Origin: Calothrix sp. PCC 7716
GTDB taxonomy: Bacteria > Cyanobacteriota > Cyanobacteriia > Cyanobacteriales > Nostocaceae
Direction of reading: 5' to 3'
DNA: 64,000 bases
NCBI RefSeq assembly: GCF_019977735.1
Contig: NZ_AP025018.1
Location: 2,604,001 to 2,668,000, forward strand
Positions 1-64,000 of this stretch are shown here, in pieces. Positions within the stretch are counted from its first letter, which is position 1. Each line of letters starts with the position of its first letter. Position numbers and translations under genes: made by a program. The notes below the pieces were generated by a model, which had not been told where the DNA came from, did no database searches, and saw only the letters and a program-made list of their open reading frames with translations.

Positions 1-147
1 ACGCTCATGAAAAGCACTGAGCCTTGGAGCGATGAATATTATACATTTAATATTGAAGAAGAGTTAAAAGAAGTTGGTTTTGAGGCGCCGTTGACTGTGG
101 AAAGCGACCCGCGTCATCGAACTATTGTGACTAATAAGGGTGGCTAA
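1..147 (+). CDS. C-terminal end of a class I SAM-dependent methyltransferase (partial)
   Basis: The window opens inside an open frame of 48 codons ending in TAA. The visible residues include EPWSDEYYTFNIEEELKEVG and, near the end, DPRHRTIVTNKG. This helix-plus-PRHRT tail is typical of the last part of UbiE-like class I methyltransferases of cyanobacteria. The SAM-binding motifs lie upstream of the window, so substrate and exact family cannot be judged. It is on the plus strand and converges on the polysaccharide locus. One GGCGCC palindrome lies in it. Confidence 0.55.
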   Translation, partial: TLMKSTEPWSDEYYTFNIEEELKEVGFEAPLTVESDPRHRTIVTNKGG

Positions 148-202
148 TATATATTGAATTATATTGAATGCACAGGCAGCCTGCCTGTGCTACATATTTT
201 GA

Positions 203-1633
203 CTAGTTAACACTTAAATTTGTGAGGAAGGAGTTATACCCTGTAGATGGCTCCCATACATCCTGATTCGCCAACCGAATCGAGTACTCAGGACGCTCAT
301 ATAACTGTGGAGTCGGGTCAGGCAAGCTTAGTAAGACTTCGTAACTGCCTTTAGGCATATCTACTGGAATAGTTCCGCTAAAACCAACTTGATGTTGTTG
401 TTGGGAAAACCAGCGACGAGGGTCAGTATTAACTGGAAAGCGATAGACTTGTTTGTTTCCCTGGTTACGTAAGATAATTTCCGTACTACGTGGATTGTAT
501 GGGCTAGCAAAACCATCATTGGCAATAGTAAAGCTCATCTTGAATTCGCCGCCAGAGTTTACACTCTCAGGAATCTTGGCTTCAACAATACGGAAGCGAT
601 ATCCCAATTTGTTGGCAATGGTATTATAAATTCCTTCTTTCTTCCAACGGTCAATTACTGGAGCATAAAAATCTACATTTATATAACTCCAGTGAAAACG
701 CTGCATTTCTGCTAAAGTGGTGTCGCTGTCTGTACGCGCGGATTGTGGAGTCACTCCACAGGTTTCTCCACCCACAACAACATAAGGAGAAATCGCTTCT
801 AAATAGCCTTGCAAATCATTTTTTATATCAGGGCTGTAAATGTTATTACTATCATTGTCGTGAATTGAGTAAGTACCCGCATCATCGGCATTGGCTAAAA
901 AGCATAAATTTTCATGGCCGATACGTGCTTGATTTATACCAGTAAAAGCTTGAGCATCGTTAAGTGGGTTAGGGTAGGCAGACCTAATATCAGATGGATA
1001 ACGAAGCTGAACCATCCGTGTTGATGGTAAAGCATCCAAAAGTGCCGTCAAAACCTGTTGTTTGGATTGAAAGTCTTGAAGTCCATTTGTAGATGAGTGC
1101 CACTCACCCCACGCACCAATAAAGCCAGCAGGTAAGGCAGCTATTACATCTTGGTATTCTTGGAAAATAGGTTTCAGTTGTTGGATGTGGTTTAGTACTA
1201 CAGGTAACGGAGCATCAGGTTGTTTCGCAGTTTCTCCAGGTATTGGGAAGTTATAAGAAATCCTGATAATTAACTTTATACCAGCTTTGCGTACTTCACT
1301 TAAACCGTTTCTAAATTCCTGTAAAAAATCTTCAGAAATATCCTTGTCACGAAACTGATCTAAACGAATGTAACTACGAGCAAGAGTGAAGCCTTGCTCG
1401 CGAAACAAATTCAAATCTTTATCTTTGGCAAATTCGATATTCGCATGAAAGCCACGTTCAGGATTGAGTATATACTCATCACTCGTTTGATAGTTTACAA
1501 TCATAGGGCTTTGATTATTTGCACTAAAAGCAAATAACTTTTTGTTAGATGAGTAAACAAGTAGTAAACTGCATAAAAAGATGATAATCAATAGAAAAAT
1601 GTGCTTTTTATTCACAAAGTTCATGAATCGCAT
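203..1633 (-). CDS. DUF4874/DUF4832-type secreted or membrane-anchored protein
   Basis: 476 residues from an ATG; an internal ATG three codons later (MNFVNKK) is an equally good start. Residues 12-28 form a hydrophobic signal or anchor segment, so the protein probably faces the periplasm or exterior. The mature part opens with NPERGFH and continues with a barrel-like stretch (LARSYIRLDQFRD, AGIKLIIRISYNF, GFIGAWGEWH), the signature of the DUF4874-DUF4832 pair, which resembles a glycoside-hydrolase TIM barrel. The C-terminal 120 residues look like a beta-sandwich. GEWH is a possible active-site region, but catalysis is inferred, not shown. It is the last gene of the minus-strand polysaccharide locus and follows a terminator-like hairpin, so it may have its own promoter. 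A role in trimming or binding the exported glycan fits the context. Confidence 0.7.
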   Translation of the reverse strand: MRFMNFVNKKHIFLLIIIFLCSLLLVYSSNKKLFAFSANNQSPMIVNYQTSDEYILNPERGFHANIEFAKDKDLNLFREQGFTLARSYIRLDQFRDKDISEDFLQEFRNGLSEVRKAGIKLIIRISYNFPIPGETAKQPDAPLPVVLNHIQQLKPIFQEYQDVIAALPAGFIGAWGEWHSSTNGLQDFQSKQQVLTALLDALPSTRMVQLRYPSDIRSAYPNPLNDAQAFTGINQARIGHENLCFLANADDAGTYSIHDNDSNNIYSPDIKNDLQGYLEAISPYVVVGGETCGVTPQSARTDSDTTLAEMQRFHWSYINVDFYAPVIDRWKKEGIYNTIANKLGYRFRIVEAKIPESVNSGGEFKMSFTIANDGFASPYNPRSTEIILRNQGNKQVYRFPVNTDPRRWFSQQQHQVGFSGTIPVDMPKGSYEVLLSLPDPTPQLYERPEYSIRLANQDVWEPSTGYNSFLTNLSVN

Positions 1634-1779
1634 AAATAAATTCTACAGTTGGGATGGATTAATTTAGTTTGACTTCAAACTAAATTATACTCATTTTTAC
1701 TGAAAATTGTAAGCTTACATCAATTCAAAAACATTATTTTTTAACTTCTGATTTTAATCTCAAACAATACAATGATTCA

Positions 1780-1812
1780 TAAAAAAGATTTCTCGACTTA
1801 TTGAAGTCGAGA
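1780..1812 (-). terminator. Rho-independent terminator downstream of the Wzc-like gene
   Basis: On the minus strand TTCTCGACTT and AAGTCGAGAA form a 10-bp perfect stem with a 4-base loop, followed within three bases by a run of six T. It lies in the 312-bp gap between the Wzc-like gene (ends 1946) and the DUF4832-type gene (starts 1633). Transcription of the main operon probably stops or is attenuated here. Nothing else was recognised in that gap. Confidence 0.7.
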
Positions 1813-1945
1813 ACCTAAAAAATTGAATATACAAGAAATTTTCTGCTTTGTTAAATCTAGGTATGAATCCAAAGTATAGAAATCAGCAGAGTAAATTAAA
1901 ATGGTATAAGCGGACTAATCTCAACTCAAATTATACATCTTTTGT

Positions 1946-4153
1946 TTATTTAGCAATTTTAGCAACTGTTTCATTTTGATAAGAAATTTCCAGCGGTTGG
2001 TATTCATGCTCAAAATAGTAGTAACTGTAAGGTTCATTATTAGGATTAACTCCATTTACTACTTGTCCAATGAGATTTTGACCCGATTTCTCTAAAAGTT
2101 CGCGAGCAACAGTAGCATTAACAGAATCAACGACCCCAGGACGTACTACTAACAACACGCCGTCAGCCATTTGACCGAGAATTGCAGCATCAGCAGCTAC
2201 ATTTAATGAAGGAGCATCAATAATAACAAAATCGTAGTAAGAAGCAAAACTTTGAATTAGGCTGGCCATGCGTTTAGAATCGAGAAGTGAAGCTGGAGAA
2301 GGGGGAACAACTCCAGAAGGCAAGATGTCTAAATTATCCATAACTTTCTCAACCGCAGCCATAATTTCAGTTTGTCCAACTATAACATTACTAAGACCGT
2401 ATTTATTAGGTAACTCCCAAATTTGATGTTGAACTGGACGGTGTAAGTCTCCATCTACTAGCAAGACTTTACGCTCCATTTGAGCCATTGCTAAAGCGAG
2501 ATTAGCTGCAACGGTAGATTTACCTTCTTGAGGAACAGAACTAGTAACAAGAATAACTTTCAGTTCTTTATCGGCACTTACAAAATTAAGATTTGCACGT
2601 AGCATTCGGTAAGCTTCGCTAATCGATGCACGAGGGTTATCTCTAACAACAAGTTTAGGGATGGATGATTCTGCTTCTTGATTGTTGCGAAGAGATATTT
2701 TCGGCTTGCTAAAGGAGGGAATAACCCCTAATAATGTTAGTCCTAGTAATTCCTTAGCTTCATCTACAGTCTTAATTGATTTATCTCTTGCTTCTAAAAG
2801 ATACATACTCGCGAAAGAAGCAATTAGAGCGACTAAACCGGCGACATAATATGAATTACTACTAGAAACTGCAGGTGCTTCAGGTTCTTGAGCTTTGGAT
2901 ATAATCCTAACATTACCTATACTTTGATTTTCTGCAATTTTGCTTTCTTGCAGTCTTTGTAATAGAAGCGAGTAAGTAGATTGAGCAGCTTGTAATTTAC
3001 GTTCTAATTCACGTTGTCGTTGCTCTAATTTGGGCAGATTTTTTATTCTTTCTCTATAACTATTTTCTGAGTTTATTAAAGTAAACAATTCGCTTGCTAA
3101 CCCCAAACGCTGTGACTCTAATCTCACTAACTCTGCCGAAAGGTCTTGTTGCAACTGGCCCATCTGCAATTTGCTATCTAACTTGACTTGAATATTTCCA
3201 GAAACCTCTTGGACTCTCTGTTGTAATATAGCTTGCAAAGATTGTAACTTACTCGAAAGTTTTATAATTTCTGGATGGGTATCCATTAGTATAGTCCTTC
3301 TGTCTGCAAGTAGAGACTCTAGCTGATGAATTTCCTTAATAATTTCTTGTACTCCTGCCGACTGACTGAGAGATGTCATTAATACCGCTTGTTCGGATGA
3401 CATCCCTAATCGCTGCCGGATGGCTTTTGACAGAGCATTGATATTAGCTAAATTAGATTTTTTATCACTAATTTGTTTCTGCAAATCAGCAATGACTTCT
3501 ACTGCTTTACTTGCTTCGTATTTGAGTTCAACTACTTGATTCTTTTCTTTAAAGTCGCGCATTTCTACTTCTAATTTGCGAACTAGCTGTTCAGCTTTGG
3601 GTAATTGTTTTTCTAGAAATTTGCTAGCTGCTGAAGCCGCTGCTTTGTGAGCAGATACATTGCTTTCTAAGTAAACTGCTAATAGTGTATTTACAACTTG
3701 TGATGCAATCTTCGGATTAATATCTTTATAAGAAATTTTTAAAATGTCAGTTTTTTGAATTTCATTAACAGTTAAATTTGCTATGAATTCTTTTGGTTTT
3801 AAAAGATTACCTTCGTCATTTTTAAGCTGAAGTCTATTTATGGCTGTTTCTACAACTTCGTGAGAGCGAACAACTTCTGCCTCTGTACTTAAAGGATTTG
3901 TTTTTTCTGCTAAAGGTGTTAAATCTCCTATTTCTTTTCCTACACCTGTTAAGGAAGAAGTAGTATTAATTTTTTGAAATCTTAGCGATCCCTCGGCTAC
4001 ATAAATAGGTTTTTTTGACATAAGTGCTAAGAATACCAGTATAAAAATTGGTGGATATACAGCGACACCAGGGAGCCAACGTCGTTTTAGTATTAGCCAA
4101 TACTTGGTTAAGTCAAAAGATGATGATTTCTCTTCCATAACACTATTACTCAA
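1946..4153 (-). CDS. Wzc-type polysaccharide co-polymerase / bacterial tyrosine autokinase
   Basis: 735 residues. An N-terminal Wzz domain has membrane segments near residues 28-46 and 436-452. These bracket a long periplasmic coiled-coil region (about 170-410). A cytoplasmic BY-kinase domain follows: Walker A VTSSVPQEGKST (537-548), Walker A' VLLVDGD (563-569) and Walker B FVIIDAPS (642-649). The C-terminus carries a tyrosine cluster (PYSYYYFEHEY, about 708-718), the expected autophosphorylation tail. Proteins of this type control chain length and export of Wzx/Wzy-dependent polysaccharides at the inner membrane by cycles of tyrosine phosphorylation. Length and order match the one-polypeptide Wzc architecture. 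It is followed by a terminator hairpin and preceded by the aminotransferase gene. The family assignment is secure; the exact polymer is not known. Confidence 0.93.
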   Translation of the reverse strand: MSNSVMEEKSSSFDLTKYWLILKRRWLPGVAVYPPIFILVFLALMSKKPIYVAEGSLRFQKINTTSSLTGVGKEIGDLTPLAEKTNPLSTEAEVVRSHEVVETAINRLQLKNDEGNLLKPKEFIANLTVNEIQKTDILKISYKDINPKIASQVVNTLLAVYLESNVSAHKAAASAASKFLEKQLPKAEQLVRKLEVEMRDFKEKNQVVELKYEASKAVEVIADLQKQISDKKSNLANINALSKAIRQRLGMSSEQAVLMTSLSQSAGVQEIIKEIHQLESLLADRRTILMDTHPEIIKLSSKLQSLQAILQQRVQEVSGNIQVKLDSKLQMGQLQQDLSAELVRLESQRLGLASELFTLINSENSYRERIKNLPKLEQRQRELERKLQAAQSTYSLLLQRLQESKIAENQSIGNVRIISKAQEPEAPAVSSSNSYYVAGLVALIASFASMYLLEARDKSIKTVDEAKELLGLTLLGVIPSFSKPKISLRNNQEAESSIPKLVVRDNPRASISEAYRMLRANLNFVSADKELKVILVTSSVPQEGKSTVAANLALAMAQMERKVLLVDGDLHRPVQHQIWELPNKYGLSNVIVGQTEIMAAVEKVMDNLDILPSGVVPPSPASLLDSKRMASLIQSFASYYDFVIIDAPSLNVAADAAILGQMADGVLLVVRPGVVDSVNATVARELLEKSGQNLIGQVVNGVNPNNEPYSYYYFEHEYQPLEISYQNETVAKIAK

Positions 4154-4248
4154 CTTTTATACAAAACTGTTTAAATCTAAATAAATTATTCTTGGAAACT
4201 AAAGTTCTATTGATAAAATCAATTATTCATGAATACCATATAAGCAAT

Positions 4249-5385
4249 TCAACTTATTAACGAGTAAACGCTTAATATAGCGTCAATAACTCGTTTTAAG
4301 TCTGTATCTGTAAGGTTAGAACCGGAAGGTAAGCAAAGACCGCGCGCAAATAAGTCTTCAGCAACTTCACCACCAATACATTCACACTCAGCAAATACAG
4401 GTTGTAGATGTAATGGTTTCCACACAGGACGAGTTTCTATTTGCTGCTTGGCTAATGCAATTCTAATTTGATCAGTATTTGCACCAAAGGTTTCAGGGTC
4501 TATTGTGAGGCAGGTTAACCAGCGACTGGAGTTCCCAAAACTTGCTTCTGGCATAAATTCTATCCCTGGTAGGTTGCCTAAAGCAGACGAGTAAACTTCA
4601 TAGTTACGTCTTCTAGCTGCTACTCGGTCATTCAACACCTGCAATTGACCCCGACCAATACCAGCTAGAACATTACTGAGGCGATAATTATAGCCAATCT
4701 CAGAGTGTTGGTAATGAGGCGCCGGGTCACGTGCTTGGGTTGCTAAAAATCTGGCTTTTGCTACCAATTCTCGGTCATCGGAGACTAGCATTCCGCCACC
4801 GGATGTAGTAATAATTTTATTACCATTAAATGAATAGATACCAATGTTTCCGAAAGTTCCAGGTGTGCGTCCTTTATAAGTTGCACCCAAAGCTTCAGCT
4901 GCATCTTCAATTAAAGCAACACCATATTGATTGCAAACTTTCAAGATAGGGTCAATGTCAGCACTTTGACCATATAAATGCACTAGTACCACTGCTTTAG
5001 GTAATTTGCCGATACTCGAACGCTGTTCTAATGCTTCCTGTAGCAAGTCTGGATTCATGTTCCAAGAAGTGCGATCGCTATCGATGAATACTGGTTTTGC
5101 CCCAAGATAAGTAATAGGGTTGGCGCTAGCAGCAAATGTGAGAGTGGAGCAAATAACCTCATCACTATACCCAACGCCTATTAATTGTAATGCTAGATGT
5201 AAAGCTGCCGTACCAGAACTAACAGCAGCAGCATGAGCGGCACCTGTTACTTGACAAAATTCTTGCTCAAATGCATCTACATGGGGACCAACAGGAGCAA
5301 TCCAGTTTGTATCAAAAGCTTCTTTAACAAACTCTTGCTCACGATCTCCCATGTGAGGAGTAGATAGAAGAATTGGTTTGCTCAT
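4249..5385 (-). CDS. DegT/DnrJ/EryC1/StrS-family PLP aminotransferase (sugar aminotransferase)
   Basis: 378 residues from ATG 5385, which gives the usual family start MSKPILLSTPHMGDREQEFV. An upstream start would add 12 low-complexity residues and overlap the next gene. The PLP lysine is K190 in SFNGNKIITT, with EDAAEALG at 160-167 and GTAALHLAL near 59. The family transfers an amino group from glutamate to a keto-sugar nucleotide. The N-terminal sequence with NTNWIAPVG-type spacing (here FDTNWIAPVG) is close to PglE/PseC-like enzymes that act on UDP-4-keto-6-deoxy-GlcNAc. The FlaA1/CapD-like dehydratase at the head of the locus would supply that substrate. It lies between the methyltransferase and the Wzc-like gene. 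The substrate is inferred from context only. Confidence 0.9.
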   Translation of the reverse strand: MSKPILLSTPHMGDREQEFVKEAFDTNWIAPVGPHVDAFEQEFCQVTGAAHAAAVSSGTAALHLALQLIGVGYSDEVICSTLTFAASANPITYLGAKPVFIDSDRTSWNMNPDLLQEALEQRSSIGKLPKAVVLVHLYGQSADIDPILKVCNQYGVALIEDAAEALGATYKGRTPGTFGNIGIYSFNGNKIITTSGGGMLVSDDRELVAKARFLATQARDPAPHYQHSEIGYNYRLSNVLAGIGRGQLQVLNDRVAARRRNYEVYSSALGNLPGIEFMPEASFGNSSRWLTCLTIDPETFGANTDQIRIALAKQQIETRPVWKPLHLQPVFAECECIGGEVAEDLFARGLCLPSGSNLTDTDLKRVIDAILSVYSLIS

Positions 5386-5408
5386 TTTTTTAAAATAAAT
5401 TATTTTTA

Positions 5409-6179
5409 TTATTTTGTACAAACGACATATAGCATCTCAGAAAGTGGCTGATTTTGTAGTGACTCAAAATCATCGTACATTTTTCCTTGCTGAAGTTGAG
5501 TGTTGCCACCAACGGCAATTACTTTAAACCCAACTTTCTTCAACAACTGCTCGGCCTCTGAAGCTCTATACCAGTAAACATTGGGACCTTTATCTAACAG
5601 TGCTGATAAAAATTGAATTTTTTCATTATTTTTTACCCAAGGAATCGATTGAATGGAGACTTTTTTGGCTAGTATTGTCCTTAAAAATCGCAAATAAGCT
5701 ACATAAATAGTGTATAGTTTTGAAGTTTGAATTTTGCCCTCAAAGCAGAGGAAAGAAAAGAGCGCTGTTCCACCTTTATCAAGTATTCGGTAAGCCTGTT
5801 CAAAAGCTTTTAATCTGCTATTTTCATCTTCCATCATGCTCAAAATTTGTTGCAAATATATTATCTGTTCAAAAGCATTGTTTTCATAAGTATTTAAATC
5901 AGTTGCATCATGAACTTCAAACGAAATACTACCACTAGTATCCTTCTTTTTTGCCTGTTGGATAAATTCCGGTAAGTAATCATAGCCAAACAAATTATTA
6001 AAGCCCATCTTCTTAATTTCCAACAAAATTCTACCACCACCAGTACCAGCTTCAAGTGTTTTTTTGTGATGTTGAAGATAACGCTCTACCAAAAACTTTT
6101 CTTCTAATATTAAACCTTGTCCATATGCCCAAGGTTCATACTCGCGAGTTCTGTAAACTTCTTTATTTGTGATTAACAT
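5409..6179 (-). CDS. Class I SAM-dependent methyltransferase
   Basis: 256 residues. Motif I is EAGTGGGRILLEIKK (about 42-56), followed by an acidic strand end (FGYDYLPE), motif post-I and IIYLQQILSMMEDENS. This is the common Methyltransf_25/11 fold for small molecules. It lies 23 bp upstream of the aminotransferase start and 29 bp after the first FemAB-like gene, so it is probably co-transcribed with them. In a polysaccharide operon it could O- or N-methylate a sugar or an acyl substituent. The amino acid sequence does not show which. Confidence 0.8.
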   Translation of the reverse strand: MLITNKEVYRTREYEPWAYGQGLILEEKFLVERYLQHHKKTLEAGTGGGRILLEIKKMGFNNLFGYDYLPEFIQQAKKKDTSGSISFEVHDATDLNTYENNAFEQIIYLQQILSMMEDENSRLKAFEQAYRILDKGGTALFSFLCFEGKIQTSKLYTIYVAYLRFLRTILAKKVSIQSIPWVKNNEKIQFLSALLDKGPNVYWYRASEAEQLLKKVGFKVIAVGGNTQLQQGKMYDDFESLQNQPLSEMLYVVCTK

Positions 6180-6208
6180 AATGTATCCTTAAAAACATTA
6201 ACTTTGAA

Positions 6209-7279
6209 CTAAATATTGCTACGATACGCTGGAAAAAAATTAGAGTTGAAAAGCTGACTTATATCTAAATTTAAAGATTTAGCTCTCAACTTAACCAAAT
6301 CATCATACTTCTCTTCATTTGTAATCAGTGAGAAAGTCATGAAGTTATGGGTTATCTTAGAAAAACCTGCTTTGAATTCGTAGAGACTATCTTTGGCACT
6401 TCCGACACCACCTCCTAAATGATATATTTTATTGCCACGCTCTTTTGCCCAGTATCTAACATAGTCATGCATCAGCTTGCTCGGCGCCTGCTTCAAGAAC
6501 TTATTTCTAGTTCCTGATAAATGAAACTGAACAATACCGCAGCATTCAATAAATAAACCCGCGCAGGTGATTTGCCCTTCCCACTCGACGATACATAAGT
6601 GCAGCTTATCTCCTAATGAGGCAAGTTTTAAGAAGTAACTGTAATCAAAGTAGTATGAACTACTTGCACCAACACGGTTCATTGTTTCTTCATAAATTTC
6701 AATGAATTCATCAATATAAGCTTGTAAGGGAACCATTTTGGCTACCATACCTGCACGCTTACACCAGTTAATTTTTCTTCGGTGGTTATCTCGTGTTTGT
6801 TGCCATATTTCTGCATTCGTTATCTCCAAATTTACAGAAATAGTTTCCCCATGTACTCTACAGGTATTGGGAACTAAGAGTTTATCAAAATTATGATTTA
6901 ATATTGGATGCAAACGGAAAAAAGCAGAACATACATTTTTATTCCTAAAGACAGTCTTCATGCTGGTAATTGCAGAGTTAATAAACTCTGATGAATTGCT
7001 TGCTGCTTGGTTTAACAAAATACCTGGGTAGCCATAAGGTGATGTTACATCAAATATTTCTGGTTCTAATTGAGTATCAAATAATTCATGACATCTTCGC
7101 AGTAAGTAGGGTAGAAAAAATATTTTCTCTCCTTCAATTATCAGAATTGCCTCTGGAATGCTATTAGTTCTTTGGGATTCTAAAATGGCATATTCAGGCA
7201 AATGATAAATATCGTGACGTATAAGTTGTAGAATTTCTATCCAAGTTGAGTTTTGAGCTTCAAGTATCTGAGTATTCAT
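6209..7279 (-). CDS. FemAB/GNAT-like acyltransferase, copy 2 of a tandem pair
   Basis: 356 residues, the same length as its upstream neighbour and clearly paralogous to it. Shared blocks include RHDIYHLPEYAILE, SPYGYPGIL, IYEETMNRVGAS-SYYFD, KLHLCIVEWEG and HLGGGVGSAKDSLYEFKAGFS. This is the Acetyltransf_6 (BioF2-like/FemAB) architecture: two GNAT folds, with the second carrying the acyl- or aminoacyl-CoA/tRNA pocket. Such proteins attach amino acids or acyl groups to amino sugars or peptides. In this locus a likely job is N-acylation of an amino sugar made by the DegT and dehydratase enzymes. It starts 39 bp after the stop of copy 1. The function is inferred; the fold assignment is fairly sure. 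Confidence 0.75.
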   Translation of the reverse strand: MNTQILEAQNSTWIEILQLIRHDIYHLPEYAILESQRTNSIPEAILIIEGEKIFFLPYLLRRCHELFDTQLEPEIFDVTSPYGYPGILLNQAASNSSEFINSAITSMKTVFRNKNVCSAFFRLHPILNHNFDKLLVPNTCRVHGETISVNLEITNAEIWQQTRDNHRRKINWCKRAGMVAKMVPLQAYIDEFIEIYEETMNRVGASSSYYFDYSYFLKLASLGDKLHLCIVEWEGQITCAGLFIECCGIVQFHLSGTRNKFLKQAPSKLMHDYVRYWAKERGNKIYHLGGGVGSAKDSLYEFKAGFSKITHNFMTFSLITNEEKYDDLVKLRAKSLNLDISQLFNSNFFPAYRSNI

Positions 7280-7318
7280 TTTTAACTAGTTGATAGAAAA
7301 CCTATTTTTGGTAGCGAG

Positions 7319-8389
7319 TTAATTTACTGTATAACGATAAGCAGGGAAAAACCCCGATTGAAGTAAGATTTCTGGTTGAGTTTCTAAAGCCTTTGCTCGC
7401 AATTCAACAAGCTGAATAAATTTTTCTTCGTCTGTGACTAATCTTAATGTAAAAAACTTATGTCTCTGCCTTGAAAAACCAGATTTGAAAGTATGTAAAC
7501 TATCTGTGGTAGACCCCCCAATTCCACCTCCTATATGTAAATAATCATTACCCCGTTCTTTTGCCCACAATCGAGCATGATGTAATAATAAATTAAAAGG
7601 AGATTGACTTAACAAGTCATTTTTTGTTCCTCCCAGATGAGCTTGAACTATACCACAGGATTCAAAAAACAGGCTGGTACAGATAACTTCTCCCTCAAAT
7701 TCAACAATACATAAGTGGAGTTTATCTTGTAAACTTAATAATTGATTAAAGTAATCATCGTCAAAGTAGTATGATTGATTTGCTTTGACGCGATTCATTG
7801 TTTCTTCATAAATCTCGGTAAATTCTTTATAATATTCGGAGAAAGAAACAGTTCTTGCTGTAAAGCCGAGTCTTTTACATTTATTGATTGTACTCTGGTG
7901 TCCTTTTCGCGTGTGCGCCCAAATTTCTGGTTCAGAAAGTTTTAAATTTATAGATACTGTTTCACCATTCAAAGTAAAATTACTTGACAAACAAGTTTCT
8001 AATAACTGTTCGTTCAAAATAGGATGCATCCTGAGAAAAACAGAACAAATGCCTCTAGACTTTAAAACATCTTGGAAATTTTTGAAGGCAGCATCTAAAA
8101 AATCTAATGTCATTGCTTCTTGATTAACCAAAATGCCTGGATAACCATATGGAGAGTAAATATCAAAAATATCACTGAGCGTAAATTCTTCGACATCATT
8201 ACAATTACGTAACAAATATGGTACGAAGAATATTTTATCTCCTTCAGTTATCAAAAGTGCTTCTGGTATGGTTTTAGTTCTTTTTGCTTCTAATGCTAAA
8301 TATTCGGGCAATTGATAAATATCATGACGTACTTGCTGTAATACATCCTGCCATAAAATATTTGAAATATCAATGATTTCAGCTTTCAT
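7319..8389 (-). CDS. FemAB/GNAT-like acyltransferase, copy 1 of a tandem pair
   Basis: 356 residues, colinear with the neighbouring copy over its whole length (RHDIYQLPEYLALEAKRTKT, SPYGYPGILVNQEA, IYEETMNRVKANQSYYFD, HIGGGIGGSTTDSLHTFKSG). Divergence between the copies is spread evenly, including in the N-terminal half, which suggests an old duplication with separate substrate choice rather than a recent copy. No membrane segment or signal peptide is seen, so it acts in the cytoplasm, presumably on lipid- or nucleotide-linked sugar. The upstream neighbour is the PhyH-like oxygenase, 67 bp away. Confidence 0.75.
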   Translation of the reverse strand: MKAEIIDISNILWQDVLQQVRHDIYQLPEYLALEAKRTKTIPEALLITEGDKIFFVPYLLRNCNDVEEFTLSDIFDIYSPYGYPGILVNQEAMTLDFLDAAFKNFQDVLKSRGICSVFLRMHPILNEQLLETCLSSNFTLNGETVSINLKLSEPEIWAHTRKGHQSTINKCKRLGFTARTVSFSEYYKEFTEIYEETMNRVKANQSYYFDDDYFNQLLSLQDKLHLCIVEFEGEVICTSLFFESCGIVQAHLGGTKNDLLSQSPFNLLLHHARLWAKERGNDYLHIGGGIGGSTTDSLHTFKSGFSRQRHKFFTLRLVTDEEKFIQLVELRAKALETQPEILLQSGFFPAYRYTVN

Positions 8390-8455
8390 AATTTGAACTC
8401 CGTTTAGAAGATAGGGTAGATTATTTCATTTTTAATTTTGAATTGCTAAAAATTT

Positions 8456-9337
8456 TTATTCAGACCATAAAACTGGAAATGCTGCTGGGTCGCTAAAATC
8501 AGGATTACCGTTGGGTAATTTCCGACATAAGGATTCATCAATAATGTGAATCTCTTTCCCTTCTTTATTCCAAAAAGGTTGATAATAGTTGTCAGCGTCT
8601 TGCAGGTGTACAGCTAATGCCAAGCGGAATGACTTGCTGTAGTTGGGTAAACTGCCATGAATTGTCCAGCAGTGATGAAAGCTAACTTGACCCTTCTTTA
8701 AAGACATGGGTATTTTGACAACTTGGCGCCCACCTTGTTGAAATATTTTTTCCATTTCCTCAAGATTATAGTTGTTAAAAAAGCGAGTGTCTTGGGTACC
8801 TGACCACTTATGACTTTTATCTAGTACAACTAAAGGGCCGCGAGTTTCGTCGCAGTCGTGGAACGGAATCCAAGCAGTAAGTAATTTGTGAGAACTGCAA
8901 GTTGCCCAGTAAGCTCGATCTGCGTGCCAACCAACAGCGCTTTTACCAGTTTTATCTTGAGGTGGTTTATAAACAAGTTGGTCGTCCAACAGACGAATTC
9001 GATTGGTTCTAGCTAATCGGGCTGCAATGGCGCCAATAATTGGTTGTAAAGCCAAATGACGTAGTTTGTTGCTTTGTAAAGAAACGAACTCATTATTGCG
9101 AATAATATCATAACCATCTTCTTTTTTCCAGTTGCTGTAACCGATGGTAATAGGAAGCTCTGCATCTCGCTCTCCCTGATAAAACCTTTCGCTAGCAAGA
9201 ATTGCTTCGTCGATAATGTCATCGGGAATAATCTTTTTAGAGATATACCAACCGTGTTCTTCGTAAAAAGCAATATCTTCTTCAGTTGGTAGTAGTTCTA
9301 GTAGTTCCTCTGCCAGAGCTTCGGTAAGTAGTTTCAT
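8456..9337 (-). CDS. Phytanoyl-CoA dioxygenase (PhyH)-family Fe(II)/2-oxoglutarate oxygenase
   Basis: 293 residues. The iron-binding facial triad is visible: HxD as H138-A-D140 in VGWHADRAYW and the distal H227 in CWTIHGSLPN. R238 (SFRLALAVHL) is the candidate 2-oxoglutarate-binding arginine. GPLVVLDKSHKWS (167-179) matches the PhyH strand that precedes the distal histidine. Enzymes of this family hydroxylate or halogenate small molecules. In a polysaccharide locus the substrate may be a sugar or an acyl ornament. It sits between the PIG-L deacetylase and the FemAB-like pair. Family assignment is strong, substrate unknown. Confidence 0.87.
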   Translation of the reverse strand: MKLLTEALAEELLELLPTEEDIAFYEEHGWYISKKIIPDDIIDEAILASERFYQGERDAELPITIGYSNWKKEDGYDIIRNNEFVSLQSNKLRHLALQPIIGAIAARLARTNRIRLLDDQLVYKPPQDKTGKSAVGWHADRAYWATCSSHKLLTAWIPFHDCDETRGPLVVLDKSHKWSGTQDTRFFNNYNLEEMEKIFQQGGRQVVKIPMSLKKGQVSFHHCWTIHGSLPNYSKSFRLALAVHLQDADNYYQPFWNKEGKEIHIIDESLCRKLPNGNPDFSDPAAFPVLWSE

Positions 9338-9414
9338 TTTTTATCTCCATTTGCACAATTATTTATTACGTTTATGAACATAAATTGCTGTATAAATTAA
9401 ATATTTAAGTTAAA

Positions 9415-10077
9415 TTAAATAATCTGCCTAATCGAGTAAAAAGCTTCAGCAGCATATCGATTGACAGTACTACCGCGTAAAGTTGCTAGCGCCCTAATAG
9501 TTTCCTCAGAACGCTCATCTGGAAAGCCTTTAATTTGTGATACATATGCTTGCATAGCTTCAAGTTTTGTATCTAAATAAGCAGAAATATCTATAAACAC
9601 ATTAGGAACAAAATTTGGTGCTAAATAAGGAGCATTCCAGTTTGTTTCAGAGAGAGTTTCGTAAGCGTATATAGTTTTTGGAGCAAAAGGGCTATTGGGT
9701 CTTGCCGCTACCAATGATGATAAAAATACTTTTTGGTGGTCAAGGTGAATATCTCCCACAAAAGGAACAAAAAGTATATCTGGTTTAAGTTTTTTAAGTA
9801 TATCAAATATTTGTTTATTAACATCACGGTGAGGTACAGTATCTAACCTTGCCGCTGTGAATGAAAGAAATATTGTCTCTTTAACACCCAAAATTTTATG
9901 AGCAGCGACAGCTTCTTTTTTGTCTTGAATTCGTTGCTCTTCTGTAAAATCAGGTGGGAAACCTTGAGCAACTATTACCACATAAACTTCTGCTCCCTCC
10001 AAAGCATATCTTGCTATTGTACCTCCCACTCCTAAAACTTCATCATCTCCGTGTGGTGCTACTACTAAAATCTTCAT
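9415..10077 (-). CDS. PIG-L/LmbE-family deacetylase
   Basis: 220 residues starting with the family zinc motif in VVAPHGDDEVLGVGG (H9, D11, D12 region; AHPDDE-type). A second motif HLDHQKV supplies the other zinc histidine. The family removes N-acetyl groups from GlcNAc-containing substrates (for example MshB, PIG-L, BshB). Here it probably de-N-acetylates a sugar of the repeat unit and so exposes an amine that the neighbouring FemAB-like enzymes could re-acylate. There is no signal peptide, so it is cytoplasmic. It lies between the phosphoglycosyl transferase and the PhyH gene. Confidence 0.88.
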   Translation of the reverse strand: MKILVVAPHGDDEVLGVGGTIARYALEGAEVYVVIVAQGFPPDFTEEQRIQDKKEAVAAHKILGVKETIFLSFTAARLDTVPHRDVNKQIFDILKKLKPDILFVPFVGDIHLDHQKVFLSSLVAARPNSPFAPKTIYAYETLSETNWNAPYLAPNFVPNVFIDISAYLDTKLEAMQAYVSQIKGFPDERSEETIRALATLRGSTVNRYAAEAFYSIRQII

Positions 10078-10139
10078 TTTGCCAAATTCCTTTAATTTAA
10101 AAAAAAATATGCTTAAGTAAGCTGATACTATCTAATTGA

Positions 10140-10172
10140 TTTTGCCGTAATCTTTTACGTGTTACGGCAAAA
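10140..10172. terminator. Intercistronic hairpin between phosphoglycosyl transferase and PIG-L genes
   Basis: TTTTGCCGTAA and TTACGGCAAAA form an 11-bp perfect stem with an 11-base loop directly after the stop of the sugar transferase gene. The T runs around it are short, so it may be a weak or partial terminator or an RNA-processing/stability hairpin within the operon. Confidence 0.5.
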
Positions 10173-10177
10173 ATCTT

Positions 10178-10873
10178 CTATTTTAAAGTCTCAATGAGAG
10201 CGCGATTGTTGACGATATCGTAACTCTTGGGACGAATTGTAGCTTCTAGTTTTCTTGCTTCAAGTAGGGATTTTTCATTTCGGAATTCTCCCCAAGTAAT
10301 TACCGCAAAAGTTTTGATTAAGATAACAAAATCTAGCCACAGCGACCAATTTTTTAAATACCAGACATCTAAACAAATACGTTCTTCCCAAGTTAATTCG
10401 TTATTTCCATTTACTTGGTGCCAACCAGTCATGCCAGGAGTATCGAGGAGCCTATACTTTTGGAAATCATCGTAATCCTCTACTTGTTCGGGAATAGTCG
10501 GACGTGGACCAACAAAGCTCATTTCCCCTTTAAGAATATTCCAAAATTGTAAGATTTCGTCTAATCTGCTTTTTCGTAAAAATTCACCTAAAGCAGTTAT
10601 TCTATCTTCGTCTGGTAAAAGATAACCTTCGCTGTCACGGGCATTAGTCATGGTGCGAAACTTATAGATAGTAAAAAGGTCACCATTTTTGCCAGCACGA
10701 ACTTGGGTGAAAATTACAGGACTACCCATTTTGAAATAGATAGCAATTGCCATTACAAAACTTACAGGTACAAATACTGCTAAAGCAACAGCAGCAGCTA
10801 TTTTATCAAATATGGTTTTGATAAATTTACTAAAGGGCTTATTCTCGATTGCAAACAAAGTGCTATTTGCCAT
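10178..10873 (-). CDS. Monotopic phosphoglycosyl transferase (bacterial sugar transferase, PglC/WcaJ C-terminal type)
   Basis: 231 residues with a single hydrophobic re-entrant helix near 22-46 and the conserved run PVIFTQVRAGKNG, IYKFRTM, then the catalytic Asp-Glu dyad in KSRLDEILQFWNILKGEMS, FVGPRP and TPGMTGWHQVNG. It lacks the four-helix N-terminal domain of WbaP/WcaJ, so it is the short PglC-like form. It would start repeat-unit assembly by moving phospho-sugar from a UDP-sugar to undecaprenyl phosphate on the inner membrane. The C-terminal 35 residues after the core are extra and unremarkable. With the PglF-like and PglE-like enzymes in the same locus, the initiating sugar may be a 4-amino-4,6-dideoxy hexosamine (inference). 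Confidence 0.92.
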   Translation of the reverse strand: MANSTLFAIENKPFSKFIKTIFDKIAAAVALAVFVPVSFVMAIAIYFKMGSPVIFTQVRAGKNGDLFTIYKFRTMTNARDSEGYLLPDEDRITALGEFLRKSRLDEILQFWNILKGEMSFVGPRPTIPEQVEDYDDFQKYRLLDTPGMTGWHQVNGNNELTWEERICLDVWYLKNWSLWLDFVILIKTFAVITWGEFRNEKSLLEARKLEATIRPKSYDIVNNRALIETLK

Positions 10874-10908
10874 AATTTAAAACCTGCTCTTAATACAATA
10901 AGTAACTT

Positions 10909-12063
10909 TTAACAATGCACGAGTTGCTTTTGCATAACATCGGCATACAAATTTTCGTGAAGCTTAATAATGTGGCGCACATCATAGTTCTTCATGCGCT
11001 CTTTTCCCCGTTTAGCTGTTTCCCTAGCTGCTTCTGAATTATTCACTACCCAAGTCATAGCAGCAGCAAATCCCTCTATATCTCCTACCGGAACTATTAA
11101 CCCGCATCCATCCGCGAGCAAATCCCGAATTCCACGAGTATCGGCGCCGATGACAGGTGTTTCCAAGCACAATGATTCCATTACACTTCTCGGTAATCCT
11201 TCCCGCTCGGAAGCCATTAAAGTCGCAATCGAGGCACGCATTAAAGTTGGCATATCTCGACGATGCCCTAAGAAGTGTACCTGTTTTTTGATACCTAAAT
11301 CTGCTGCAAGACTCTGCATCTCTTGAAAAAGTGGCCCTGTACCAGCGAATGCCAAATGTACGTTTGGTCTGCCCAGTTTTGCAAATGCTCTAAGCATATC
11401 TCTATGGCGTTTTCCTGGGTTAAATTCAGCGCTGGCTAAAATCATTACGTCTTCTGATTCCAGCCCAATTTCCTTACGCACCGCTTGAATATCAGCCTGA
11501 GAAACTTTATCGGGGTTGTAATAATTCAAGTCCACTCCGATTCCAGGCATATAATAAAGGCGTTCTTTTGAAATTAAACGATGACGCTTGGCTGCTTCTT
11601 CATCCTCTCCATTAATTACTACCATATAGTCAGTCCAAGGAGCAGCAACTTTTTCAAAAGTCAGGAAAATTGCATTTTTGGTAAATTTATTCCCACGGAA
11701 GAAGTGAAAACCGTGGACTGTATAAACAAGTTTTGGTTTGGGTTGCTTTTTAAGACGACTAAAAGCTAATCGGGTAACAAAAGCAGCTACAGCAGTATGT
11801 ACATGTACTATATCATATTCTTGTTTTTCTAGTACTTGCCGAATCTGTCGGGGGGCAACTATTAAGTTTTGTTGGTCTAAAGGATTACGAGAAAAATCCA
11901 CATCCCAAACATTGTCAAAATTTTCCACACATTCAGACATGGCAGAAGTTTGTAAAGACATTGCGTCTACCTGCCAACCTTGACTGCGGAAGTGTTGAGC
12001 AAATGGCAATAAAAAGCCATTTAAAGTTATTGGAACCGTTGTTACCATTAAAAGCTTTGTCAT
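10909..12063 (-). CDS. GT4-family glycosyltransferase (GT-B fold)
   Basis: 384 residues. The N-terminal acceptor domain has LMVTTVPITLNGFLLPFAQH, YDIVHVHTAVAAF and VYTVHGFHFFRG. The C-terminal donor domain has FNPGKRHRDMLRAF and the E-x7-E nucleotide-sugar motif in SEREGLPRSVMESLCLETP. This is the wcaL/epsD-like GT4 type that adds a hexose or HexNAc to the lipid-linked repeat unit at the cytoplasmic face. It lies 35 bp from the phosphoglycosyl transferase and 10 bp from the epimerase, so the three are very likely co-transcribed. Confidence 0.9.
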   Translation of the reverse strand: MTKLLMVTTVPITLNGFLLPFAQHFRSQGWQVDAMSLQTSAMSECVENFDNVWDVDFSRNPLDQQNLIVAPRQIRQVLEKQEYDIVHVHTAVAAFVTRLAFSRLKKQPKPKLVYTVHGFHFFRGNKFTKNAIFLTFEKVAAPWTDYMVVINGEDEEAAKRHRLISKERLYYMPGIGVDLNYYNPDKVSQADIQAVRKEIGLESEDVMILASAEFNPGKRHRDMLRAFAKLGRPNVHLAFAGTGPLFQEMQSLAADLGIKKQVHFLGHRRDMPTLMRASIATLMASEREGLPRSVMESLCLETPVIGADTRGIRDLLADGCGLIVPVGDIEGFAAAMTWVVNNSEAARETAKRGKERMKNYDVRHIIKLHENLYADVMQKQLVHC

Positions 12064-12073
12064 TTTCTTCTCC

Positions 12074-13021
12074 TCATGCTGCTATCTGTATAGCTTCTAT
12101 CAATTCCGCCAACCCATCACGAATAGTAACTTTGGGCAGCCATCCCAATGCTGTCAGTGCTGTGTTATCAGCGATACTGTGGCGAATATCTCCAGGTCGA
12201 GGTTCTTTGTGAATGGGTTGCAAGCTATGGCCAGTTAAGTCATTGAGTAAATGGGCAATGTCAAGTAAAGAGGTTGCTTTACCTCTACCAACATTGAAAG
12301 TTCTGCCTGCTGCATCGGGGTGTTCCATCACTAAAAGATTTGCTGCTACCACATCCGAAACGTAAACAAAATCCCGACTTTGTTGACCATCACCGAATAT
12401 AACCGGAGCAACTCCTTGTACTAGGCGATCGCAAAATATAGATATCACTCCAGAATAAGGGCTAGATGGGTCTTGGCGCCGACCAAATACATTAAAGTAG
12501 CGTAAGCATACAAATTCCACTCCAAAAGTCCTGTTATAACAATGACCCATAAGCTCAGATGCTAGCTTATCTACTCCATAAGGAGTAATCGGGTTAGTTG
12601 GCATCGACTCCCTCTTGGGAAGAGTTGGTTCATCGCCATAAACCGCAGCACTTCCTGCAAAGACAACACGACGAACACCGTATTTACGTGCTGCTTCTAA
12701 AACATTGAGAGTGGCGCCGTAGTTAATTTTGTCTGTTCCTACGGGGTCGTTTACAGATATGGGCACGCTAGCGATCGCTGCTTCATGGAAAACATATTCG
12801 CATCCTTGAATAGCAGTTTCAACAGTTGCGTGGTCAGTGACATCACCCAGTAAAACTTCAATATCTTCGGAAGGTATAGCAGCAATATTTTCTAGCTTTC
12901 CAGTGGAAAGGTTATCTAAAATTCGAGCTTTATAACCTTTTTTAACCAAAGCTTCTACTATATGTGAGCCAATAAATCCACATCCACCAGTGACTAAAAC
13001 TGTTATTTTATCTGTAGCCAT
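12074..13021 (-). CDS. NAD-dependent sugar-nucleotide epimerase/dehydratase (GalE/WbpP-like)
   Basis: 315 residues of the extended SDR family: NAD motif VLVTGGCGFIGSHI (8-21), the cluster FHEAAIASVPIS, and the catalytic Tyr-Lys pair in ITPYGVDKLASE (YxxxK), followed by LRYFNVFGRRQDPSS. The FGRRQDP and YSGVISIF segments are those of UDP-GlcNAc/UDP-Glc C4-epimerases of the Gne/WbpP/GalE group. It supplies a UDP-galacto-type sugar for the polymer. The coding region holds two of the three GCGATCGC octamers seen in this window. It is 10 bp upstream of the GT4 gene. Confidence 0.9.
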   Translation of the reverse strand: MATDKITVLVTGGCGFIGSHIVEALVKKGYKARILDNLSTGKLENIAAIPSEDIEVLLGDVTDHATVETAIQGCEYVFHEAAIASVPISVNDPVGTDKINYGATLNVLEAARKYGVRRVVFAGSAAVYGDEPTLPKRESMPTNPITPYGVDKLASELMGHCYNRTFGVEFVCLRYFNVFGRRQDPSSPYSGVISIFCDRLVQGVAPVIFGDGQQSRDFVYVSDVVAANLLVMEHPDAAGRTFNVGRGKATSLLDIAHLLNDLTGHSLQPIHKEPRPGDIRHSIADNTALTALGWLPKVTIRDGLAELIEAIQIAA

Positions 13022-13135
13022 TGTATATAGTTTCTCCTGACTAGCTACTTTAAATCAATCTGTCCAAAGGTTTAATTGCATTCTGCCAATATGATTAATT
13101 ATGATTATATTTGGTTTACTAAACCACACATTTAC

Positions 13136-14329
13136 TCATTCTTTAGAAGCATATAATTGGAGCTGAGTTTCCAAAGAAACCATTTTCCTTAATGATGTCT
13201 TCCCGGCTACTTCAAGGTACAATTTTTCATATTGCTCTACGACATTTGCTAAAGAGAAATAATTAATGATTCGTTCTCTGGCAGCTTTACCTAAAGCTTG
13301 TCTTGCCTCCAGACCTATAGCAATTAAATCTTGCCAAGCATTAGCTAAAGCTTCTGGATTCCGTGGTTCTACAACTCGACCCGTATTACCAACAATCCAC
13401 CCAGAATCACCAACATTTGTTACTACACAAGGAATACCACAAGACATAGCTTCTCCTATTACTAAAGGAAAAGCTTCTCCATAAGCAGAAGAAACACTTA
13501 ACACGTCTAGGGCAGAAAATATATTAGATGTATCACGACGTTCTCCAAGTAAATAGACTTTATTCCTAATCTCTAAATCCTGAATCAACTGTAACAAACT
13601 CTGATTACTATAATCAACATCTCTACCAGCTAGAAGAAAGCGAGCATGAGGAAATTTTTGAGATAGTAGTGCTGCCGCTTTAATAAAATTAGCATGGTCT
13701 TTCATTGGATGATAACGACAAACTAGTCCAATTAAAAATGTATCTGGTTCTAAACTAAGTTCACTGCGAAGTTTACATTTTTGTTCCTGGGATGCTTGAA
13801 AGTGTAACGTATCAAAGCCATTAGGAATAACACAAGTATTATCTCGATAATATCCCAATATTTCATGTTGTTTTTTACTGTTCTGAGATACAAAAACGAC
13901 TTTGTAATTAAGTTTTGAAAGCAAAATACCTAATTTAATCAGGATTTGCGTAAGTATTTTTTCCGACTTTAAAGAATTAATAGAATGGTGAATACACCAA
14001 ATAACAGGTATTTTTTTGAAGTTAAAAAGATTTGCAAATTGTGCTGCCATATTACCTTGATACATCCAACCCTGGATAATATCAGGCTTAATCTGATTGA
14101 CTGTACGTATTAATTTCCAAGCAGCTACTAATGTCGGTTTTCCCGGTTCCATATCAATTGTATAGACGGGTATGTCTAAAGATTGTATGCGTTCACCAAT
14201 TGTACCATTATTCATTAAAGAAAGAACAACAGGGCTAAATTTTGCTCGATTAATTCGTGTTAGTAATTGATACAGCATTACTTCGGCACCACCAGTGTAA
14301 AGACCAGTTGTGATATATAAAACTTTCAT
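13136..14329 (-). CDS. GT4-family glycosyltransferase
   Basis: 397 residues. It opens with VLYITTGLYTGGAEVMLYQL, the GGAE acceptor-side loop typical of GT4 polysaccharide enzymes. It has VWCIHHSINSLKSEK mid-way and the donor-binding E-x7-E in SAYGEAFPLVIGEAMSCGIP. No membrane helix is evident. It sits 10 bp downstream of the polymerase-like gene in the same transcription direction, so it is presumably the enzyme that adds one of the later sugars. Linkage and donor cannot be told. Confidence 0.9.
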   Translation of the reverse strand: MKVLYITTGLYTGGAEVMLYQLLTRINRAKFSPVVLSLMNNGTIGERIQSLDIPVYTIDMEPGKPTLVAAWKLIRTVNQIKPDIIQGWMYQGNMAAQFANLFNFKKIPVIWCIHHSINSLKSEKILTQILIKLGILLSKLNYKVVFVSQNSKKQHEILGYYRDNTCVIPNGFDTLHFQASQEQKCKLRSELSLEPDTFLIGLVCRYHPMKDHANFIKAAALLSQKFPHARFLLAGRDVDYSNQSLLQLIQDLEIRNKVYLLGERRDTSNIFSALDVLSVSSAYGEAFPLVIGEAMSCGIPCVVTNVGDSGWIVGNTGRVVEPRNPEALANAWQDLIAIGLEARQALGKAARERIINYFSLANVVEQYEKLYLEVAGKTSLRKMVSLETQLQLYASKE

Positions 14330-14339
14330 AGACTATATC

Positions 14340-15584
14340 CTAATTTAAATAATTAAAAGTGACACTCAATTGTTTTGTTTGGCTTTTTTTTGACATTACA
14401 CCCATTAAAGAAAAAATAGTAAGGGTTTCGCGATCATAGACAACTGTGTTGCTAAATATTGACCAAATCAAGGTAAAAACTACTAAGAATAAGCCTAAAT
14501 TCTTTGCTTCACCATTAGCTCTACTTTGAACAGCAAAAACTAGCCAAGGTAAAATGATAATTCCCACTATTCCATGTTCGAGCATATATGACAAATACAT
14601 GTTATGTGGTAGAATTTCACCCCAAGTTTTAACAAAGCCAAAACCATGACCTGAAAGTGGGCTTTCTAAAATTTTTTGCCAAGAATATGTAACTACATCT
14701 AAACGAGATGTATCATCAGAAGCCTGACGCGAGGTAGGATTAGTAAAAGTTGAAATTCGAGTTTGTAAATCGTAATTAATAATTCCTAAATTTGAAGCTT
14801 CTGATTCAAGGAATTCTCCTAAAATTGAAAAATTTAAAATTAATGCTAAAACACCTGCAAAAATAAAAATTAACTGTTGCTTTGGTAATATTTTTTTAAT
14901 AAAAAACAACGTTATTAAAATTATCATACAAATCATACCACCTCGAGAAAAAGTGGTAAATACACTCAAAAATACGATTAAGCAAAAAGGCAAGCGGTAT
15001 TTGGGAGGTAACAAACCAACAGTAAAGATTAAAGCGTTAATTAATACGCAAGCAGCTTTATTTGGATCTGTATAAAAGCCTGCTGGACGTCCTGTTGGAT
15101 TAAATGTAGTTAAAGTATGCCATATTTCTGGTTGAAACAACTCAGCTATGTAGGTATAAATGTTCCAAAAAATAACACAAAATATACTTATTCTAGTAAT
15201 TTTAATAACAATATCTTTACCAGAAAAAACAAATGAACTTACACACAAAAAAATTACTACTAAAATCCGGTCGTCTAATTCTTGGTTAACTAAATCGTTT
15301 TTGATAGTTAGCAAGTAAGAAAGGAAAGAAAAAACAACATAAAAAATACACCATCCTAAAAGTGCATTAGGAAAGTATTTATAGTTAAAAGAGAGAAACG
15401 AAGGTACTAAAGGTGTAGCAGCTAAACCGACAGCTAGGACTAACACGTAAGGAGGAGGAGTGTAACCAGAATCAAACCAATAAATATCTGCCGCTGTGAA
15501 GAAAACCCCAACAATTACCACTGCTAAAAAACATTGATAATACACAAGAAAATTATTAGTTTTCTTAGAAGATGAAATAGTCAT
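14340..15584 (-). CDS. O-antigen polymerase/ligase-like membrane protein (Wzy/WaaL family)
   Basis: 414 residues with about ten to twelve hydrophobic segments. A central FSRGGMICMIILI block is followed by a large loop (about 245-325) carrying GHGFGFVKTWGE and PHNMYLSYMLEHGIVG. That PHN-x-Y-L-x7-E-x-G-I-x-G pattern is the hallmark of the O-antigen ligase domain shared by Wzy polymerases and WaaL. With Wzx- and Wzc-like genes in the same locus, it is best read as the Wzy that polymerises flipped repeat units on the periplasmic side. A WaaL-like ligase role remains possible. Confidence 0.85.
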   Translation of the reverse strand: MTISSSKKTNNFLVYYQCFLAVVIVGVFFTAADIYWFDSGYTPPPYVLVLAVGLAATPLVPSFLSFNYKYFPNALLGWCIFYVVFSFLSYLLTIKNDLVNQELDDRILVVIFLCVSSFVFSGKDIVIKITRISIFCVIFWNIYTYIAELFQPEIWHTLTTFNPTGRPAGFYTDPNKAACVLINALIFTVGLLPPKYRLPFCLIVFLSVFTTFSRGGMICMIILITLFFIKKILPKQQLIFIFAGVLALILNFSILGEFLESEASNLGIINYDLQTRISTFTNPTSRQASDDTSRLDVVTYSWQKILESPLSGHGFGFVKTWGEILPHNMYLSYMLEHGIVGIIILPWLVFAVQSRANGEAKNLGLFLVVFTLIWSIFSNTVVYDRETLTIFSLMGVMSKKSQTKQLSVTFNYLN

Positions 15585-15656
15585 AAGTAGAATACCTTAG
15601 TCATTATCTGAATAAGCATCTCTAACAATATTTAAAAAAAGTTATTTCAGAAAAAA

Positions 15657-16760
15657 TTACGCTGCAAACAATAAACTCAAATACTCAGAAACTGAACGTT
15701 CAACAGAAAAATCTTGTGCCCTCTTCAGCAAGGTTTCTCTACTTACAGTATTATCAAGTACAGCGACCATCGCCTCAGAAAGTGCTACTGAATCTTGGAC
15801 TGGCACTAAATAACCGTATTTTCCTTCGTCTAAAATTTCGTTTGGTCCGCTGGGGCAATTAGTAGAAACTACAGAACAACCACAAGCCATTGCTTCAATA
15901 ATTACAGTTGGCAATCCTTCCCAGCGAGATGAAAGCACAAATGCTTTGGCATTGTACATATATGCGTAAGGATTGTCAACAAACCCAGGTAAGGAAATAT
16001 CTTCTGCAATGCCTAGTGCATTAATACTCAATTCTAACTCTGCTCTTAATTCACCTTCACCTAAAATAATGAGTTTAGCTTGTTTTTGTTTTCTTAACAG
16101 TGAAAAAGCCTGAATTAGATTTTGAAAATCTTTTTGTTCAGATAAACGTCCTACAGCTACAAATACTGGTGCTTCTCCTTGCTTAAACCAAGGATGTTCT
16201 ACATGCACTTGTGCTTTCTTTAAAATTTCATCATCAACTATTGGATTGTGGATAACATGAACTTTTCCTTTTGGAAAAGCAAGTATAGACTCCAAATCTT
16301 CAGCTACACCTTTAGAAACACCGACAATGGCACCTGCACGAGGATAAAGAGTATGCACAAGCAGCGAAAATACTCTATTTAACAATGATTTTGAATTTTT
16401 GATAGAGGCAGATAAATTGTTTTGTTCTACCAATACCAATTTAGTGTTTGTACCAGAAATCTCTTTTGCTAGAGCAGCTGCTACGTTTGCATATTCCAGA
16501 TGTGAAATTAAAGCGTCTGGTTTGTGATGCTTTAAATACCGGGCTAAAGGTAAGATAGCCTTTAAGACTCTACCTGCACCTAAATCTACAACACGTACTT
16601 CCTTCGGTACTTGGTTTAAATAGGGACCCGTTGCATCAGCTAAAACTAAATCTAAAGTAAAATCTCCTCCTGACATACCTTTGAAAAGCTTAATCGCAGC
16701 TTTTTCAGCACCACCACCAAATAAACTGGGGAGAAAACAGGCAATTTTTTTTGTCTTCAT
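15657..16760 (-). CDS. GT4-family glycosyltransferase
   Basis: 367 residues from ATG 16760 (MKTKKIACFLPSLFGGGAEK); an upstream TTG would add four residues. The GGGAEKAAIKLFKG loop marks the GT4 acceptor domain. LVEQNNLSASIKN and the E-x7-E motif in SSRWEGLPTVIIEAMACG mark the donor domain. It is 33 bp downstream of the next GT4 gene and strongly similar in layout to it, suggesting that neighbouring steps of one repeat unit are encoded side by side. Confidence 0.9.
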   Translation of the reverse strand: MKTKKIACFLPSLFGGGAEKAAIKLFKGMSGGDFTLDLVLADATGPYLNQVPKEVRVVDLGAGRVLKAILPLARYLKHHKPDALISHLEYANVAAALAKEISGTNTKLVLVEQNNLSASIKNSKSLLNRVFSLLVHTLYPRAGAIVGVSKGVAEDLESILAFPKGKVHVIHNPIVDDEILKKAQVHVEHPWFKQGEAPVFVAVGRLSEQKDFQNLIQAFSLLRKQKQAKLIILGEGELRAELELSINALGIAEDISLPGFVDNPYAYMYNAKAFVLSSRWEGLPTVIIEAMACGCSVVSTNCPSGPNEILDEGKYGYLVPVQDSVALSEAMVAVLDNTVSRETLLKRAQDFSVERSVSEYLSLLFAA

Positions 16761-16805
16761 AGCTTTACCCAAAAAATCTGAATCAATTATTGTTTATCGA
16801 CAATA

Positions 16806-17948
16806 TTATGAAATTATCTCTTTGAAGTTAGATTTATATTTTTCACGCAAAACTAATTTAAATAAATTTTCCCATTCACTTAATATTTTTTCAATACTAA
16901 AGCGTTCTGTTACCTCTGGTGCGTAGGCGCCTAAACGTTGTCTTATTTTTTCGTCAGACATTAAATTATCCATAGTTTTCGCTAACGATGAGACATCTTC
17001 GCTCGGTACTAAAATTCCATCTATACCATCACGAATAATTTCTCTAGGTCCGCTGTGACAATCAGTTGAAATTACAGGTAATCCACAAGCCATTGCTTCA
17101 CCAAGAGCCATTGGAAAAGCTTCGTGTCTGGAAGACATAACAAATAATTTAGCTCTTTTTAAAATTGCAAATGGATTGTTTACAACCCCTAGAAAAACTA
17201 CTTTACCAGATAAACCTAAATTTTCTTTCATTTCTTCTAGTTCGTCATAAAGTTTTCCTTTTCCTAATATTAATAACTGCCATTCAGGATGAAGATGAGC
17301 GATTTTAGCAAAAGCAGATAATAGGATATCAAATCCTTTTTGAGGTAGCAAGCGACCCATCGAGACAACCCATTTTTTTTCTGTTTTAACATCTTGATTC
17401 AAAAAAGTTACAATTTCTTCTTGATTTTGCAATACAAAAGGGTTATAAATAACTAATCTTTTGCTTTTTGCCAACCAATCGAAAGCAACATCTACTCCCT
17501 TACTAACGCTCACGACTCTAGTCGCATAAGGATAAGAGAAACGTCGCAGTAACTCCCATATTCTGCCGTAAGAAAACATCTTTGGGTCTGAGTGTTCCGT
17601 CACAAGCACAGGTAATTTACTTTGAAATAAAGATATTATTGTTAAAATATTTGTTGATGTTAAGTGTGATAAAACTATATCTGGTTTAGTAGAAATTATA
17701 GCTTGTCTCAACTTTATTAAGCGGTTTAAATTGTTATAAAGAGCTTGGAAGACATTTATAGAATCGCTCATTATTCCCAAAGCTACCCTAATTACACCCT
17801 GTGGTAAACTATAAAAATCTGTCTCTTGCCCGTATAGCGTGATTACAGTAACTTTATGTCCTCTGTCGATTAATCCTTTTGCAAGTAATACTACAACTCT
17901 TTCTGCTCCACCACCGTATAACGATGATATTACTAATGTAATATTCAT
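16806..17948 (-). CDS. GT4-family glycosyltransferase
   Basis: 380 residues from ATG 17948. The start has SSLYGGGAERVVVLLAKGL and the donor site SSRHEAFPMALGEAMACGLP, both canonical GT4. VLVTEHSDPKMFSYG in the middle matches the region after the acceptor domain. The gene start overlaps the stop of the flippase gene by four bases, so translation is probably coupled. It differs from the neighbouring GT4 mainly in the first 120 residues, as expected if the acceptor differs. Confidence 0.9.
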   Translation of the reverse strand: MNITLVISSLYGGGAERVVVLLAKGLIDRGHKVTVITLYGQETDFYSLPQGVIRVALGIMSDSINVFQALYNNLNRLIKLRQAIISTKPDIVLSHLTSTNILTIISLFQSKLPVLVTEHSDPKMFSYGRIWELLRRFSYPYATRVVSVSKGVDVAFDWLAKSKRLVIYNPFVLQNQEEIVTFLNQDVKTEKKWVVSMGRLLPQKGFDILLSAFAKIAHLHPEWQLLILGKGKLYDELEEMKENLGLSGKVVFLGVVNNPFAILKRAKLFVMSSRHEAFPMALGEAMACGLPVISTDCHSGPREIIRDGIDGILVPSEDVSSLAKTMDNLMSDEKIRQRLGAYAPEVTERFSIEKILSEWENLFKLVLREKYKSNFKEIIS

Positions 17949-19324
17949 AAATTGACCTCACTTTTATTATTATTTGTGATTTCCTTTAAATATTTGAAAG
18001 AGAAGAAGAGTAAAAAATTAAATGAAATTAAATAGACAATACTAGTTGATAGAGCAATACCTTGAATACCGAAGAAATGCATTAATGTATAATTACCTAT
18101 AACATTAACTATTAAGTTTAAAGCAGAACCCCACATTAAAATACGATTTTTTTTGATAGAAATTATTAATTGAACTAAAAAAACTGCTCCAACATAAAAA
18201 GGAATTTGCAAAGCGTAACAGTTCTGAATTTGAGATACTAGTTGAGTATCTTCTGGTGTAAATGAACCTCTCTGTAAAAGCAATTTTACTATTGTCTCAG
18301 AAGCAAATACTAATAATACTGTAAATGGCAAAGTTACAATAAATATTAATCGTAAATAATGTTTTAATGTGTGTAATACACCTTGCCAATCATGGTGAGC
18401 AACCATTTTAGAAAAATAGGGAATGACTGCGGTATTTAGTGCTGTGGTAGTTAAAAATATTGGCAATACAACCACCTTATCAGCATAATTTAGTGCTGCT
18501 ACACTTCCTGGAGCTAGCATTGCTGCCATTGACTGGTCTACTATACCAGTACTACACATTAAAAAAGCAGCAGTAACAGATGGTAAATATTGAGCAACTA
18601 CTTGACGTAAGTTTTTACTAAAACCATGCCATTTGGGTAGCATTGAAATTCCCTGCCTTTTAAGTTCTAGCCCTAGAATTACTATCTCTAATGTTGTACC
18701 GCTAAGTAAACCTGCAACTAAGGAAAAACTTTTCCAAGACTCTAAACTTAGTAGGAATATTATAGTTGCTACTGGCGTTAGTGTTGGAGTAAAAGCTGAA
18801 AGAGCAAAACGCTCTTTCGCATTCAAAATTGCACTAAAAATTGTAATACAACCACTAATTAAAACAAAAGGCGATACTGCATAAATTAAATGAAATGTCA
18901 GTTCTGTTTTTTCTATATTAAAACCTTTTGTAATGAAAGGTACATAGATTGGCGTTGTCACTACTATTAAAATAGCCGTAATAACTAGTAGCGACAAGGC
19001 TAGAACCATTGCTCCAGACAACAAGGATTGAGCAGACTTTCTTCCTTCTTTTTCCAAAACTTGAATGTATGTTGGTACTAAGGCTTCATTTAATGCTCCT
19101 GCAATAACATTAATGATAAAAAAGGGAACCATTATAGCAATAAAGTAAGCATCTAATTCATCATTAGTACCAAATTTCCAGGCAACTACTAATTCTTTAA
19201 GAACAGCTATCCCTTTGCTAAATCCAACTCCTAGACCAACAGTAATTGCTGCACCGAGTATTTTTCTATTAGTTGAACCAGTTGTCAGTCTATTCCATAA
19301 ACTCAATATTTTTGTTAGATACAT
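17945..19324 (-). CDS. MurJ/Wzx-like lipid-linked oligosaccharide flippase
   Basis: 459 residues with about 12-14 membrane segments of the MOP/MATE-like fold (GLGVGFSKGIAVLKELVVAW, FGTNDELDAYFIAIMVPFFI, GALNEALVPTYI). The NDELDAYFIA-type segment and the ALNEALVP helix are MurJ (MviN) signatures. In polysaccharide loci such MurJ-like proteins act as the Wzx translocase, moving the undecaprenyl-PP-linked repeat unit across the inner membrane. It overlaps the following GT4 gene by four bases and starts 32 bp after the dehydratase gene. A housekeeping MurJ would normally sit elsewhere, so the EPS role is favoured by context. Confidence 0.85.
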   Translation of the reverse strand: MYLTKILSLWNRLTTGSTNRKILGAAITVGLGVGFSKGIAVLKELVVAWKFGTNDELDAYFIAIMVPFFIINVIAGALNEALVPTYIQVLEKEGRKSAQSLLSGAMVLALSLLVITAILIVVTTPIYVPFITKGFNIEKTELTFHLIYAVSPFVLISGCITIFSAILNAKERFALSAFTPTLTPVATIIFLLSLESWKSFSLVAGLLSGTTLEIVILGLELKRQGISMLPKWHGFSKNLRQVVAQYLPSVTAAFLMCSTGIVDQSMAAMLAPGSVAALNYADKVVVLPIFLTTTALNTAVIPYFSKMVAHHDWQGVLHTLKHYLRLIFIVTLPFTVLLVFASETIVKLLLQRGSFTPEDTQLVSQIQNCYALQIPFYVGAVFLVQLIISIKKNRILMWGSALNLIVNVIGNYTLMHFFGIQGIALSTSIVYLISFNFLLFFSFKYLKEITNNNKSEVNL

Positions 19325-19356
19325 GATAGCCTATATATTTGACTTTTCAAGCTACT

Positions 19357-21399
19357 TTATGCACTTTTTGCCTCTGTTCTCGGATACTTATTAATATTGT
19401 TTAATAGTACCTTGTCATTGGCTGAAACATCGACTTGTGGATTGTTGTCCAAATACTTAGGTTTATAACCCGGCGCCACCTGTTCAAGCAAAAACATAAT
19501 AGAATTAGCATCATTCTTAGCAGCAGCTTGGCAAAGCGCATTCACAGCAGTATTCAAATTATCAGGAATTATTTGACTTGCATTCTTCACCATGAATAGC
19601 TTTTCATGCTCTGTGGGGTCATACTCTTCACCTTCTATAAACAACTCCTCAAATAACTTCTCTCCCGGTCGCAACCCTGTAAACACAATATCAATATCTT
19701 TATTGACCTCATATCCCGACAACCTAATTAACTCTTCTGCTAAGTCTACAATTTTCACTGGTTGACCCATATTTAACATCAAAACTTCACCTCCTCTACC
19801 AAGTACTGCTGCTTGCAACACTAATTGCACCGCTTCAGGAATGGTCATGAAGTAACGACATATATCTGGGTGAGTAACAGTTATTGGACCACCTGCGGCA
19901 ATTTGCTTTTTGAATGTAGGAACAACGCTGCCACGACTTCCTAATACATTACCAAAACGCACTGCTACATACGGCTTTCCACTTTGTTTCGCTGCTTGCA
20001 ATACCAACATCTCAGCCACTCGCTTACTGGCGCCCATCACATTAGTAGGGTTTACAGCTTTATCAGTGGATATCATCACAAAGTGATTAACATTATATTT
20101 CAAAGCTAATTCAACTAAGTTTCTCGTACCCACAACATTATTAGTTACCGCTTCAGCAGGATTGACTTCCATTAGAGGTACGTGCTTGTGTGCAGCTGCA
20201 TGGAAAACTACATCAGGCTGATGACGCTCAAAGGCGTGCTGTAAACGGTCTCGGAAGCGAATATCTGCGATGAATGCTGATAAACGCGGGCTGTAACGCA
20301 AAGTTTTGCTTTCCTCTTTGAGTACCTGAATTACTTGCTCAAGCTCTTGCTGAATGTTGAATACCGAATTCTCACCATGTCCAACTAATATCATTTCACT
20401 AGGACGACATTTAAGAATTTGACGACACAATTCACTACCTATCGAACCTCCGGCGCCTGTAATTAGAACCTTTTTGCCTCGAATAAACTGATTCACACGC
20501 TCAGTTTCAGTTTGAACCGGTTCACGACGTAACAAGTCTTCTATTCTGACATCGCGAATGCTTTCAATGCGAACACGACCATTCAAAATCTCATTAAGTC
20601 CAGGTACGGTACTAGTTTGAATATTGGCCCTTTTACAAATATCAACAACATCGCGAATTACTTGCCCTGTAACACTTGGCATCGCAATAATCGCTTTACG
20701 AGCATACAGTCTTTCAGCCGCTTCAGGAATCACACTTCGGGCGCCGACAACACTCACACCGCGAATGCGTGTATTTAACTTTTGTGGGTCATCATCAATA
20801 AAAGCAACAGGACGTAAACCAAGATGAGGATTACGCTGCATTTCTTGCACTAAAGACACTCCAGCATTTCCGGCGCCGATAACTATAACACGCTCTTCTA
20901 AATCAAAACTAGCACGTCGCTGTTGAAGACGTTCAGTAACTCGAAAGCTAAAGCGAAGTCCACCAATCATCAGACATGTAAGCAATCCATCAATAAATGG
21001 TAAGGACTCTGGTAGTCCATCTACAGTTGCTGGCAAAACAAACTTCAAAGTATCAAATAGTATTACCTGTACAATGACTGCCGCAGTTGTAAGAACACCC
21101 ACATATACCAGTTCTTCAATACTCGCATAGCGCCAATAGCGACGATAAAATCCAAAGCTCCAAAAAACAGCTATCTTAATTACTAAAAATAGCCCTGTTG
21201 CTATCGGTAAACTTTCTGCATATGATTTTATATCAATTTTTCCGTCTAGACGCAAAAGTAATGCTAGTAACGGCGTTATAGAAAATATGAATACGTCAAC
21301 AAAGAATAAATGACGATTCCGTAGCTTTAGCAACAGTTTGGAAACTATATTTAAAGTATTTTTAACTAACCAGTGAGAAACGAAAAATAAAATATTCAT
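19357..21399 (-). CDS. FlaA1/CapD/PglF-type UDP-sugar 4,6-dehydratase with N-terminal membrane domain
   Basis: 680 residues from ATG 21399, chosen because an AGAAGGA ribosome-binding site lies about 11 bases upstream; a GTG at 21447 would add 16 residues. Four N-terminal membrane helices (to about residue 150) are followed by a first Rossmann domain (VIVIGAGNAGVSLVQEM), then the SDR catalytic domain with VLITGAGGSIGSELCRQI. MISTDKAVNPTNVMGASKR carries the Met-x3-Lys variant of the SDR Tyr-x3-Lys that is normal for this subgroup. It would convert UDP-GlcNAc to the 4-keto-6-deoxy sugar, the substrate for the DegT aminotransferase at 4.2 kb. It is the first gene of the locus and holds five GGCGCC sites, more than the rest of the locus per kb. 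Confidence 0.92.
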   Translation of the reverse strand: MNILFFVSHWLVKNTLNIVSKLLLKLRNRHLFFVDVFIFSITPLLALLLRLDGKIDIKSYAESLPIATGLFLVIKIAVFWSFGFYRRYWRYASIEELVYVGVLTTAAVIVQVILFDTLKFVLPATVDGLPESLPFIDGLLTCLMIGGLRFSFRVTERLQQRRASFDLEERVIVIGAGNAGVSLVQEMQRNPHLGLRPVAFIDDDPQKLNTRIRGVSVVGARSVIPEAAERLYARKAIIAMPSVTGQVIRDVVDICKRANIQTSTVPGLNEILNGRVRIESIRDVRIEDLLRREPVQTETERVNQFIRGKKVLITGAGGSIGSELCRQILKCRPSEMILVGHGENSVFNIQQELEQVIQVLKEESKTLRYSPRLSAFIADIRFRDRLQHAFERHQPDVVFHAAAHKHVPLMEVNPAEAVTNNVVGTRNLVELALKYNVNHFVMISTDKAVNPTNVMGASKRVAEMLVLQAAKQSGKPYVAVRFGNVLGSRGSVVPTFKKQIAAGGPITVTHPDICRYFMTIPEAVQLVLQAAVLGRGGEVLMLNMGQPVKIVDLAEELIRLSGYEVNKDIDIVFTGLRPGEKLFEELFIEGEEYDPTEHEKLFMVKNASQIIPDNLNTAVNALCQAAAKNDANSIMFLLEQVAPGYKPKYLDNNPQVDVSANDKVLLNNINKYPRTEAKSA

Positions 21400-22395
21400 A
21401 TTCGTCCAGTCCTTCTGGGAAAATCCGCACGCACCTCCACGAAACACACGTTCACAAACGTATGTTCAAGCGAAGGGCATCAGTATAACTAACCGTTTGG
21501 TAGCAAACGTTACAGTTGTAAAACTTATACAATCAAAACTCGACTAGTTATTAAAACTTAGCCGATTGATATGCATTTAAAATTGATTTAAGTGCCTATG
21601 CAAGCTATTCTAAAGCTGCATCGTTACAAATACTAAAGCAGCTATATTCTAGTAGATGGGTAGATAACCTGCACTCAAAAACTTATAAAAAAACCGGGTT
21701 TCTAGGCAAGATCGTCAATTTTATTACAATATGTCAACTAAAAAACCGGGTTTCTAGAATTTTGTTACTTTTATCTGTTGTATTTAAAACGAACATATGA
21801 TTATGCACCCTCAGACACGACATTTTTCTTAAGTCACAATGCTCAAAAAAATACTTTTCAAACACGCTTATACCAAGCAAACGCTTAGAAGTCGCCATTA
21901 ACGCTTAACCATCCCCACTGCCTATGAGTGAGAACTCAGGCAGCTAGAACACTAGTTGATAGGAAAACCAACACCCAAACCAAAGCGCTTTTTTCAGCTT
22001 TTGTTTTATGTTTTCATCTTTCCTATTTTCTTGTAACAGTTTTATCTAAACTAAGTGTGCCATTTTGGCATAACTTTGATGAATGGTGTCTCACCCCTCT
22101 AAGTAAAAACTACACACCACCTAATATAAGGTGACAAAAGAGCATATTATTTTTAAATACTTTATAGGTTTACAATCTCATACGGTTAAAAAAATAGTAA
22201 TATTAATCACGTTTATCTGTCCAAAGCAAAGTATAAAACGCAGAACTAAAATAAAAACTCACCAATCATAAATTAACAAAACCACACAAGTAAAAATTAT
22301 GACTCCAATAAATAAAGCTAATCATTGCAGAATACCATTTTGAATCTAAACAGCATTCCACAATGAGACGTTCAATATATTCAGTATTTGCTCGT
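21400..22395. other. 996-bp intergenic region upstream of the polysaccharide locus
   Basis: No convincing gene is present; short open frames lack family features. It must hold the promoter of the long minus-strand operon, but no single -35/-10 pair stands out. Two direct copies of an AAAACCGGGTTTCTAG-like unit occur at about 21689 and 21741, relatives of the dispersed hairpin repeat described elsewhere. Several AT-rich runs follow up to the end of ilvN. Confidence 0.5.
21688..21757. repeat. Two direct half-units of the GAAACC-GGTTTC repeat family
   Basis: AAAACCGGGTTTCTAG occurs at about 21689-21704 and again at about 21741-21756, 52 bp apart and in the same orientation. Unlike other members of the family in this window they are direct copies, not an inverted pair, so they cannot fold into the long hairpin. 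This may be a decayed element. Confidence 0.6.
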
Positions 22396-22914
22396 CTAAA
22401 CTTTAGCTTCTAACGACTTTAACAACTCCGTGTTCACACCAGATTCACGAGTTAGAACTATTTTGCCAGTACGTGCAATTTCCCTAAGCCCAAATTTTTG
22501 CAATACTTGTACTATCGCGACCATCTTACCAGGGTCGCCTACAACCTCTAAAGTCAGCGAATCTTCAGCAACGTCCACAACTCGCGCACGAAATATCTGA
22601 GAAAGCTCAACAATTTCTGAGCGGTTACTACTTGTTGCATTAACTTTCAGCAACATTAGCTCGCGCTCAACGCAAGGAGTTTCTGTAATATCCTGAACTT
22701 TCAGAACATTAATCAATTTATAAAGCTGTTTGGTTAGTTGCTCAATAATGCGGTCATCACCAGGTACAACCATCGTAATTCGCGAAACACCCGATTGTTC
22801 AGCAGGACCAACGGCGAGACTCTCGATATTAAAACCACGACGCGCAAATAAACCTGATATACGGGAAAGGACTCCCGCTTCGTCTTCAACTAGTACGGAA
22901 AGTGTGTGTTTCAT
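22396..22914 (-). CDS. ilvN: Acetolactate synthase small (regulatory) subunit
   Basis: 172 residues from ATG 22914 ([20 protein letters not shown]), the standard family length; an upstream in-frame start would add ten residues. The N-terminal ACT domain (about 3-78) has the classic [20 protein letters not shown] and GVSRITMVV blocks. The C-terminal part ([21 protein letters not shown]-like ending) is the ALS_ss_C domain. The subunit binds valine and gives feedback control to the catalytic subunit IlvB in branched-chain amino acid synthesis. ilvB is not in this window, as is common in cyanobacteria where the subunits are unlinked. Confidence 0.96.
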
Positions 22915-22985
22915 GGTAGGTAGCGGCAGCAACCTTAAAGACAAATTAAAGTTTAGATAATAATTGTAAACTTAAAGATGTTTCC

Positions 22986-23582
22986 CTACAATAAACGGCG
23001 CCGCAAATCTTCAGGTGTATTGCAGTTAAAAAACATATCTGTACTAGAGTCAGGCAAAACATCAACAGTGTTTTGGTCTAACCATTGCTGAAACGAACGT
23101 CCACCTTCACTAATATATTTATTAAGTCCCAATAAACAACTTTTGCGATAAAAACCACACAAAGGTTCCCACCCTTTTTCATGCTTCGCCAAAACCGCGA
23201 TTGCCTCTGCCCTACTATTCTCCAATCCTTCTATCCACCCTTGCAACACTTTCACCTGTAAATTCGGTAAATCACAAGCTAAAAGTAACACCCACTCAGT
23301 ACTAACTTCAACTAACGCGCGCGCAAATCCTACTAAAGGACTACCAGCATTATTACTACCCTCAAACGGCACCTCACGAATAAACTGACAACCCACTGGC
23401 AACAAATCTTCATAACGTTCTTGCCAAGGAGTAACTACATAAACACTATCAGCACAAGCTACAGCAACTTGATAAACTCGCAACAACAAAGGTGCCCCAT
23501 CCACGCTTATCATCGCTTTATCCTGACCCATGCGCGAACTTTTCCCACCTGCCAATATAATCGCACTGACTTTCTTACTCAT
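22986..23582 (-). CDS. mobA: Molybdenum cofactor guanylyltransferase
   Basis: 198 residues. The N-terminus holds the nucleotide-binding signature AIILAGGKSSRMGQDKAMIS (LAGGxSxRMGxDKA), followed by LLLACDLPNLQ with the metal-binding aspartate and a GWEPLCGFYRKSC block. MobA attaches GMP to molybdopterin to make the bis-MGD precursor used by nitrate reductase and formate dehydrogenase-type enzymes. Its ATG lies at the edge of a short 9-bp tandem repeat that separates it from the YyaL-like gene. It follows that gene in the same direction, with ilvN 71 bp further on. Confidence 0.93.
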   Translation of the reverse strand: MSKKVSAIILAGGKSSRMGQDKAMISVDGAPLLLRVYQVAVACADSVYVVTPWQERYEDLLPVGCQFIREVPFEGSNNAGSPLVGFARALVEVSTEWVLLLACDLPNLQVKVLQGWIEGLENSRAEAIAVLAKHEKGWEPLCGFYRKSCLLGLNKYISEGGRSFQQWLDQNTVDVLPDSSTDMFFNCNTPEDLRRRLL

Positions 23583-23632
23583 CCGTTACATCCGTTACAT
23601 CCGTTACATCCGTTACATCCGTTACATCCGTT
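23581..23632. repeat. Tandem 9-bp repeat (ATCCGTTAC), about six units
   Basis: ATCCGTTAC is repeated head to tail five times and a sixth unit is degenerate (ATCCGTTGC). The block fills the whole gap between mobA and the YyaL-like gene, touches the mobA start codon and contains the TAA stop of the YyaL-like gene. It therefore also forms the mobA leader on the minus strand, so copy-number change could alter mobA translation. Confidence 0.9.
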
Positions 23633-25733
23633 GCGAACTTTGCTTTACCTGCTCCAACAACTGCTCTATACTATTGGGCGCCGGGAGACATTTTAATCCT
23701 TGACAAACCAAACCTACACTACCGGACGGTAAATTAGATATTTCAGAAAATACCACCGTAGGTAGATGCTGAGATATTAATAACTCTATTTGATTTGAAG
23801 TAGTGCGAATTAAAGTTGAATTCCGATACCAATCCTTAGCAGCAAACAAACTAGGACAAGCTTGGGGAGCGCTACTCATTACAGAACTAAAAGCTTTTAA
23901 ACTTTTTTCTGCTAAATCCAAATAATGTAAATTATCAGTAAGCAAAGCAAGACGTACAAGATTTGCAACTGCAACTCCATTCGCTGAAGGAATTGCACTA
24001 TCTTGGTAATTGCGTTCTTTAATAATCAACTCTTGATTACTGTCACTAGCTGCATTGAAATATCCACCAAGGTCAGCACTCCATAAATATTTATCAAATT
24101 CCTCTTGCAATGAAATGGCTGCTTCAAGAAAGTGCTGAGTAGAAAGTGCTGAGGAGCCACTGCCGTGGGCGGCTGCGCCGACTTGAGGCAAGTGGCGTTG
24201 CTGAGTAGCGTGTAGGTCAAGAAGTGCTTTAATAAAAAAGGCGTAATCTTCTGACTGTGCTGGTAAAGTTGCCTCTCCTTCATAATTTAAACGGTGCAGG
24301 CGCCCATCAACACGCTGATTATTCAGAATAAAATTAGCAGCGTTGGTTGCTAACTCTAAATAAACGGGAGAACGAAAGACTATATAAGCTCTTGCTAAAC
24401 CTGAAATCATTAAACTGTTCCAGGCAACAATCATTTTTGTATCGGTGACAGGAGGAATGCGTCCTTGCCACTCTAACGTTTTGGCTTCATGATTGTTACG
24501 TGCGGGTGTAAAAGTTGGTATCTCATTACTCGCTGCACCGTAACGGGCAATAAATAATTTTTGTAAAGCTGTCTCTACTGTATCGCTAAGTTTTATTGCA
24601 TGGCGCCGCTGCAATACATTTTTACCTTCAAAATTTCCGTTAGTAGTAAAAGTAAACTGCTGCTGTAATTCTGTTAGTTCTTCAAAAGTGAGTAATTTTT
24701 CTAATTCACTATAACTCCATACGTAAAAGGCGCCTTCTTCTGGTTCTGCTTCGTTTGGACTGGTAAAATTATCAGCGTCTTGTGCTGCATAAAAGTAACC
24801 ATCAGGCGCCGTCATTTCTCTTTTCAACCATTCTACAGTCAAAGCAACAGCCCTTTCAAACGCTGGCTCAGTAAATCCTGCACTCCAGATGTTGGCTAAA
24901 TACTCGACTATTTGCCCGTTGTCATAAAGCATTTTCTCAAAGTGCGGCACCGTCCACGTCGAGTCCACCGTATACCGATGAAACCCACCTGCCACATGGT
25001 CAAAAATGCCACCTAATGCTAAATCAAGCGCGCGCTGTCGGCAACAAGTTTTTGCATCAAAATCTGATTCAAAGTTAAATCGAGTTCCACGTAATGCTAA
25101 CTCAGCATAACTAATCATTGGGAAACGATTTCCGGGCTGTTGTGGCGTAATAATTTTGACACTAGTTGCCCAACCTCGATGTAATAACTCATTATCTTCA
25201 GCCTCAGTTACGGAACCTGCATCTAAAACAGCACCTTCAAGTAATGCTTCTAATATAACCGCCTTACGTTTTTGTAAATCGGCTTTTTCTGTATCGTAAT
25301 ATTGACGCAGTGCTTGTAAGACTTGTAAAAAACCCGGACGACCGTAGCGAGGGTCAATCGGAAAATATGTACCAGCGTAAAATGGTACTAAGTCTTCTGG
25401 TGATAAAAATACATTTAATGGCCACCCACCTTGACCGCTCATCATTTGTAGCGATTGCATGTAAATACTATCAAGGTCGGGACGTTCTTCGCGGTCTACT
25501 TTAATGGGCAGATAATTCTCATTTATATAAGAGGCAATTTCAAGATTTGAAAAAGCCTCGCCTTCCATAACAGTACACCAATGGCAACTTGAGTAACCAA
25601 TAGAAAGAAATATAGGTTTATTTTGTGATAATGCAGTGGCTAAAGCTTCATCACACCAGTACCACCAATCTATAGGATTTTCTGCGTGCTTGCGAAGATA
25701 GAGGCTTTTTGTTTGAGCAAGGCGATTAGTCAT
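23622..25733 (-). CDS. YyaL-like thioredoxin-domain protein (DUF255)
   Basis: 703 residues from ATG 25733 (MTNRLAQTKSLYLRKHAENP); a TTG would add three residues. The first 165 residues are the DUF255 thioredoxin-like fold with SIGYSSCHWCTVMEGEAFSN (CxxC) and VDREERPDLDSIYMQ. The rest is an (alpha/alpha)6-barrel, glycosidase-like domain (GGIFDHVAGGFHRYTVD, PHFEKMLYDNGQ, AQDADNF). The natural role of the family (human SSP411, bacterial YyaL) is unclear. Around residues 510-535 a Gly/Ala/Ser-rich insert (ATQQRHLPQVGAAAHGSGSS) is encoded by sequence resembling the AGTGCTGAGT repeats seen elsewhere in the window, and is probably an in-frame repeat insertion. Confidence 0.9.
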   Translation of the reverse strand: MTNRLAQTKSLYLRKHAENPIDWWYWCDEALATALSQNKPIFLSIGYSSCHWCTVMEGEAFSNLEIASYINENYLPIKVDREERPDLDSIYMQSLQMMSGQGGWPLNVFLSPEDLVPFYAGTYFPIDPRYGRPGFLQVLQALRQYYDTEKADLQKRKAVILEALLEGAVLDAGSVTEAEDNELLHRGWATSVKIITPQQPGNRFPMISYAELALRGTRFNFESDFDAKTCCRQRALDLALGGIFDHVAGGFHRYTVDSTWTVPHFEKMLYDNGQIVEYLANIWSAGFTEPAFERAVALTVEWLKREMTAPDGYFYAAQDADNFTSPNEAEPEEGAFYVWSYSELEKLLTFEELTELQQQFTFTTNGNFEGKNVLQRRHAIKLSDTVETALQKLFIARYGAASNEIPTFTPARNNHEAKTLEWQGRIPPVTDTKMIVAWNSLMISGLARAYIVFRSPVYLELATNAANFILNNQRVDGRLHRLNYEGEATLPAQSEDYAFFIKALLDLHATQQRHLPQVGAAAHGSGSSALSTQHFLEAAISLQEEFDKYLWSADLGGYFNAASDSNQELIIKERNYQDSAIPSANGVAVANLVRLALLTDNLHYLDLAEKSLKAFSSVMSSAPQACPSLFAAKDWYRNSTLIRTTSNQIELLISQHLPTVVFSEISNLPSGSVGLVCQGLKCLPAPNSIEQLLEQVKQSSQRM

Positions 25734-26043
25734 AGTTTTCAATGCACTTCTATAAGCCTTCTTATTTACTTTAGCGCAACGAACTATTTAATATATTCGC
25801 GGAATTCCCCACCCTAGATGCAGGATACTGCTGGCAATTCGGGGGTCACACCCCACGTTATAATGAGAAATCAAGCATTTCAGAAACAAGTGGCACCTCA
25901 AATGGTAGCTCAAAAATCCTATTAAATCGTTGGGGTAAGGGGTCATACCTACCATTCGCTCTTCTGTATCTTAGATGCAGGGTGGGAATGGTGCTTCGCG
26001 ACAACTACTTAAACACCTCATAAAGGGGTGTATCGAGTAGTTG
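25734..26043. other. Left flank of the TnpB element
   Basis: No gene is seen. Around 25801-26000 the sequence holds two copies of a CACCCT-AGATGCAGG-like string (CCACCCTAGATGCAGG near 25808 and TTAGATGCAGGGTGGG near 25971) that look like degenerate inverted relatives. This could be the left end of the IS200/IS605-type element, but no target duplication is made by this family and the exact end cannot be fixed by eye. Confidence 0.4.
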
Positions 26044-26045
26044 TC
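26000..26045. terminator. Large hairpin at the end of the ribbon-helix-helix gene
   Basis: GACAACTACT (26000-26009) pairs perfectly with AGTAGTTGTC (26036-26045), and a smaller internal stem (ACACC/GGTGT) sits in the loop. It abuts the stop codon of the minus-strand small gene. It may be its terminator, or a subterminal hairpin of the transposon left end as recognised by TnpA Y1 transposases. Confidence 0.55.
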
Positions 26046-26181
26046 AATGAGACTGGAAGGGCAATCTATCAATCCAATCTTCAATTAGTTGGGTCATTGT
26101 TTTTTCTTTACTTGCTGCATATAACTTAAGCTTATTCAGTCTGCGCTCTGTTATACGTAAATTCAATGTTTTATTTTTCAT
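26044..26181 (-). CDS. Small ribbon-helix-helix (CopG/Arc-like) protein next to tnpB
   Basis: 45 residues from ATG 26181 (MKNKTLNLRITERRLNKLKL); ATG 26187 adds two residues and is equally possible. The strand KTLNLRI followed by helices RRLNKLKLYAASK and TMTQLIEDWIDRL is the ribbon-helix-helix fold. It is divergent from tnpB, with about 75 bp between the two starts. Such small genes often accompany TnpB in cyanobacterial IS200/IS605/IS607-like elements and may repress the shared intergenic promoter. That role is inferred from position. Confidence 0.65.
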   Translation of the reverse strand: MKNKTLNLRITERRLNKLKLYAASKEKTMTQLIEDWIDRLPFQSH

Positions 26182-26260
26182 GAACATCGTTACATTGTTT
26201 GTACATTTGATATTATATACGCATAGACAATGTAACGACACTTAAGGCGTTGAACAGTAT

Positions 26261-27625
26261 ATGGCAACAAGAAAGCAGACGTTTAGACTGTACCCAAACA
26301 AGGAACAAGAACAAAAGCTGTTTGAGGTACGGCGATTACATGCGTACTTGTATAATGCTTGTATTGCTGACCGCCGTTTTGAGTGGAAGAAAAATGAAAA
26401 AACAGTAACTTATTTTGACCAACAAAATTGTTTACCTGAATTCAAAGAAGAGTGGCCAGAATTTGCGTTTTTACACTCGCAAGCATTACAAGCTACTGTA
26501 AAACGGGTTGACTTAGCTTACAATTCTTTTTTTCAAGGGCTACGAGGTTTACCAAAATTCAAATCAATTCGTGATTACTCAGGGTGGACTTATCCTGCAA
26601 CTTCTGGATGGAAAGTAAACAGTAACGGTAAACACGGACGTATAACTCTAAATGATTTGGGCATCAATATTAGAATGCGTGGTCAAGCCAAACAGTGGGG
26701 TAAACCAACTACGTTGACCATTGTTTATAAGCCAAGTCAAAATAAATGGTTTGCTTCTATAACAGTTGATGTTCCTGTTCTAGAGCCTAAGTTTGGCTCG
26801 CAATCCTCGCTCGAACATCAGAAGATTATTGCGTTTGACTTAGGATGTGAAACGGCACTTACCACATTTGATGGTGAGAAGTTTGAACTTTTCGAGAATC
26901 CTAAATTTACCAAAAAATCTGAGGAGAAGATACGTAAAGCATCTAAACAATTAAGAAGAAAACGCGCTCCAAACAAAGCTAAAAAAATCAAAGCTTCTAA
27001 CCGTTGGAAGAAAGCAAGGAAACGTGTTTCTAAACTTCAAGCTCTTGTTGCTACTCAAAGAAAGGATTGGCAACACAAAGTTACGTCAGATATTGCAAGT
27101 CGTTATGACATCGGCGTAACTGAGAAATTAGAAACTAAGAAGATGACCAAAAAGGCTAAGAAAGGTAGTAAGCGTAAAAAGCAAAAAGCAGGACTAAATA
27201 AGTCTATCCTTTCTGTAGGTTTTGGTGCGTTGAACCAAATGATTGCTTATAAAATTGAGCAAAAAGGCGGTTTGATGTTGATTCTTCCTACTAAAAAAAT
27301 CAAACCATCACAGAGATGCCCAAAATTTGGAAAAGTACATAAAGATTGGGCTGAACTTTCCAACCGATATCATGTTTGTAGTAAGTGTAAATTTGAAATA
27401 CAGCGTGATAAAGGGTCTGTGATGGTGATGTACAACGTTGCGACCGGACAGCAACCGGGGTGTGGAATGCGCCTCGAAGACTGTGGATGTTCTAGCTCTA
27501 CTGACTCGACTAAGAAGCGTAAGCAGACTGGTTCGATGAAGCAACTAGGGCAGAAGAAGCGTCAAAGTTCTAAAGCGAAAGTGGATGGGGTAGCAGAAAC
27601 CCCGTCCGCCGACGCGGCGGGGTAG
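26261..27625 (+). CDS. tnpB: TnpB, RNA-guided endonuclease of an IS200/IS605-type element
   Basis: 454 residues. The N-terminal domain starts RKQTFRLYPNKEQEQKLFEV. The RuvC-like nuclease has D193 (IIAFDLGCETALTTFDG), E288 (DIGVTEKLETKKM) and D383 (EIQRDKGS). The insert KKQKAGLNKSIL is the usual pre-zinc segment. The zinc ribbon is altered: CPKF at 353-356 replaces the first CxxC, while C373-x2-C376 remains. The residues after the last Asp (DKGSVMV) differ from the normal D-x-NAA. No TnpA gene is adjacent. The 3' end of the gene runs into a GC-rich hairpin that would belong to the guide (omega/reRNA). RuvC residues are retained, so nuclease activity is possible, but the broken zinc finger may weaken it. 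Confidence 0.9.
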   Translation: MATRKQTFRLYPNKEQEQKLFEVRRLHAYLYNACIADRRFEWKKNEKTVTYFDQQNCLPEFKEEWPEFAFLHSQALQATVKRVDLAYNSFFQGLRGLPKFKSIRDYSGWTYPATSGWKVNSNGKHGRITLNDLGINIRMRGQAKQWGKPTTLTIVYKPSQNKWFASITVDVPVLEPKFGSQSSLEHQKIIAFDLGCETALTTFDGEKFELFENPKFTKKSEEKIRKASKQLRRKRAPNKAKKIKASNRWKKARKRVSKLQALVATQRKDWQHKVTSDIASRYDIGVTEKLETKKMTKKAKKGSKRKKQKAGLNKSILSVGFGALNQMIAYKIEQKGGLMLILPTKKIKPSQRCPKFGKVHKDWAELSNRYHVCSKCKFEIQRDKGSVMVMYNVATGQQPGCGMRLEDCGCSSSTDSTKKRKQTGSMKQLGQKKRQSSKAKVDGVAETPSADAAG

Positions 27626-27630
27626 TTCAT
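27400..27630 (+). ncRNA. Probable omega-RNA (reRNA) scaffold overlapping the 3' end of tnpB
   Basis: In IS200/IS605 elements the guide-RNA scaffold is the 3' part of the tnpB transcript up to the right end of the transposon. Here that interval ends with the stem CCCCG-CCGC / GCGG-CGGGG (27600-27622), one bulged T and loop CGAC. The 5' limit is a guess. This is position-based inference, not an independent RNA signal. Confidence 0.4.
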
Positions 27631-27671
27631 TATATAATGATGTTTGGGCGCTCTCTAAAATCTGTCTAATC

Positions 27672-27875
27672 TTATGCACAAGTGCTTAAAATTAACAACA
27701 GGGAGACTTTAAGCGCAGGTGTCTTTTGAATATGAGCGCTTTCTAGAAGCTGCACCGTACCACCTGGAGGCGAAGTTTGCCGATAATCGAGTACTAATTT
27801 ATTGTCAGTTTGTGGTGTCAATGTTTGAATTGTAATTTCTGGCAACTGTATCACCCCCCTAAAAAATATATCCAT
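27672..27875 (-). CDS. Short unknown protein (doubtful)
   Basis: Up to 67 residues. The core IQLPEITIQTLTPQTDNKLV and YRQTSPPGGTVQLLES reads like a real beta-rich domain, while the C-terminus is hydrophobic. A GTG after AGGGGGG, seven codons in, is an alternative start. No family was recognised. It lies in a gap with otherwise degenerate sequence and may be the remnant of a longer gene. Confidence 0.25.
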   Translation of the reverse strand: MDIFFRGVIQLPEITIQTLTPQTDNKLVLDYRQTSPPGGTVQLLESAHIQKTPALKVSLLLILSTCA

Positions 27876-28405
27876 CTATGAATATATGACTTTACTGCTT
27901 GTGGGCTATTGAGTCAGCCAAGCGAAGCACGACTTAATTAAATTTAATATTTTGACAATCATAGAGAGCGCTTTTATATCTAATTTTTCCAATTCTATAA
28001 GGGCAACGGTTATGTTTATAAACGCTCCACTGATAATGTCAGAAGACAATCCTTGACTTGAAAACTGGTGAACTTGGGTATAGGCTGTATAATGAATCGA
28101 TATACAGATATTTACATAGATTTTAATTGTGCAGCAACCACCCGATTGGCTCAGGTCTTTCTACCAAGGTTGGTGATGTGTTGGTAGGACTTACAGAAGT
28201 TGTGCTTATTGTCGCTAACAGTTGGAGCAAACAAGTAGCTATAGCAGCCTGGAAAAGTTTTTCAAACATAGCTTCTCTCTCTGGATAGATAGCAGGGGCG
28301 GCATGGGGTACCACATGATAATGCAGCTTGTACTATTTATCTACCTCTTTCGGATGGTTAAATCCGGAAAACGATAGTGAAGAAGCTAGTAAAGTTATAT
28401 ATGGT
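27876..28405. other. Gap before the hairpin array with possible decayed coding sequence
   Basis: On the plus strand around 28128-28290, two out-of-frame stretches read QQPPDWLRSFYQGW and VGDVLVGLTEVVLIVANSWS and end at a TAG. They look like one short gene with a frameshift, but no family is recognised. The rest of the gap shows nothing clear. Confidence 0.3.
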
Positions 28406-28867
28406 TAACGTAAAGCCTAGAAACCGGGCTTCTGATTACAGATTTTGCTAGAAATGATAGTTTTTCATAAAGAAGCCCGGTTTCTTGTTGTGTTGTAAAG
28501 TTACGTAAAGCCTAGAAACCGGGCTTCTGATTACAGATTTTGCTAGAAATGATAGTTTTTCATAAAGAAGCCCGGTTTCTTGTTGTGTTGTAAAGTTACG
28601 TAAAGCCTAGAAACCGGGCTTCTGATTACAAATTTTGCTAGAAATGATAGTTTTTCATAAAGAAGCCCGGTTTCTTGTTGTGTTGTAAAGTTACGTAAAG
28701 CCTAGAAACCGGGCTTCTTGTTACAGATTTTGCTAGAAATGATAGTTTTTCATAAAGAAGCCCGGTTTCTTGTTGTGTTGTAAAGTTACGTAAAGCCTAG
28801 AAACCGGGCTTCTTGTTACAGATTTTGCTAGAAATGATAGTTTTTCATAAAGAAGCCCGGTTTCTTT
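28406..28867. repeat. Five tandem 95-bp units, each an inverted repeat (hairpin array)
   Basis: Units begin with GTAAAGCCTAG at 28410, 28505, 28600, 28695 and 28790, an exact 95-bp period; the last unit is cut short at about 28867. Each unit carries AGAAACCGGGCTTCT and, about 45 bp on, its perfect complement AGAAGCCCGGTTTCT, so each can fold into a 15-bp stem. Units 1 and 2 look identical, unit 3 has one visible change (CAAATT for CAGATT), and units 4 and 5 share TCTTGTTACAG. The array ends about 80 bp before clpP. There are no variable spacers, so it is not a CRISPR array. Confidence 0.95.
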
Positions 28868-28947
28868 ATTTGGTTGTTCGGTTAATTGGACAGCGACACT
28901 CGCGTTTAAATCGATAAAATGTACCTAAAATAACTCAATAAAGCTAC

Positions 28948-29556
28948 ATGATTCCTATCGTTATTGAACAATCGGGTCGAGGCGAGCGCGCCTTTGATAT
29001 TTACTCACGACTCTTACGTGAGCGGATTATTTTCTTAGGGCAACCGATTGATAGCAATGTGGCTAACCTAATTGTTGCTCAACTTTTATTTCTGGACGCT
29101 GAAGACCCAGAAAAAGATATCTATATGTATATCAACTCTCCCGGTGGCTCAGTGACAGCGGGTATGGGTATATTTGATACAATGAAGTATATCCGTTCGG
29201 ACGTGTGTACAATTTGTACCGGACTTGCGGCAAGTATGGGCGCCTTTCTTTTAAGCGCTGGTACAAAAGGTAAGCGTATGAGTCTACCTCATTCGCGAAT
29301 AATGATTCACCAACCTTTAGGTGGCGCCCAAGGTCAAGCAACGGATATCGAAATTCAGGCGAAAGAAATTCTTTACCACAAACGGCGCCTGAATGAATAT
29401 CTTGCAGAACATACAGGTAAACCCTACGAGCAAATATCTGAAGACACCGAACGTGACTTTTTTATGTCACCTGAAGAGTCTAAGGAATATGGTTTAATCG
29501 ACGAAGTTATTAACCGTCACTCCGCTGGTAGTCGTCCTATGGCTGTTGTTGCCTAA
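28948..29556 (+). CDS. clpP: ATP-dependent Clp protease proteolytic subunit
   Basis: 202 residues from ATG 28948. The catalytic triad is complete: S96 in [13 protein letters not shown]121 in IMIHQPLGG and D170 in DTERDFFMS. The handle-domain repeat [20 protein letters not shown] is typical. ClpP forms a tetradecameric serine protease working with ClpC/ClpX. Cyanobacteria have several copies. The N-terminus [20 protein letters not shown] is that of the ClpP1/ClpP2-like group. It stands alone, preceded by the hairpin array and followed by a 28-bp palindrome. A catalytically altered paralogue lies at 47.8 kb. Confidence 0.96.
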
Positions 29557-29579
29557 CACAATAACCCATATATATAGAT

Positions 29580-29607
29580 GTAGAGACGTTACATGTAACG
29601 TCTCTAC
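29580..29607. repeat. 28-bp perfect palindrome downstream of clpP
   Basis: Half-site GTAGAGACGTTACA followed directly by its exact complement, with no loop. The identical 28-mer occurs again at 44931-44958, so it is a dispersed repeat. It lies between the convergent ends of clpP and the next minus-strand gene and may serve as a bidirectional terminator, although no strong T run follows. Confidence 0.9.
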
Positions 29608-29639
29608 GTGTGTATATAATCCAGATTTTTTAGGCGCCA

Positions 29640-30698
29640 TCAAAACCCAGCAATAGGGTCAAAGGCAAGAGGGTCATCGGGTGTTGACTGAGATTCGAGA
29701 AAAGAGCGAAAATCGCGTAGCTCATCAGATGTTAATAAATGACGCGAACGTTTGTTGTACTGTTTAATTAAATAATCTCTTCCTTGTTCGGTTGTCCACC
29801 CTAAGCGCTGCATTTCAATACCGATTTTGGCGATGTCGTCTGATTGGTCGGTAGTATCGGTAGTTTTCTTTTTACGTTTGGTTGTACTTGTAGAAGTTGG
29901 TACCTCTGCTGATATATCAACTGGTGGCAGTTCAATTTCTTCAGGCGGGTTGTAATTACGTCCTGTAAAAGGTGTAACGTTGTTCGGTAAAGTATTTACT
30001 GTCGGAATTGTTGGTTCTAATGGCTCAAACAATGGTTCTTTTGCTGAAAATTCGTCATATGTATCAAATGATGGCTCTTTAAATCCATTTAGCTCTGTAG
30101 CTTCTGATACTTGACTTATTGCTGGGATGTCAGGCGCCTGCGAATCTAATTCTGTATATTGCCGTAATTGTTGAGTGTTTTTGCTTTTTGCTTTTGTTTT
30201 GGATGGCGCCACAATTTCTTCTACTGGTGGTAGTTGAATTTCTGGAACATCAGTTTCATTTAATACACTATTGTCTTGACTGGCTGAGACAGTATTAAAA
30301 TCACTTTGTGGCGATGTTTCTATCTCTACTGGCAAAGTTTTATCAAGATTTGTTTCAAAATGTTTAATGGCACCATTATTTTGATAAACAGAATTATCAA
30401 TACTTAAAGAAGCTTGTACAGGTTTTGCTTCTTCTACTGGTACTGGTAATGGTTGCTGAGTAAAAATACTCGATTCAGGTGGTTCTTTTTGTATTCCATC
30501 ACCGCCAAAAAATGTAATAACTCTTTGTCTTGCAGAATCTTCGGCTGTTTCCAAAGTTTCGGCAGCTGCCATTGCGGTCGCGCGAGTCACAGCCTCAATT
30601 TGTAAACTTGCCTTAACAATATACTTACCGTTGTAGATTTGGACTAGTTCGGTTAAAAGACTGCCCGTGGGATATGAGCGAAGAAACGAACCCAACAT
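29640..30698 (-). CDS. Conserved-looking cyanobacterial protein of unknown function
   Basis: 352 residues in three parts. The N-terminal globular part (about 1-70) contains GSLLTELVQIYNGKYIVKAS and TRATAMAAAETLETAEDSAR. Its strand-strand-strand-helix pattern ending in an A-rich helix resembles Rad52/ERF- or dsRBD-like folds, though this is only a resemblance. A long low-complexity acidic/Pro/Thr linker (about 75-280) follows. The C-terminal 60 residues (IAKIGIEMQRLGWTTEQGRD, YLIKQYNKRSRHLLTSDELR) look like a helical motif seen at the end of cyanobacterial DNA-repair-like proteins. I recognise the layout as cyanobacterial but cannot assign a function. It contains three GGCGCC sites at or near its end and in the linker. 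Confidence 0.7.
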   Translation of the reverse strand: MLGSFLRSYPTGSLLTELVQIYNGKYIVKASLQIEAVTRATAMAAAETLETAEDSARQRVITFFGGDGIQKEPPESSIFTQQPLPVPVEEAKPVQASLSIDNSVYQNNGAIKHFETNLDKTLPVEIETSPQSDFNTVSASQDNSVLNETDVPEIQLPPVEEIVAPSKTKAKSKNTQQLRQYTELDSQAPDIPAISQVSEATELNGFKEPSFDTYDEFSAKEPLFEPLEPTIPTVNTLPNNVTPFTGRNYNPPEEIELPPVDISAEVPTSTSTTKRKKKTTDTTDQSDDIAKIGIEMQRLGWTTEQGRDYLIKQYNKRSRHLLTSDELRDFRSFLESQSTPDDPLAFDPIAGF

Positions 30699-31438
30699 AA
30701 ATAATTATTACCAAACTCTTCAAATATTGCGTGAAATAGCATGAACGGGTGTGCTGGTTGCAACGCGACCTTATACAGTAATCAACTTACAGCCACAAAC
30801 TCTTAAATGATATGAGTACACGCTTACGATTGTAGCAGTACAGAATGATTTTTTTTGAGAAGCACTAATTTTTCTAGGTGTTACAAAAAGCAATGCTATA
30901 CTAATTACCTGATTTGATATCCAGAAGTATTTTCTGGAAGTACGCTCTAAATCTACAATAGTGAAGGTAAGGTTCACCCTCACAACTTGTTGAACTGTTT
31001 ACCTAATTGTTACCGATTCTACATGTGGTGCAGTTGGGTTCGCGCCAATGTTTCTCGTAGTTAAAATGCTCCATGAGCATTCATTCAAAGCACATAGCAG
31101 CGTTCAAGTCGCGCGACCGTCCGGAAACCAGTGATTTTTAGATAAACTGTGTTGTATTTTTAGGGGTGCTTTGTACGATTGTTCATGAAAGCGTTAAAAC
31201 TTTGACGAACCAAACTCGCTCTTAGTGGCGTGCAGTAAGAGTTGGTAGACGCAATAAGGTTATATCTATATATACTTACGTGTGTAGATATAGCCCCAAA
31301 GTGCTTTTACTCGACTTCGTTTGTCCTCTCATATATATTTGAGGGCAAATTAAAATGTACAAGCATGTGGAGTGAGTCATGAACCCGTTTCAACAACACA
31401 ACAACAAATGATGTTTTGACCAAAGGTCGGTTCACTGC
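30699..31438. other. 740-bp intergenic region between divergent genes
   Basis: This holds the promoters of the unknown gene (minus) and the RNase II-like gene (plus). No tRNA or other RNA gene could be recognised. There are AT-rich hairpins around 31260-31300 (TATATCTATATATA then TGTAGATATAG). A short frame at about 31051-31140 (MFLVVKMLHEHSF..) has no support as a gene. Confidence 0.4.
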
Positions 31439-33835
31439 ATGGAATTTTCAATCGCTACACTCCTTGCCAATTTCACCGATGATAAATTGGTAGCTCGTAA
31501 ACTGCTGGAGAAAAAACTTGGCTGCGAAGATGAAGCCAACTTGCAAAAACTTCATATTGCTTTGGAGGTCCTCGAAAAAATCGGGATATTGGTGAAAGAG
31601 CGGGGCAAATATCGCCGTGTAACCGAGGAAGGACTTATTGAAGCTAAACTTCGTTGTTCGAGTAAGGGTTTTTGCTTCGCTATCCAAGATGTGGAAGGGG
31701 CAGAAGATATTTACGTTCGCGAAAGCCATTTGAGTAATGCTTGGAATGGCGACCGCGTTTTGGTCAGGGTTTTAAAAGAAGGCTCAAGGCGCCGTTCTCC
31801 AGAAGGCGAAGTCAAGTTAATTTTAGAACGTTCTAACCATACTTTATTAGCCAGAATAAAACAGGTCGAAGGTGGTTATCGTGCAGTACCGCTAGATGAC
31901 CGCTTGCTATTTGAGTTAAAACTTTTAGCGAGTAACGGTAATCTCGAAGCTTTAGGGGAAGCTATAGATCACCTAGCTCATGTTGAGGTGTTACGCTACC
32001 CACTTGCACAGTACCCACCACTCGGTCGAGTTGTTCAAGTTCTTGGTAGCGATGCAGAAGCTGCTGCCGACATCGATTTGGTAACTTGCAAACATGACAT
32101 GCAGCGTACTTTTTCTGATGCAGTACTAGATGCCGCATCAAAGTTACCTAAAAAGCTGTTAAAAGCAGATTTGAAAAATCGGCTCGACTTGCGAGAGAAA
32201 TTTACTATTGCAATTGGTACCGAAGTTGATTCAAATAATATTGAAAACGCTTTGACTTTGGAACCAACACCGAATGGCAATTGGTTATTAGGTTTCCACA
32301 TCAGCGACCTGACACATTTTATTTTGCCCGACGAAATTCTTGACCGCGAAGCTCTCAAACGTGGACGGTCGGTATATCTCGGAGAACTTGTATTGCCAAT
32401 GTTGCCTCCAGGAGTTTCAGAAAAATGTGCTTTACTTCCTGGTAACGACCGTTTAGCAATTTCATTTTTGATTACTTTAGAAGCACGAACTGGTAATGTC
32501 CTGAAATGGGAAATTCAACCTAGTGTTGTTAAAGTAGACAAGTTCATGACTGAGGAACAAGCAAATGCGGTTCTCGATGGCACTAATGAGGGCACTACTA
32601 CCAAAGGTAGAAAACCCAAAGACTCCACCGAAACTATTGATTTGCTGCAAACCCTGCTTCGTCTTAGTAATGCTCTCAAACAAATTCGCTTAACACGTGG
32701 TAGTTTGCAGTTAAATTTACCACCAGTACAAAACCCGTATTATGACGAAGGTAGTTTAGGATGCCTTATTGAGAGTGATTCTCCAATGCGAATGCTGTTG
32801 ACCGAGTTGGTATTATTAGTTAATCAACTTATGGCAACGCACTTAAGCGCCTTGGGAGTTCCGGCAATTTGGCGTGTTCAAGGTGTGCCAGACTCAGAAG
32901 ATGTTCAGGAAATGCTCAAACTTGCGATTAATTTAGGTGTTGAACTTTCACTTCCAGAAGATATAGAAGTTCAGCCACTTGACTATCAGCAACTAACGCG
33001 AGTATTTGCCGAGTCAGCATCCGAGCAGGTGCTAACGTATCTTCTTCAAGACACACTTAAACCCGCAAATTACAGTACTAAATTAGCACCGCACTTTGGT
33101 TTGTCATTGTCCAGTGGGTACACGCATTTTTGCTCTCCGTTGCGTCGTTATCCAGATTTACTAATGCAGCGTGTTTATTATAGTCTTATTCAAAATGGAC
33201 GCGACCGTCGTAATACTCGTGTTAAAGAACGAGTTAATTTACGTTCTTCAACATCTCATGCTGAAATTAACTGGAACGTTCTTGCACCTGAACAGCAAAG
33301 CGAATTACATAGCGACTTAGCGCGTGTAATTACCCAACTTAACGACCGTGAGAAAGAAGTTCAAGAAGCTGAAACTGATTTAGCTGGTTTACAGCGCGCT
33401 TCTTTAATGAAACAGCGCATTGGTGAAGTCTTCAATGGTGTAATTACGGGTGTTCAATCATATGGGTTTTTCGTAGAAATTGAAGTAGCAACCGAGGATG
33501 AGGATGCTGTAAATCCTTTGAGAGTAGAGGGTTTAGTTCACGTAAGCTCATTAAAAGACGATTGGTACGAGTATCGCGCACGACAGCAAGCATTGTTCGG
33601 AAGAAAAAATCGAGCATCATATCGATTAGGAGACCGTGTTGCCGTCCAAGTTAAGAGTGTCGATTACTACCGTCAACAAATCGATTTAGTCACAGTCGGT
33701 AGTGATGGAACTCCTATAATTGGTAAAGATTACAACACAGGCGATATGCGTTCTATGTACATGCGTGACGACATCGACCAAGATGACGATGACGACGACG
33801 ATGATGACATGGAGGACTACGAAGAAGACGAGTAA
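31439..33835 (+). CDS. RNase II/R-family (RNB-domain) protein with altered catalytic site, possibly Zam-like
   Basis: 798 residues from ATG 31439. The order is an N-terminal winged helix (1-65), cold-shock-like domains, an RNB domain (about 245-600; GFHISDLTHFILPDEILD, FCSPLRRYPDLLMQR) and a C-terminal S1 domain (IGEVFNGVITGVQSYGFFVE). An acidic tail of Asp/Glu (about 775-798) follows. The RNB active site normally has four Mg-binding aspartates in TID-x5-D-x-DDA. Here the aligned block is IGTEVDSNNIENAL (259-272), with Thr, Asn, Glu and Asn at those positions. The conserved arginines remain. This may be the cyanobacterial Zam-type paralogue, so RNA binding without normal exonuclease activity is plausible. 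The alignment was done by eye. Confidence 0.85.
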   Translation: MEFSIATLLANFTDDKLVARKLLEKKLGCEDEANLQKLHIALEVLEKIGILVKERGKYRRVTEEGLIEAKLRCSSKGFCFAIQDVEGAEDIYVRESHLSNAWNGDRVLVRVLKEGSRRRSPEGEVKLILERSNHTLLARIKQVEGGYRAVPLDDRLLFELKLLASNGNLEALGEAIDHLAHVEVLRYPLAQYPPLGRVVQVLGSDAEAAADIDLVTCKHDMQRTFSDAVLDAASKLPKKLLKADLKNRLDLREKFTIAIGTEVDSNNIENALTLEPTPNGNWLLGFHISDLTHFILPDEILDREALKRGRSVYLGELVLPMLPPGVSEKCALLPGNDRLAISFLITLEARTGNVLKWEIQPSVVKVDKFMTEEQANAVLDGTNEGTTTKGRKPKDSTETIDLLQTLLRLSNALKQIRLTRGSLQLNLPPVQNPYYDEGSLGCLIESDSPMRMLLTELVLLVNQLMATHLSALGVPAIWRVQGVPDSEDVQEMLKLAINLGVELSLPEDIEVQPLDYQQLTRVFAESASEQVLTYLLQDTLKPANYSTKLAPHFGLSLSSGYTHFCSPLRRYPDLLMQRVYYSLIQNGRDRRNTRVKERVNLRSSTSHAEINWNVLAPEQQSELHSDLARVITQLNDREKEVQEAETDLAGLQRASLMKQRIGEVFNGVITGVQSYGFFVEIEVATEDEDAVNPLRVEGLVHVSSLKDDWYEYRARQQALFGRKNRASYRLGDRVAVQVKSVDYYRQQIDLVTVGSDGTPIIGKDYNTGDMRSMYMRDDIDQDDDDDDDDDMEDYEEDE

Positions 33836-33846
33836 GGGCTTGGTAA

Positions 33847-33894
33847 GGGCGGGTTAACCCACATCCCCGTCAAGATATCTCTATAAACCCGCCC
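33847..33894. terminator. Hairpin after the RNase II-like gene
   Basis: GGGCGGGTT (33847-33855) pairs with AACCCGCCC (33886-33894). The same string GGTTAACCCGCCCC recurs at about 34013-34026 just before ubiX, so it is also a short dispersed repeat. No T run follows the first hairpin. The stretch to ubiX also holds TGCAAC-N8-GTTGCA. Confidence 0.5.
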
Positions 33895-34031
33895 TCCTCC
33901 CGTCGCTCCTCCTCCCCTCGGCGCCTCATCCTCTCACCGCCCCGCTCCCTAATGCAACTTCCTTATGTTGCAAGAGCGGGTTTAGTTATATTAGCGTTAC
34001 AATAAAAAATCTCGGTTAACCCGCCCCTACT

Positions 34032-34640
34032 GTGTCAAAACCTCTAATTATCGGTATATCCGGCGCCTCTGGATTAATATACGCCGTTCGTGCAATTAAA
34101 TATCTTCTTGCTGCTGATTATTCTGTGGAGTTAGTTGCTTCTAAATCAACTTATATGGTTTGGCAATCTGAACAAGATATCAGAATGCCTTCTGAACCTA
34201 CCCAACAAGAATTATTTTGGCGCCAACAATGTCAAGTTGAAACAGGTAAGCTCAACTGCCATGCTTGGGGTGATGTTGGAGCAAACATTGCTAGTGGCTC
34301 GTTCCGTACTTTAGGTATGCTCATTATTCCCTGTAGTATGAGTACTGTTGCAAAACTTGCAGGTGGTTTAAGTTCCGATTTACTCGAACGCGCAGCCGAT
34401 GTACAACTTAAAGAAGGGCGTAAACTTGTAGTAGTTCCTCGCGAAACACCTTTTAGTTTAATTCATTTACGAAATTTAACAACACTGGCAGAAGCTGGCG
34501 CCCGTATTGTTCCCGCTATCCCCGCTTGGTATCATAACCCGAAAACTATAGAAGATTTAGTTGATTTCGTTGTTGCTCGTGCGCTTGACCAACTCGATAT
34601 CGACTGTATACCTATTCAACGTTGGGAGGGTCGAAAATAA
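34032..34640 (+). CDS. ubiX: Flavin prenyltransferase UbiX
   Basis: 202 residues from GTG 34032, the only start that preserves the family N-terminus IIGISGASGLIYAVRAIKYL. The SGASG phosphate loop, IIPCSMSTVAKLAGGLSSDLL and VVVPRETPFSLIHLRNLTTL (FMN and dimethylallyl-phosphate binding) are all present. UbiX makes prenylated FMN, the cofactor of UbiD-type decarboxylases used in quinone synthesis. A GGCGCC site lies in the SGASG codons. The LapA-like gene follows 96 bp downstream after an inverted repeat (GTAATGGGAA / TTCCCATTAC, 34667-34711). Confidence 0.95.
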   Translation: MSKPLIIGISGASGLIYAVRAIKYLLAADYSVELVASKSTYMVWQSEQDIRMPSEPTQQELFWRQQCQVETGKLNCHAWGDVGANIASGSFRTLGMLIIPCSMSTVAKLAGGLSSDLLERAADVQLKEGRKLVVVPRETPFSLIHLRNLTTLAEAGARIVPAIPAWYHNPKTIEDLVDFVVARALDQLDIDCIPIQRWEGRK

Positions 34641-34736
34641 AATAGAGAATAAACGAAAATAAAATTGTAATGGGAAACAGGAAAATAACTAGGAATCTAA
34701 ATTCCCATTACCTTATATTATATACAAACTCTTATT

Positions 34737-35432
34737 ATGGCTGTAATTCGTTTAATTATATTAATCGTTGTATTGGGAGGACTAACGCTATTACTAGCGC
34801 AAAATTTTTCTCCTGCATTACCGCTAGTTTTTCTCGGCGCCAGAACTCAACCTTTCCCTCTCGCAATGTGGCTACTGTTCAGCATAGTCGCAGGCGCCAC
34901 TACATCATTAATAGTTAATAGTTTATTTGGATTCGCTGGCTACTTTACAAAAGCCAAACCCCAAACTTCAAATCGTGCTAGCTCTTACCGTAAAGAAGAT
35001 ACGACACGTCGCGATTCAGCACCAAGTCAAAATACATACAAAAATACTAAAAGTTCTTCTCAGCAGGATGATTGGGACTTAGAGGGAGTAAGTGAAGATT
35101 GGGATTTTGAAGAGGGGCCCTCTAAACCATCTTCAAACCAAGAAAATTTTGATAGAAGGGTTAGCGAGGAAGAAGTATACGAGCGTCGGCAAACCACGAC
35201 CAACTCTTCAAAGGCAGATACATCTTACTCATATAGTTCACGCGAACCAAAAAATTCCGGAGTAGGCAAAACTGAATCAATATATGACGCTGACTACCGG
35301 GTAATAGTCCCACCCTTTAATCCAAATACAGAACCTACCCAACCTTCAACCCCACCTCCAAAGAAACAGCCAGAAGATTCAGATGACGACTGGAGCTTTT
35401 TCGACGACGATAACGAGAAGGACAGTAAGTGA
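34737..35432 (+). CDS. LapA/DUF1049-like membrane protein with disordered acidic tail
   Basis: 231 residues. Two membrane helices (about 4-22, IRLIILIVVLGGLTLLLAQN, and about 44-70) with the short loop PLVFLGARTQPFPLAMW between them form the LapA (DUF1049) domain. The remaining 160 residues are polar, rich in Ser/Asp/Trp (WDLEGVSEDWDFEEG, DDDWSFFDDDN) and predicted to be disordered in the cytoplasm. In other bacteria LapA-type proteins work in envelope assembly. The function in cyanobacteria is unknown. It may share a transcript with ubiX. Confidence 0.75.
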   Translation: MAVIRLIILIVVLGGLTLLLAQNFSPALPLVFLGARTQPFPLAMWLLFSIVAGATTSLIVNSLFGFAGYFTKAKPQTSNRASSYRKEDTTRRDSAPSQNTYKNTKSSSQQDDWDLEGVSEDWDFEEGPSKPSSNQENFDRRVSEEEVYERRQTTTNSSKADTSYSYSSREPKNSGVGKTESIYDADYRVIVPPFNPNTEPTQPSTPPPKKQPEDSDDDWSFFDDDNEKDSK

Positions 35433-35461
35433 AAGTCCTCCACATTCGTGCTTATACATTT

Positions 35462-35701
35462 TTACGCAGTAGCAGGCGCCGCGTGAACGGTTACACTTGG
35501 TGCTGCGTCTTCGTGTTTACTATCTTCACGAGACTGTTGTCTAACTTCACCACCCATTGCGGCTTCTTGCAGTTTCATAAACGCATTTAGGTCTTCAGTG
35601 TCGTAGCGGGTAGTTAGTAGCTGACGGAGTTGATTTTCTGCTTCCAAGGTTAAATAACCTGTGAGCAGGGCTTCTTGAACAACATCACGAATCCGAGTCA
35701 T
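35462..35701 (-). CDS. Small conserved cyanobacterial protein of unknown function
   Basis: 79 residues. The first 60 (MTRIRDVVQEALLTGYLTLE, AENQLRQLLTTRYDTEDLNA) form an all-helical domain that I recognise as a common short cyanobacterial protein. The rest (SREDSKHEDAAPSVTVHAAP) is a variable tail. It converges on the LapA-like gene. No function is known to me. Confidence 0.7.
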   Translation of the reverse strand: MTRIRDVVQEALLTGYLTLEAENQLRQLLTTRYDTEDLNAFMKLQEAAMGGEVRQQSREDSKHEDAAPSVTVHAAPATA

Positions 35702-36183
35702 TGTAGGAACCTCTTACATACCACACTTATACATTCGGACTTTTCTAGATTAGTTATGCAGTGCTAATTGCCGCTTTACAGTAAGGAACAGCAAGAAAAA
35801 AAATAAAATCTTGGTGTCACACTACAACTGTTGACGGTAACGATGCCTCGCACAAACACTCGTTGACTTAATTACTTGAGATGTAAATTTTCTCAAAATA
35901 AGTAAAGTATTCCTATTGTATAGATAGTAATAACGTCACCGAGTGAGCTATAATTACTCCACCTAAAATTTGTTTCGTCGTCTCATTGCTTACAACCATA
36001 AAATAAATAAAGTTTAAATCAAGAATTTTAAAATTCCTGTTAAGACTTAAGATACCGAAGCAAGAATTACCAAGTCACCTAACGAATGTTATTAAATTCG
36101 TTAGGAATTTATTCTTTATTTATTCTAGCTTCACAAAAAAATAGTTATTATATTGCTCAAATCAAAGGAAAAACGTTAAAAGA
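35702..36183. other. 482-bp intergenic region
   Basis: AT-rich. It contains the promoter region of the STAND NTPase gene and of the small minus-strand gene. A GAATTTTAAAATTC palindrome lies near 36023 and ATTAAATTC/GAATTTATT half-sites near 36090. No RNA gene was recognised. Confidence 0.4.
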
Positions 36184-37743
36184 ATGACTGCTAGCGACTC
36201 ACACGCAATGGAAGAGGAATTTGTAGAAGCTAAAAATAACTGGGAATTAGAAAAGCTATACGTTGATTTAGCATCCGCAAAGGGTAAAGCACTAACGCCT
36301 GTAGAGAAAAAGTTTTTACGCGGGTTACTTTGTGGCTTTAGTCCTGCCGAAATTGCAAACACTGTATATAAAACTCGCAGTAGTAGCACCGTTCGAGTTT
36401 ACTTATCGAATGGGTTATATAAATATATAGAGGAGATGTTGAGTAATTTATCAGGAAATAACATTAAAGTCAAAAACTGGAGCCGCGTTACACAACTGTT
36501 AGAAAAAGCTGGTTACAAAAAGAATTGGGCATCTATTGAAGCAATCGCTAACTCAGCAATGGCACGCAAAAAAGAAACTCATGTATCAGTAACAATTGCT
36601 TCGGTAAAACAAGATTGGGGTGAAGCTGTTGATGTCTCTATATTTTACGGAAGGAGTCACGAGCTTAAACAACTCCAAGATTGGGTAGTTGAAGGTAGTA
36701 GATTAATAGTACTACTAGGAATGGCAGGTGTTGGCAAAACCACATTATCAGTCAAACTTGCACACTCATTTCAAGATGATTTTGAATTTATAATTTGGCG
36801 CTCACTACTATGTGAACCACCTTTAGAACTAATTGTTAGTCAACTAATTAAATTTTTGGCGCCACCAGGTATAGAAATAGATAGTACAATCGAAGTCGCC
36901 ATTTCTCAACTAATTGAGTATTTACGAAACGCACGCTGTTTAATAGTGCTAGACTCCATTGATACAATTTTAGCAGGTGATATAAATAAAAATCAAAACG
37001 ATAGCAGCACATTAAGCACCATACAATACCGTCCTGGTTACGAAGGGTATGGTGAATTAATTCGACGTTTAGGAGAGTCAAAGCACCAAAGTTGTGTTTT
37101 GCTAACCAGTCGAGAAAAACCCCAAGCCATCGCAGCACTATCAGGTGAAAGTCTGCCCGTAAAAGCTTTAAAATTAACAGGCTTAAATCATCTTGACAGT
37201 TTATCTATTCTCAGAGCCAAAGGATTAAACAACCTTAAAGATGAAGAAGCAACTACTTTAATTGATTGGTATGCTGGCAATCCATTATTTTTAAAGTTAG
37301 TAGCAACAGCAATTCAAGAATTATTCGATGGCAATGTGTATGAATTTTTACAACAAGGAACAGTTGTTTTCGGTGAAATACGCGCAGTATTAGATGAGCA
37401 GTTTGAACGCTTGTCGCATATCGAAAAACAGGTAATGTATTGGTTAGCACTCAACCGGAATTTTGTATCAGTACGGAAACTGCAAAAAGATATTTTGCCA
37501 AGGGTTCCACAACGATCTATTTTAGAAGCAATCGAATTATTACAAAGAAGGTCTTTGATTGAGCGGTATTCTTCAACTTTTTCGCAATCTCCAGTTCTAA
37601 TTGAGTATATTGCTGAACGTTTAATTGAAGAGAACATGCGTTCTGGCAATACTCAGATAACATCCTTATTGATTAACCATCCCATTTTTGAGACACAACT
37701 CAAAAACTATATTCGCGAACTACGCTTTAATAGTGGAATTTGA
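36184..37743 (+). CDS. STAND NTPase: N-terminal HTH plus NB-ARC, no repeat sensor
   Basis: 519 residues. The N-terminal 100 residues contain LTPVEKKFLRGLLCGFSPAE and STVRVYLSNGLYKYIEEML, the HTH-like domain found at the front of cyanobacterial NB-ARC/WD40 (vWA-MoxR-associated type) proteins. NB-ARC features: P-loop GMAGVGKTTLSVKLA (about 181-195), Walker B CLIVLDSID, sensor CVLLTSREKP and the GNPLFLK (GxP) motif, then a winged-helix segment (LSHIEKQVMYWLALNRNFVS). The protein stops soon after, without the WD40/TPR sensor seen in longer relatives. The family includes signalling and anti-phage proteins; which applies here is unknown. aroK starts 37 bp downstream on the same strand. Confidence 0.85.
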   Translation: MTASDSHAMEEEFVEAKNNWELEKLYVDLASAKGKALTPVEKKFLRGLLCGFSPAEIANTVYKTRSSSTVRVYLSNGLYKYIEEMLSNLSGNNIKVKNWSRVTQLLEKAGYKKNWASIEAIANSAMARKKETHVSVTIASVKQDWGEAVDVSIFYGRSHELKQLQDWVVEGSRLIVLLGMAGVGKTTLSVKLAHSFQDDFEFIIWRSLLCEPPLELIVSQLIKFLAPPGIEIDSTIEVAISQLIEYLRNARCLIVLDSIDTILAGDINKNQNDSSTLSTIQYRPGYEGYGELIRRLGESKHQSCVLLTSREKPQAIAALSGESLPVKALKLTGLNHLDSLSILRAKGLNNLKDEEATTLIDWYAGNPLFLKLVATAIQELFDGNVYEFLQQGTVVFGEIRAVLDEQFERLSHIEKQVMYWLALNRNFVSVRKLQKDILPRVPQRSILEAIELLQRRSLIERYSSTFSQSPVLIEYIAERLIEENMRSGNTQITSLLINHPIFETQLKNYIRELRFNSGI

Positions 37744-37780
37744 CGTTAAAGTGGGAAATAGGGTAACTACACTTTGAGAG

Positions 37781-38329
37781 ATGACAGATTTATTACAAGG
37801 TTTAAATGTATACTTGGTTGGCATGATGGGCACCGGAAAGACAACAGTCGGGCGCATGATAGCACAGCATTTGCAATATGGATTTTTAGATACAGATGAT
37901 GTAATTACTAAAGCTGCGGGTAAAACAATTAACGAAGTATTCGCAGAAAATGGAGAAGAGGCATTTCGCAATCTCGAAAGTGATGTACTGTCTCAAGTTT
38001 GTGCTTACACTAAATTAGCAGTTGCCACAGGTGGAGGCATTATTCTACGGCGCCGAAATTGGAGTTACCTACATCATGGCTTAGTTGTTTGGTTAGATGC
38101 TTCCATAGATGTACTTTATGACCGTTTGGCTGCCGACACAACTCGACCACTGCTACAAGATGGTGACCTTAAAGAAAAACTACGTACCCTTGAGAAAGGG
38201 CGCCAAGCATTATATTCTGAAGCAGATTTACATATCACCATTACACACGACGAAACCCCAGAACAAGTAGCTCAAAAAATTATCACTGCCATACCGAGCG
38301 TTTTAAAATCTAATACATCTTTAAACTAA
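37781..38329 (+). CDS. aroK: Shikimate kinase
   Basis: 182 residues. Walker A GMMGTGKTTVGRMIA, the shikimate-binding DTDD (FLDTDDVI), FRNLESDVL and VATGGGIILR are all present, as is the lid region DRLAADTTRPLL. It phosphorylates shikimate in aromatic amino acid synthesis. Length is normal. It is probably translated from a separate RBS after the STAND gene; co-transcription is possible but functionally unrelated. Confidence 0.95.
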   Translation: MTDLLQGLNVYLVGMMGTGKTTVGRMIAQHLQYGFLDTDDVITKAAGKTINEVFAENGEEAFRNLESDVLSQVCAYTKLAVATGGGIILRRRNWSYLHHGLVVWLDASIDVLYDRLAADTTRPLLQDGDLKEKLRTLEKGRQALYSEADLHITITHDETPEQVAQKIITAIPSVLKSNTSLN

Positions 38330-38377
38330 GAAATATACTTATTATCAAATTCAATGTAAAGTTAAAGGGATAGATGA

Positions 38378-38566
38378 TACTCGCCTGAACTGCGAAACAT
38401 CCATCCCAAAATTGCTGCCCAGATTATTAACCTGGAACCATTACGCCCAGTGTCTAACCATCCCAGTATCAACCGATATATTTTGATTGTCACTGGTAGA
38501 GATACTGAAATATTTAATATTTGCGAAGAACCCATAAAGTTTAGTTGGGTGGGGGTTAAGCACTGA
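38378..38566 (+). pseudogene. Possible gene remnant without start codon
   Basis: An open frame of 62 codons with no usable start reads like real protein (PELRNIHPKIAAQIINLEPL, RPVSNHPSINRYILIVTGRD) and ends at TGA 38566, overlapping the end of the kinase gene by 11 bp. No family was recognised. The frame is entered after a TGA. It could be the 3' end of a deleted gene, or chance. Confidence 0.3.
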
Positions 38567-39836
38567 AGTGCTTATTACGATGAGCCAGCAGCGCACTCCC
38601 ATAAGCTGCTTCGGTATAAACTGATGCTTGTATAGGAACACCCAGATGCATTTGGCGGATTTGTCTCCAAGTTTGATTTTTGGCGCCACCTCCCGCCGTA
38701 TAAACACGGATGAGTTTATCTGCTCCTAATTGTTGTAATAATTCATATCCCCATGCTTCAATACGGGCAATTCCTTCTAGCAAACCATGCAAAAATTTAA
38801 TATCGCTGCTTGGACGTGGTTCTAGTCGCGGTTGCAAATTTGCATCATTAATCGGGAAACGCTCTCCCTTGTTAATTAATGGATAGTAATTAAGATTAGT
38901 ATTTTGGGAAATATCTATTTGACTACTAAGATTTTCTAACTCAGCGCTAGAGAAAAATTGCCGCAGTACTGCACCTCCTGTATTAGAGGCGCCACCAACC
39001 AGCCATAAGTTTTGTGTATCTTGCGGCTTGAAATTAGGAAAACGATGGCTATAAATACCGTACTGGGAATTATCAATTTTGGTATGGCTTAATAACTTAA
39101 CAGCAAGTGTTGAACCAAGCGACGTTACTGCCTCACCTGGTAACAATGCACCACTGGCAATAAATGCAGCAATGCTATCGGTTGTTCCAGCACAAACGAC
39201 ACATTCTGAATTAAAACCATAATCCACCCATTCCGGCTTAATAGGCGCCACAATACTCCCAGGCGTTAAAACAGTAGGCAACTCTACAGCTAAATTCAAA
39301 TTTTTTAACCATTGGGGATATTCTAGATTCGATACGTCATATCCCAACTTCAAAGCGTTATGGTAATCGCTAATACCTATTTTTCCGTGTAGCAAAAACC
39401 CTAACCAATCAGCTTGATGTACAAAATATCTTGCAGTCTTAGCACTAGGTAGCTGTAACATCCACAGCAACTTTACTAAGCTAGAAGTTGCACTTAACAC
39501 GGTGTGATGCGGTGGCGCCACTGGCTTCAAATAGTCGAGCATTACTGCCCCACGTGCATCGTTATAAAGCAATGGAGCATCGACAGGCTGCCCTGTCTCG
39601 TCGCATAACATGACAGTAGAAGAAGTACCGTTAATAGCGATAGCCTCTACCTGTTTCAACAGCGGACGTGGAATTTTTTCAATTAATGTAAACAAAGCCG
39701 TCCGCCAACCAGCAGGTAAATTATCTGTCGCCCCATCAAAATCGTAACGTCCAGATTGTTGAATTTTCTGCTCAGAATCAATAACTGCACAGCGGGCGCC
39801 GGAGGTTCCAAAGTCAATACCCAAATACAAAGCCAT
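38556..39836 (-). CDS. FGGY-family carbohydrate kinase (D-ribulose/xylulose kinase-like)
   Basis: 426 residues from ATG 39836. The first ATPase lobe opens with LYLGIDFGTSGARCAVIDSE (phosphate-1 motif). INGTSSTVMLCDETG and PLLYNDARG form the sugar-binding part. VCAGTTDSIAAFIASG and YTAGGGAKNQTWRQIRQM belong to the second lobe. Short FGGY proteins of this type in cyanobacteria and plant plastids (SePSK, AtXK-1 group) phosphorylate D-ribulose, so pentulose salvage is the best guess. It contains six GGCGCC sites, several in glycine-alanine codons. It is convergent with the shikimate kinase side and divergent from psaM. Confidence 0.88.
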   Translation of the reverse strand: MALYLGIDFGTSGARCAVIDSEQKIQQSGRYDFDGATDNLPAGWRTALFTLIEKIPRPLLKQVEAIAINGTSSTVMLCDETGQPVDAPLLYNDARGAVMLDYLKPVAPPHHTVLSATSSLVKLLWMLQLPSAKTARYFVHQADWLGFLLHGKIGISDYHNALKLGYDVSNLEYPQWLKNLNLAVELPTVLTPGSIVAPIKPEWVDYGFNSECVVCAGTTDSIAAFIASGALLPGEAVTSLGSTLAVKLLSHTKIDNSQYGIYSHRFPNFKPQDTQNLWLVGGASNTGGAVLRQFFSSAELENLSSQIDISQNTNLNYYPLINKGERFPINDANLQPRLEPRPSSDIKFLHGLLEGIARIEAWGYELLQQLGADKLIRVYTAGGGAKNQTWRQIRQMHLGVPIQASVYTEAAYGSALLAHRNKHFSA

Positions 39837-39967
39837 CTTTCTTATATTTTCTTAACAAAACTTAAAAAACCAATCACCACTTTCCTCCAATTGTTGCATC
39901 TTGTAACAACCTATTCCCCATTTTCGGTAAAAAGGTGAAAAGTAGTAAACGAGGTATTTAATCCAAT

Positions 39968-39975
39968 TAGGAGGC
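39968..39975 (+). promoter_or_regulatory. Strong ribosome-binding site of psaM
   Basis: TAGGAGGC precedes the psaM ATG at about the ideal distance and fixes the start. It is one of the strongest Shine-Dalgarno sequences in the window, as expected for an abundant photosystem subunit. Confidence 0.8.
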
Positions 39976-39983
39976 TATCACAC

Positions 39984-40082
39984 ATGTCTATATCAGATAC
40001 TCAAGTATATGTAGCTCTCGTTGTTGCTTTAATTCCAGGCATATTAGCTTGGCGTTTAGCATCCGAACTATATAACAACTAG
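39984..40082 (+). CDS. psaM: Photosystem I reaction center subunit XII
   Basis: 32 residues: MSISDTQVYVALVVALIPGI then LAWRLASELYNN. This matches the PsaM family in length, the DTQVY start, the single membrane helix and the R-L-A-x-E-L-Y end. PsaM is a small transmembrane subunit at the trimer-forming side of photosystem I in the thylakoid membrane. A strong Shine-Dalgarno AGGAGG lies nine bases before the ATG. A near-perfect hairpin begins seven bases after the stop. It is short enough to be missed by length cut-offs. Confidence 0.95.
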   Translation: MSISDTQVYVALVVALIPGILAWRLASELYNN

Positions 40083-40089
40083 AAACCCC

Positions 40090-40123
40090 AGAAACCGGGT
40101 TTCTTCCTAGAAACCCGGTTTCT
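40090..40123. terminator. Hairpin repeat directly after psaM (probable terminator)
   Basis: AGAAACCGGGTTTCT (40090-40104), loop TCCT, then the exact complement AGAAACCCGGTTTCT (40109-40123): a 15-bp perfect stem seven bases after the stop codon. It belongs to the dispersed GAAACC/GGTTTC family. No long T run follows, but its position suggests that the repeat acts as the psaM transcript end. Confidence 0.75.
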
Positions 40124-40309
40124 ATAATAAAAATGAGTGCAAATACTTACCTAAATTGGCAAGTTTATTTTTTGCCAGTGAAATTACAGTAGCAAAATAT
40201 TCAAAATGGAGTAATATTACAGCAAACCACTGCCGTAATCAGTAGAATAAATAGTTATTTGGCGCCGACTAATATTGGCCAACATAACGAGGTTGTTCTA
40301 GGTAATATT

Positions 40310-40744
40310 ATGAACGCAATCCAACCCTCTAGACACTCTTCTCAACAGCCCATCCAACAACCGACTCCAAAGCGGTTAAAGTCTCCTAGACCAAAACGTC
40401 ATCTCCGGACACGCTCCTATCAAGTTATGGCACTTGAAACAACAGCTAAAATTGGTGTCAATGTTGCCCTAACCGTAGCTGCTGTATCGGCTCTAACTCA
40501 GCTTCTGCCATATCACTGGTCACAGCAAGAGAAACTGCGTGCAATTCGTACCGAAGTCAACCTTGCAGAAGTTCGTGTAAGTACTCTAAAAGCCGAATTT
40601 AGCCGCAACTTTGACCCTGGTCAAAGCAATCAAATTATGCAGCAACAAGGCTATCGATTCGACCCAAATCAACGTCGTATCGTATTTACTGATAAACAAG
40701 CTGATTCTTCTGAATCGTTAGATGTACCTCAGTCATCTCCATAA
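40310..40744 (+). CDS. Small membrane protein with coiled coil (FtsL/FtsB-like layout), unknown
   Basis: 144 residues from ATG 40310 (MNAIQPSRHSSQQPIQQPTP); a TTG further upstream is less likely. A basic N-terminus (PRPKRHLRTRSYQVMALETT) leads to one membrane helix (IGVNVALTVAAVSALTQLL) and a periplasmic coiled coil (QQEKLRAIRTEVNLAEVRVS). The end is polar. The layout resembles divisome proteins FtsL/FtsB and is shared by a cyanobacterial family I recognise only as hypothetical. It is downstream of psaM but separated by the hairpin and about 190 bp. Confidence 0.65.
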   Translation: MNAIQPSRHSSQQPIQQPTPKRLKSPRPKRHLRTRSYQVMALETTAKIGVNVALTVAAVSALTQLLPYHWSQQEKLRAIRTEVNLAEVRVSTLKAEFSRNFDPGQSNQIMQQQGYRFDPNQRRIVFTDKQADSSESLDVPQSSP

Positions 40745-40929
40745 AGTTAAATATCAACTAAAATATAAACAGCTAATACTTAATTACTAATAATTAGTTG
40801 TGCTTATTTTGAATTAAATGTTTTTATTACTATTTGACTATTAAGTTATCATTTTAATGGCAGTAATAAATTCAAGAATTATAAATTATTAAAAGAAAAA
40901 TCGGGTTATAGGTTGCAATATCAATAAAT

Positions 40930-40962
40930 AGGTTCCTGATTTTTTCTAGAAGTCAGGAACCT
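40930..40962. terminator. Bidirectional hairpin between convergent genes
   Basis: AGGTTCCTGA and TCAGGAACCT form a 10-bp stem with a T-rich 13-base loop, located between the ends of the coiled-coil protein gene (+) and the secreted protein gene (-). Likely a shared transcription end. Confidence 0.6.
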
Positions 40963-40996
40963 AAATATTTATAAATTTGATTAAATATTTTACTGA

Positions 40997-42280
40997 TTAG
41001 CGATAAGCAACTTGTGGGCCAGCCCAAACATCTGTTGCTTGTTTGCCAAAAGTTACAGGTTGGTCAACTTCGTTGGCGTTATTAGTTTTGCCATCGTCAG
41101 AAACAGAAAGAAGTGCCCAGTCTTCTTCACCCATTTCTCCGGCACGGAACAATACGTGGTTAGGTTGAGCTTTACTCCAACCTAATAAAATAGATATTTT
41201 TTCGTGGTCAGTTTCTTTATGTGCGGGACTGACGGTATTTGTGAGATTTTTTTCTCGATGCCAAATTACCGCATAATCCGATACATCAGATGTGTTCATT
41301 ACACCTTCAAAACGTCGTGCCAAAAAGCGGTCTCCTTTTTCTGACCAACTTACTGGGACTAAAACTCCTATTGTTCCTTCGCCGTTTGCGTCAGGTGTCG
41401 CCTTAACATTAATTAACACATCGCTATTGCGCGAGGTTGATGAAAGAACCCTTAAATTTTTGGTTTGACGGTCTTCAATAAATAGAACGCTGCTAACGCG
41501 ACTGTTATGTGTTTCTGGTTTAACTTCGAGTTGAATTCGGCTGTAAACAGCATAGCGACCATCAGGAGAAATAACAGGTACACTACGGTAGTATCGTACA
41601 CCACCACCAAGTGGCGCCATTGATTCGGTAGTGGCGCTAATCCATTTCATCGGGATAGGGTAAGCACTACCCAGTGGGTCATCAGGATTTTGCTGTGCTT
41701 CAGTTGGTTGAGAAGGAGCAGAATAATTGTTGCCATTACTTGATCCCCGCAGTACAGGCGCCAATGAAGCGACTACAATAGAACCGTCTTTCAAAGTGAT
41801 AGAGTTTGCTTTGTAAGCTTTCAATCTCTCAATTAAGTCACTTTTTTCTGCTGGAATTTCGACAATAGATGAAGAACGACTTACAGGTGGCGCCAGTTCA
41901 ACAGCCGCTAGCGAATCGTTAGTTGATTCGTTAGTAGTAGAACTATCAGGAGTTTCAAAGGAATTAAATGAATTATCTGTATGCTGAGGTTCTTGTGGAG
42001 CAGTAACAGCAGCAAGCTGTGATGAGGTTGAGTTATCGTGTTGTGAGGAGGTATCTGGAGTTGCAGGCAATTGTGAATTAACACCAATACTTTCAACATC
42101 CGTATTAGGTGTTGGGATAGAATCAGTTGTGACAACAGAAGTGCTTGCAACTTCCGATGGTGTTGATGAAGTAGCGTGACTACTTGCAACCGCTAAAGGG
42201 GCAATTAGCATCACAACTACAGCGTACTTGAGGAATGGCTTTGTGCGGAACCATCCAGACAACAAAAGGGTTTTCAACAT
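40997..42280 (-). CDS. Secreted or periplasmic protein of unknown function with Ser/Thr linker
   Basis: 427 residues. A signal peptide (FLKYAVVVMLIAPLAVASSH) is followed by a Ser/Thr/Asn/Pro-rich low-complexity segment (about 38-125). The C-terminal globular domain of about 250 residues is rich in beta-strands (MKWISATTESMAPLGGGVRY, VISPDGRYAVYSRIQLEVKP, VPVSWSEKGDRFLARRFEGV). The SPDGRYAVYSR run resembles a TolB-like propeller blade, but only once or twice, so this is weak. It probably sits in the periplasm or outer layer. Its upstream gap is long and holds no gene. Confidence 0.65.
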   Translation of the reverse strand: MLKTLLLSGWFRTKPFLKYAVVVMLIAPLAVASSHATSSTPSEVASTSVVTTDSIPTPNTDVESIGVNSQLPATPDTSSQHDNSTSSQLAAVTAPQEPQHTDNSFNSFETPDSSTTNESTNDSLAAVELAPPVSRSSSIVEIPAEKSDLIERLKAYKANSITLKDGSIVVASLAPVLRGSSNGNNYSAPSQPTEAQQNPDDPLGSAYPIPMKWISATTESMAPLGGGVRYYRSVPVISPDGRYAVYSRIQLEVKPETHNSRVSSVLFIEDRQTKNLRVLSSTSRNSDVLINVKATPDANGEGTIGVLVPVSWSEKGDRFLARRFEGVMNTSDVSDYAVIWHREKNLTNTVSPAHKETDHEKISILLGWSKAQPNHVLFRAGEMGEEDWALLSVSDDGKTNNANEVDQPVTFGKQATDVWAGPQVAYR

Positions 42281-43219
42281 CTGCTGACTCTCTAGATTGG
42301 GGGGTGTTGCTGTGCTTTATACGAATACTGAGGAAGCGAAACCAGGCAAGCTATAGCTTTTATGTATAACAGGCAACTAAAGCATCGGATGGAAATCCGC
42401 TTAAGCTTACCATAGTTTTACATAAATGGGTATTTTAAACTACACCTTGAATAATTAACGATAACTAACAATATATAAATACATTTCGGTGCGTGTAATT
42501 CCCGAAAACAAATAAATGTTGTATGGGTTACACAACCTCCAAAAGTATAAACCAGTCAATTATAAGCTCAAGTTTAAAAACTGCACACTATGTAACACAA
42601 AGTAGATACAGCTACCCGAACACAGGCAAGTAGGTATAAATGCGAACAAATGTTTTATCGAGGCTCATTCGAGTTTAAACTCACATTTCCCGAATGTAAA
42701 CTCAAAAAGAAAACAAACGTGGTTAAATTCGCCAATATATTATTTATCCTGGTTCAAAGAAATACCTATAAGATAAACTGGTAGATAAAAAATAATAAGA
42801 ATTGTCTATTCGGTACATGAACTCAGAATAGTAGCGCTTAATTTAATTTAGATTAACTGAACTATTAATCCAATCTACCAAAAGAGTAAACTTTTGTTGC
42901 AAGCACTACTCAGACATTGAAGTTAGATATCAAAAGACATGGTAGATGTACTGGCTAGCTATATAGTTAACTTATTATAACCTGACAAGGTTATGTTTTG
43001 TCTCTCCTTTTTCTTAAAAAGATAAGTAAGTGTTGCTTTAGACATCTAATTTATTTCACCGTCAGACGATGCTCAACCGAATAACTACTGGATAATTGTG
43101 TTTTGTATCACTGACAGTACCGATAGTATGATTATGAAGTTAGGCTAATCTTATATATAGTAATCATAGTAAGAATATATTAAAAATTGTAAACTAATAA
43201 AAATTTGCTCCTCAATTAC
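42281..43219. other. 939-bp intergenic region
   Basis: Very AT-rich with no credible open frame or RNA gene. It contains GTTTAAACTC/GAGTTTAAAC-type inverted strings near 42672-42720 (TTCGAGTTTAAACTC and GAATGTAAACTC). It must hold promoters for fmt and for the secreted protein. GGCGCC is absent throughout. Confidence 0.4.
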
Positions 43220-44221
43220 ATGAAAACAATATTTTTTGGCACACCTGAGTTTGCAGTTTCCACTTTAGAGAAACTACTGAGTCACCCAAGTTTTGAGGTG
43301 TTAGCAGTAGTAACTCAGCCAGATAAACGTCGAGAGCGTGGGAATAAATTAACACCATCGCCCATAAAGAGTTTAGCCTTGACTTATAACTTACCCATTT
43401 GGCAGCCTTCACGCATCAAAAAAGACGAAGAAATTTTAACCAAATTAAGGGAATCAGGCGCCGATGCATTTGTAGTTGTAGCATACGGGCAAATACTATC
43501 GCAAGAGATATTAGACATGCCCAAACTTGGTTGTATCAACGTGCATGGTTCGATATTGCCGTACTATCGAGGCGCCGCTCCAATTCAATGGTGTTTGTAC
43601 AACGGAGAAAAAGAAACAGGCATAACAACAATGTTAATGGATGCGGGTATGGATACCGGAGCGATGTTAAAGAAAGTAACAACATCGATAGGTTTACTTG
43701 ACAATGCTCATACACTAGCATCTAGACTTGCAACACTAGGCGCCGACTTATTAGTTGACACTTTAATCTCATTAAAAAATAATCAAATTGAACCAGTTGC
43801 CCAAGATAACGAGAAAGCAACTTACGCACCACTAATAAAAAAAGAAGACTATAAAATAGACTGGACAACAAGTGCGCTTGCACTACACAACCAAATCCGA
43901 GGATTTTACCCCAACTGTACCACTAGCTTTCGTAACCAACCGCTAAAAATAACCGTTACTATTCCCGTTAGCACTACACACCCAATTGATTTGCCCGAAG
44001 AATATAAATCAATATTAGACAAAGTACCAAAACAATCAGAAAATCCGAAACCAGGAGAAGTAGTCAGCATAATTAAAGGAATGGGAGCATTAGTCCAAAC
44101 TGGAGATGGAATGTTACTGCTATTAGAAGTTCAACCCTCTGGTAAACGTCCCCAGTCTGGATGGGACTTTGTAAATGGAACACGCTTAAATATAGGAGAA
44201 GTGCTGAGTGCTGAGTGCTGA
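43220..44221 (+). CDS. fmt: Methionyl-tRNA formyltransferase
   Basis: 333 residues from ATG 43220 (MKTIFFGTPEFAVSTLEKLL); a TTG five codons earlier is not needed. It has the conserved VTQPDKRRERGNKLTPSPIK loop, INVHGSILPYYRGAAPIQW (catalytic Asn-His and the SLLP-type motif) and GITTMLMDAGMDTGAML. The C-terminal tRNA-binding OB domain is complete. It formylates initiator Met-tRNA. The last codons (VLSAEC) and the TGA stop are made of the GTGCTGA heptad array that follows, so a repeat has replaced the native end. Confidence 0.96.
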   Translation: MKTIFFGTPEFAVSTLEKLLSHPSFEVLAVVTQPDKRRERGNKLTPSPIKSLALTYNLPIWQPSRIKKDEEILTKLRESGADAFVVVAYGQILSQEILDMPKLGCINVHGSILPYYRGAAPIQWCLYNGEKETGITTMLMDAGMDTGAMLKKVTTSIGLLDNAHTLASRLATLGADLLVDTLISLKNNQIEPVAQDNEKATYAPLIKKEDYKIDWTTSALALHNQIRGFYPNCTTSFRNQPLKITVTIPVSTTHPIDLPEEYKSILDKVPKQSENPKPGEVVSIIKGMGALVQTGDGMLLLLEVQPSGKRPQSGWDFVNGTRLNIGEVLSAEC

Positions 44222-44265
44222 GTGCTGAGTGCTGAGTGCTGAGTGCTGAGTGCTGAGTGCTGAGT
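44201..44265. repeat. Tandem heptad repeat GTGCTGA, about nine units
   Basis: GTGCTGA is repeated exactly for 65 bp. This is the short tandemly repeated repetitive (STRR) type known from heterocystous cyanobacteria. Its first units form the final codons and stop of fmt. The complementary form ACTCAGCACTCAGCAC occurs at about 44436 and again near 49697 in front of the TetR gene. Confidence 0.95.
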
Positions 44266-44379
44266 TGTGATTTTTATACTCCAAACGGGTAAAATGTGAC
44301 CTTATGTCATGCTGAGGAACGAAGCATCTACAATATTTTGACGCTTATGTAAAAGTAAAGTTCTCACCCGTCTTGAGTG

Positions 44380-44435
44380 TAACTTCTAACTTCTAACTCC
44401 TAACTTCTAACTCCTAACTTCTAACTCCTAACTTT
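44380..44435. repeat. Tandem heptad repeat TAACTTC/TAACTCC, eight units
   Basis: Eight 7-bp units alternating mainly between TAACTTC and TAACTCC. They are followed immediately by ACTCAGC-type heptads. It fills most of the gap between fmt and the DUF6464-like gene. Two unrelated heptad families side by side suggest serial insertion at one permissive site. Confidence 0.9.
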
Positions 44436-44454
44436 ACTCAGCACTCAGCACTTT

Positions 44455-44811
44455 CTACTCAGCACTCTCATAATAGCGGCAAGATTCACAAGGGCCTTCT
44501 GGATTAACAGCACAGCGTATAATTTCTGACTTAGCATTATAACGGCAAGTAGCATCGCCAACAACCCAACATCCATTTACTAAACTTTTTTCAGAAGGAC
44601 GCTGTGCTGATTGAACGTAGAGAGCAATTTTTTGCAAACGGTAGCGTCCAGATTTAAGCTGATACTTATGGCTACGTTCTAAAACAGCGTAAGTTTTCCC
44701 TTCTAAATCAAGATAATTGCCTGGTTGTGGCATCCAGTCAAGTTGGACACTGCCAAGAGTTTTACGTGGATGCGTCAAAATAACCTCAGTTGGCAATGAA
44801 TCTAGCTCCAT
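44455..44811 (-). CDS. DUF6464-like small cyanobacterial protein
   Basis: 118 residues from ATG 44811 (MELDSLPTEVILTHPRKTLG); a start three codons upstream is possible. The body contains VQLDWMPQPGNYLDLEGKTY and LERSHKYQLKSGRYRLQKIA, then a cysteine set (NGCWVVGDATC, IIRCAVNPEGPCESCRYYE) that could bind metal. I recognise it as the DUF6464 type found across cyanobacteria. The function is unknown. It ends close to the heptad repeats. Confidence 0.75.
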   Translation of the reverse strand: MELDSLPTEVILTHPRKTLGSVQLDWMPQPGNYLDLEGKTYAVLERSHKYQLKSGRYRLQKIALYVQSAQRPSEKSLVNGCWVVGDATCRYNAKSEIIRCAVNPEGPCESCRYYESAE

Positions 44812-44930
44812 AAAATACATGTTTCGGTGACGACTCTATATATATATAGGATAAACGCACCTACACACCACAATTAACCGCACAATAATTTCTGTAACAT
44901 TTGTATTTTCCAAATGTAACAAAAACCGAC

Positions 44931-44958
44931 GTAGAGACGTTACATGTAACGTCTCTAC
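44931..44958. repeat. 28-bp perfect palindrome, second copy
   Basis: Identical to the palindrome at 29580-29607 (half-site GTAGAGACGTTACA). Here it lies upstream of the DUF6464-like gene and just downstream of the secreted DUF6006-like gene, again at a gene end. Confidence 0.9.
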
Positions 44959-44974
44959 AACATTTAAATCATTA

Positions 44975-45394
44975 TTAAACCTTACGACATTGCAACGGAT
45001 AACGATTTCCTCGCCAGGTAGTCCAACCATTTGCGGTTCTAACGCGCGAGTCATATCTTAAAAACCAGTTGTCTTGTTCTCTGCCTTGATAACGAATACC
45101 AAAATCATTACCACGAACATAACGCTGTGCTAAAGGAACCCATGCACCACCATTATCGCTAAATCTTCCAACAACTTTTACACCTGAAGTTGAAGAACAA
45201 ACATTACCATCACACTGTGTTTGAGGGTCATCGACAACACGCCACTGCATTTTTGCTGGTCTGCCGTCGATAAAACAATCCCAGTTACCGAAAAACCATT
45301 GTGTAGCAACTAACCCAGCTTGAGCATTTCCCGCAGGCGCCAAAAAACTCAAGGGAATAATAGCCAACCCTGCAAGTACAGCTTTAATTTTCAT
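44975..45394 (-). CDS. Secreted DUF6006-like protein
   Basis: 139 residues from ATG 45394 (MKIKAVLAGLAIIPLSFLAP); a start four codons upstream is possible. A signal peptide is cut after about AGNAQA. The mature part (LVATQWFFGNWDCFIDGRPA, four cysteines, WGTWRGNRYPLQCRK-type end, here TTWRGNRYPLQC) is a small beta-rich domain that I associate with DUF6006. It is probably periplasmic or extracellular. No function is known. Confidence 0.7.
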   Translation of the reverse strand: MKIKAVLAGLAIIPLSFLAPAGNAQAGLVATQWFFGNWDCFIDGRPAKMQWRVVDDPQTQCDGNVCSSTSGVKVVGRFSDNGGAWVPLAQRYVRGNDFGIRYQGREQDNWFLRYDSRVRTANGWTTWRGNRYPLQCRKV

Positions 45395-45650
45395 CGTTTT
45401 TACCATAAATATTTCATCTTCTACTGCTCATATGTAGGAGGTGGAAATTTTATGCAATAAATTGATTTCAAAGGGGTAAAAAATGCAATCCAAAATTTAC
45501 TGAATTAGGCGCCATTATAGAAAAAGCTGTGTCAAGGCGCCTAATAAGGTAAAAGAAATTATTTATTTATATTTACCACAGAGACACAGAGGACACAGAG
45601 AGTTAAATTATAAAGGTTGCCCCGTAAACACTACACCAATAGAGGCTAAT

Positions 45651-46805
45651 ATGGAAAACTTTGTTTTCTACAACCCCGTTAAAATTCTGTTTGGTAAAGG
45701 TCAAATTGCGAACATAGCTACTGAAATACCGAAAAATGCAAAAATATTAATGACTTATGGTGGTGGTAGCATTAAGAAAAATGGTGTTTACGACCAAGTA
45801 AAATCAGCACTTCGTGAGCATGATGTTATCGAGTTTGGTGGTATTGAGCCAAACCCTACATACGAAACGTTAATGAAAGCTGTAGAAATTGTCCGCAACT
45901 CAGATATAAACTTTCTACTAGCTGTCGGTGGTGGTTCGGTCGCTGATGGTACAAAGTTTATCGCTGCCGCAGCTAATTTTGATGGTGAGCCTTGGGATAT
46001 TTTATCAAAACGGGCGCCTATATCATCGGCGTTACCTATTGGTGTAGTACTAACTTTAGCTGCTACAGGTTCAGAAATGAATATAAACTCAGTTGTGACT
46101 AAAGCAGCAAATAAAGAAAAACGTCATTTTGCATCACCGTTAGTTTATCCCCGTTTCTCAGTTCTTGACCCTGAAACTACTTTTTCTCTACCTCAACGTC
46201 AAGTTAGTAACGGTATTGTTGATGCATTTACCCACACGATGGAGCAATACTTAACTTACCCAGTAAATGCACCACTTCAAGACCGAATGGCAGAAGGTAT
46301 CTTGAAAACGCTTATTGAAGAGGGACCGAAAACTTTAGCCAACCCTCAAGATTATGACGCGCGCGCAAACTTTATGTGGTGTGCAACAATGGCTCTTAAT
46401 GGCATTATCGCAGTTGGTGTTCCCCAAGACTGGGCGACCCACATGATAGGACACGAGTTAACAGCACTTCACGGTTTAGACCACGGTCAAACACTAGCTG
46501 TTGTGTTACCAAGTACATTGACAATAAAGCGCGAGCAAAAATCGCAAAAACTTTTACAGTACGCTGAACGTGTTTGGGGAATTACTACAGGTAGTGAAGA
46601 AGAACGCATCAATACAGCTATTAATAAAACGCGCGAATTCTTCGAGTCAGTAGGTGTACACACTAAACTCTCCGACTACAACGTAACTTTAGATACTATT
46701 CCTTTAGTGCTGGAACGCTTAGAAAGTTATGGTTACACAGCATTAGGAGAACATCAAGATGTAAATTTACAAACAGTAGAGCAAATATTACAACTTTGTG
46801 CATAG
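45651..46805 (+). CDS. Iron-containing alcohol dehydrogenase, YqhD-like
   Basis: 384 residues. The dinucleotide domain has LMTYGGGSIKKNGVYDQVKS and LLAVGGGSVADGTKFIAAAA. Metal ligands fall in VDAFTHTMEQYL, HMIGHELTALHGLDHGQTLA. MTYGGGSIK and the absence of the FucO-type sequence place it in the YqhD/butanol dehydrogenase group, NADPH-dependent reductases of toxic aldehydes. A small hairpin repeat (GGTGGGCA-G-TGCCCACC, 46813-46829) follows the stop. The ArsR-regulated pair starts 100 bp later. Confidence 0.92.
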   Translation: MENFVFYNPVKILFGKGQIANIATEIPKNAKILMTYGGGSIKKNGVYDQVKSALREHDVIEFGGIEPNPTYETLMKAVEIVRNSDINFLLAVGGGSVADGTKFIAAAANFDGEPWDILSKRAPISSALPIGVVLTLAATGSEMNINSVVTKAANKEKRHFASPLVYPRFSVLDPETTFSLPQRQVSNGIVDAFTHTMEQYLTYPVNAPLQDRMAEGILKTLIEEGPKTLANPQDYDARANFMWCATMALNGIIAVGVPQDWATHMIGHELTALHGLDHGQTLAVVLPSTLTIKREQKSQKLLQYAERVWGITTGSEEERINTAINKTREFFESVGVHTKLSDYNVTLDTIPLVLERLESYGYTALGEHQDVNLQTVEQILQLCA

Positions 46806-46812
46806 TACGTAT

Positions 46813-46829
46813 GGTGGGCAGTGCCCACC
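46813..46829. repeat. GGTGGGCA/TGCCCACC hairpin
   Basis: GGTGGGCA-G-TGCCCACC forms an 8-bp stem with a single-base loop just after the alcohol dehydrogenase. A second, partial copy (GGTGGGCATTGCCCAC) lies at about 50349-50364, just after the TetR gene, so this is another dispersed gene-end repeat. Confidence 0.75.
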
Positions 46830-46833
46830 GTAC

Positions 46834-46889
46834 TTGACATTTAAGCAATCGCTTATATATACTAAAATATAGTTAAGCGATTGCTTAAA
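46834..46889 (+). promoter_or_regulatory. Promoter with paired operator of the ArsR-SRPBCC operon
   Basis: TTGACA (46834-46839) and TATACT (46858-46863) give a promoter with an 18-bp spacer. A 16-bp site TTTAAGCAATCGCTTA fills the spacer (46840-46855), and its exact inverse TAAGCGATTGCTTAAA lies at 46874-46889. Repressor binding to either would block RNA polymerase. The ArsR-type gene begins 16 bp further on, so autoregulation is very likely. Confidence 0.8.
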
Positions 46890-46905
46890 TATATAATTAG
46901 ATTGA

Positions 46906-47241
46906 ATGAGTAGACCCCTTGCCAGTGCCGATGTGTTTGTAGCCATAGCTGACCCAACTCGGCGCGCGCTATTAGATAAATTGCGTTTAGGAGAACAACC
47001 AGTTAAAGAGTTGGCGGAACCCTTTGCCATGAGTTTGCCAGCTATATCTCAGCACTTACAAATACTTTGTGAAGCTGATTTAGTACAAATGCGAAAATCT
47101 GGGCGCCAGCGTTTATATAGTTTAAATCCAGAGCCATTGAAACAAATATCTGACTGGATTAGTGATTATGAACAGTTCTGGCAAGACAAATTAGGCGCCC
47201 TTGGCGATTATTTGGAGGAGAATCCATGTTCAGACACTTAA
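46906..47241 (+). CDS. ArsR-family transcriptional regulator
   Basis: 111 residues from ATG 46906. It has a winged-helix fold with FVAIADPTRRALLDKLRLGE, QPVKELAEPFAMSLPAISQH (recognition helix) and LYSLNPEPLKQISDWISDYE. There is no metal-binding CxC, so it is the metal-independent kind that usually pairs with an SRPBCC/AHSA1 gene, as here. Its stop overlaps the next gene by 16 bp. The paired operator in its own promoter suggests autorepression. Confidence 0.92.
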   Translation: MSRPLASADVFVAIADPTRRALLDKLRLGEQPVKELAEPFAMSLPAISQHLQILCEADLVQMRKSGRQRLYSLNPEPLKQISDWISDYEQFWQDKLGALGDYLEENPCSDT

Positions 47242-47774
47242 ACAAAAAAGTTTTTTATCCATATCCGTTACAAAGAGTTTGGCAAGTACTTACCAATCAA
47301 AAAGCGCTTGCAGCTTGGTTAATGGAAAACGACTTTGAAGCACGTCTTGGACACAAATTTAAATTTATATACTCATCGCTACCAGGGATGAACGCGCATA
47401 TAAATTGTGAAATTATCGAACTTGATGAACCAAGGCGCCTTTCATTTACCTGGAAAGATAACTTAATGTGTCAGCCTTCAATTGTAACTTGGACATTAGA
47501 AGCAGTAGATGGTGGAACTATATTAAAACTAGAGCATCGAATACTTGAAACAGCTTACTCACAACAACACCAAGAACATTACAATTGGCAACCAAATAAA
47601 TCTATCCCTTCAGCCTCATTGAATCGCCAATTAGGAACTTCCACTCTTACTTATTCTAGTTACGGCTTAAATAACAACTTTGAACAATCCATGAGCATTA
47701 TTCTGAACGCTTATTTCAATGGTGGATGGGAAGACAAACTTAAAAATCTAGAAACCTGGTTTCTTCTTGACTAA
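47226..47774 (+). CDS. SRPBCC/AHSA1-domain protein
   Basis: 182 residues. The AHSA1/START-like fold shows YPYPLQRVWQVLTNQKALAA, LGHKFKFIYSSLPG and ELDEPRRLSFTWKDN, then WEDKLKNLETW at the end. Proteins in this pair are thought to bind small hydrophobic ligands. The gene overlaps the ArsR gene by 16 bp, so the two are translationally coupled. A mid-region (about 118-150, HYNWQPNKSIPSASLNRQLG) is not typical and may be an insertion. The last residues LETWFLLD are encoded by a copy of the dispersed AGAAACCTGGTTTCT repeat. Confidence 0.85.
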   Translation: MFRHLNKKVFYPYPLQRVWQVLTNQKALAAWLMENDFEARLGHKFKFIYSSLPGMNAHINCEIIELDEPRRLSFTWKDNLMCQPSIVTWTLEAVDGGTILKLEHRILETAYSQQHQEHYNWQPNKSIPSASLNRQLGTSTLTYSSYGLNNNFEQSMSIILNAYFNGGWEDKLKNLETWFLLD

Positions 47775-47815
47775 GCACGACAATCTCCAACATTAAAAAC
47801 AGAAACCAGGTTTCT
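47750..47815. repeat. Inverted pair of the GAAACC/GGTTTC repeat, overlapping a gene end
   Basis: AGAAACCTGGTTTCT (47750-47764) and AGAAACCAGGTTTCT (47801-47815) are exact complements 36 bp apart. The first lies inside the SRPBCC coding sequence and makes its C-terminus. The second ends five bases before the ClpP-like start codon. The pair could fold into a hairpin between the two genes. Confidence 0.9.
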
Positions 47816-47820
47816 TATAT

Positions 47821-48402
47821 ATGAATAATCCTTCACAACTTGGTTTTGCTACTGTAATTTCATCTCCACAGCAGTTTGATATTTATTCTCGATTACTTGT
47901 AGAAAGAATTATTTTCTTACGTGGAGAGTTAACAGAAGAAGTAGCAAATTTAATTATAGCTCAAATGCTATTTCTTGATGCAGAAGACCCAGATAAAGAT
48001 ATTGCATTGTATATAAACAGTAACGGAGGCGCCTTAACAACTGCACTCGCTGTATACGACGTTGTCACTCAACTTCGTAGTAATATATCTACTGTATGTA
48101 TTGGTAATGTCAGTGCAACAGCAACACTTTTACTATCTTCAGGTACTAAAGGTAAAAGATATGCACTTCCAAATGCACGGATTTCAATACGTCAACCAAT
48201 ATTAAGTACTGAGGGGAAAGCCAGTGATATTGAAATAGCAGCTAAAGAATTTATTTGCTTAAAGGAATCTATCAATAACATATTAGCTGCTAATACTTTG
48301 CAGTCGGTAGAAAAAATAAAACTTGATACTGAAAGAGATTTAGTTATGAACGCTCTTGAAGCAAAAACTTATGGATTGATTGACAGTATCATTCAAAAGT
48401 AA
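47821..48402 (+). CDS. ClpP-family protein lacking catalytic Ser and His
   Basis: 193 residues, colinear with the active ClpP at 28.9 kb (shared [32 protein letters not shown]). The Ser-containing loop is replaced: GNVSATA instead of GLAASMG puts Ala99 at the catalytic Ser position. The catalytic His becomes Arg124 in ISIRQPIL, whereas the Asp (DTERD, D173) remains. Cyanobacterial ClpR is also catalytically inert, but this protein has ClpP1/2-like flanks and stands alone, without a clpP3 neighbour. It could join mixed ClpP rings as a regulatory subunit. No obvious Shine-Dalgarno sequence is seen, since the repeat ends five bases upstream of the start. Confidence 0.88.
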
Positions 48403-48415
48403 TTTTTTTCTTGTT

Positions 48416-48434
48416 CCCCCCTTATTAAGGGGGG
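48416..48434. terminator. CCCCCC-TTATTAA-GGGGGG hairpin after the ClpP-like gene
   Basis: Six C and six G flank TTATTAA, giving a strong stem 14 bp after the stop, followed by GTTAGGGGGGAT. This composition is typical of a dispersed gene-end repeat in cyanobacteria. It is only seen once in this window. Confidence 0.6.
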
Positions 48435-48493
48435 TTAGGGGGGATTTAAATGTCTAATAACAAAAGTGCAATGGGAGTATTTGAAAATTCATC

Positions 48494-49522
48494 ATGAAAA
48501 TTCTAATTATAGGTGGCACAAATTTTATCGGCCCTCCTGTTATTCGCCATCTGACACAAATGGGACACAAGGTAACTATATTTCATCGAGGTAAAACAAC
48601 TCCTAAATTACCAGCAGGTGTAAATGAAATTATCGGAGAACGCAAAAATATCATCCAGATGAAAGAAAAGTTACAACAGCTTTCTCCTGAAGTCGTACTG
48701 GATATGATTGCATATACTGAACATGACGTGCGCGTTCTTTCTGAAACATTGCAAAGTATACAAGCGCGTCTAGTTGTAGTTAGTAGTATGGATGTATATC
48801 AAGCTTACGATGTGCTTCTAGGTAAAGAATCAAATGTTGTACCAGTACCGTTAACCGAAGATTCTCCTTTGCGTACTTCGCTCTACCCATTTAGGGAAAT
48901 GCCAAATAAACCTTTACAGGCGCCAGACGATTATGAAAAAATTCTGGTTGAAAAGGTTGTAATGTCAAACCCAAATTTACCTGGAACAGTTATACGGTTG
49001 CCAATGGTATACGGTGAAAATGACCCATTACATCGTTTATTACCGTACTTAGAACGTATCGATGATAACCGTCCTGCTATTGTATTGCCAGAAAGTGTAG
49101 CTAATTGGCGGGGTTCTTACGGTTATGTAGAAAATGTCGCGTATGCAATAGCACTTGTAGTTACAAACGCGCGTGCAACAAATCGCATTTATCACGTTGC
49201 TGATATAGAAAACAAAAATGAAGCTGAACGCATTACTCAAGTTGGAAAAATAGCTCATTGGCAGGGTAAAGTTGTAACTGTACCCGAAACTCAATTACCA
49301 CCAGAGTGGAAATTACCACTTAATGTAAAACAAGATTGGTTAGTAGACTCAACTCGCATTCGTCAGGAGTTAGGATACAAAGAAATTGTCTCTTCTGATG
49401 AAGCATTGCAGCGAACGATTAATTGGCAACGTGCTAACTTACCTCAACAACCTACTCAGTTTGCGGCGCCGTACTTACTAGATTATGCTGTTGAAGATGA
49501 GATTTTAGGACTGCTTGTGTGA
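48494..49522 (+). CDS. NAD-dependent epimerase/dehydratase-like extended SDR
   Basis: 342 residues from ATG 48494. The nucleotide motif is ILIIGGTNFIGPPVIRHLTQ, with the sugar-nucleotide-like body VVLDMIAYTEHDVRVLSETL and VVSSMDVYQAYDVLL. The catalytic region reads PDDYEKILVEKVV: a Tyr with Lys seven residues on rather than the standard YxxxK. This is an atypical extended SDR similar to CSP41/NmrA-like relatives. The C-terminal half (NLPGTVIRLPMVYGENDPLH) is normal. Substrate and partners are not evident; it stands alone between the ClpP-like gene and the TetR gene. Confidence 0.82.
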   Translation: MKILIIGGTNFIGPPVIRHLTQMGHKVTIFHRGKTTPKLPAGVNEIIGERKNIIQMKEKLQQLSPEVVLDMIAYTEHDVRVLSETLQSIQARLVVVSSMDVYQAYDVLLGKESNVVPVPLTEDSPLRTSLYPFREMPNKPLQAPDDYEKILVEKVVMSNPNLPGTVIRLPMVYGENDPLHRLLPYLERIDDNRPAIVLPESVANWRGSYGYVENVAYAIALVVTNARATNRIYHVADIENKNEAERITQVGKIAHWQGKVVTVPETQLPPEWKLPLNVKQDWLVDSTRIRQELGYKEIVSSDEALQRTINWQRANLPQQPTQFAAPYLLDYAVEDEILGLLV

Positions 49523-49644
49523 AACGGGCAAGGATGCCCATTCCACAAGAGGGAGCTATAACTAGAAGTCATAAAACAATGACAGCTATTACCAAGTATC
49601 TAAACAAGGTAAATATTTCTATTGAGCTAGCTTAATATTGGCTC

Positions 49645-49689
49645 TTGACCTTCTGATTATCTACATGCTAATATCAGACCAATCGGTCT
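49645..49689 (+). promoter_or_regulatory. TetR-gene promoter with AGACC-N4-GGTCT operator
   Basis: TTGACC (49645-49650) and TAATAT (49669-49674) are separated by 18 bp; the operator AGACCAATCGGTCT (49676-49689) follows directly. Similar sites precede two downstream GST-like genes (about 50377 and 51782), so the TetR protein likely represses itself and them. The STRR heptads ACTCAGC lie between operator and start codon. Confidence 0.7.
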
Positions 49690-49730
49690 TAACCACTCAG
49701 TACTCAGCACTCAGCACTTTTAACTCACAC

Positions 49731-50333
49731 ATGTCGAAAGGCGATGATACCAAAGCGATGATTATCGAAAAAGCCGCAGCTTTGTTTAACCAACAAGGAT
49801 ATGCAGGTTCTTCGATGTCGGATATTATGCGAGTGACTGGGTTACAGAAAGGAGGAATTTACAACCACTTTCACAGTAAAGACGATTTATCGCTGCAAGC
49901 TTTTGATTATGCGGTTTCGCAAATTCAAAGCCAATATCGCTCTGCTTGGGCAAGCAAGCAAAATGCGATAGAACGCTTGCAAGCAATTATTGATGTGTTT
50001 CGTACTTTTATCGATAATCCACAACATCCTATTATGCGGGGTGGATGTCCATTACTAAATACCGCAATTGAAAGCGATGACGCGCACCCAGCTTTAAAAG
50101 CACGCGCGCAGCAAGCAATGAACTCATGGCGCCGACTTTTTCGTCGTATTATCGAGAAAGGTATAAAAAAAGGTGAAATTAATCCAAATGTAGATGGTGA
50201 TGAAGTAGCATCAATAATTATCTCAATTCTTGAAGGTTCTGTGATGATGAGTAAACTTAACGGTGACTCTATACACCTCGAACGCGCGATTAAACATTTA
50301 AATGATTATATTAATACCCATTTAAAAGTATAG
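49731..50333 (+). CDS. TetR/AcrR-family transcriptional repressor
   Basis: 200 residues from ATG 49731 (MSKGDDTKAMIIEKAAALFN); an upstream start would include operator and repeat sequence and is rejected. The N-terminal HTH has FNQQGYAGSSMSDIMRVTGL and KGGIYNHFHSKDDL; the ligand domain has FRTFIDNPQHPIMRGGCPLL, the TetR_C type seen in xenobiotic regulators. It is the first gene of an apparent detoxification segment. Probable targets are given by the recurring AGACC-N4-GGTCT motif. Confidence 0.92.
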   Translation: MSKGDDTKAMIIEKAAALFNQQGYAGSSMSDIMRVTGLQKGGIYNHFHSKDDLSLQAFDYAVSQIQSQYRSAWASKQNAIERLQAIIDVFRTFIDNPQHPIMRGGCPLLNTAIESDDAHPALKARAQQAMNSWRRLFRRIIEKGIKKGEINPNVDGDEVASIIISILEGSVMMSKLNGDSIHLERAIKHLNDYINTHLKV

Positions 50334-50376
50334 ATTTTTGACATGTATGGTGGGCATTGCCCACTTACCAAAAAAC

Positions 50377-50390
50377 CAACCAATCGGTCT
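50377..50390 (+). promoter_or_regulatory. TetR operator-like site before the first GST-like gene
   Basis: CAACCAATCGGTCT matches the TetR gene operator in its right half (AATCGGTCT) and differs in the left half (CAACC for AGACC). It lies 16 bp before the chosen start of the GST-like gene. Confidence 0.5.
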
Positions 50391-50405
50391 TTTTCTCCAA
50401 AACTT

Positions 50406-51143
50406 ATGCGTCTAATCACAATTCCAATCAGCCACTACTGCGAAAAAGTCAGATGGGCATTAGACTATTTGAAAATATCATACGTTGAAGAATGCCATTC
50501 TCCACCATTCCATTTATTAGTGGCGCCTCGTTTTGGTGGTAAAACAACACCGATTCTCACAACAAAAGATGGTATATTTTTAGACTCAACCGATTGTCTA
50601 AAATATCTTGATTCCATTGCTTCAGTTGATAAAAAGCTATACCCCAATCAAGTAGAGTTAAGACAAAAAGTTGAAAAGTTAGAAGAACTATTTGATGAGC
50701 AATTAGGAGTTTTAACAAGACTTTGGGGTTATTCTCATACTATAAACGACCCCAAACTAGTAAAACAAGCATGGTGTAGAAATGTACCTTGGATAGAGCG
50801 TGCATTATTTCCAGTAGTTTTTCCGAAAACTCGCACACTAGCTTGTAAAAAATTTAATATAACTCCTGAATCCAACATTGAAACACGTGAAAAAATAAAG
50901 CAAATTTTTGAACAAGTTAGCAATATATTAGCAGACGGGCGCCGTTACTTAGTAGAAGATAAACTTTCCGCAGCAGATATAACATTTGCCGCACTCGCAG
51001 CACCTACTATTGCACCACCCGAACACCCAGCAACACGAGGTAGCGTAGATAACTTTCCTGTAAACATGGCAAAAGAGATAAATCAATTTCGCAAAACACC
51101 AGCAGGGCAATTTGTATTACGTTTATATCGTGAAAGAAATTAG
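50406..51143 (+). CDS. Glutathione S-transferase-like protein
   Basis: 245 residues from ATG 50406 (MRLITIPISHYCEKVRWALD), the usual GST start; an upstream ATG would place the TetR operator inside the gene. The thioredoxin-like N-terminal domain has SHYCEKVRW (Cys in the position of the GST Ser/Cys) and the TPILTTKDGIFLDSTDCLKY block. An all-helical C-terminal domain follows (RYLVEDKLSAADITFAALAA). It probably conjugates glutathione to electrophiles or acts as a peroxidase. Context with TetR and a second GST supports a xenobiotic-response role. Confidence 0.88.
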   Translation: MRLITIPISHYCEKVRWALDYLKISYVEECHSPPFHLLVAPRFGGKTTPILTTKDGIFLDSTDCLKYLDSIASVDKKLYPNQVELRQKVEKLEELFDEQLGVLTRLWGYSHTINDPKLVKQAWCRNVPWIERALFPVVFPKTRTLACKKFNITPESNIETREKIKQIFEQVSNILADGRRYLVEDKLSAADITFAALAAPTIAPPEHPATRGSVDNFPVNMAKEINQFRKTPAGQFVLRLYRERN

Positions 51144-51154
51144 CATTTACGCAC

Positions 51155-51221
51155 AGAAACCTGGTTTCTACCCAAAGTAGTCGTTTTTATTACAAATTAT
51201 CGAACAAGAAACCAGGTTTCT
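51155..51221. repeat. Inverted pair of the GAAACC/GGTTTC repeat
   Basis: AGAAACCTGGTTTCT (51155-51169) and its complement AGAAACCAGGTTTCT (51207-51221), 37 bp apart. This is the same form as at 47750 and has almost the same spacing. It lies between the GST-like gene and the broken SDR gene. Confidence 0.9.
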
Positions 51222-51244
51222 AAGATTTTTTAATGAGGTTTGCA

Positions 51245-51758
51245 ATGAAAAATGATTTAGAACGAGTAGCCTTAATAACAGGAGCATCACGAGGAGTTGG
51301 CGCCAATACTGCCTATCTTCTAGCAGAAGCAGGATTAAATATAGTAATAAATTATCACAGCAAAAGCTCGCGTGCAGAAGAAGTTGCCAACATTGTACGA
51401 GAAAAAGGGCGCCAAGCTTTACTCGGCACACTTCTACGGTAGTAAACCTGTTTACCCACTGTATGAACCAGTAGCGCAAAGTAAAAAAGCAGGTGAAGAA
51501 GCATTACGTGCTTATATACCAGAACTATCAAAAAGAGATATCAAGCTTGTAGTGGTTAGCGGTGATTTAATCGAAGGTACAATTACACCCAAATTGATGC
51601 AACGTCAAAATCCAGGTTTGATTGAAAAGAGGCAACAACAAGCAGGTGTTCTTCCGACAATAGAGGAATTTGCCCATGCTATTGCTTCTTCAGCACTCGA
51701 TAACCAATTAGAAACTGGGGCAACAATTTTTGTTGGAAGTACAGACTGGGAATTATAG
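51245..51758 (+). pseudogene. Short-chain dehydrogenase broken by an internal deletion and frameshift
   Basis: The first frame (ATG 51245) reads MKNDLERVALITGASRGVGA through EEVANIVREKGRQALL, the normal SDR nucleotide-binding half, then stops at 51442. A second frame resumes within the same stretch with AHFYGSKPVYPLYEPVAQSK and VVVSGDLIEGTITPKL and runs to 51758, the C-terminal half of a SDR. About 90-110 residues of the middle are missing around 51410-51440. The protein cannot be functional. A GGCGCC (51407) lies at the break. Confidence 0.85.
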
Positions 51759-51781
51759 ACGTATTTTTTTTGTGCATAAAC

Positions 51782-51795
51782 AGACCGTTCAGTCT
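51782..51795 (+). promoter_or_regulatory. TetR operator-like site before the second GST-like gene
   Basis: AGACCGTTCAGTCT is an AGAC-N6-GTCT palindrome like that of the TetR gene. It lies 20 bp before the GST start, with AAGGAG between as ribosome-binding site. Confidence 0.6.
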
Positions 51796-51815
51796 TTTTT
51801 ATCAAGGAGTAAAAA

Positions 51816-52478
51816 ATGTTGAAATTTTATTACAATAAGCGTTCACCTATGGCAAGACGTGTATGGCGTGGTTTACTAGAAAAGCAAATTGAGTTTGAAC
51901 CAATAGTAGTAAACTTGAATGGCGACCAAATGGCGCCTGAATATTTAGAGTTAAACCCATTCCACCATGTGCCTGTAATAGTAGATGATGGTTTTCGAGT
52001 AATAGAGTCACTAGCAATTTTAGATTATCTCGAAGCGAAATATCCGGTGCCTGCACTGTTACCAAACGAACCGCAACAAAGAGCAACAGTAAAAATGGTG
52101 CAATTGGTTTCTAGCAATGAATTACTACCAAAAGCCATTTCATTCATTTTCAAAGAGGCAGATTCACCAATATACATACAAGCCAAGCAGCACATTCATA
52201 CTGTATTTCAATTTTTCACTACAACACTAGGAGAAAATCTCTATTTTGGTGGTGATACTTTAAGCTTGGCTGATATTGTTGCGGGTACTGATATATATTT
52301 ACTAGCAAAATCTGGCTTTAATTTAAGTGAATATCCAAAATTGAATGATTGGTATAAACGCTTAATGGAACGCGAAGTTTGGCAAAACACCGAGTTAAAT
52401 ACAGAAGAATTTGAGCAATTTAAAAGAGTTTTTCTGATAATACAGACCAGAAAAATCAGGCAAACACGTAGAACTTAA
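51816..52478 (+). CDS. Glutathione S-transferase
   Basis: 220 residues from ATG 51816, preceded by AAGGAG. The GST N-terminal domain starts MLKFYYNKRSPMARRVWRGL (Tyr/Ser candidate at the start) and contains LELNPFHHVPVIVDDGFRVI and ESLAILDYLEAKYP, the glutathione-binding GxP/ES motif. The C-terminal domain holds GDTLSLADIVAGTDIYLLA (N-capping SLADI). It is an intact family member, while the adjacent SDR is broken. The last ten codons overlap the stop end of the next gene by four bases. Confidence 0.92.
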   Translation: MLKFYYNKRSPMARRVWRGLLEKQIEFEPIVVNLNGDQMAPEYLELNPFHHVPVIVDDGFRVIESLAILDYLEAKYPVPALLPNEPQQRATVKMVQLVSSNELLPKAISFIFKEADSPIYIQAKQHIHTVFQFFTTTLGENLYFGGDTLSLADIVAGTDIYLLAKSGFNLSEYPKLNDWYKRLMEREVWQNTELNTEEFEQFKRVFLIIQTRKIRQTRRT

Positions 52479-52738
52479 GAATTTTTCATGTCGGTACTAT
52501 GACAGTATTTTAGAACGAGACGTTCGTATATGCCAACAAGTCGTATGTAAGCCTTTGTTGCATCAAGATGTGCGTCTACTGCTTGCGTATACTCTAAAAT
52601 CTTCTCAGTATTATACCGATAACCAATGTAGTTTTTTTTACAATAAACTTGTGATTCTGCGTAATGCTTTAAAAAGCAATTGTACTCTTCAATAAACTCG
52701 GCAAACTCAGATGTATGGTTTTGAAAGTAAGGCTGCAT
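52475..52738 (-). CDS. Short unknown protein
   Basis: 87 residues from ATG 52738 (MQPYFQNHTSEFAEFIEEYN); an upstream start adds four residues. It is rich in Tyr, His and charged residues and mainly helical (YNTEKILEYTQAVDAHLDAT, KAYIRLVGIYERLVLKYC). No family was recognised. It overlaps the end of the GST gene by four bases on the other strand, so it may be a real convergent gene or a chance frame. Confidence 0.45.
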   Translation of the reverse strand: MQPYFQNHTSEFAEFIEEYNCFLKHYAESQVYCKKNYIGYRYNTEKILEYTQAVDAHLDATKAYIRLVGIYERLVLKYCHSTDMKNS

Positions 52739-52868
52739 AATTAATACCAAAGTTGTACGCTTAATAAGTTAGACATTTTTGCGGCTCTGAAACATCACTC
52801 ATTAGGAACAATGATTATTAAGTTTTAATGTATATTTCATCACAAGATTAATCGGTGAGGTAAAAGCA

Positions 52869-53189
52869 ATGACACCACATCCAAAAAAATCATTAGCTAT
52901 AGCTTGTGCATCAGGCAGTTTTAAAGGCGCCTTTGGATTCGGCGCCTTAACTGCTTTAATAACTCTTAAAGATAATCGATTAGAACTAGCATTGGGTGTT
53001 CACGCAGCAAACAACCTTAGTTTCCTATTCGTAACCACAAAAGATTCTGTACTCGCAGTACCTGCAATGTGGACAGCAAAAGATACTGGAGACCCAAGAC
53101 TAGAAGTTTTGATGTTCCTGTTACAAAGTTTAATCTTTTACTACATATTTTTTGGGCGCCGTAAAAAAGTTATGCAAGCAATACCATAA
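52869..53189 (+). pseudogene. Truncated CPBP (CAAX-like) membrane protease
   Basis: 106 residues. The last part (NRLELALGVHAANNLSFLFV, TTKDSVLAVPAMWTAKDTGD) is the third CPBP motif with its histidine and the final helices. The first two motifs (EExxxR, FxxxH) are absent, so the active site cannot form. The open frame begins MTPHPKKSLAIACASGSF and has no extra upstream reading. This is probably a 5'-truncated gene near the edge of the phage-like region. Two GGCGCC sites lie in its first 30 codons. Confidence 0.7.
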
Positions 53190-53249
53190 AAAAACGAATA
53201 AGAAAAACTTAGTTAACAAACCAGGTTTATACAGAACCCCAAAGACATT

Positions 53250-53279
53250 AACCCACTAGCTCAATTGAACTAGTGGGTT
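53250..53279. terminator. Bidirectional hairpin between the CPBP remnant and the phage-like cassette
   Basis: AACCCACTAG and CTAGTGGGTT form a 10-bp perfect stem with a 10-base loop, exactly between convergent gene ends (53189 and 53285). On the plus strand GTTAGTTGTT follows. A good candidate terminator for both sides. Confidence 0.7.
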
Positions 53280-53284
53280 AGTTG

Positions 53285-53518
53285 TTACAACCTTTGTTCG
53301 ATACGTCGTTCGATATCGTCAAAGCGTCTATCAAGTTCGGCTAGAATCGTCGTAATGCCTTGTTGTAATTGCTCTTGGTTACGGCGCAAGTGTCCGATGT
53401 CACGCTCAAAACCGTAACGTTGCTTTTCTGAATTTGCGTACCAAAGCAGGACGCTAAGGAATCCAGAACCAAATGCGAGAACCAAGCCTCCAATAGCGAT
53501 AAGAGTATCAATTTTCAC
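53285..53518 (-). CDS. Small membrane protein with coiled coil, last gene of the cassette
   Basis: 77 residues. One membrane helix (LIAIGGLVLAFGSGFLSVLL, about 5-26) is followed by a charged coiled coil (RYGFERDIGHLRRNQEQLQQ, AELDRRFDDIERRIEQRL). This layout, one helix plus a cytoplasmic coiled coil, resembles small spanin/holin-accessory or haemolysin XhlA-type phage proteins, but no specific family is recognised. It is separated by 65 bp from the next gene. Confidence 0.6.
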   Translation of the reverse strand: MKIDTLIAIGGLVLAFGSGFLSVLLWYANSEKQRYGFERDIGHLRRNQEQLQQGITTILAELDRRFDDIERRIEQRL

Positions 53519-53583
53519 GGTTTATATTTCCATGCAAATAATCATAGCTGCACTAAGCTGTTGCAATACCAGCAGCAGCAATG

Positions 53584-53952
53584 CTAGTTAGTTTGAGTGT
53601 CGTCGCTACTAGGGTCTATCAAGTTTTCAATATAACTACCTGTGTTCACTTGTATCGAACAAGTAAAGCTCATGAGAGTGCTTTGATTTTGAGAATCACC
53701 ATAAGCATTTATAGTTTGCTCTACAAAATTAATGGGTTGTTTACCTTGTTGCTGGCGCTCGTTATTAATTTCATCATTTAAAGTAGCTGCACCTCTAAGC
53801 AATTTAGCAAGTGCTTCCACAATTGAAGAAGATAAATTAATATTGTCGCCAGTCAAAATAGAGCAATTGATTTTTACCTGGTTATTACCTACAAACTCAA
53901 TGCTACCAGCAGGTAATTGTGTTGCTAATCTTTCAAAAGTTAGTTGAGTCAT
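53584..53952 (-). CDS. Unknown small cassette protein
   Basis: 122 residues. The first half (MTQLTFERLATQLPAGSIEF, VGNNQVKINCSILTGDNINL) looks beta-rich, the middle helical (SSSIVEALAKLLRGAATLND) and the end polar. It is separated by two bases from the preceding gene, so it is part of the same transcript. No family recognised; a structural or adaptor protein is possible. Confidence 0.65.
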   Translation of the reverse strand: MTQLTFERLATQLPAGSIEFVGNNQVKINCSILTGDNINLSSSIVEALAKLLRGAATLNDEINNERQQQGKQPINFVEQTINAYGDSQNQSTLMSFTCSIQVNTGSYIENLIDPSSDDTQTN

Positions 53953-53954
53953 AT

Positions 53955-54485
53955 TTACAAATTGTCAATTTTATATTCGATGGTTTCTAATTTGGCACGC
54001 ATGGATTGAATTAAATCTTCGGTTGTATCTGTCTCAGTGCTGCGATACTCCCAAATTGCCAAGGTAACAGATTTTAACCAGGGGACAGCATCAAACCTTA
54101 GTGCAAAGCTATCCGAGTATTTTGGAAAAATAACTAGTTGAACGCAATTTAATTTAATAAATTTATTGCTAGCGTCAACTGTTGTTTCTGGTGTAGAATT
54201 CAAACCTTCAAACACTACAGCGTCATTAACTTTTACGCTTAATATTTCTTGCGTTAAATATCCCGCACATTTCCAAGTTGGTTTAGCTGTGGTTGAAAAA
54301 GTACCAACTAGAAATATTCTGCTAGTTGGTATTAATGGGATTTCTACAGGGTCAATGTAAGGAACTCGTACACCGCGCGGTCGCTGTATACCGAAGGGGA
54401 GGTCATCCGTAGTGTTTTCTTGTAACCGACGTTGGTAGACAAGTTCCCATGCACCAAAGTTAGAAGGGTTAAACGATAATGCCAT
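53955..54485 (-). CDS. Unknown cassette protein
   Basis: 176 residues from ATG 54485, overlapping the previous gene by 17 bp. Content: MALSFNPSNFGAWELVYQRR, RPRGVRVPYIDPVEIPLIPT, then beta-strands and WLKSVTLAIWEYRS. It reads like a compact beta-sandwich and ends in a short helix (LIQSMRAKLETIEYKIDNL). No family recognised. The size and position fit a small virion-like component, which is inference only. Confidence 0.65.
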   Translation of the reverse strand: MALSFNPSNFGAWELVYQRRLQENTTDDLPFGIQRPRGVRVPYIDPVEIPLIPTSRIFLVGTFSTTAKPTWKCAGYLTQEILSVKVNDAVVFEGLNSTPETTVDASNKFIKLNCVQLVIFPKYSDSFALRFDAVPWLKSVTLAIWEYRSTETDTTEDLIQSMRAKLETIEYKIDNL

Positions 54486-54708
54486 TATCTAAATCCCATT
54501 CCTCGGCTGCTTCAAAAACATCAACACCTGATTCGTGTAAGAAATTTAAGAAGAAATCAGCGTCAACTTCACCCTTTAAAAAAGCATCTGTAGCTTTTGC
54601 TCGAACAAGCATTGATGCAATTTCTTCTTCAAAATCCGCTTCTGATTGTTCGGGATACCAAAGAGCGGGGGTAGAAAGTTGAGTAAGTAAGCTACTATTC
54701 TCCGCCAT
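54469..54708 (-). CDS. Unknown short acidic protein
   Basis: 79 residues, strongly acidic (SEADFEEEIASMLVRAKATD, VDADFFLNFLHESGVDVFEA). The start overlaps the previous gene by 14 bp and its end overlaps the next by 17 bp. This degree of overlap indicates real coding and coupled translation. Helical, no family recognised. Confidence 0.65.
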   Translation of the reverse strand: MAENSSLLTQLSTPALWYPEQSEADFEEEIASMLVRAKATDAFLKGEVDADFFLNFLHESGVDVFEAAEEWDLDNGIIV

Positions 54709-55237
54709 CGGCTAATACAAAATATTCAGGAGTAAACCAAACACGACCATATGGTCCACCAAGCTTAGATTTAACTGCGGTAAATGCAGCTTTTACTTCG
54801 GTGTCTATAGCGGCAACTGATTGAATAGAAATAGGAGCGCTGTAATTGTATTGGGACCCGCCGCCTCTTTCACCCTTTCCATATCTCATGTATGGGCGCC
54901 CGCTGGGTTTAGCTCTCAATACTTTAGGACTTCCATCGGCAACCGTTGCGCTTACCATAGCTGGTCTAGCTCCCCTTGGTAACGGGTCTTTTGCTGCTGC
55001 ATCGGTTAAATTAAGTGCTGCTACTGTAAAAAACTGTACAGATTCTTTGGATGCTTGTACTTTATATTTTTTAGCTCCTTCACCAGCAGCAATAGCCATA
55101 GGTTTGTAAGCATAAGCAACTTTAGGTAGTCTGCGGCTAGTTGCTCCTTCTTCTCGAACTGGTGCTTTATAAGCTTCTCGTGCCTTAGCGTATTTCAAAT
55201 CAGCTTCTAGTTGTGCTGCTGTTTTACGGCGTCCCAT
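54695..55237 (-). CDS. Unknown basic cassette protein
   Basis: 180 residues, basic N-terminus (MGRRKTAAQLEADLKYAKAR), middle with LPRGARPAMVSATVADGSPK and a Gly/Arg-rich stretch (GRPYMRYGKGERGGGSQYNY), and an aromatic end (GGPYGRVWFTPEYFVLADGG). No family recognised. It lies about 125 bp from the 272-residue gene. One GGCGCC is present (54897). Confidence 0.65.
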   Translation of the reverse strand: MGRRKTAAQLEADLKYAKAREAYKAPVREEGATSRRLPKVAYAYKPMAIAAGEGAKKYKVQASKESVQFFTVAALNLTDAAAKDPLPRGARPAMVSATVADGSPKVLRAKPSGRPYMRYGKGERGGGSQYNYSAPISIQSVAAIDTEVKAAFTAVKSKLGGPYGRVWFTPEYFVLADGGE

Positions 55238-55362
55238 AGTTTTGTATTACAAAAAGTCTTTTTTGATTCTTTTTCAGTTGTAGCAAGGGTTTTAAGTTAT
55301 TTTTTCATCCGGAGAAGTTAAGTAGTCCAGCAAATTTTTGCTAAAACTCAAAAATTTATTTA

Positions 55363-56181
55363 TTAAACTTGTTCAATAACGCTTCTAAGTCGAGTTCCCC
55401 CGGTAGCAACCAGGTTTATCGCGTTAGGCAATCCCTGTATTTTGAGTTGTGCGTATTTAAATTTCACGTCTACACGTGGCCGTTTAGTATATTTTTTGCG
55501 GGTTTGACCATACACTCTGTGCGTTCCAGGGTTAGCAGGGTAAGAGCGGTCATGGTCGATGAATTGAAAATTATCACGCTCAAAAGGGTGATTTTGAATT
55601 TTGAGTATTTGCTTTACTACTCGCTCACCCTCGGCTTTTGATTTTACAAACAAACGTAAATCATAACCTCTTTCTGTATCTAAATAGGTGCATTTATACC
55701 AACCCTTGCCCCATTCAAATACGGGTTTAGCAAGTTGATTTTTAATATCTCTAGCGAGTTTCTCGGCTTTAACGCGCGTCATTGATTCGCTAGTTTCTGT
55801 TACTAATCTAAAACTAATTTCCGCTTCGGCTCTAGATTCACCATTTCCGTGTGCTTCGCTGTTATATGGTTCTAAAAAATAAAGTGTTACCTGTGGTTTA
55901 TACTTCCAATTAGTTTGTACTTCTTGCTCTGGGATTGCGTAAACAGGTCGCTGTATAGCTTGCATTCTACCTACGGTTACCTCGAACAACCACAACCGCA
56001 TTTGTGTCATTGATGCTGAATCGTCGTCTTTTATCAAACAAGCATGTTTCAATCCTCCCTTTGGTGTTGAAATGTCATCATCTGCTTGCCGACTAAACCA
56101 AGCACGAACATTTTTATTATGTTCTTTTCTAACAAGGTCTTGAAGATGTTCAAATTCACTAAAGTTTGTTGGTAAAGGCAT
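55363..56181 (-). CDS. Unknown 272-residue cassette protein
   Basis: 272 residues; its ATG shares one base with the stop of the long neighbour (TAATG), a coupled arrangement. The sequence is rich in basic and aromatic residues (RLWLFEVTVGRMQAIQRPVY, YKPQVTLYFLEPYN, RRPRVDVKFKYAQLKIQGLP-like end, here KKYTKRPRVDVKFKYAQ). No motif identified. The repeated pattern of strand-like YKPQVTLYF and VDVKFKYA suggests a beta-rich domain. Confidence 0.65.
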   Translation of the reverse strand: MPLPTNFSEFEHLQDLVRKEHNKNVRAWFSRQADDDISTPKGGLKHACLIKDDDSASMTQMRLWLFEVTVGRMQAIQRPVYAIPEQEVQTNWKYKPQVTLYFLEPYNSEAHGNGESRAEAEISFRLVTETSESMTRVKAEKLARDIKNQLAKPVFEWGKGWYKCTYLDTERGYDLRLFVKSKAEGERVVKQILKIQNHPFERDNFQFIDHDRSYPANPGTHRVYGQTRKKYTKRPRVDVKFKYAQLKIQGLPNAINLVATGGTRLRSVIEQV

Positions 56182-58880
56182 TAATCATCAGCCTCCTTAT
56201 TCTCGTCATTAATAGCTTGTGCTTGACTTGCTGTCTTTTCAGTAACTTTAGTTTCAGCAACTTTTTTATTATCTTTCTCCTGTTTAGGTACAGAATCTTC
56301 AAGACTTTTAGTGAATACTTCTTTTTGCTCTTGGATTTCTTTTAAGTTGTCTTGAATACTAATTACTTCTGAAGTAATCATCTCAATTCCTTCAGCAGCT
56401 TCTTGCAGGTTCTCTAAACGTTGTTGCCACTTACTTTGAGCATTTACATTTTCAGGCATCCATTTAAAAGCTCTATCTCCAACTACTCCAAAACGTTTTA
56501 AAGCATTACCAATACGTCCAGTGTTCTCTGCTGTCCATTCTTGGATATTTCTAGCTGAATCTAGCATTGACCGCATGGAATTAAAAATATTGGCGCCTGC
56601 TTGATAAATCCGGTTCCATTTAGCCCAAGTCTTTTTAATACCCGTCCAAGTCTCTACACCAAATAAACCTTTTGCAAAATCATCAATTGCTTTACCAAAG
56701 AAAGATTTAGCGTCAACATCAACGCCGTCATCATCTTTCATGAAAATATTTACAACGTTATCAATAATTGAAAATAAGGTATCTGTCAGGGAACTACTCA
56801 ACATGTAAGCGTTGTGTAAAGTATTTACCCACGTCAAAATATTAAGCATTCGGTCGAGTTGCAGCCATTTAGAAAAACGCTGTAATTTACCACTTATGCC
56901 ACCTGGCATTTGAGGACCAAGTTTTGTATTAATTACACCTAAAAGTGCTAAATCAGTACCTTGAAGTAAGAGACTTAATTTGTCGAGCTTGTCACCATTT
57001 GTTGTAATTTTATCAAGCATTTTTTGCTGACAGCTTGAACATCCATTAGGCGTTGGTGGAGGTGGTGGAGGTTCGGCTTTCCTGGGTGGTCCAAAAGGAA
57101 AGGGTGCAGGAAAGCCAGGAGGCTTGGGAATTGGTGAGGGACTTGGACTTGGACTTGGACTTGGTGATGGTGAGGGACTTGGGCTTGGGCTTGGGCTTGG
57201 TGATGGTGAGGGACTTGGGCTTGGGCTTGGGCTTGGACTTGGTGATGGTGAGGGACTTGGGCTTGGACTTGGACTTGGTGATGGTGAGGGACTTGGGCTT
57301 GGGCTTGGGCTTGGACTTGGGCTTGGACTTGGACTTGGTGATGGTGAGGGACTTGGGCTTGGGCTTGGACTTGGACTTGGACTTGGGCTTGGGCTTGGTG
57401 ATGGTGAGGGACTTGGGCTTGGGCTTGGGCTTGGTGATGGTGAGGGACTTGGGCTTGGGCTTGGACTTGGTGATGGTGAGGGACTTGGGCTTGGGCTTGG
57501 GCTTGGTGATGGTGAGGGACTTGGGCTTGGACTTGGACTTGGTGATGGTGAGGGACTTGGACTTGGGCTTGGTGATGGTGAGGGACTTGGGCTTGGGCTT
57601 GGTGATGGTGAGGGACTTGGGCTTGGAGCAGAACCGACAGGGACTATATCAATTATTTGTAAATCATTAGCTGTACTCGCAACAGAAAAAGCTAAAGGAT
57701 GCACAGCTCTCCAAAAGGGTTCCCATTTTGAGGGATATCCAGTCAAAACAGAAACTACTTGTATTGTTCTTCCGTCGAACGGACGCGCTGGCGAACCTTC
57801 TATTGGTTCCCATCTGAAGCCAAAAATAGGGCCTTCTACGAGCTTTTCCGTGTATTGGCGAAACTCCTGTTTTTGCCCATAACTGTAATAAGTAACAAGA
57901 ACATCGCCCTTTATTAAATATAAAATTCCAGCGTTACCTTGCTTTGGAAACCTGTCCGACGGACGAGGAGGTGCTGAAGTTGGCGGAGGAGAATCAACAG
58001 GTGTAGGTGGTGGAAACAACAAATCAGCTACAAACCCTCCAACCATTCCACCAACAAAACTACCAACAAAGGCGCCTGGTGGACCACCCAACGCACCGCC
58101 AATTACACCCCCAAGAATTCCCCCAGCAACACCACCACCGGCACCAAATAATGCAGCGGCTGGAGGTTGCCCCCTAAGTGAACGAATTGCAAAATCAGCG
58201 GCGCCACCAATCAAAGGTCCTGCTAAACGTGCAGCGGGAGTTGGTGGAAGTCCTGGAAATGGAGATGGAGTTTTTGGCGGTGTACTTGGTGGAGGTGGTG
58301 GAAATTTGGTTACTGGTGGCGCCTTAACTTGTGTCGCTGTTGGCACAGTTCCACCGCCACCGTTACCACGTGGTGGAGATGCTGAAGTTGGCCGATTAGA
58401 TGGTGGTGGCGCCTTTGGAGGAGATGCGGGTCTTGGTTTAGGCTGTGGTTTATCACCCGGTGGCTTATATCTATTTGCTACTTCTCTATCTGCTGCTTGC
58501 CTGCGTTGAAGTTGCCGTTCTTCGAGTGATGGTGGTGGTTTATATTTAGCGTTTTTTACTTCTTCTCTAGTACGCTTAATGCTTTCTTCAGCATCATTGA
58601 TTTGTTGTTGCTTGCGCTGCTTTTGCTTATTGTGCATGTCAGCTGAAGCAGTTTCATAGTCTTGATTCCAATATTCAGCACGGTCTTTAAAAGTTTGTTT
58701 TATTGCAGCGTCAGCATCTGCAACTCGTTCAGCTTTATTCGCTAACTGTTTTTTTTGAATATCGGCAGAACGAATCTCTTGCTCTTGCCAGTTTTGAAGC
58801 CTTTCTGCATGAGCTTTTTTTTGTGCAGCTTGCTCCAAAAGCTCCTGCATTAAATTACTGTTCTGCTCGAAATTTGACAT
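56181..58880 (-). CDS. Large protein with glycine-zipper segment and about 80 Ser-Pro repeats
   Basis: 899 residues in five parts: an N-terminal helical, Lys/Glu/Gln-rich segment (1-125); a Pro-rich linker (125-205); a hydrophobic Gly/Ala segment ([19 protein letters not shown], about 240-295) that looks like a membrane or membrane-inserting glycine zipper; and a small globular domain ([19 protein letters not shown]). A (Ser-Pro)n stretch of roughly 165 residues follows. The C-terminal 280 residues include a CxxC ([10 protein letters not shown]), amphipathic helices ([20 protein letters not shown]) and a coiled coil ([20 protein letters not shown]). It resembles nothing I can name. The layout, membrane-active segment plus long rigid PS spacer plus coiled coil, could suit a tail-tape-measure-like or surface-tether function. 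Confidence 0.75.
57130..57630. repeat. Low-complexity (SP)n coding repeat
   Basis: About 500 bp of six-base units (on the plus strand GGACTT, GGGCTT, and GGTGATGGTGAG interludes) encode alternating Ser and Pro on the minus strand. The GGTGATGGTGAG block recurs between runs of GGCTTG units, giving higher-order repeats of about 36-60 bp. The plus strand shows long open frames here that are artefacts of the repeat. Confidence 0.95.
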
Positions 58881-58881
58881 A

Positions 58882-59208
58882 TTATGCAGTAAAAATGGTA
58901 GGAATTTCTACGCTGCTTAATGGTTGTGCATAATTCCACATTCCATCATTACCGGATAGATAGTTTTTGGACATTTCGACAGAGACTCTACCCAAAAAAC
59001 GATATTTTTTATCACTTTCAACATAAAAGACACCTGCCTGCGCTGCTCTTTCTGTTGAACCCGCTCCTTCAATAACGATTAGGTCTGAATTGATATGAGA
59101 AAGAGAAAGGATTGCCCATACAGCTAATTCCTCTAAAGTGTCAACGCTGTTGGGTAGTTGAGTTTTGCTAAAAGCTGTCATAGCTCGAAATTTTGTATAT
59201 AGTTTCAA
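58882..59208 (-). CDS. Unknown protein upstream of the large cassette gene
   Basis: 108 residues from ATG 59208, one base before the large gene. It has the string [20 protein letters not shown] and [20 protein letters not shown]. No family recognised. It is the first gene of the minus-strand cassette, so its promoter should lie in 59209-59379, which it shares with the divergent recombinase. Confidence 0.65.
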
Positions 59209-59379
59209 ATCAATTTTTAACTATTTTCACTTAATCGTAAATACACCACTTTTATGTAAAACAAGTAGTAGCACTGAACCGCTCTATATATTGCTGATTA
59301 TAAACTTGAGGCATTAATAGCATCAGGGCAATTTAACTTATTACAACTTTTACCTATTAATTCTGGTTAAATATGTAGA
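59209..59379. promoter_or_regulatory. Divergent intergenic region of the element
   Basis: 171 bp, AT-rich, between the minus-strand cassette and the plus-strand recombinase. It must carry both promoters and possibly an operator; no clear repeat pair is visible. An attachment site could lie here, but none can be identified without the empty site. Confidence 0.4.
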
Positions 59380-59973
59380 ATGCCTAAAAACAATCGGTCA
59401 GGTCAAGCAACAGTGTTAAACGACGCTGAATACTTGACAATTAAAAATCACTTTGTTAATCCAAAACATAAGCTAATTGTTGATGTCGCTTGGTGGACAG
59501 GTGAACGCATGGGGGCAGTTTGTAAACTTCCAGTTAAAGCTGTGTTTGATGTTAAGGGTCAACCATTAACACACATCACTTTTCCTAAAGTCATCCGCAA
59601 AGCGTCACCCAATGGTGAACGTAAAACCCGCCAAGTTCCTGTGCATAAAAATTTACGCGCGCTTTTGCGTGAATACTGGCAGTTGCACAAACCAGATATT
59701 AACAATTGCTTGTTTCCTGGAAGTGAGGAAAATGTGCCAATACAGCTTCAGTCTTTTGATGATGCGCTGCGTAGAGCTATTAGTAAAGCTGGCATGGAAA
59801 GTCAGGGTATTAGTACTCACAGTTTCCGACGCTCGTTTATTACGAAGCTCGCGCGTAAAGGTATTGCAGTTTCTAAAATCCAAAAACTCACAGGACATGC
59901 AGATTTAAAAGTACTGTCACGTTACATCGAGGTGAGTGATGACGAACTCGCGGAGGCAATTGCTGTGTTATGA
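59380..59973 (+). CDS. Tyrosine recombinase/integrase (catalytic domain)
   Basis: 197 residues with a full catalytic set: R43 in WWTGERMGAVC, Lys in the beta-hairpin near 70-82, H147-x2-R150 in STHSFRRSF, H173 in LTGHAD and Y182 in SRYIEV. It lacks a distinct N-terminal core-binding domain, so it is a short form, as seen in integrons, XerA-like proteins and small cyanobacterial elements. Its stop overlaps the next gene by four bases (ATGA). It could integrate the element or act as an invertase. Confidence 0.92.
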   Translation: MPKNNRSGQATVLNDAEYLTIKNHFVNPKHKLIVDVAWWTGERMGAVCKLPVKAVFDVKGQPLTHITFPKVIRKASPNGERKTRQVPVHKNLRALLREYWQLHKPDINNCLFPGSEENVPIQLQSFDDALRRAISKAGMESQGISTHSFRRSFITKLARKGIAVSKIQKLTGHADLKVLSRYIEVSDDELAEAIAVL

Positions 59974-60581
59974 ACATAGTTACTTCAAAATACGCGCGGT
60001 TTGAAAACTTCTTACCAATAGAAGTAAATCAAAGCCTGATGGAATTTACACTCAATCACGAGAGTTATTTTATACAGCGTCCTACCTCTCCTGATTACCC
60101 TGCTCAATATGCTTTCGGTGCCCCAAATGGGTTTACGGCTTGGAAGTTCGTAATTCTCAAACAAGTGAAGCTGTGCTTGCCTCAAGTGTTTAAAGCGCTT
60201 GATTTAAAGCCGTTTGATGTTGGAGAAATTGAAACAGATGTGAGTTCCTACCCTGATATGGGATACCTTGCAACTCACAATGATACTTTCTGTGCCAACA
60301 CTCGTGTACTGAGTTTTGTTTATTACTACCAAAATTTTGAAAAAAGCTTTAGTGGTGGACAGTTAGCTTTATATGACTCAGAAGTTGATTGCTTCTTGAA
60401 TACACAAAAAGCTAATTCCTGTCATTTAATCGAGCCAGAGAATAATACTTGTGTTTTCTTTCCGTCGCGGTGTTGGCATGAAGTTTTACCAGTTGCTTGT
60501 GATTTTAAGAGCTTTCCGAATAATTACTTTAGCGGTGGTCGGTTTTCGATAAACGGCTGGATACACAAGGCTTTTAATTAA
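59970..60581 (+). CDS. 2-oxoglutarate/Fe(II)-dependent oxygenase (prolyl-hydroxylase-like)
   Basis: 203 residues. The double-stranded beta-helix triad is visible as H103-x-D105 in LATHNDTFCAN and H170 in SRCWHEVLPV, with the SFSGGQLALYDSE strand and the final GGRFSINGWIHK, whose Arg may bind 2-oxoglutarate. It matches the 2OG-Fe(II) Oxy_3 (P4Hc) family. Such oxygenases are often carried by cyanophages, where substrates are unknown. Overlap with the recombinase suggests one transcript. The large Pro-rich protein nearby could be a substrate (speculation). Confidence 0.9.
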   Translation: MNIVTSKYARFENFLPIEVNQSLMEFTLNHESYFIQRPTSPDYPAQYAFGAPNGFTAWKFVILKQVKLCLPQVFKALDLKPFDVGEIETDVSSYPDMGYLATHNDTFCANTRVLSFVYYYQNFEKSFSGGQLALYDSEVDCFLNTQKANSCHLIEPENNTCVFFPSRCWHEVLPVACDFKSFPNNYFSGGRFSINGWIHKAFN

Positions 60582-60631
60582 ATCGATATACATCTTTTAC
60601 TTGATAAACCTTACAAACTTGATATTGATAT

Positions 60632-61138
60632 ATGAAATTTGGTATTGATATTGGCCACAACACTTCCCCTGATGGCGGCGCCGTGGGAATCAAAGCAGAA
60701 AATGCTTTAAACATGGAAGTTGGCACGAGAGTTATAGCCAAACTTAGAAAGTTAGGACATTCCGTAGTTGAATGTAAACCGTCGAGTGCAAACTCTGTTA
60801 GTCATTCGTTGTGGCAGCGGGTAAATACTGCCAATGCTGCATGTGTTGACCTGTATGTGTCGATACACTTCAATGCTTTTAACTGGAATGCTTACGGGAC
60901 TGAGGTTTACGCGATTTCGCCAACCGGGAGGAGGTACGCTTTTGCGGTGTTAGAGCAAATATGTAAGTTAGGGTTTTTTGACCGTGGTGTTAAAAATGGT
61001 TCACGCCTACTCGTTGTCAAAAATACTAAAGCACCCGCAATTTTAATTGAGTGCTGTTTCTGTGATAGTAAGCGGGATATGGACTTGTACGACGCTGAAA
61101 AAATGGCAACTGCAATTGTTGAGGGGTTAACCAAATGA
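60632..61138 (+). CDS. N-acetylmuramoyl-L-alanine amidase (Amidase_3, endolysin-like)
   Basis: 168 residues. Zinc ligands H9 (DIGHNTSPDGG), E29 (ALNMEVG) and H79 (SIHFNA), and catalytic E140 (AILIECCFCDS) are all present. No signal peptide and no cell-wall-binding repeat, so it is phage endolysin-like: a cytoplasmic lysis enzyme needing a holin. The next two small genes overlap it by four bases, forming an apparent lysis cassette. Confidence 0.93.
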   Translation: MKFGIDIGHNTSPDGGAVGIKAENALNMEVGTRVIAKLRKLGHSVVECKPSSANSVSHSLWQRVNTANAACVDLYVSIHFNAFNWNAYGTEVYAISPTGRRYAFAVLEQICKLGFFDRGVKNGSRLLVVKNTKAPAILIECCFCDSKRDMDLYDAEKMATAIVEGLTK

Positions 61139-61332
61139 CATTAATATCCCTAGAACTTGTAGATGCACTCGTTAACCTCAATATCCAAGTGCTTAATCAC
61201 AAAATTATTCACCCGCGTGAATTAGCAGCGGCACTTGAAAAAGTTGCTGAGGATGCTTGGTTAGAGGTCGAAAATCTTGCTTTAACACAAAACTCGGATA
61301 ACTTGGCGCCCAGTTTGAGAATTGACCCATGA
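61135..61332 (+). CDS. Small unknown protein in the lysis cassette
   Basis: 65 residues from ATG 61135, overlapping the amidase stop by four bases and the next gene by four. Helical (SLELVDALVNLNIQVLNHKI, LAAALEKVAEDAWLEVENLA). No family recognised. Both overlaps indicate a translated operon member. Confidence 0.65.
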   Translation: MTLISLELVDALVNLNIQVLNHKIIHPRELAAALEKVAEDAWLEVENLALTQNSDNLAPSLRIDP

Positions 61333-61487
61333 AGAGTAAAAATGCACCAATTTGGTTGGTGTTTTTGGCATGTGTTGGCGCCGCAACAGTAGCAATTCTT
61401 GATGCCCACTACCGCGATGCTTTTATGCAGCTTACACAATCTATCATTGTTGGGTTTTGGGGTTATATGCAGGCGCCAAAGGATTAA
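61329..61487 (+). CDS. Holin-like small membrane protein
   Basis: 52 residues from ATG 61329 (MKSKNAPIWLVFLACVGAAT...). It has an N-terminal charged start and two short hydrophobic stretches (PIWLVFLACVGAATVAILD and SIIVGFWGYMQ). Following an endolysin directly, with ATGA overlap, it fits a small holin. Size and topology are the only evidence. A strong terminator hairpin follows at 61507. Confidence 0.6.
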   Translation: MKSKNAPIWLVFLACVGAATVAILDAHYRDAFMQLTQSIIVGFWGYMQAPKD

Positions 61488-61506
61488 AGCTTCACACTCA
61501 CTGGTT

Positions 61507-61536
61507 ACACCCTGTATTGTTACAGGGTGTTTTCTT
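61507..61536 (+). terminator. Rho-independent terminator of the lysis genes
   Basis: ACACCCTGTA, loop TTGT, TACAGGGTGT, followed by TTTTCTTC: a classic plus-strand terminator 20 bp after the holin-like gene and at the end of the convergent next gene. Confidence 0.9.
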
Positions 61537-62258
61537 CAAGGTTGTTTGAGGTAGCGAGTTATCTCGTCTGGCTGTTTACCGTTACTTATTAGCTGCAACA
61601 CTTCCTGTCGTTTTTGCTTTGCAATGTTTGAACATGTTGAGCCAATATGCACCCGTTTGATTTTTCTGCCTTCCATCCAACAGTAGCGATAGTATTTATG
61701 TTTCTTATTTGCTCTTTTGACCCAATATGGTTCAATCCAATGACTCTGCTTTTTTTGACTTGGATTGTTATTACTTGTGTGGCTGTTTACAGGATACTGA
61801 GGTGAAGGTAATAAGTAAGAGGTTTCATTTGCATCCTCATCGCTACTGAGTTGCATGTGTTCGGGAGCAAGCTCAAAAGCTTGTGTTATCTGCTCCCGAA
61901 CACCCGTAGTTGATGATTGTGATGTGATTGGTGTTACATCACTACTATTAATAGATTGAGTATTGCTTGTTACCTGCCCCCGAACACTTTGCCACTGACA
62001 CCAAGCTTCTTCAAACTCTTCAATACTATTAAAGTCATCTGGTTCCGGTGGTTCATGCGAATCATCATAAAAGATGGTAAGTTGATCCGCTTCGCTTTTA
62101 AAAGGTACTTCCCCAAAGTCCGCTTCTTTCCATTTCTCCTCTGTGTGTTCGGGGGCAATAATTTCTGTGTCCCAGCAGGGGTCATATATTGGTTTTGATG
62201 ATATATGTGTACTGGGAGTCGAGGGAATTGAGAATAACGCTAATTGTTCAAATTCCAT
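61536..62258 (-). CDS. Unknown acidic protein of the element
   Basis: 240 residues. The first two thirds are acidic and Ser/Thr-rich, with no obvious fold (EEKWKEADFGEVPFKSEAD, DDFNSIEEFEEAWCQWQSVR). The C-terminal 75 residues are basic (HWIEPYWVKRANKKHKYYRY, RKIKRVHIGSTCSNIAKQKR). That end resembles DUF6788-type YYRY...GKRIKRVYIG segments in cyanobacterial mobile-element proteins, which may bind nucleic acid. Its start base is shared with the next gene (ATG within TAATG-like overlap). Confidence 0.6.
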   Translation of the reverse strand: MEFEQLALFSIPSTPSTHISSKPIYDPCWDTEIIAPEHTEEKWKEADFGEVPFKSEADQLTIFYDDSHEPPEPDDFNSIEEFEEAWCQWQSVRGQVTSNTQSINSSDVTPITSQSSTTGVREQITQAFELAPEHMQLSSDEDANETSYLLPSPQYPVNSHTSNNNPSQKKQSHWIEPYWVKRANKKHKYYRYCWMEGRKIKRVHIGSTCSNIAKQKRQEVLQLISNGKQPDEITRYLKQP

Positions 62259-62461
62259 TACTGATTCCCTCCCCTGGTAAATGTAACTATTTCATGGCGA
62301 ACGAGATTGTTTGCTGTTTCTCGCATTGCTTCTGCCCAGGCTAGGGCAACGGTTGGGGGGAGTTGCTGTAAATCAGCCTCTGTAATAAAGCGCTGCTTAA
62401 TCCAGTTTTTGAACAGTAACAATTGCCCTTTATCTATAAAGGAACTTCTGGAATAATTCAT
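62258..62461 (-). CDS. Small unknown protein of the element
   Basis: 67 residues. Basic/helical (MNYSRSSFIDKGQLLLFKNW, IKQRFITEADLQQLPPTVAL). No family recognised. Coupled to the 240-residue gene by a one-base overlap, so probably a genuine operon member. Confidence 0.55.
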   Translation of the reverse strand: MNYSRSSFIDKGQLLLFKNWIKQRFITEADLQQLPPTVALAWAEAMRETANNLVRHEIVTFTRGGNQ

Positions 62462-62489
62462 GACATTAATAACCTATGTTTTAGTTACT

Positions 62490-62512
62490 CGCCCTTTATT
62501 GGGCGTTTTTTG
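62490..62512 (+). terminator. Short hairpin CGCCC-N6-GGGCG plus T run
   Basis: CGCCC (62490-62494) and GGGCG with TTTTTTG after it give a plus-strand terminator-like shape, but the surrounding genes are on the minus strand and the hairpin overlaps the end of the replication-like gene. It could terminate read-through from the plus strand. Confidence 0.4.
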
Positions 62513-63257
62513 TTGGGTATATTTCGTCGTCTATGTATAAGTCGGTGTAAGTATCAAAGGTTAATATTACATCCATGTTTTCAAGTATCCATTGATTCTC
62601 TAATTCCTCCCAGTAACGATGTCGTAAACACTGCACAAGCCAGCCAACCCTTCGAGCGATGACTTTCTTTTTACATTGAAATTTAAGTAACATCAATGCG
62701 AGTTGCACCTCCTCAATTGAATAGCGATAAATATCACAGATTTCGGGAAGTTCTAACCCGGCTTCTTGGTTAACTAAATCCCTAATTTCATCCTTGGTTT
62801 CTTTAGATACCTCCTCTATAGTCGGTAAAGAGTAAGACTGCTGCTGCGAAAGGGGGTTTTCAACTTTCTTAGACTCATCCCCTTTTTCAGCCTCTAAAGT
62901 GGAATTATTTGTATTAGTTTGGAATGATTGTTTTTTAGGTGGTTTCAAGCAATCAAGCGGTCTAATTAGTAACTTAAATACGTGCCAACTGTACTGCTTT
63001 ACGATTTTAATAACTCCCAATTCTTCCAGCTTGGCGAACACTTGTTTTAAGTGGCGATTGCAGTATGGTTCGCCTCTTTTCTTTCCAACTAGCTGGTTAA
63101 AATCAATCAAATCGATTTCTACTTCTTTACCGATTCCACTATTTGTTACTAACCAGTACCATAATTGTTGTGCAGCACACTTAATTCCGAGTTTTAAACA
63201 GAATTCCTCATGCTCGTCTGTCCATTGGTTGATGAAATTTTTGATTGTTTTATGCAT
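62496..63257 (-). CDS. Winged-helix/replication-initiator-like protein
   Basis: 253 residues. The N-terminal half (QLWYWLVTNSGIGKEVEIDL, CNRHLKQVFAKLEELGVIKI) has the helix-turn-helix and wing pattern of replication-initiator or phage DnaD-like proteins. A Gln/Ser linker (about 115-155) and a helical C-terminal domain follow (EICDIYRYSIEEVQLALMLL). It may start replication or regulate the element. The family call is tentative. Confidence 0.55.
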   Translation of the reverse strand: MHKTIKNFINQWTDEHEEFCLKLGIKCAAQQLWYWLVTNSGIGKEVEIDLIDFNQLVGKKRGEPYCNRHLKQVFAKLEELGVIKIVKQYSWHVFKLLIRPLDCLKPPKKQSFQTNTNNSTLEAEKGDESKKVENPLSQQQSYSLPTIEEVSKETKDEIRDLVNQEAGLELPEICDIYRYSIEEVQLALMLLKFQCKKKVIARRVGWLVQCLRHRYWEELENQWILENMDVILTFDTYTDLYIDDEIYPTKNAQ

Positions 63258-63387
63258 AATAATAAGTAAATTAATTTGAAAAATAACAAAACCATTAAAG
63301 CTGTCGCTCTCCGGAATGCTTTTTGGTTTTTTTTATGGATGTGATAGGTTTTTATGTGTTCATTACATGCACCTCTTTTTTCTCTAG

Positions 63388-63411
63388 CCCTCACTGCGAG
63401 CGTGAGGGATT
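63388..63411 (+). terminator. Hairpin CCCTCAC-N7-GTGAGGG
   Basis: A 7-bp stem followed by ATTTTG, on the plus strand, in the gap upstream of the replication-like gene. It may be part of its leader (minus) or a terminator of plus-strand transcription. Confidence 0.45.
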
Positions 63412-63446
63412 TTGCTATAACTGTGATTGGTAATTTACGTAGTCCG

Positions 63447-63474
63447 CTCCTTCACGCCATGTAATGAAGGAGCT
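63447..63474. terminator. Hairpin GCTCCTTCA-N10-TGAAGGAGC
   Basis: A 9-bp perfect stem, directly after the stop of the minus-strand 90-residue gene and followed on the plus strand by TTTTAGC. It is the probable transcription end of that gene's region. Confidence 0.6.
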
Positions 63475-63475
63475 T

Positions 63476-63748
63476 TTAGCGTCTGTCTCGCTCTAAATCC
63501 CAAATTACTTTTTCTATATGCCACTTGGCGGTACGTCCTGGATGCACACTGCGGGACACCGATAATAATCGCTTCAAAGCATCTACGTCTCCTTGCAGCA
63601 TATTTAGTAATCGTGATTCAAGCTCATAAACTTCATCTGGGTAAGGTCTTTTTCTTCTCCTAGGTTTAAAGAAGTTTTCTATCTGCGGCGCCCATTTAGC
63701 AACAATGAGCGCTAGCGCTATTACACACAAAGTAATTAAACTGTTCAT
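63476..63748 (-). CDS. Small membrane protein, cyanobacterial type
   Basis: 90 residues from ATG 63748. One N-terminal membrane helix (SLITLCVIALALIVAKWA) is followed by a basic stretch (NFFKPRRRKRPYPDEVYEL) and a helical end (NMLQGDVDALKRLLSVSRSV, WHIEKVIWDLERDR). The LLNMLQGD...AKW..EKVIWDLERDR block recurs in small cyanobacterial proteins I know only as hypothetical. It could be a membrane-tethered element protein. Confidence 0.6.
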   Translation of the reverse strand: MNSLITLCVIALALIVAKWAPQIENFFKPRRRKRPYPDEVYELESRLLNMLQGDVDALKRLLSVSRSVHPGRTAKWHIEKVIWDLERDRR

Positions 63749-63883
63749 AGGATTGATTTAGCAGGGATTATCAATCCAAAATGCAGGACTTTACCTTGAT
63801 AGGTCATCGGGAAAGTCCGCATTTTTTGAACTACGGGTTTTTGCGTACATAATATAAACCGCTCCACCCGTAGGTAGAACGGT
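63749..63883. other. Gap with a hairpin before the last gene
   Basis: AACCGCTCCACC and GGTAGAACGGTT (about 63857-63884) can pair with two mismatches around CGTA, directly beside the end of the next minus-strand gene. It is likely its terminator. No other feature seen. Confidence 0.4.
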
Positions 63884-64000
63884 TTACTCGTTATCTTCTA
63901 TTTCTGTTTCTTGTTGCTGGCTAGAGATTAAATTGTAAATTTCCTCTTTAACCTCTTTAACCGCTTCGCGAAACTCTTGTTCTTTCTCCTTGCTTTCACT
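63884..64000 (-). CDS. C-terminal end of an unknown acidic coiled-coil protein (partial)
   Basis: 38 residues remain to the stop, reading SESKEKEQEFREAVKEVKEE then IYNLISSQQQETEIEDNE: a charged amphipathic helix. The rest is outside the window, so the family cannot be judged. It continues the minus-strand direction of the element's accessory genes. Confidence 0.5.
   Translation of the reverse strand, partial: SESKEKEQEFREAVKEVKEEIYNLISSQQQETEIEDNE

Follow-up and report, generated by a model that had tools for sequence, protein, structure and literature searches.

What do eight closely packed minus-strand genes in a filamentous cyanobacterium belong to, and what do they make? The locus lies in Calothrix sp. 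PCC 7716, and the window analysed here is a 64,000-nt stretch of contig NZ_AP025018.1 (positions 2,604,001 to 2,668,000); its numbering is continued past 64000 for features beyond its edge. Judged from sequence comparison, the cassette forms one arm of an integrated 14.8-kb element of filamentous cyanobacteria and belongs to its cargo; a recombinase guided by a bridge RNA probably integrates such elements, most of which measure 15-19 kb. The overall reading, in which an IS110 recombinase and its bridge RNA move the whole element and the cassette makes a carrier particle or envelope device, is one that we regard as likely.

The eight open reading frames of the original prediction, which regarded them as matching no known family, were all confirmed at their positions, strand, and lengths (77, 122, 176, 79, 180, 272, 899, and 108 aa). 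None reached the Pfam cut-off, and the best PHROGs match was a weak one to a spanin (phrog_4297, E 0.019) by H77 (53285-53518), which by eye has a membrane segment and a coiled coil and is spanin- or holin-like. C272 (55363-56181) served as the query for collecting 44 loci by its presence, and the gene counts given here refer to these. B899 (56181-58880) is present in 38 of them, F176 (53955-54485), with a predicted beta-rich fold and a C-terminal helix, in 37, and the small acidic protein E79 (54469-54708) in 31. D180 (54695-55237) is probably homologous to cl4, a family found in its place elsewhere (hhalign probability 91, E 9e-7), and together they account for 30 loci (12 and 18, respectively). 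G122 (53584-53952) and A108 (58882-59208) occur in ten and eight loci. Both B and F are present in 32 of the 44 loci, and the B-C-F order is preserved in 31 of those 32; this co-occurrence search bears out the proposal of a linked gene set, one that the libraries searched do not describe. The third codon position carries most of the nucleotide differences from a second copy of the element in the same genome (39/53 in F, 43/54 in D, 85/123 in C, and 15/21 in E), and because of this bias, together with the order kept elsewhere, the cassette reading frames are taken to be real genes.

The largest protein, B899, was described as a coiled coil, a glycine zipper, about 80 Ser-Pro repeats, and a CxxC domain. 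By eye, its N-terminal part does look like a coiled coil, another part is rich in proline, and a glycine-rich stretch resembles a zipper; its Ser-Pro tract (residues 415-580, about 80 SP) is encoded by a tandem DNA repeat. The conserved C-terminal part begins with CSSC, but the CxxC motif is not constant: among ten aligned B proteins the spacing of the cysteine pair varies or the pair is absent, and the SP tract is likewise replaced by other linkers.

The integrase and lysis neighbours noted earlier are also present. On the plus strand lie a tyrosine recombinase reduced to its catalytic part (59380-59973; PF00589, E 3e-20), OXY (59970-60581; only 3/44 loci), and an endolysin-type N-acetylmuramoyl-L-alanine amidase (60632-61138; PF01520, phrog_435; 10/44 loci). 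These are followed on the minus strand by R240 (61536-62258; 12/44 loci), R253 (62496-63257; 10/44 loci), which is replication-initiator-like by position and look only and is without a family match, and M90 (63476-63748; 8/44 loci), a membrane protein by eye. Outside the window are a minus-strand ribbon-helix-helix gene (64075-64272; a weak match below the Pfam cut-off), whose product is weakly NikA-like, and a plus-strand gene of 74 aa (67753-67977).

Limiting the unit to 53285-59208 proved too narrow, in that the cassette is cargo of an element that continues past the window edge. As delimited by guide-matched ends, the whole mobile element spans 53237-68029 (14,793 bp), with 53237-64000 inside the window. 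An IS110-family recombinase is encoded outside the window on the plus strand (66566-67762), with intact motifs and with DEDD_Tnp_IS110 and Transposase_20 domains above curated cut-offs (PF01548, PF02371). Directly upstream lies a conserved, bridge-RNA-like region of about 350 nt (66210-66565, plus strand), predicted to form two internal-loop hairpins; across eight sequences, two-sided changes occur at 26 of the 60 pairs. Rfam searches of the window and six element loci left this region unmatched and returned only NsiR1 beside the insertion. With guide polarity taken as defined for IS621 in the excerpted text of PMC11208160, the sequence of loop 1 matches both host flanks of the whole element and that of loop 2 matches the element's own ends. 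The left target guide (about 66416-66424) matches the host flank ATACAGAA (53229-53236, plus strand) beside the element's left end CCCCAAAG; the right target guide lies at about 66440-66448, and the element's right end TTAGAGTGAA lies outside the window at 68020-68029.

Target guides match host flanks at both element ends, the left of which is some 13 kb from the guide, and this is why integration by a bridge-RNA-guided recombinase is considered probable. The target loop could be read at 30 of 37 recombinase loci, and an end motif was recognised at 24 of those 30. Right flanks agreed with their own guides at 100 of 120 positions (mean 36.5 and maximum 59 in 10,000 shuffles), and 14 of the 24 were perfect over 5 nt (mean 0.6, maximum 5, again in 10,000 shuffles), figures to be read with the end motifs used as anchors partly taken from the same elements and with related elements not being independent. 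The left flank matched its own guide in 10 of 13 elements (shuffled mean 0.86, maximum 6), with a single cross match among 156 comparisons between elements. The left donor guide in loop 2 agreed with the G/C variant of the right end in 23/25 cases (about 17 by chance, P 0.002), and by eye the right donor guide fits GAATC or GAACC at the left end if a single base is bulged out. Imperfect right flanks make up 10 of the 24, clearly so in g61, G049, and the first copy in G005, which sits beside a tandem copy. The g80 target guide is similar to its donor guide, and for g73, g61, and g40 the left end could not be located.

Empty sites are available for both Calothrix copies. For the window copy these are in G004 and G003; its left flank matches the guide over only 8 bases, and its right junction has an extra A relative to the guide prediction, while the empty sites fit. 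For the second copy, with empty sites in G003, G006, and partly G004, agreement between the guides and the empty site of a relative extends through 19 contiguous bases. In G005, an exact tandem with a 15,393-bp period contains a right-end/left-end junction. The same plan is seen in nine elements with both ends and one with a left end. For the G004 element, the left end used is the one that the guide predicts; an end derived by aligning it with G005 proved wrong.

Taken as a whole, RNA-guided integration of the element is very probable from these sequence agreements. In the proposed mechanism, the region upstream of the recombinase would be transcribed as a bridge RNA and bound by the recombinase. 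The donor would be a circular form in which the right end is joined to the left end, and crossover would take place within a shared GAA core. Given such RNA binding, a circular donor, and GAA-core crossover, the RNA would select the site and the whole element would move in or out as one piece. With less assurance, the constant B, C, D, E, and F proteins, together with variable and sometimes fibre-like front proteins, may build a particle or envelope device that ferries the circle to another cell, giving a phage-like element with RNA-guided integration.

Recombinases that use bridge RNAs are known from insertion sequences, and there is interest in them as genome-writing tools. Like IS110/IS621 (bridge RNA or seekRNA), the present elements combine a DEDD plus Transposase_20 recombinase with a long noncoding region upstream, two internal loops of the same guide polarity, and a short shared core. 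Unlike those compact insertion sequences, they are mostly 15-19 kb, have their left end separated from the RNA by other genes spanning 10-17 kb, and have GAA rather than CT as the shared core. A bridge-RNA recombinase appears to serve here, in nature, for moving replication, lysis, and structural-type genes that amount to about 15 kb, and the diversified guides of many elements form a ready collection in which to test guide-target rules for a GAA core and for large cargo.

An ordinary IS110 insertion sequence might instead have jumped late into the end of a tyrosine-recombinase element, such as a phage-plasmid or integrative plasmid, in which case the guide matches would concern the insertion sequence only. 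The short tyrosine recombinase is indeed present in all ten elements compared, and some cassette loci carry a larger, different tyrosine recombinase, for example G015, where an IS110 gene of this kind was not found. However, the flank matched by the left target guide in those 10 of 13 cases lies at the element's far end, with 10-18 kb separating it from the recombinase gene downstream; in the upstream sequence covered at 16 further recombinase loci (mostly about 1 kb; under 100 bases in two), no left end appears; and the flanks of the best empty sites overlap by 2 bp or sit 1 nt apart. We therefore consider a late insertion very unlikely. A relationship to filamentous phages is improbable, but somewhat less so. 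Thermus (Zuza8, Zuza27, phiOH16) and Neisseria (Nf) filamentous phages carry an IS110-family gene at one end (PMC11437467), and the 7.2-kb Acinetobacter phage Af also carries one (PMC11209303). Such phages are proposed to use an IS110-family enzyme of their own for integration; no guide RNA is mentioned in the passages on them, and no paper found in the search was seen to describe integration of such an element by one. The present element is larger, has an amidase and, in relatives, large fibre-like proteins, and shows no recognised inovirus protein; Zot was absent from the Pfam and PHROGs matches of the scanned ATPases and was not recognised in the window element, and by eye a hydrophobic part precedes the P-loop of these ATPases. 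The proposed RNA-guided integration by the element's own recombinase makes the corresponding idea testable for the IS110-family enzymes of filamentous phages.

Regarding the product, the fibre-like proteins of relatives and the amidase of endolysin type point to a phage-like particle or a device for transfer, and that the cassette builds one is moderately favoured on present evidence. In some relatives the variable front of the cassette encodes phage tail-fibre-like proteins (a Pfam PTR match at E 2e-31 in one and a collagen match at 3e-19 in another; PHROG tail fibre, 7e-43). The original proposal of a phage-like particle, secretion device, or satellite thus stands as regards a mobile element with lysis and fibre-like genes, but no capsid, portal, or terminase was found among ten window proteins (Pfam, PHROGs), nor among ten picks by Pfam and ten partly overlapping picks by PHROGs; two ATPases from other loci weakly matched phrog_2666, labelled terminase (E 4e-4 and 5e-5). 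No sheath, conjugation, relaxase, or type IV secretion family was recognised among the proteins scanned, and because these families and the capsid, portal, and terminase went unrecognised, particle, secretion device, and satellite are not separable. The cassette core itself gave neither clear phage tail or conjugation matches nor scattered, unlinked homologues.

One specific possibility, which we consider doubtful, is a new family of small non-tailed phages (15-19 kb) with a capsid formed by F and perhaps also by C or D; the linked membrane ATPase would package DNA, and RNA-guided integration would be the lysogeny module. The tectivirus, corticovirus, and Matshushitaviridae types, small non-tailed phages, have a similar genome size class, a lysis-type gene, and possible beta-rich structural proteins, but no capsid or packaging-ATPase match has been established for the element. 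Consistent with such phages are a cassette that stays constant while the modules for integration and replication change, the amidase and membrane-coil genes, and a P-loop ATPase within 20 kb of C272 at 15 of 73 places. Many of the best PDB neighbours of F176 in Foldseek are viral capsid jelly rolls, yet none is significant (best E 0.012, query TM-score <=0.33). Against it, too, the linked ATPase was not found in this genome and is labelled at full length in only 2/10 elements, and phage records searched with C, D, F, and the B C-terminus gave no match. C272 gave nothing at E 1e-3 or better by Foldseek in PDB and BFVD (best PDB E 0.075); an initial idea of Sphaerolipovirus-like jelly-roll capsids gained no support from it. 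PHROGs searches gave scattered weak matches over 42 C272 members (best E 0.009) and none over 34 F176 members, and a PDB sequence search gave generic P-loop matches for the ATPase and one match at E 0.57 for C272. Four IMG/VR scans (C272 twice, B, and the recombinase), by a short-peptide-pattern method that can miss relatives, returned none. A 179-aa protein of the second copy, profile-labelled as an ATPase, has no P-loop and was left uncounted. Held at a similarly low likelihood is an adhesion or envelope device, or plasmid surface system, that aids the element or host and is not a particle. Surface-type linkers rich in proline, serine, and glycine, an amidase recognised in 4/10 elements and unrecognised in six, and the presence of the cassette on plasmids typed non-mobilizable would suit it; endolysin-type amidases in some elements and phage fibre repeats in others argue against it. 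More broadly, and tentatively, the sequences may represent an unrecognised group of temperate viruses of cyanobacteria, or of virus-like particles for transfer, most of them 15-19 kb, with novel structural proteins and RNA-guided lysogeny in which a loop change re-chooses the site.

The carrier-element reading makes defined elements available for learning the product of the orphan cassette. An IS110 recombinase lies within 20 kb of C272 at 20 of 73 places, against about 0.57 expected for random placement in 7-Mb genomes; at the other 53 places none lies within that distance, in some cases perhaps owing to contig ends. Finally, a C272 search of plasmid records located the cassette on two plasmids, pHT582-1 and pHT582-2, both of which carry B and C, with D-E-F-G on pHT582-1; unlike the element, these plasmids possess partition genes.

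The eight minus-strand open reading frames at 53285-59208 (H77, G122, F176, E79, D180, C272, B899 and A108, each numbered by its length in residues) are all present exactly as described in the original prediction, and the claim that they match no known family is borne out in Pfam and PHROGs: none reached the cut-off of any Pfam family, and the best PHROGs match was a weak one, to a spanin, for the 77-residue protein. The same 12.4-Mb genome carries a second cassette-bearing element (copy 2) at 3.92 Mb, whose DNA is ~73-90% identical over most of 53557-63868; where the two copies differ in C, D, E and F, it is mostly at third codon positions. The A108 DNA is identical between 58882-59208 and L035:12060-12386 (a fetched locus) whereas C, D, E and F differ, which suggests, at the level of sequence, gene conversion of A108 between the two copies.

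The cassette forms one part of a larger element, placed at 53237-68029 (14,793 bp) on the basis of guide-matched ends and unoccupied sites in relatives. An IS110-family recombinase is encoded at 66566-67762, beyond the window. When element ends were compared, a right end reading TTAGAGTGAA, with close variants, proved to be conserved downstream of such a recombinase. Searches with the flanks found unoccupied sites of the window copy in two related genomes, with the flanks overlapping by 2 bp in G004 and lying 11 bp apart in G003. Unoccupied sites also exist for copy 2 (16,341 bp): the flanks as cut are 1 nt apart in G003 and G006, and the right flank is reduced to 39 nt in G004. In G005, listed in the same genus as the host, the cassette sits in a stretch that is duplicated exactly in tandem, with a 15,393-bp period. 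A match to the Rfam nitrogen-stress RNA NsiR1, just above the gathering score, lies at the window element's right flank (L036:17024-17085, minus strand; 68024-68085). The opening ~100 bp of this flank are repeated at several sites in relatives, and so the element went in next to an NsiR1-type repeat. CRISPR-like repeats (GTTGCA...GGGATTGAAA) occur inside elements near their left ends, three in G004 and two in G005 (L075:6065-6215, L059:7985-8070), and an 11-repeat CRISPR-like array lies just outside the G012 element.

A region of approximately 350 nt preceding the recombinase is conserved in the 14 elements first compared, with a predicted fold of two internal-loop hairpins and two-sided changes at 26 of 60 predicted pairs among eight sequences. 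Loop 1 has the layout GGGCTTT-(left guide)-GAA-xCAAGC...GGCTTT-(right guide)-TTC, and loop 2 contains AGAGTGAA and GGGTGATTC or variants. Bridge RNA is described for IS621, where left guides pair with the bottom strand and right guides with the top strand (PMC11208160); read with this polarity, loop 1 gives the predicted target, and loop 2 gives the predicted ends of the element. Specifically, the left guide of copy 2, TTTAAGAAGAA, equals its left flank, and the complement of its right guide, GAAATTATAAA, equals its right flank. The unoccupied site in G006, TTTAAGAAGAAATTATAAA, matches the copy 2 guides at 19 bases, about four of them from the loop's invariant frame. For the window copy, ATACAGAA matches the left flank as it now stands, and GAAAACCT matches the unoccupied sites, the present right junction having one extra A.

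These matches were examined against shuffled controls at 37 recombinase loci, of which 14 came from cassette loci and the remaining 23 did not. One pattern read the target loop in 30 of them (unreadable: g87, G037, G029, G073C105, G080d, G003 and G040b), and 24 of the 30 had the right-end motif, taken from elements already seen and chosen without the guide, within 700 nt. Of the 120 positions given by the five bases after GAA, 100 agreed with the guide of the same locus, and 14 of the 24 loci agreed in full; 10,000 shuffled pairings gave a mean of 36.5 positions (maximum 59) and 0.6 perfect loci (maximum 5), although related elements are not independent in any of these statistics. Agreement was four of five in g73, g122, G083, G045C17 and G090C89, three in g0a (one A extra) and G080c, two in G049, and one in g61 and in g5, which abuts the next tandem copy. 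On the left, the element's own five-base guide was found at GAA(T)CCC anchors 8-22 kb upstream in 10 of 13 elements (not for g73, g61 and g40), relative to a shuffled mean of 0.86 (maximum 6) and 1 of 156 other guide-flank pairs, in a test not fully blind because the anchor derives from earlier left guide matches. At the right end, a G/C variant is tracked by the donor guide in 23 of the 25 loci where both could be read (~17 by chance, P 0.002). Read by eye, and with a one-base bulge, the right donor guide fits GAACC in g0a and g0b; elsewhere it fits GAATC. The target guide of g80 looks like the donor guide, and a neighbouring copy may therefore account for its match. At G080:C1:1309000-1338000 (L157, L158), the left junction has the appearance of another copy's right end, and the target guide resembles the donor guide; this element may insert beside its own kind.

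It is very probable that the whole element is integrated by RNA guidance. Nine elements with both ends span 14.8-18.8 kb; in a tenth, g133, the left end is matched and the right-end motif absent, making its 11.2 kb an estimate only. Their common plan runs from the left end through the cassette, pointing left, a divergent short tyrosine recombinase (10/10) and replication-type genes to small genes, the bridge-RNA-like region, the IS110-family recombinase and the right end. Genes labelled in the ten include C272 (10), F (9), B, D and E (8 each), R253, replication-initiator-like by position and look (8), an amidase (4) and a full-length P-loop ATPase (2). No left end was found at 16 further recombinase loci, where the upstream stretch covered was mostly ~1 kb long and in two cases shorter than 100 bases, and thus no cargo-free version was seen within these short stretches.

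Of 150 genomes searched, 42 contain C272, its own included, with 73 places in all. Among 44 loci fetched for holding C272, and so containing it by construction, B occurs in 38, F in 37, E in 31, G in 10 and A in 8; D or a position-equivalent family, probably homologous to it by profile comparison (hhalign probability 91), occurs in 30. The expectation that the genes would co-occur as a set was upheld for the core, with B, C and F together in 32 of the 44 and order and strand kept in 31 of those 32. Near-identical cassettes in two genomes share ~7.3-7.5 kb at 95.6 and 99.3%. Beyond this the flanks differ, and only a 2.2-kb stretch (71%) in one case and short repeats in the other are alike; the cassette thus behaves, by sequence comparison, as a module. 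It is also carried by plasmids pHT582-1 and pHT582-2, the latter additionally encoding a 1690-residue protein with a MACPF (pore-forming) domain above cut-off (L033:9827-14899). The element's recombinase lies within 20 kb in 20 of the 73 places, against ~0.57 expected, and the ATPase in 15. Placement in an element of this kind is thus supported for a minority of cassette loci, some of the others lying on contigs that end too soon.

A phage-like particle, as originally proposed, or a transfer device is the most natural reading of the cassette, drawing on the endolysin-type amidase, the membrane-coil protein and the fibre-like proteins of relatives, where the variable cassette front includes phage tail-fibre-type proteins in some loci (PTR repeat, E 2e-31; collagen, E 3e-19). 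Against it, the proteins scanned showed no recognisable capsid, portal, terminase or Zot family, and a particle or transfer module is favoured here with modest confidence; an adhesion or envelope device is a serious rival. Phage records searched with C, D, F and the B C-terminus gave no match. The predicted structure of C272 (pLDDT 85) resembles nothing in the PDB (best E 0.075), and its best BFVD match is an unnamed protein (1.5e-3). That of F176 (pLDDT 79.6) is beta-rich, and viral capsid jelly rolls are frequent among its best-scoring PDB neighbours, although no neighbour reaches significance (best overall E 0.012).

Published accounts describe seekRNA for IS1111/IS110 (PMC11187229), IS110-family genes at one end of Thermus filamentous phages (PMC11437467, which also cites the Neisseria Nf case), and an Acinetobacter filamentous phage that carries an IS110 gene (PMC11209303); ISNgo elements have been proposed as integrators of Neisseria filamentous prophages (PMC3454330). 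Among the titles and abstract openings listed, from a literature that leaves out preprints and most subscription papers, none reports a large or phage-like element that integrates by guide RNA. What is new here is a probable IS110 bridge-RNA element whose orphan cargo may be viral.

Elsewhere in the window, a short-chain dehydrogenase-like gene, recognised by eye at 51233-51758, is split into two overlapping reading frames in different frames and is probably broken. Finally, a 454-residue protein at 26261-27625 has, by eye, the look of a TnpB/OrfB transposon protein.
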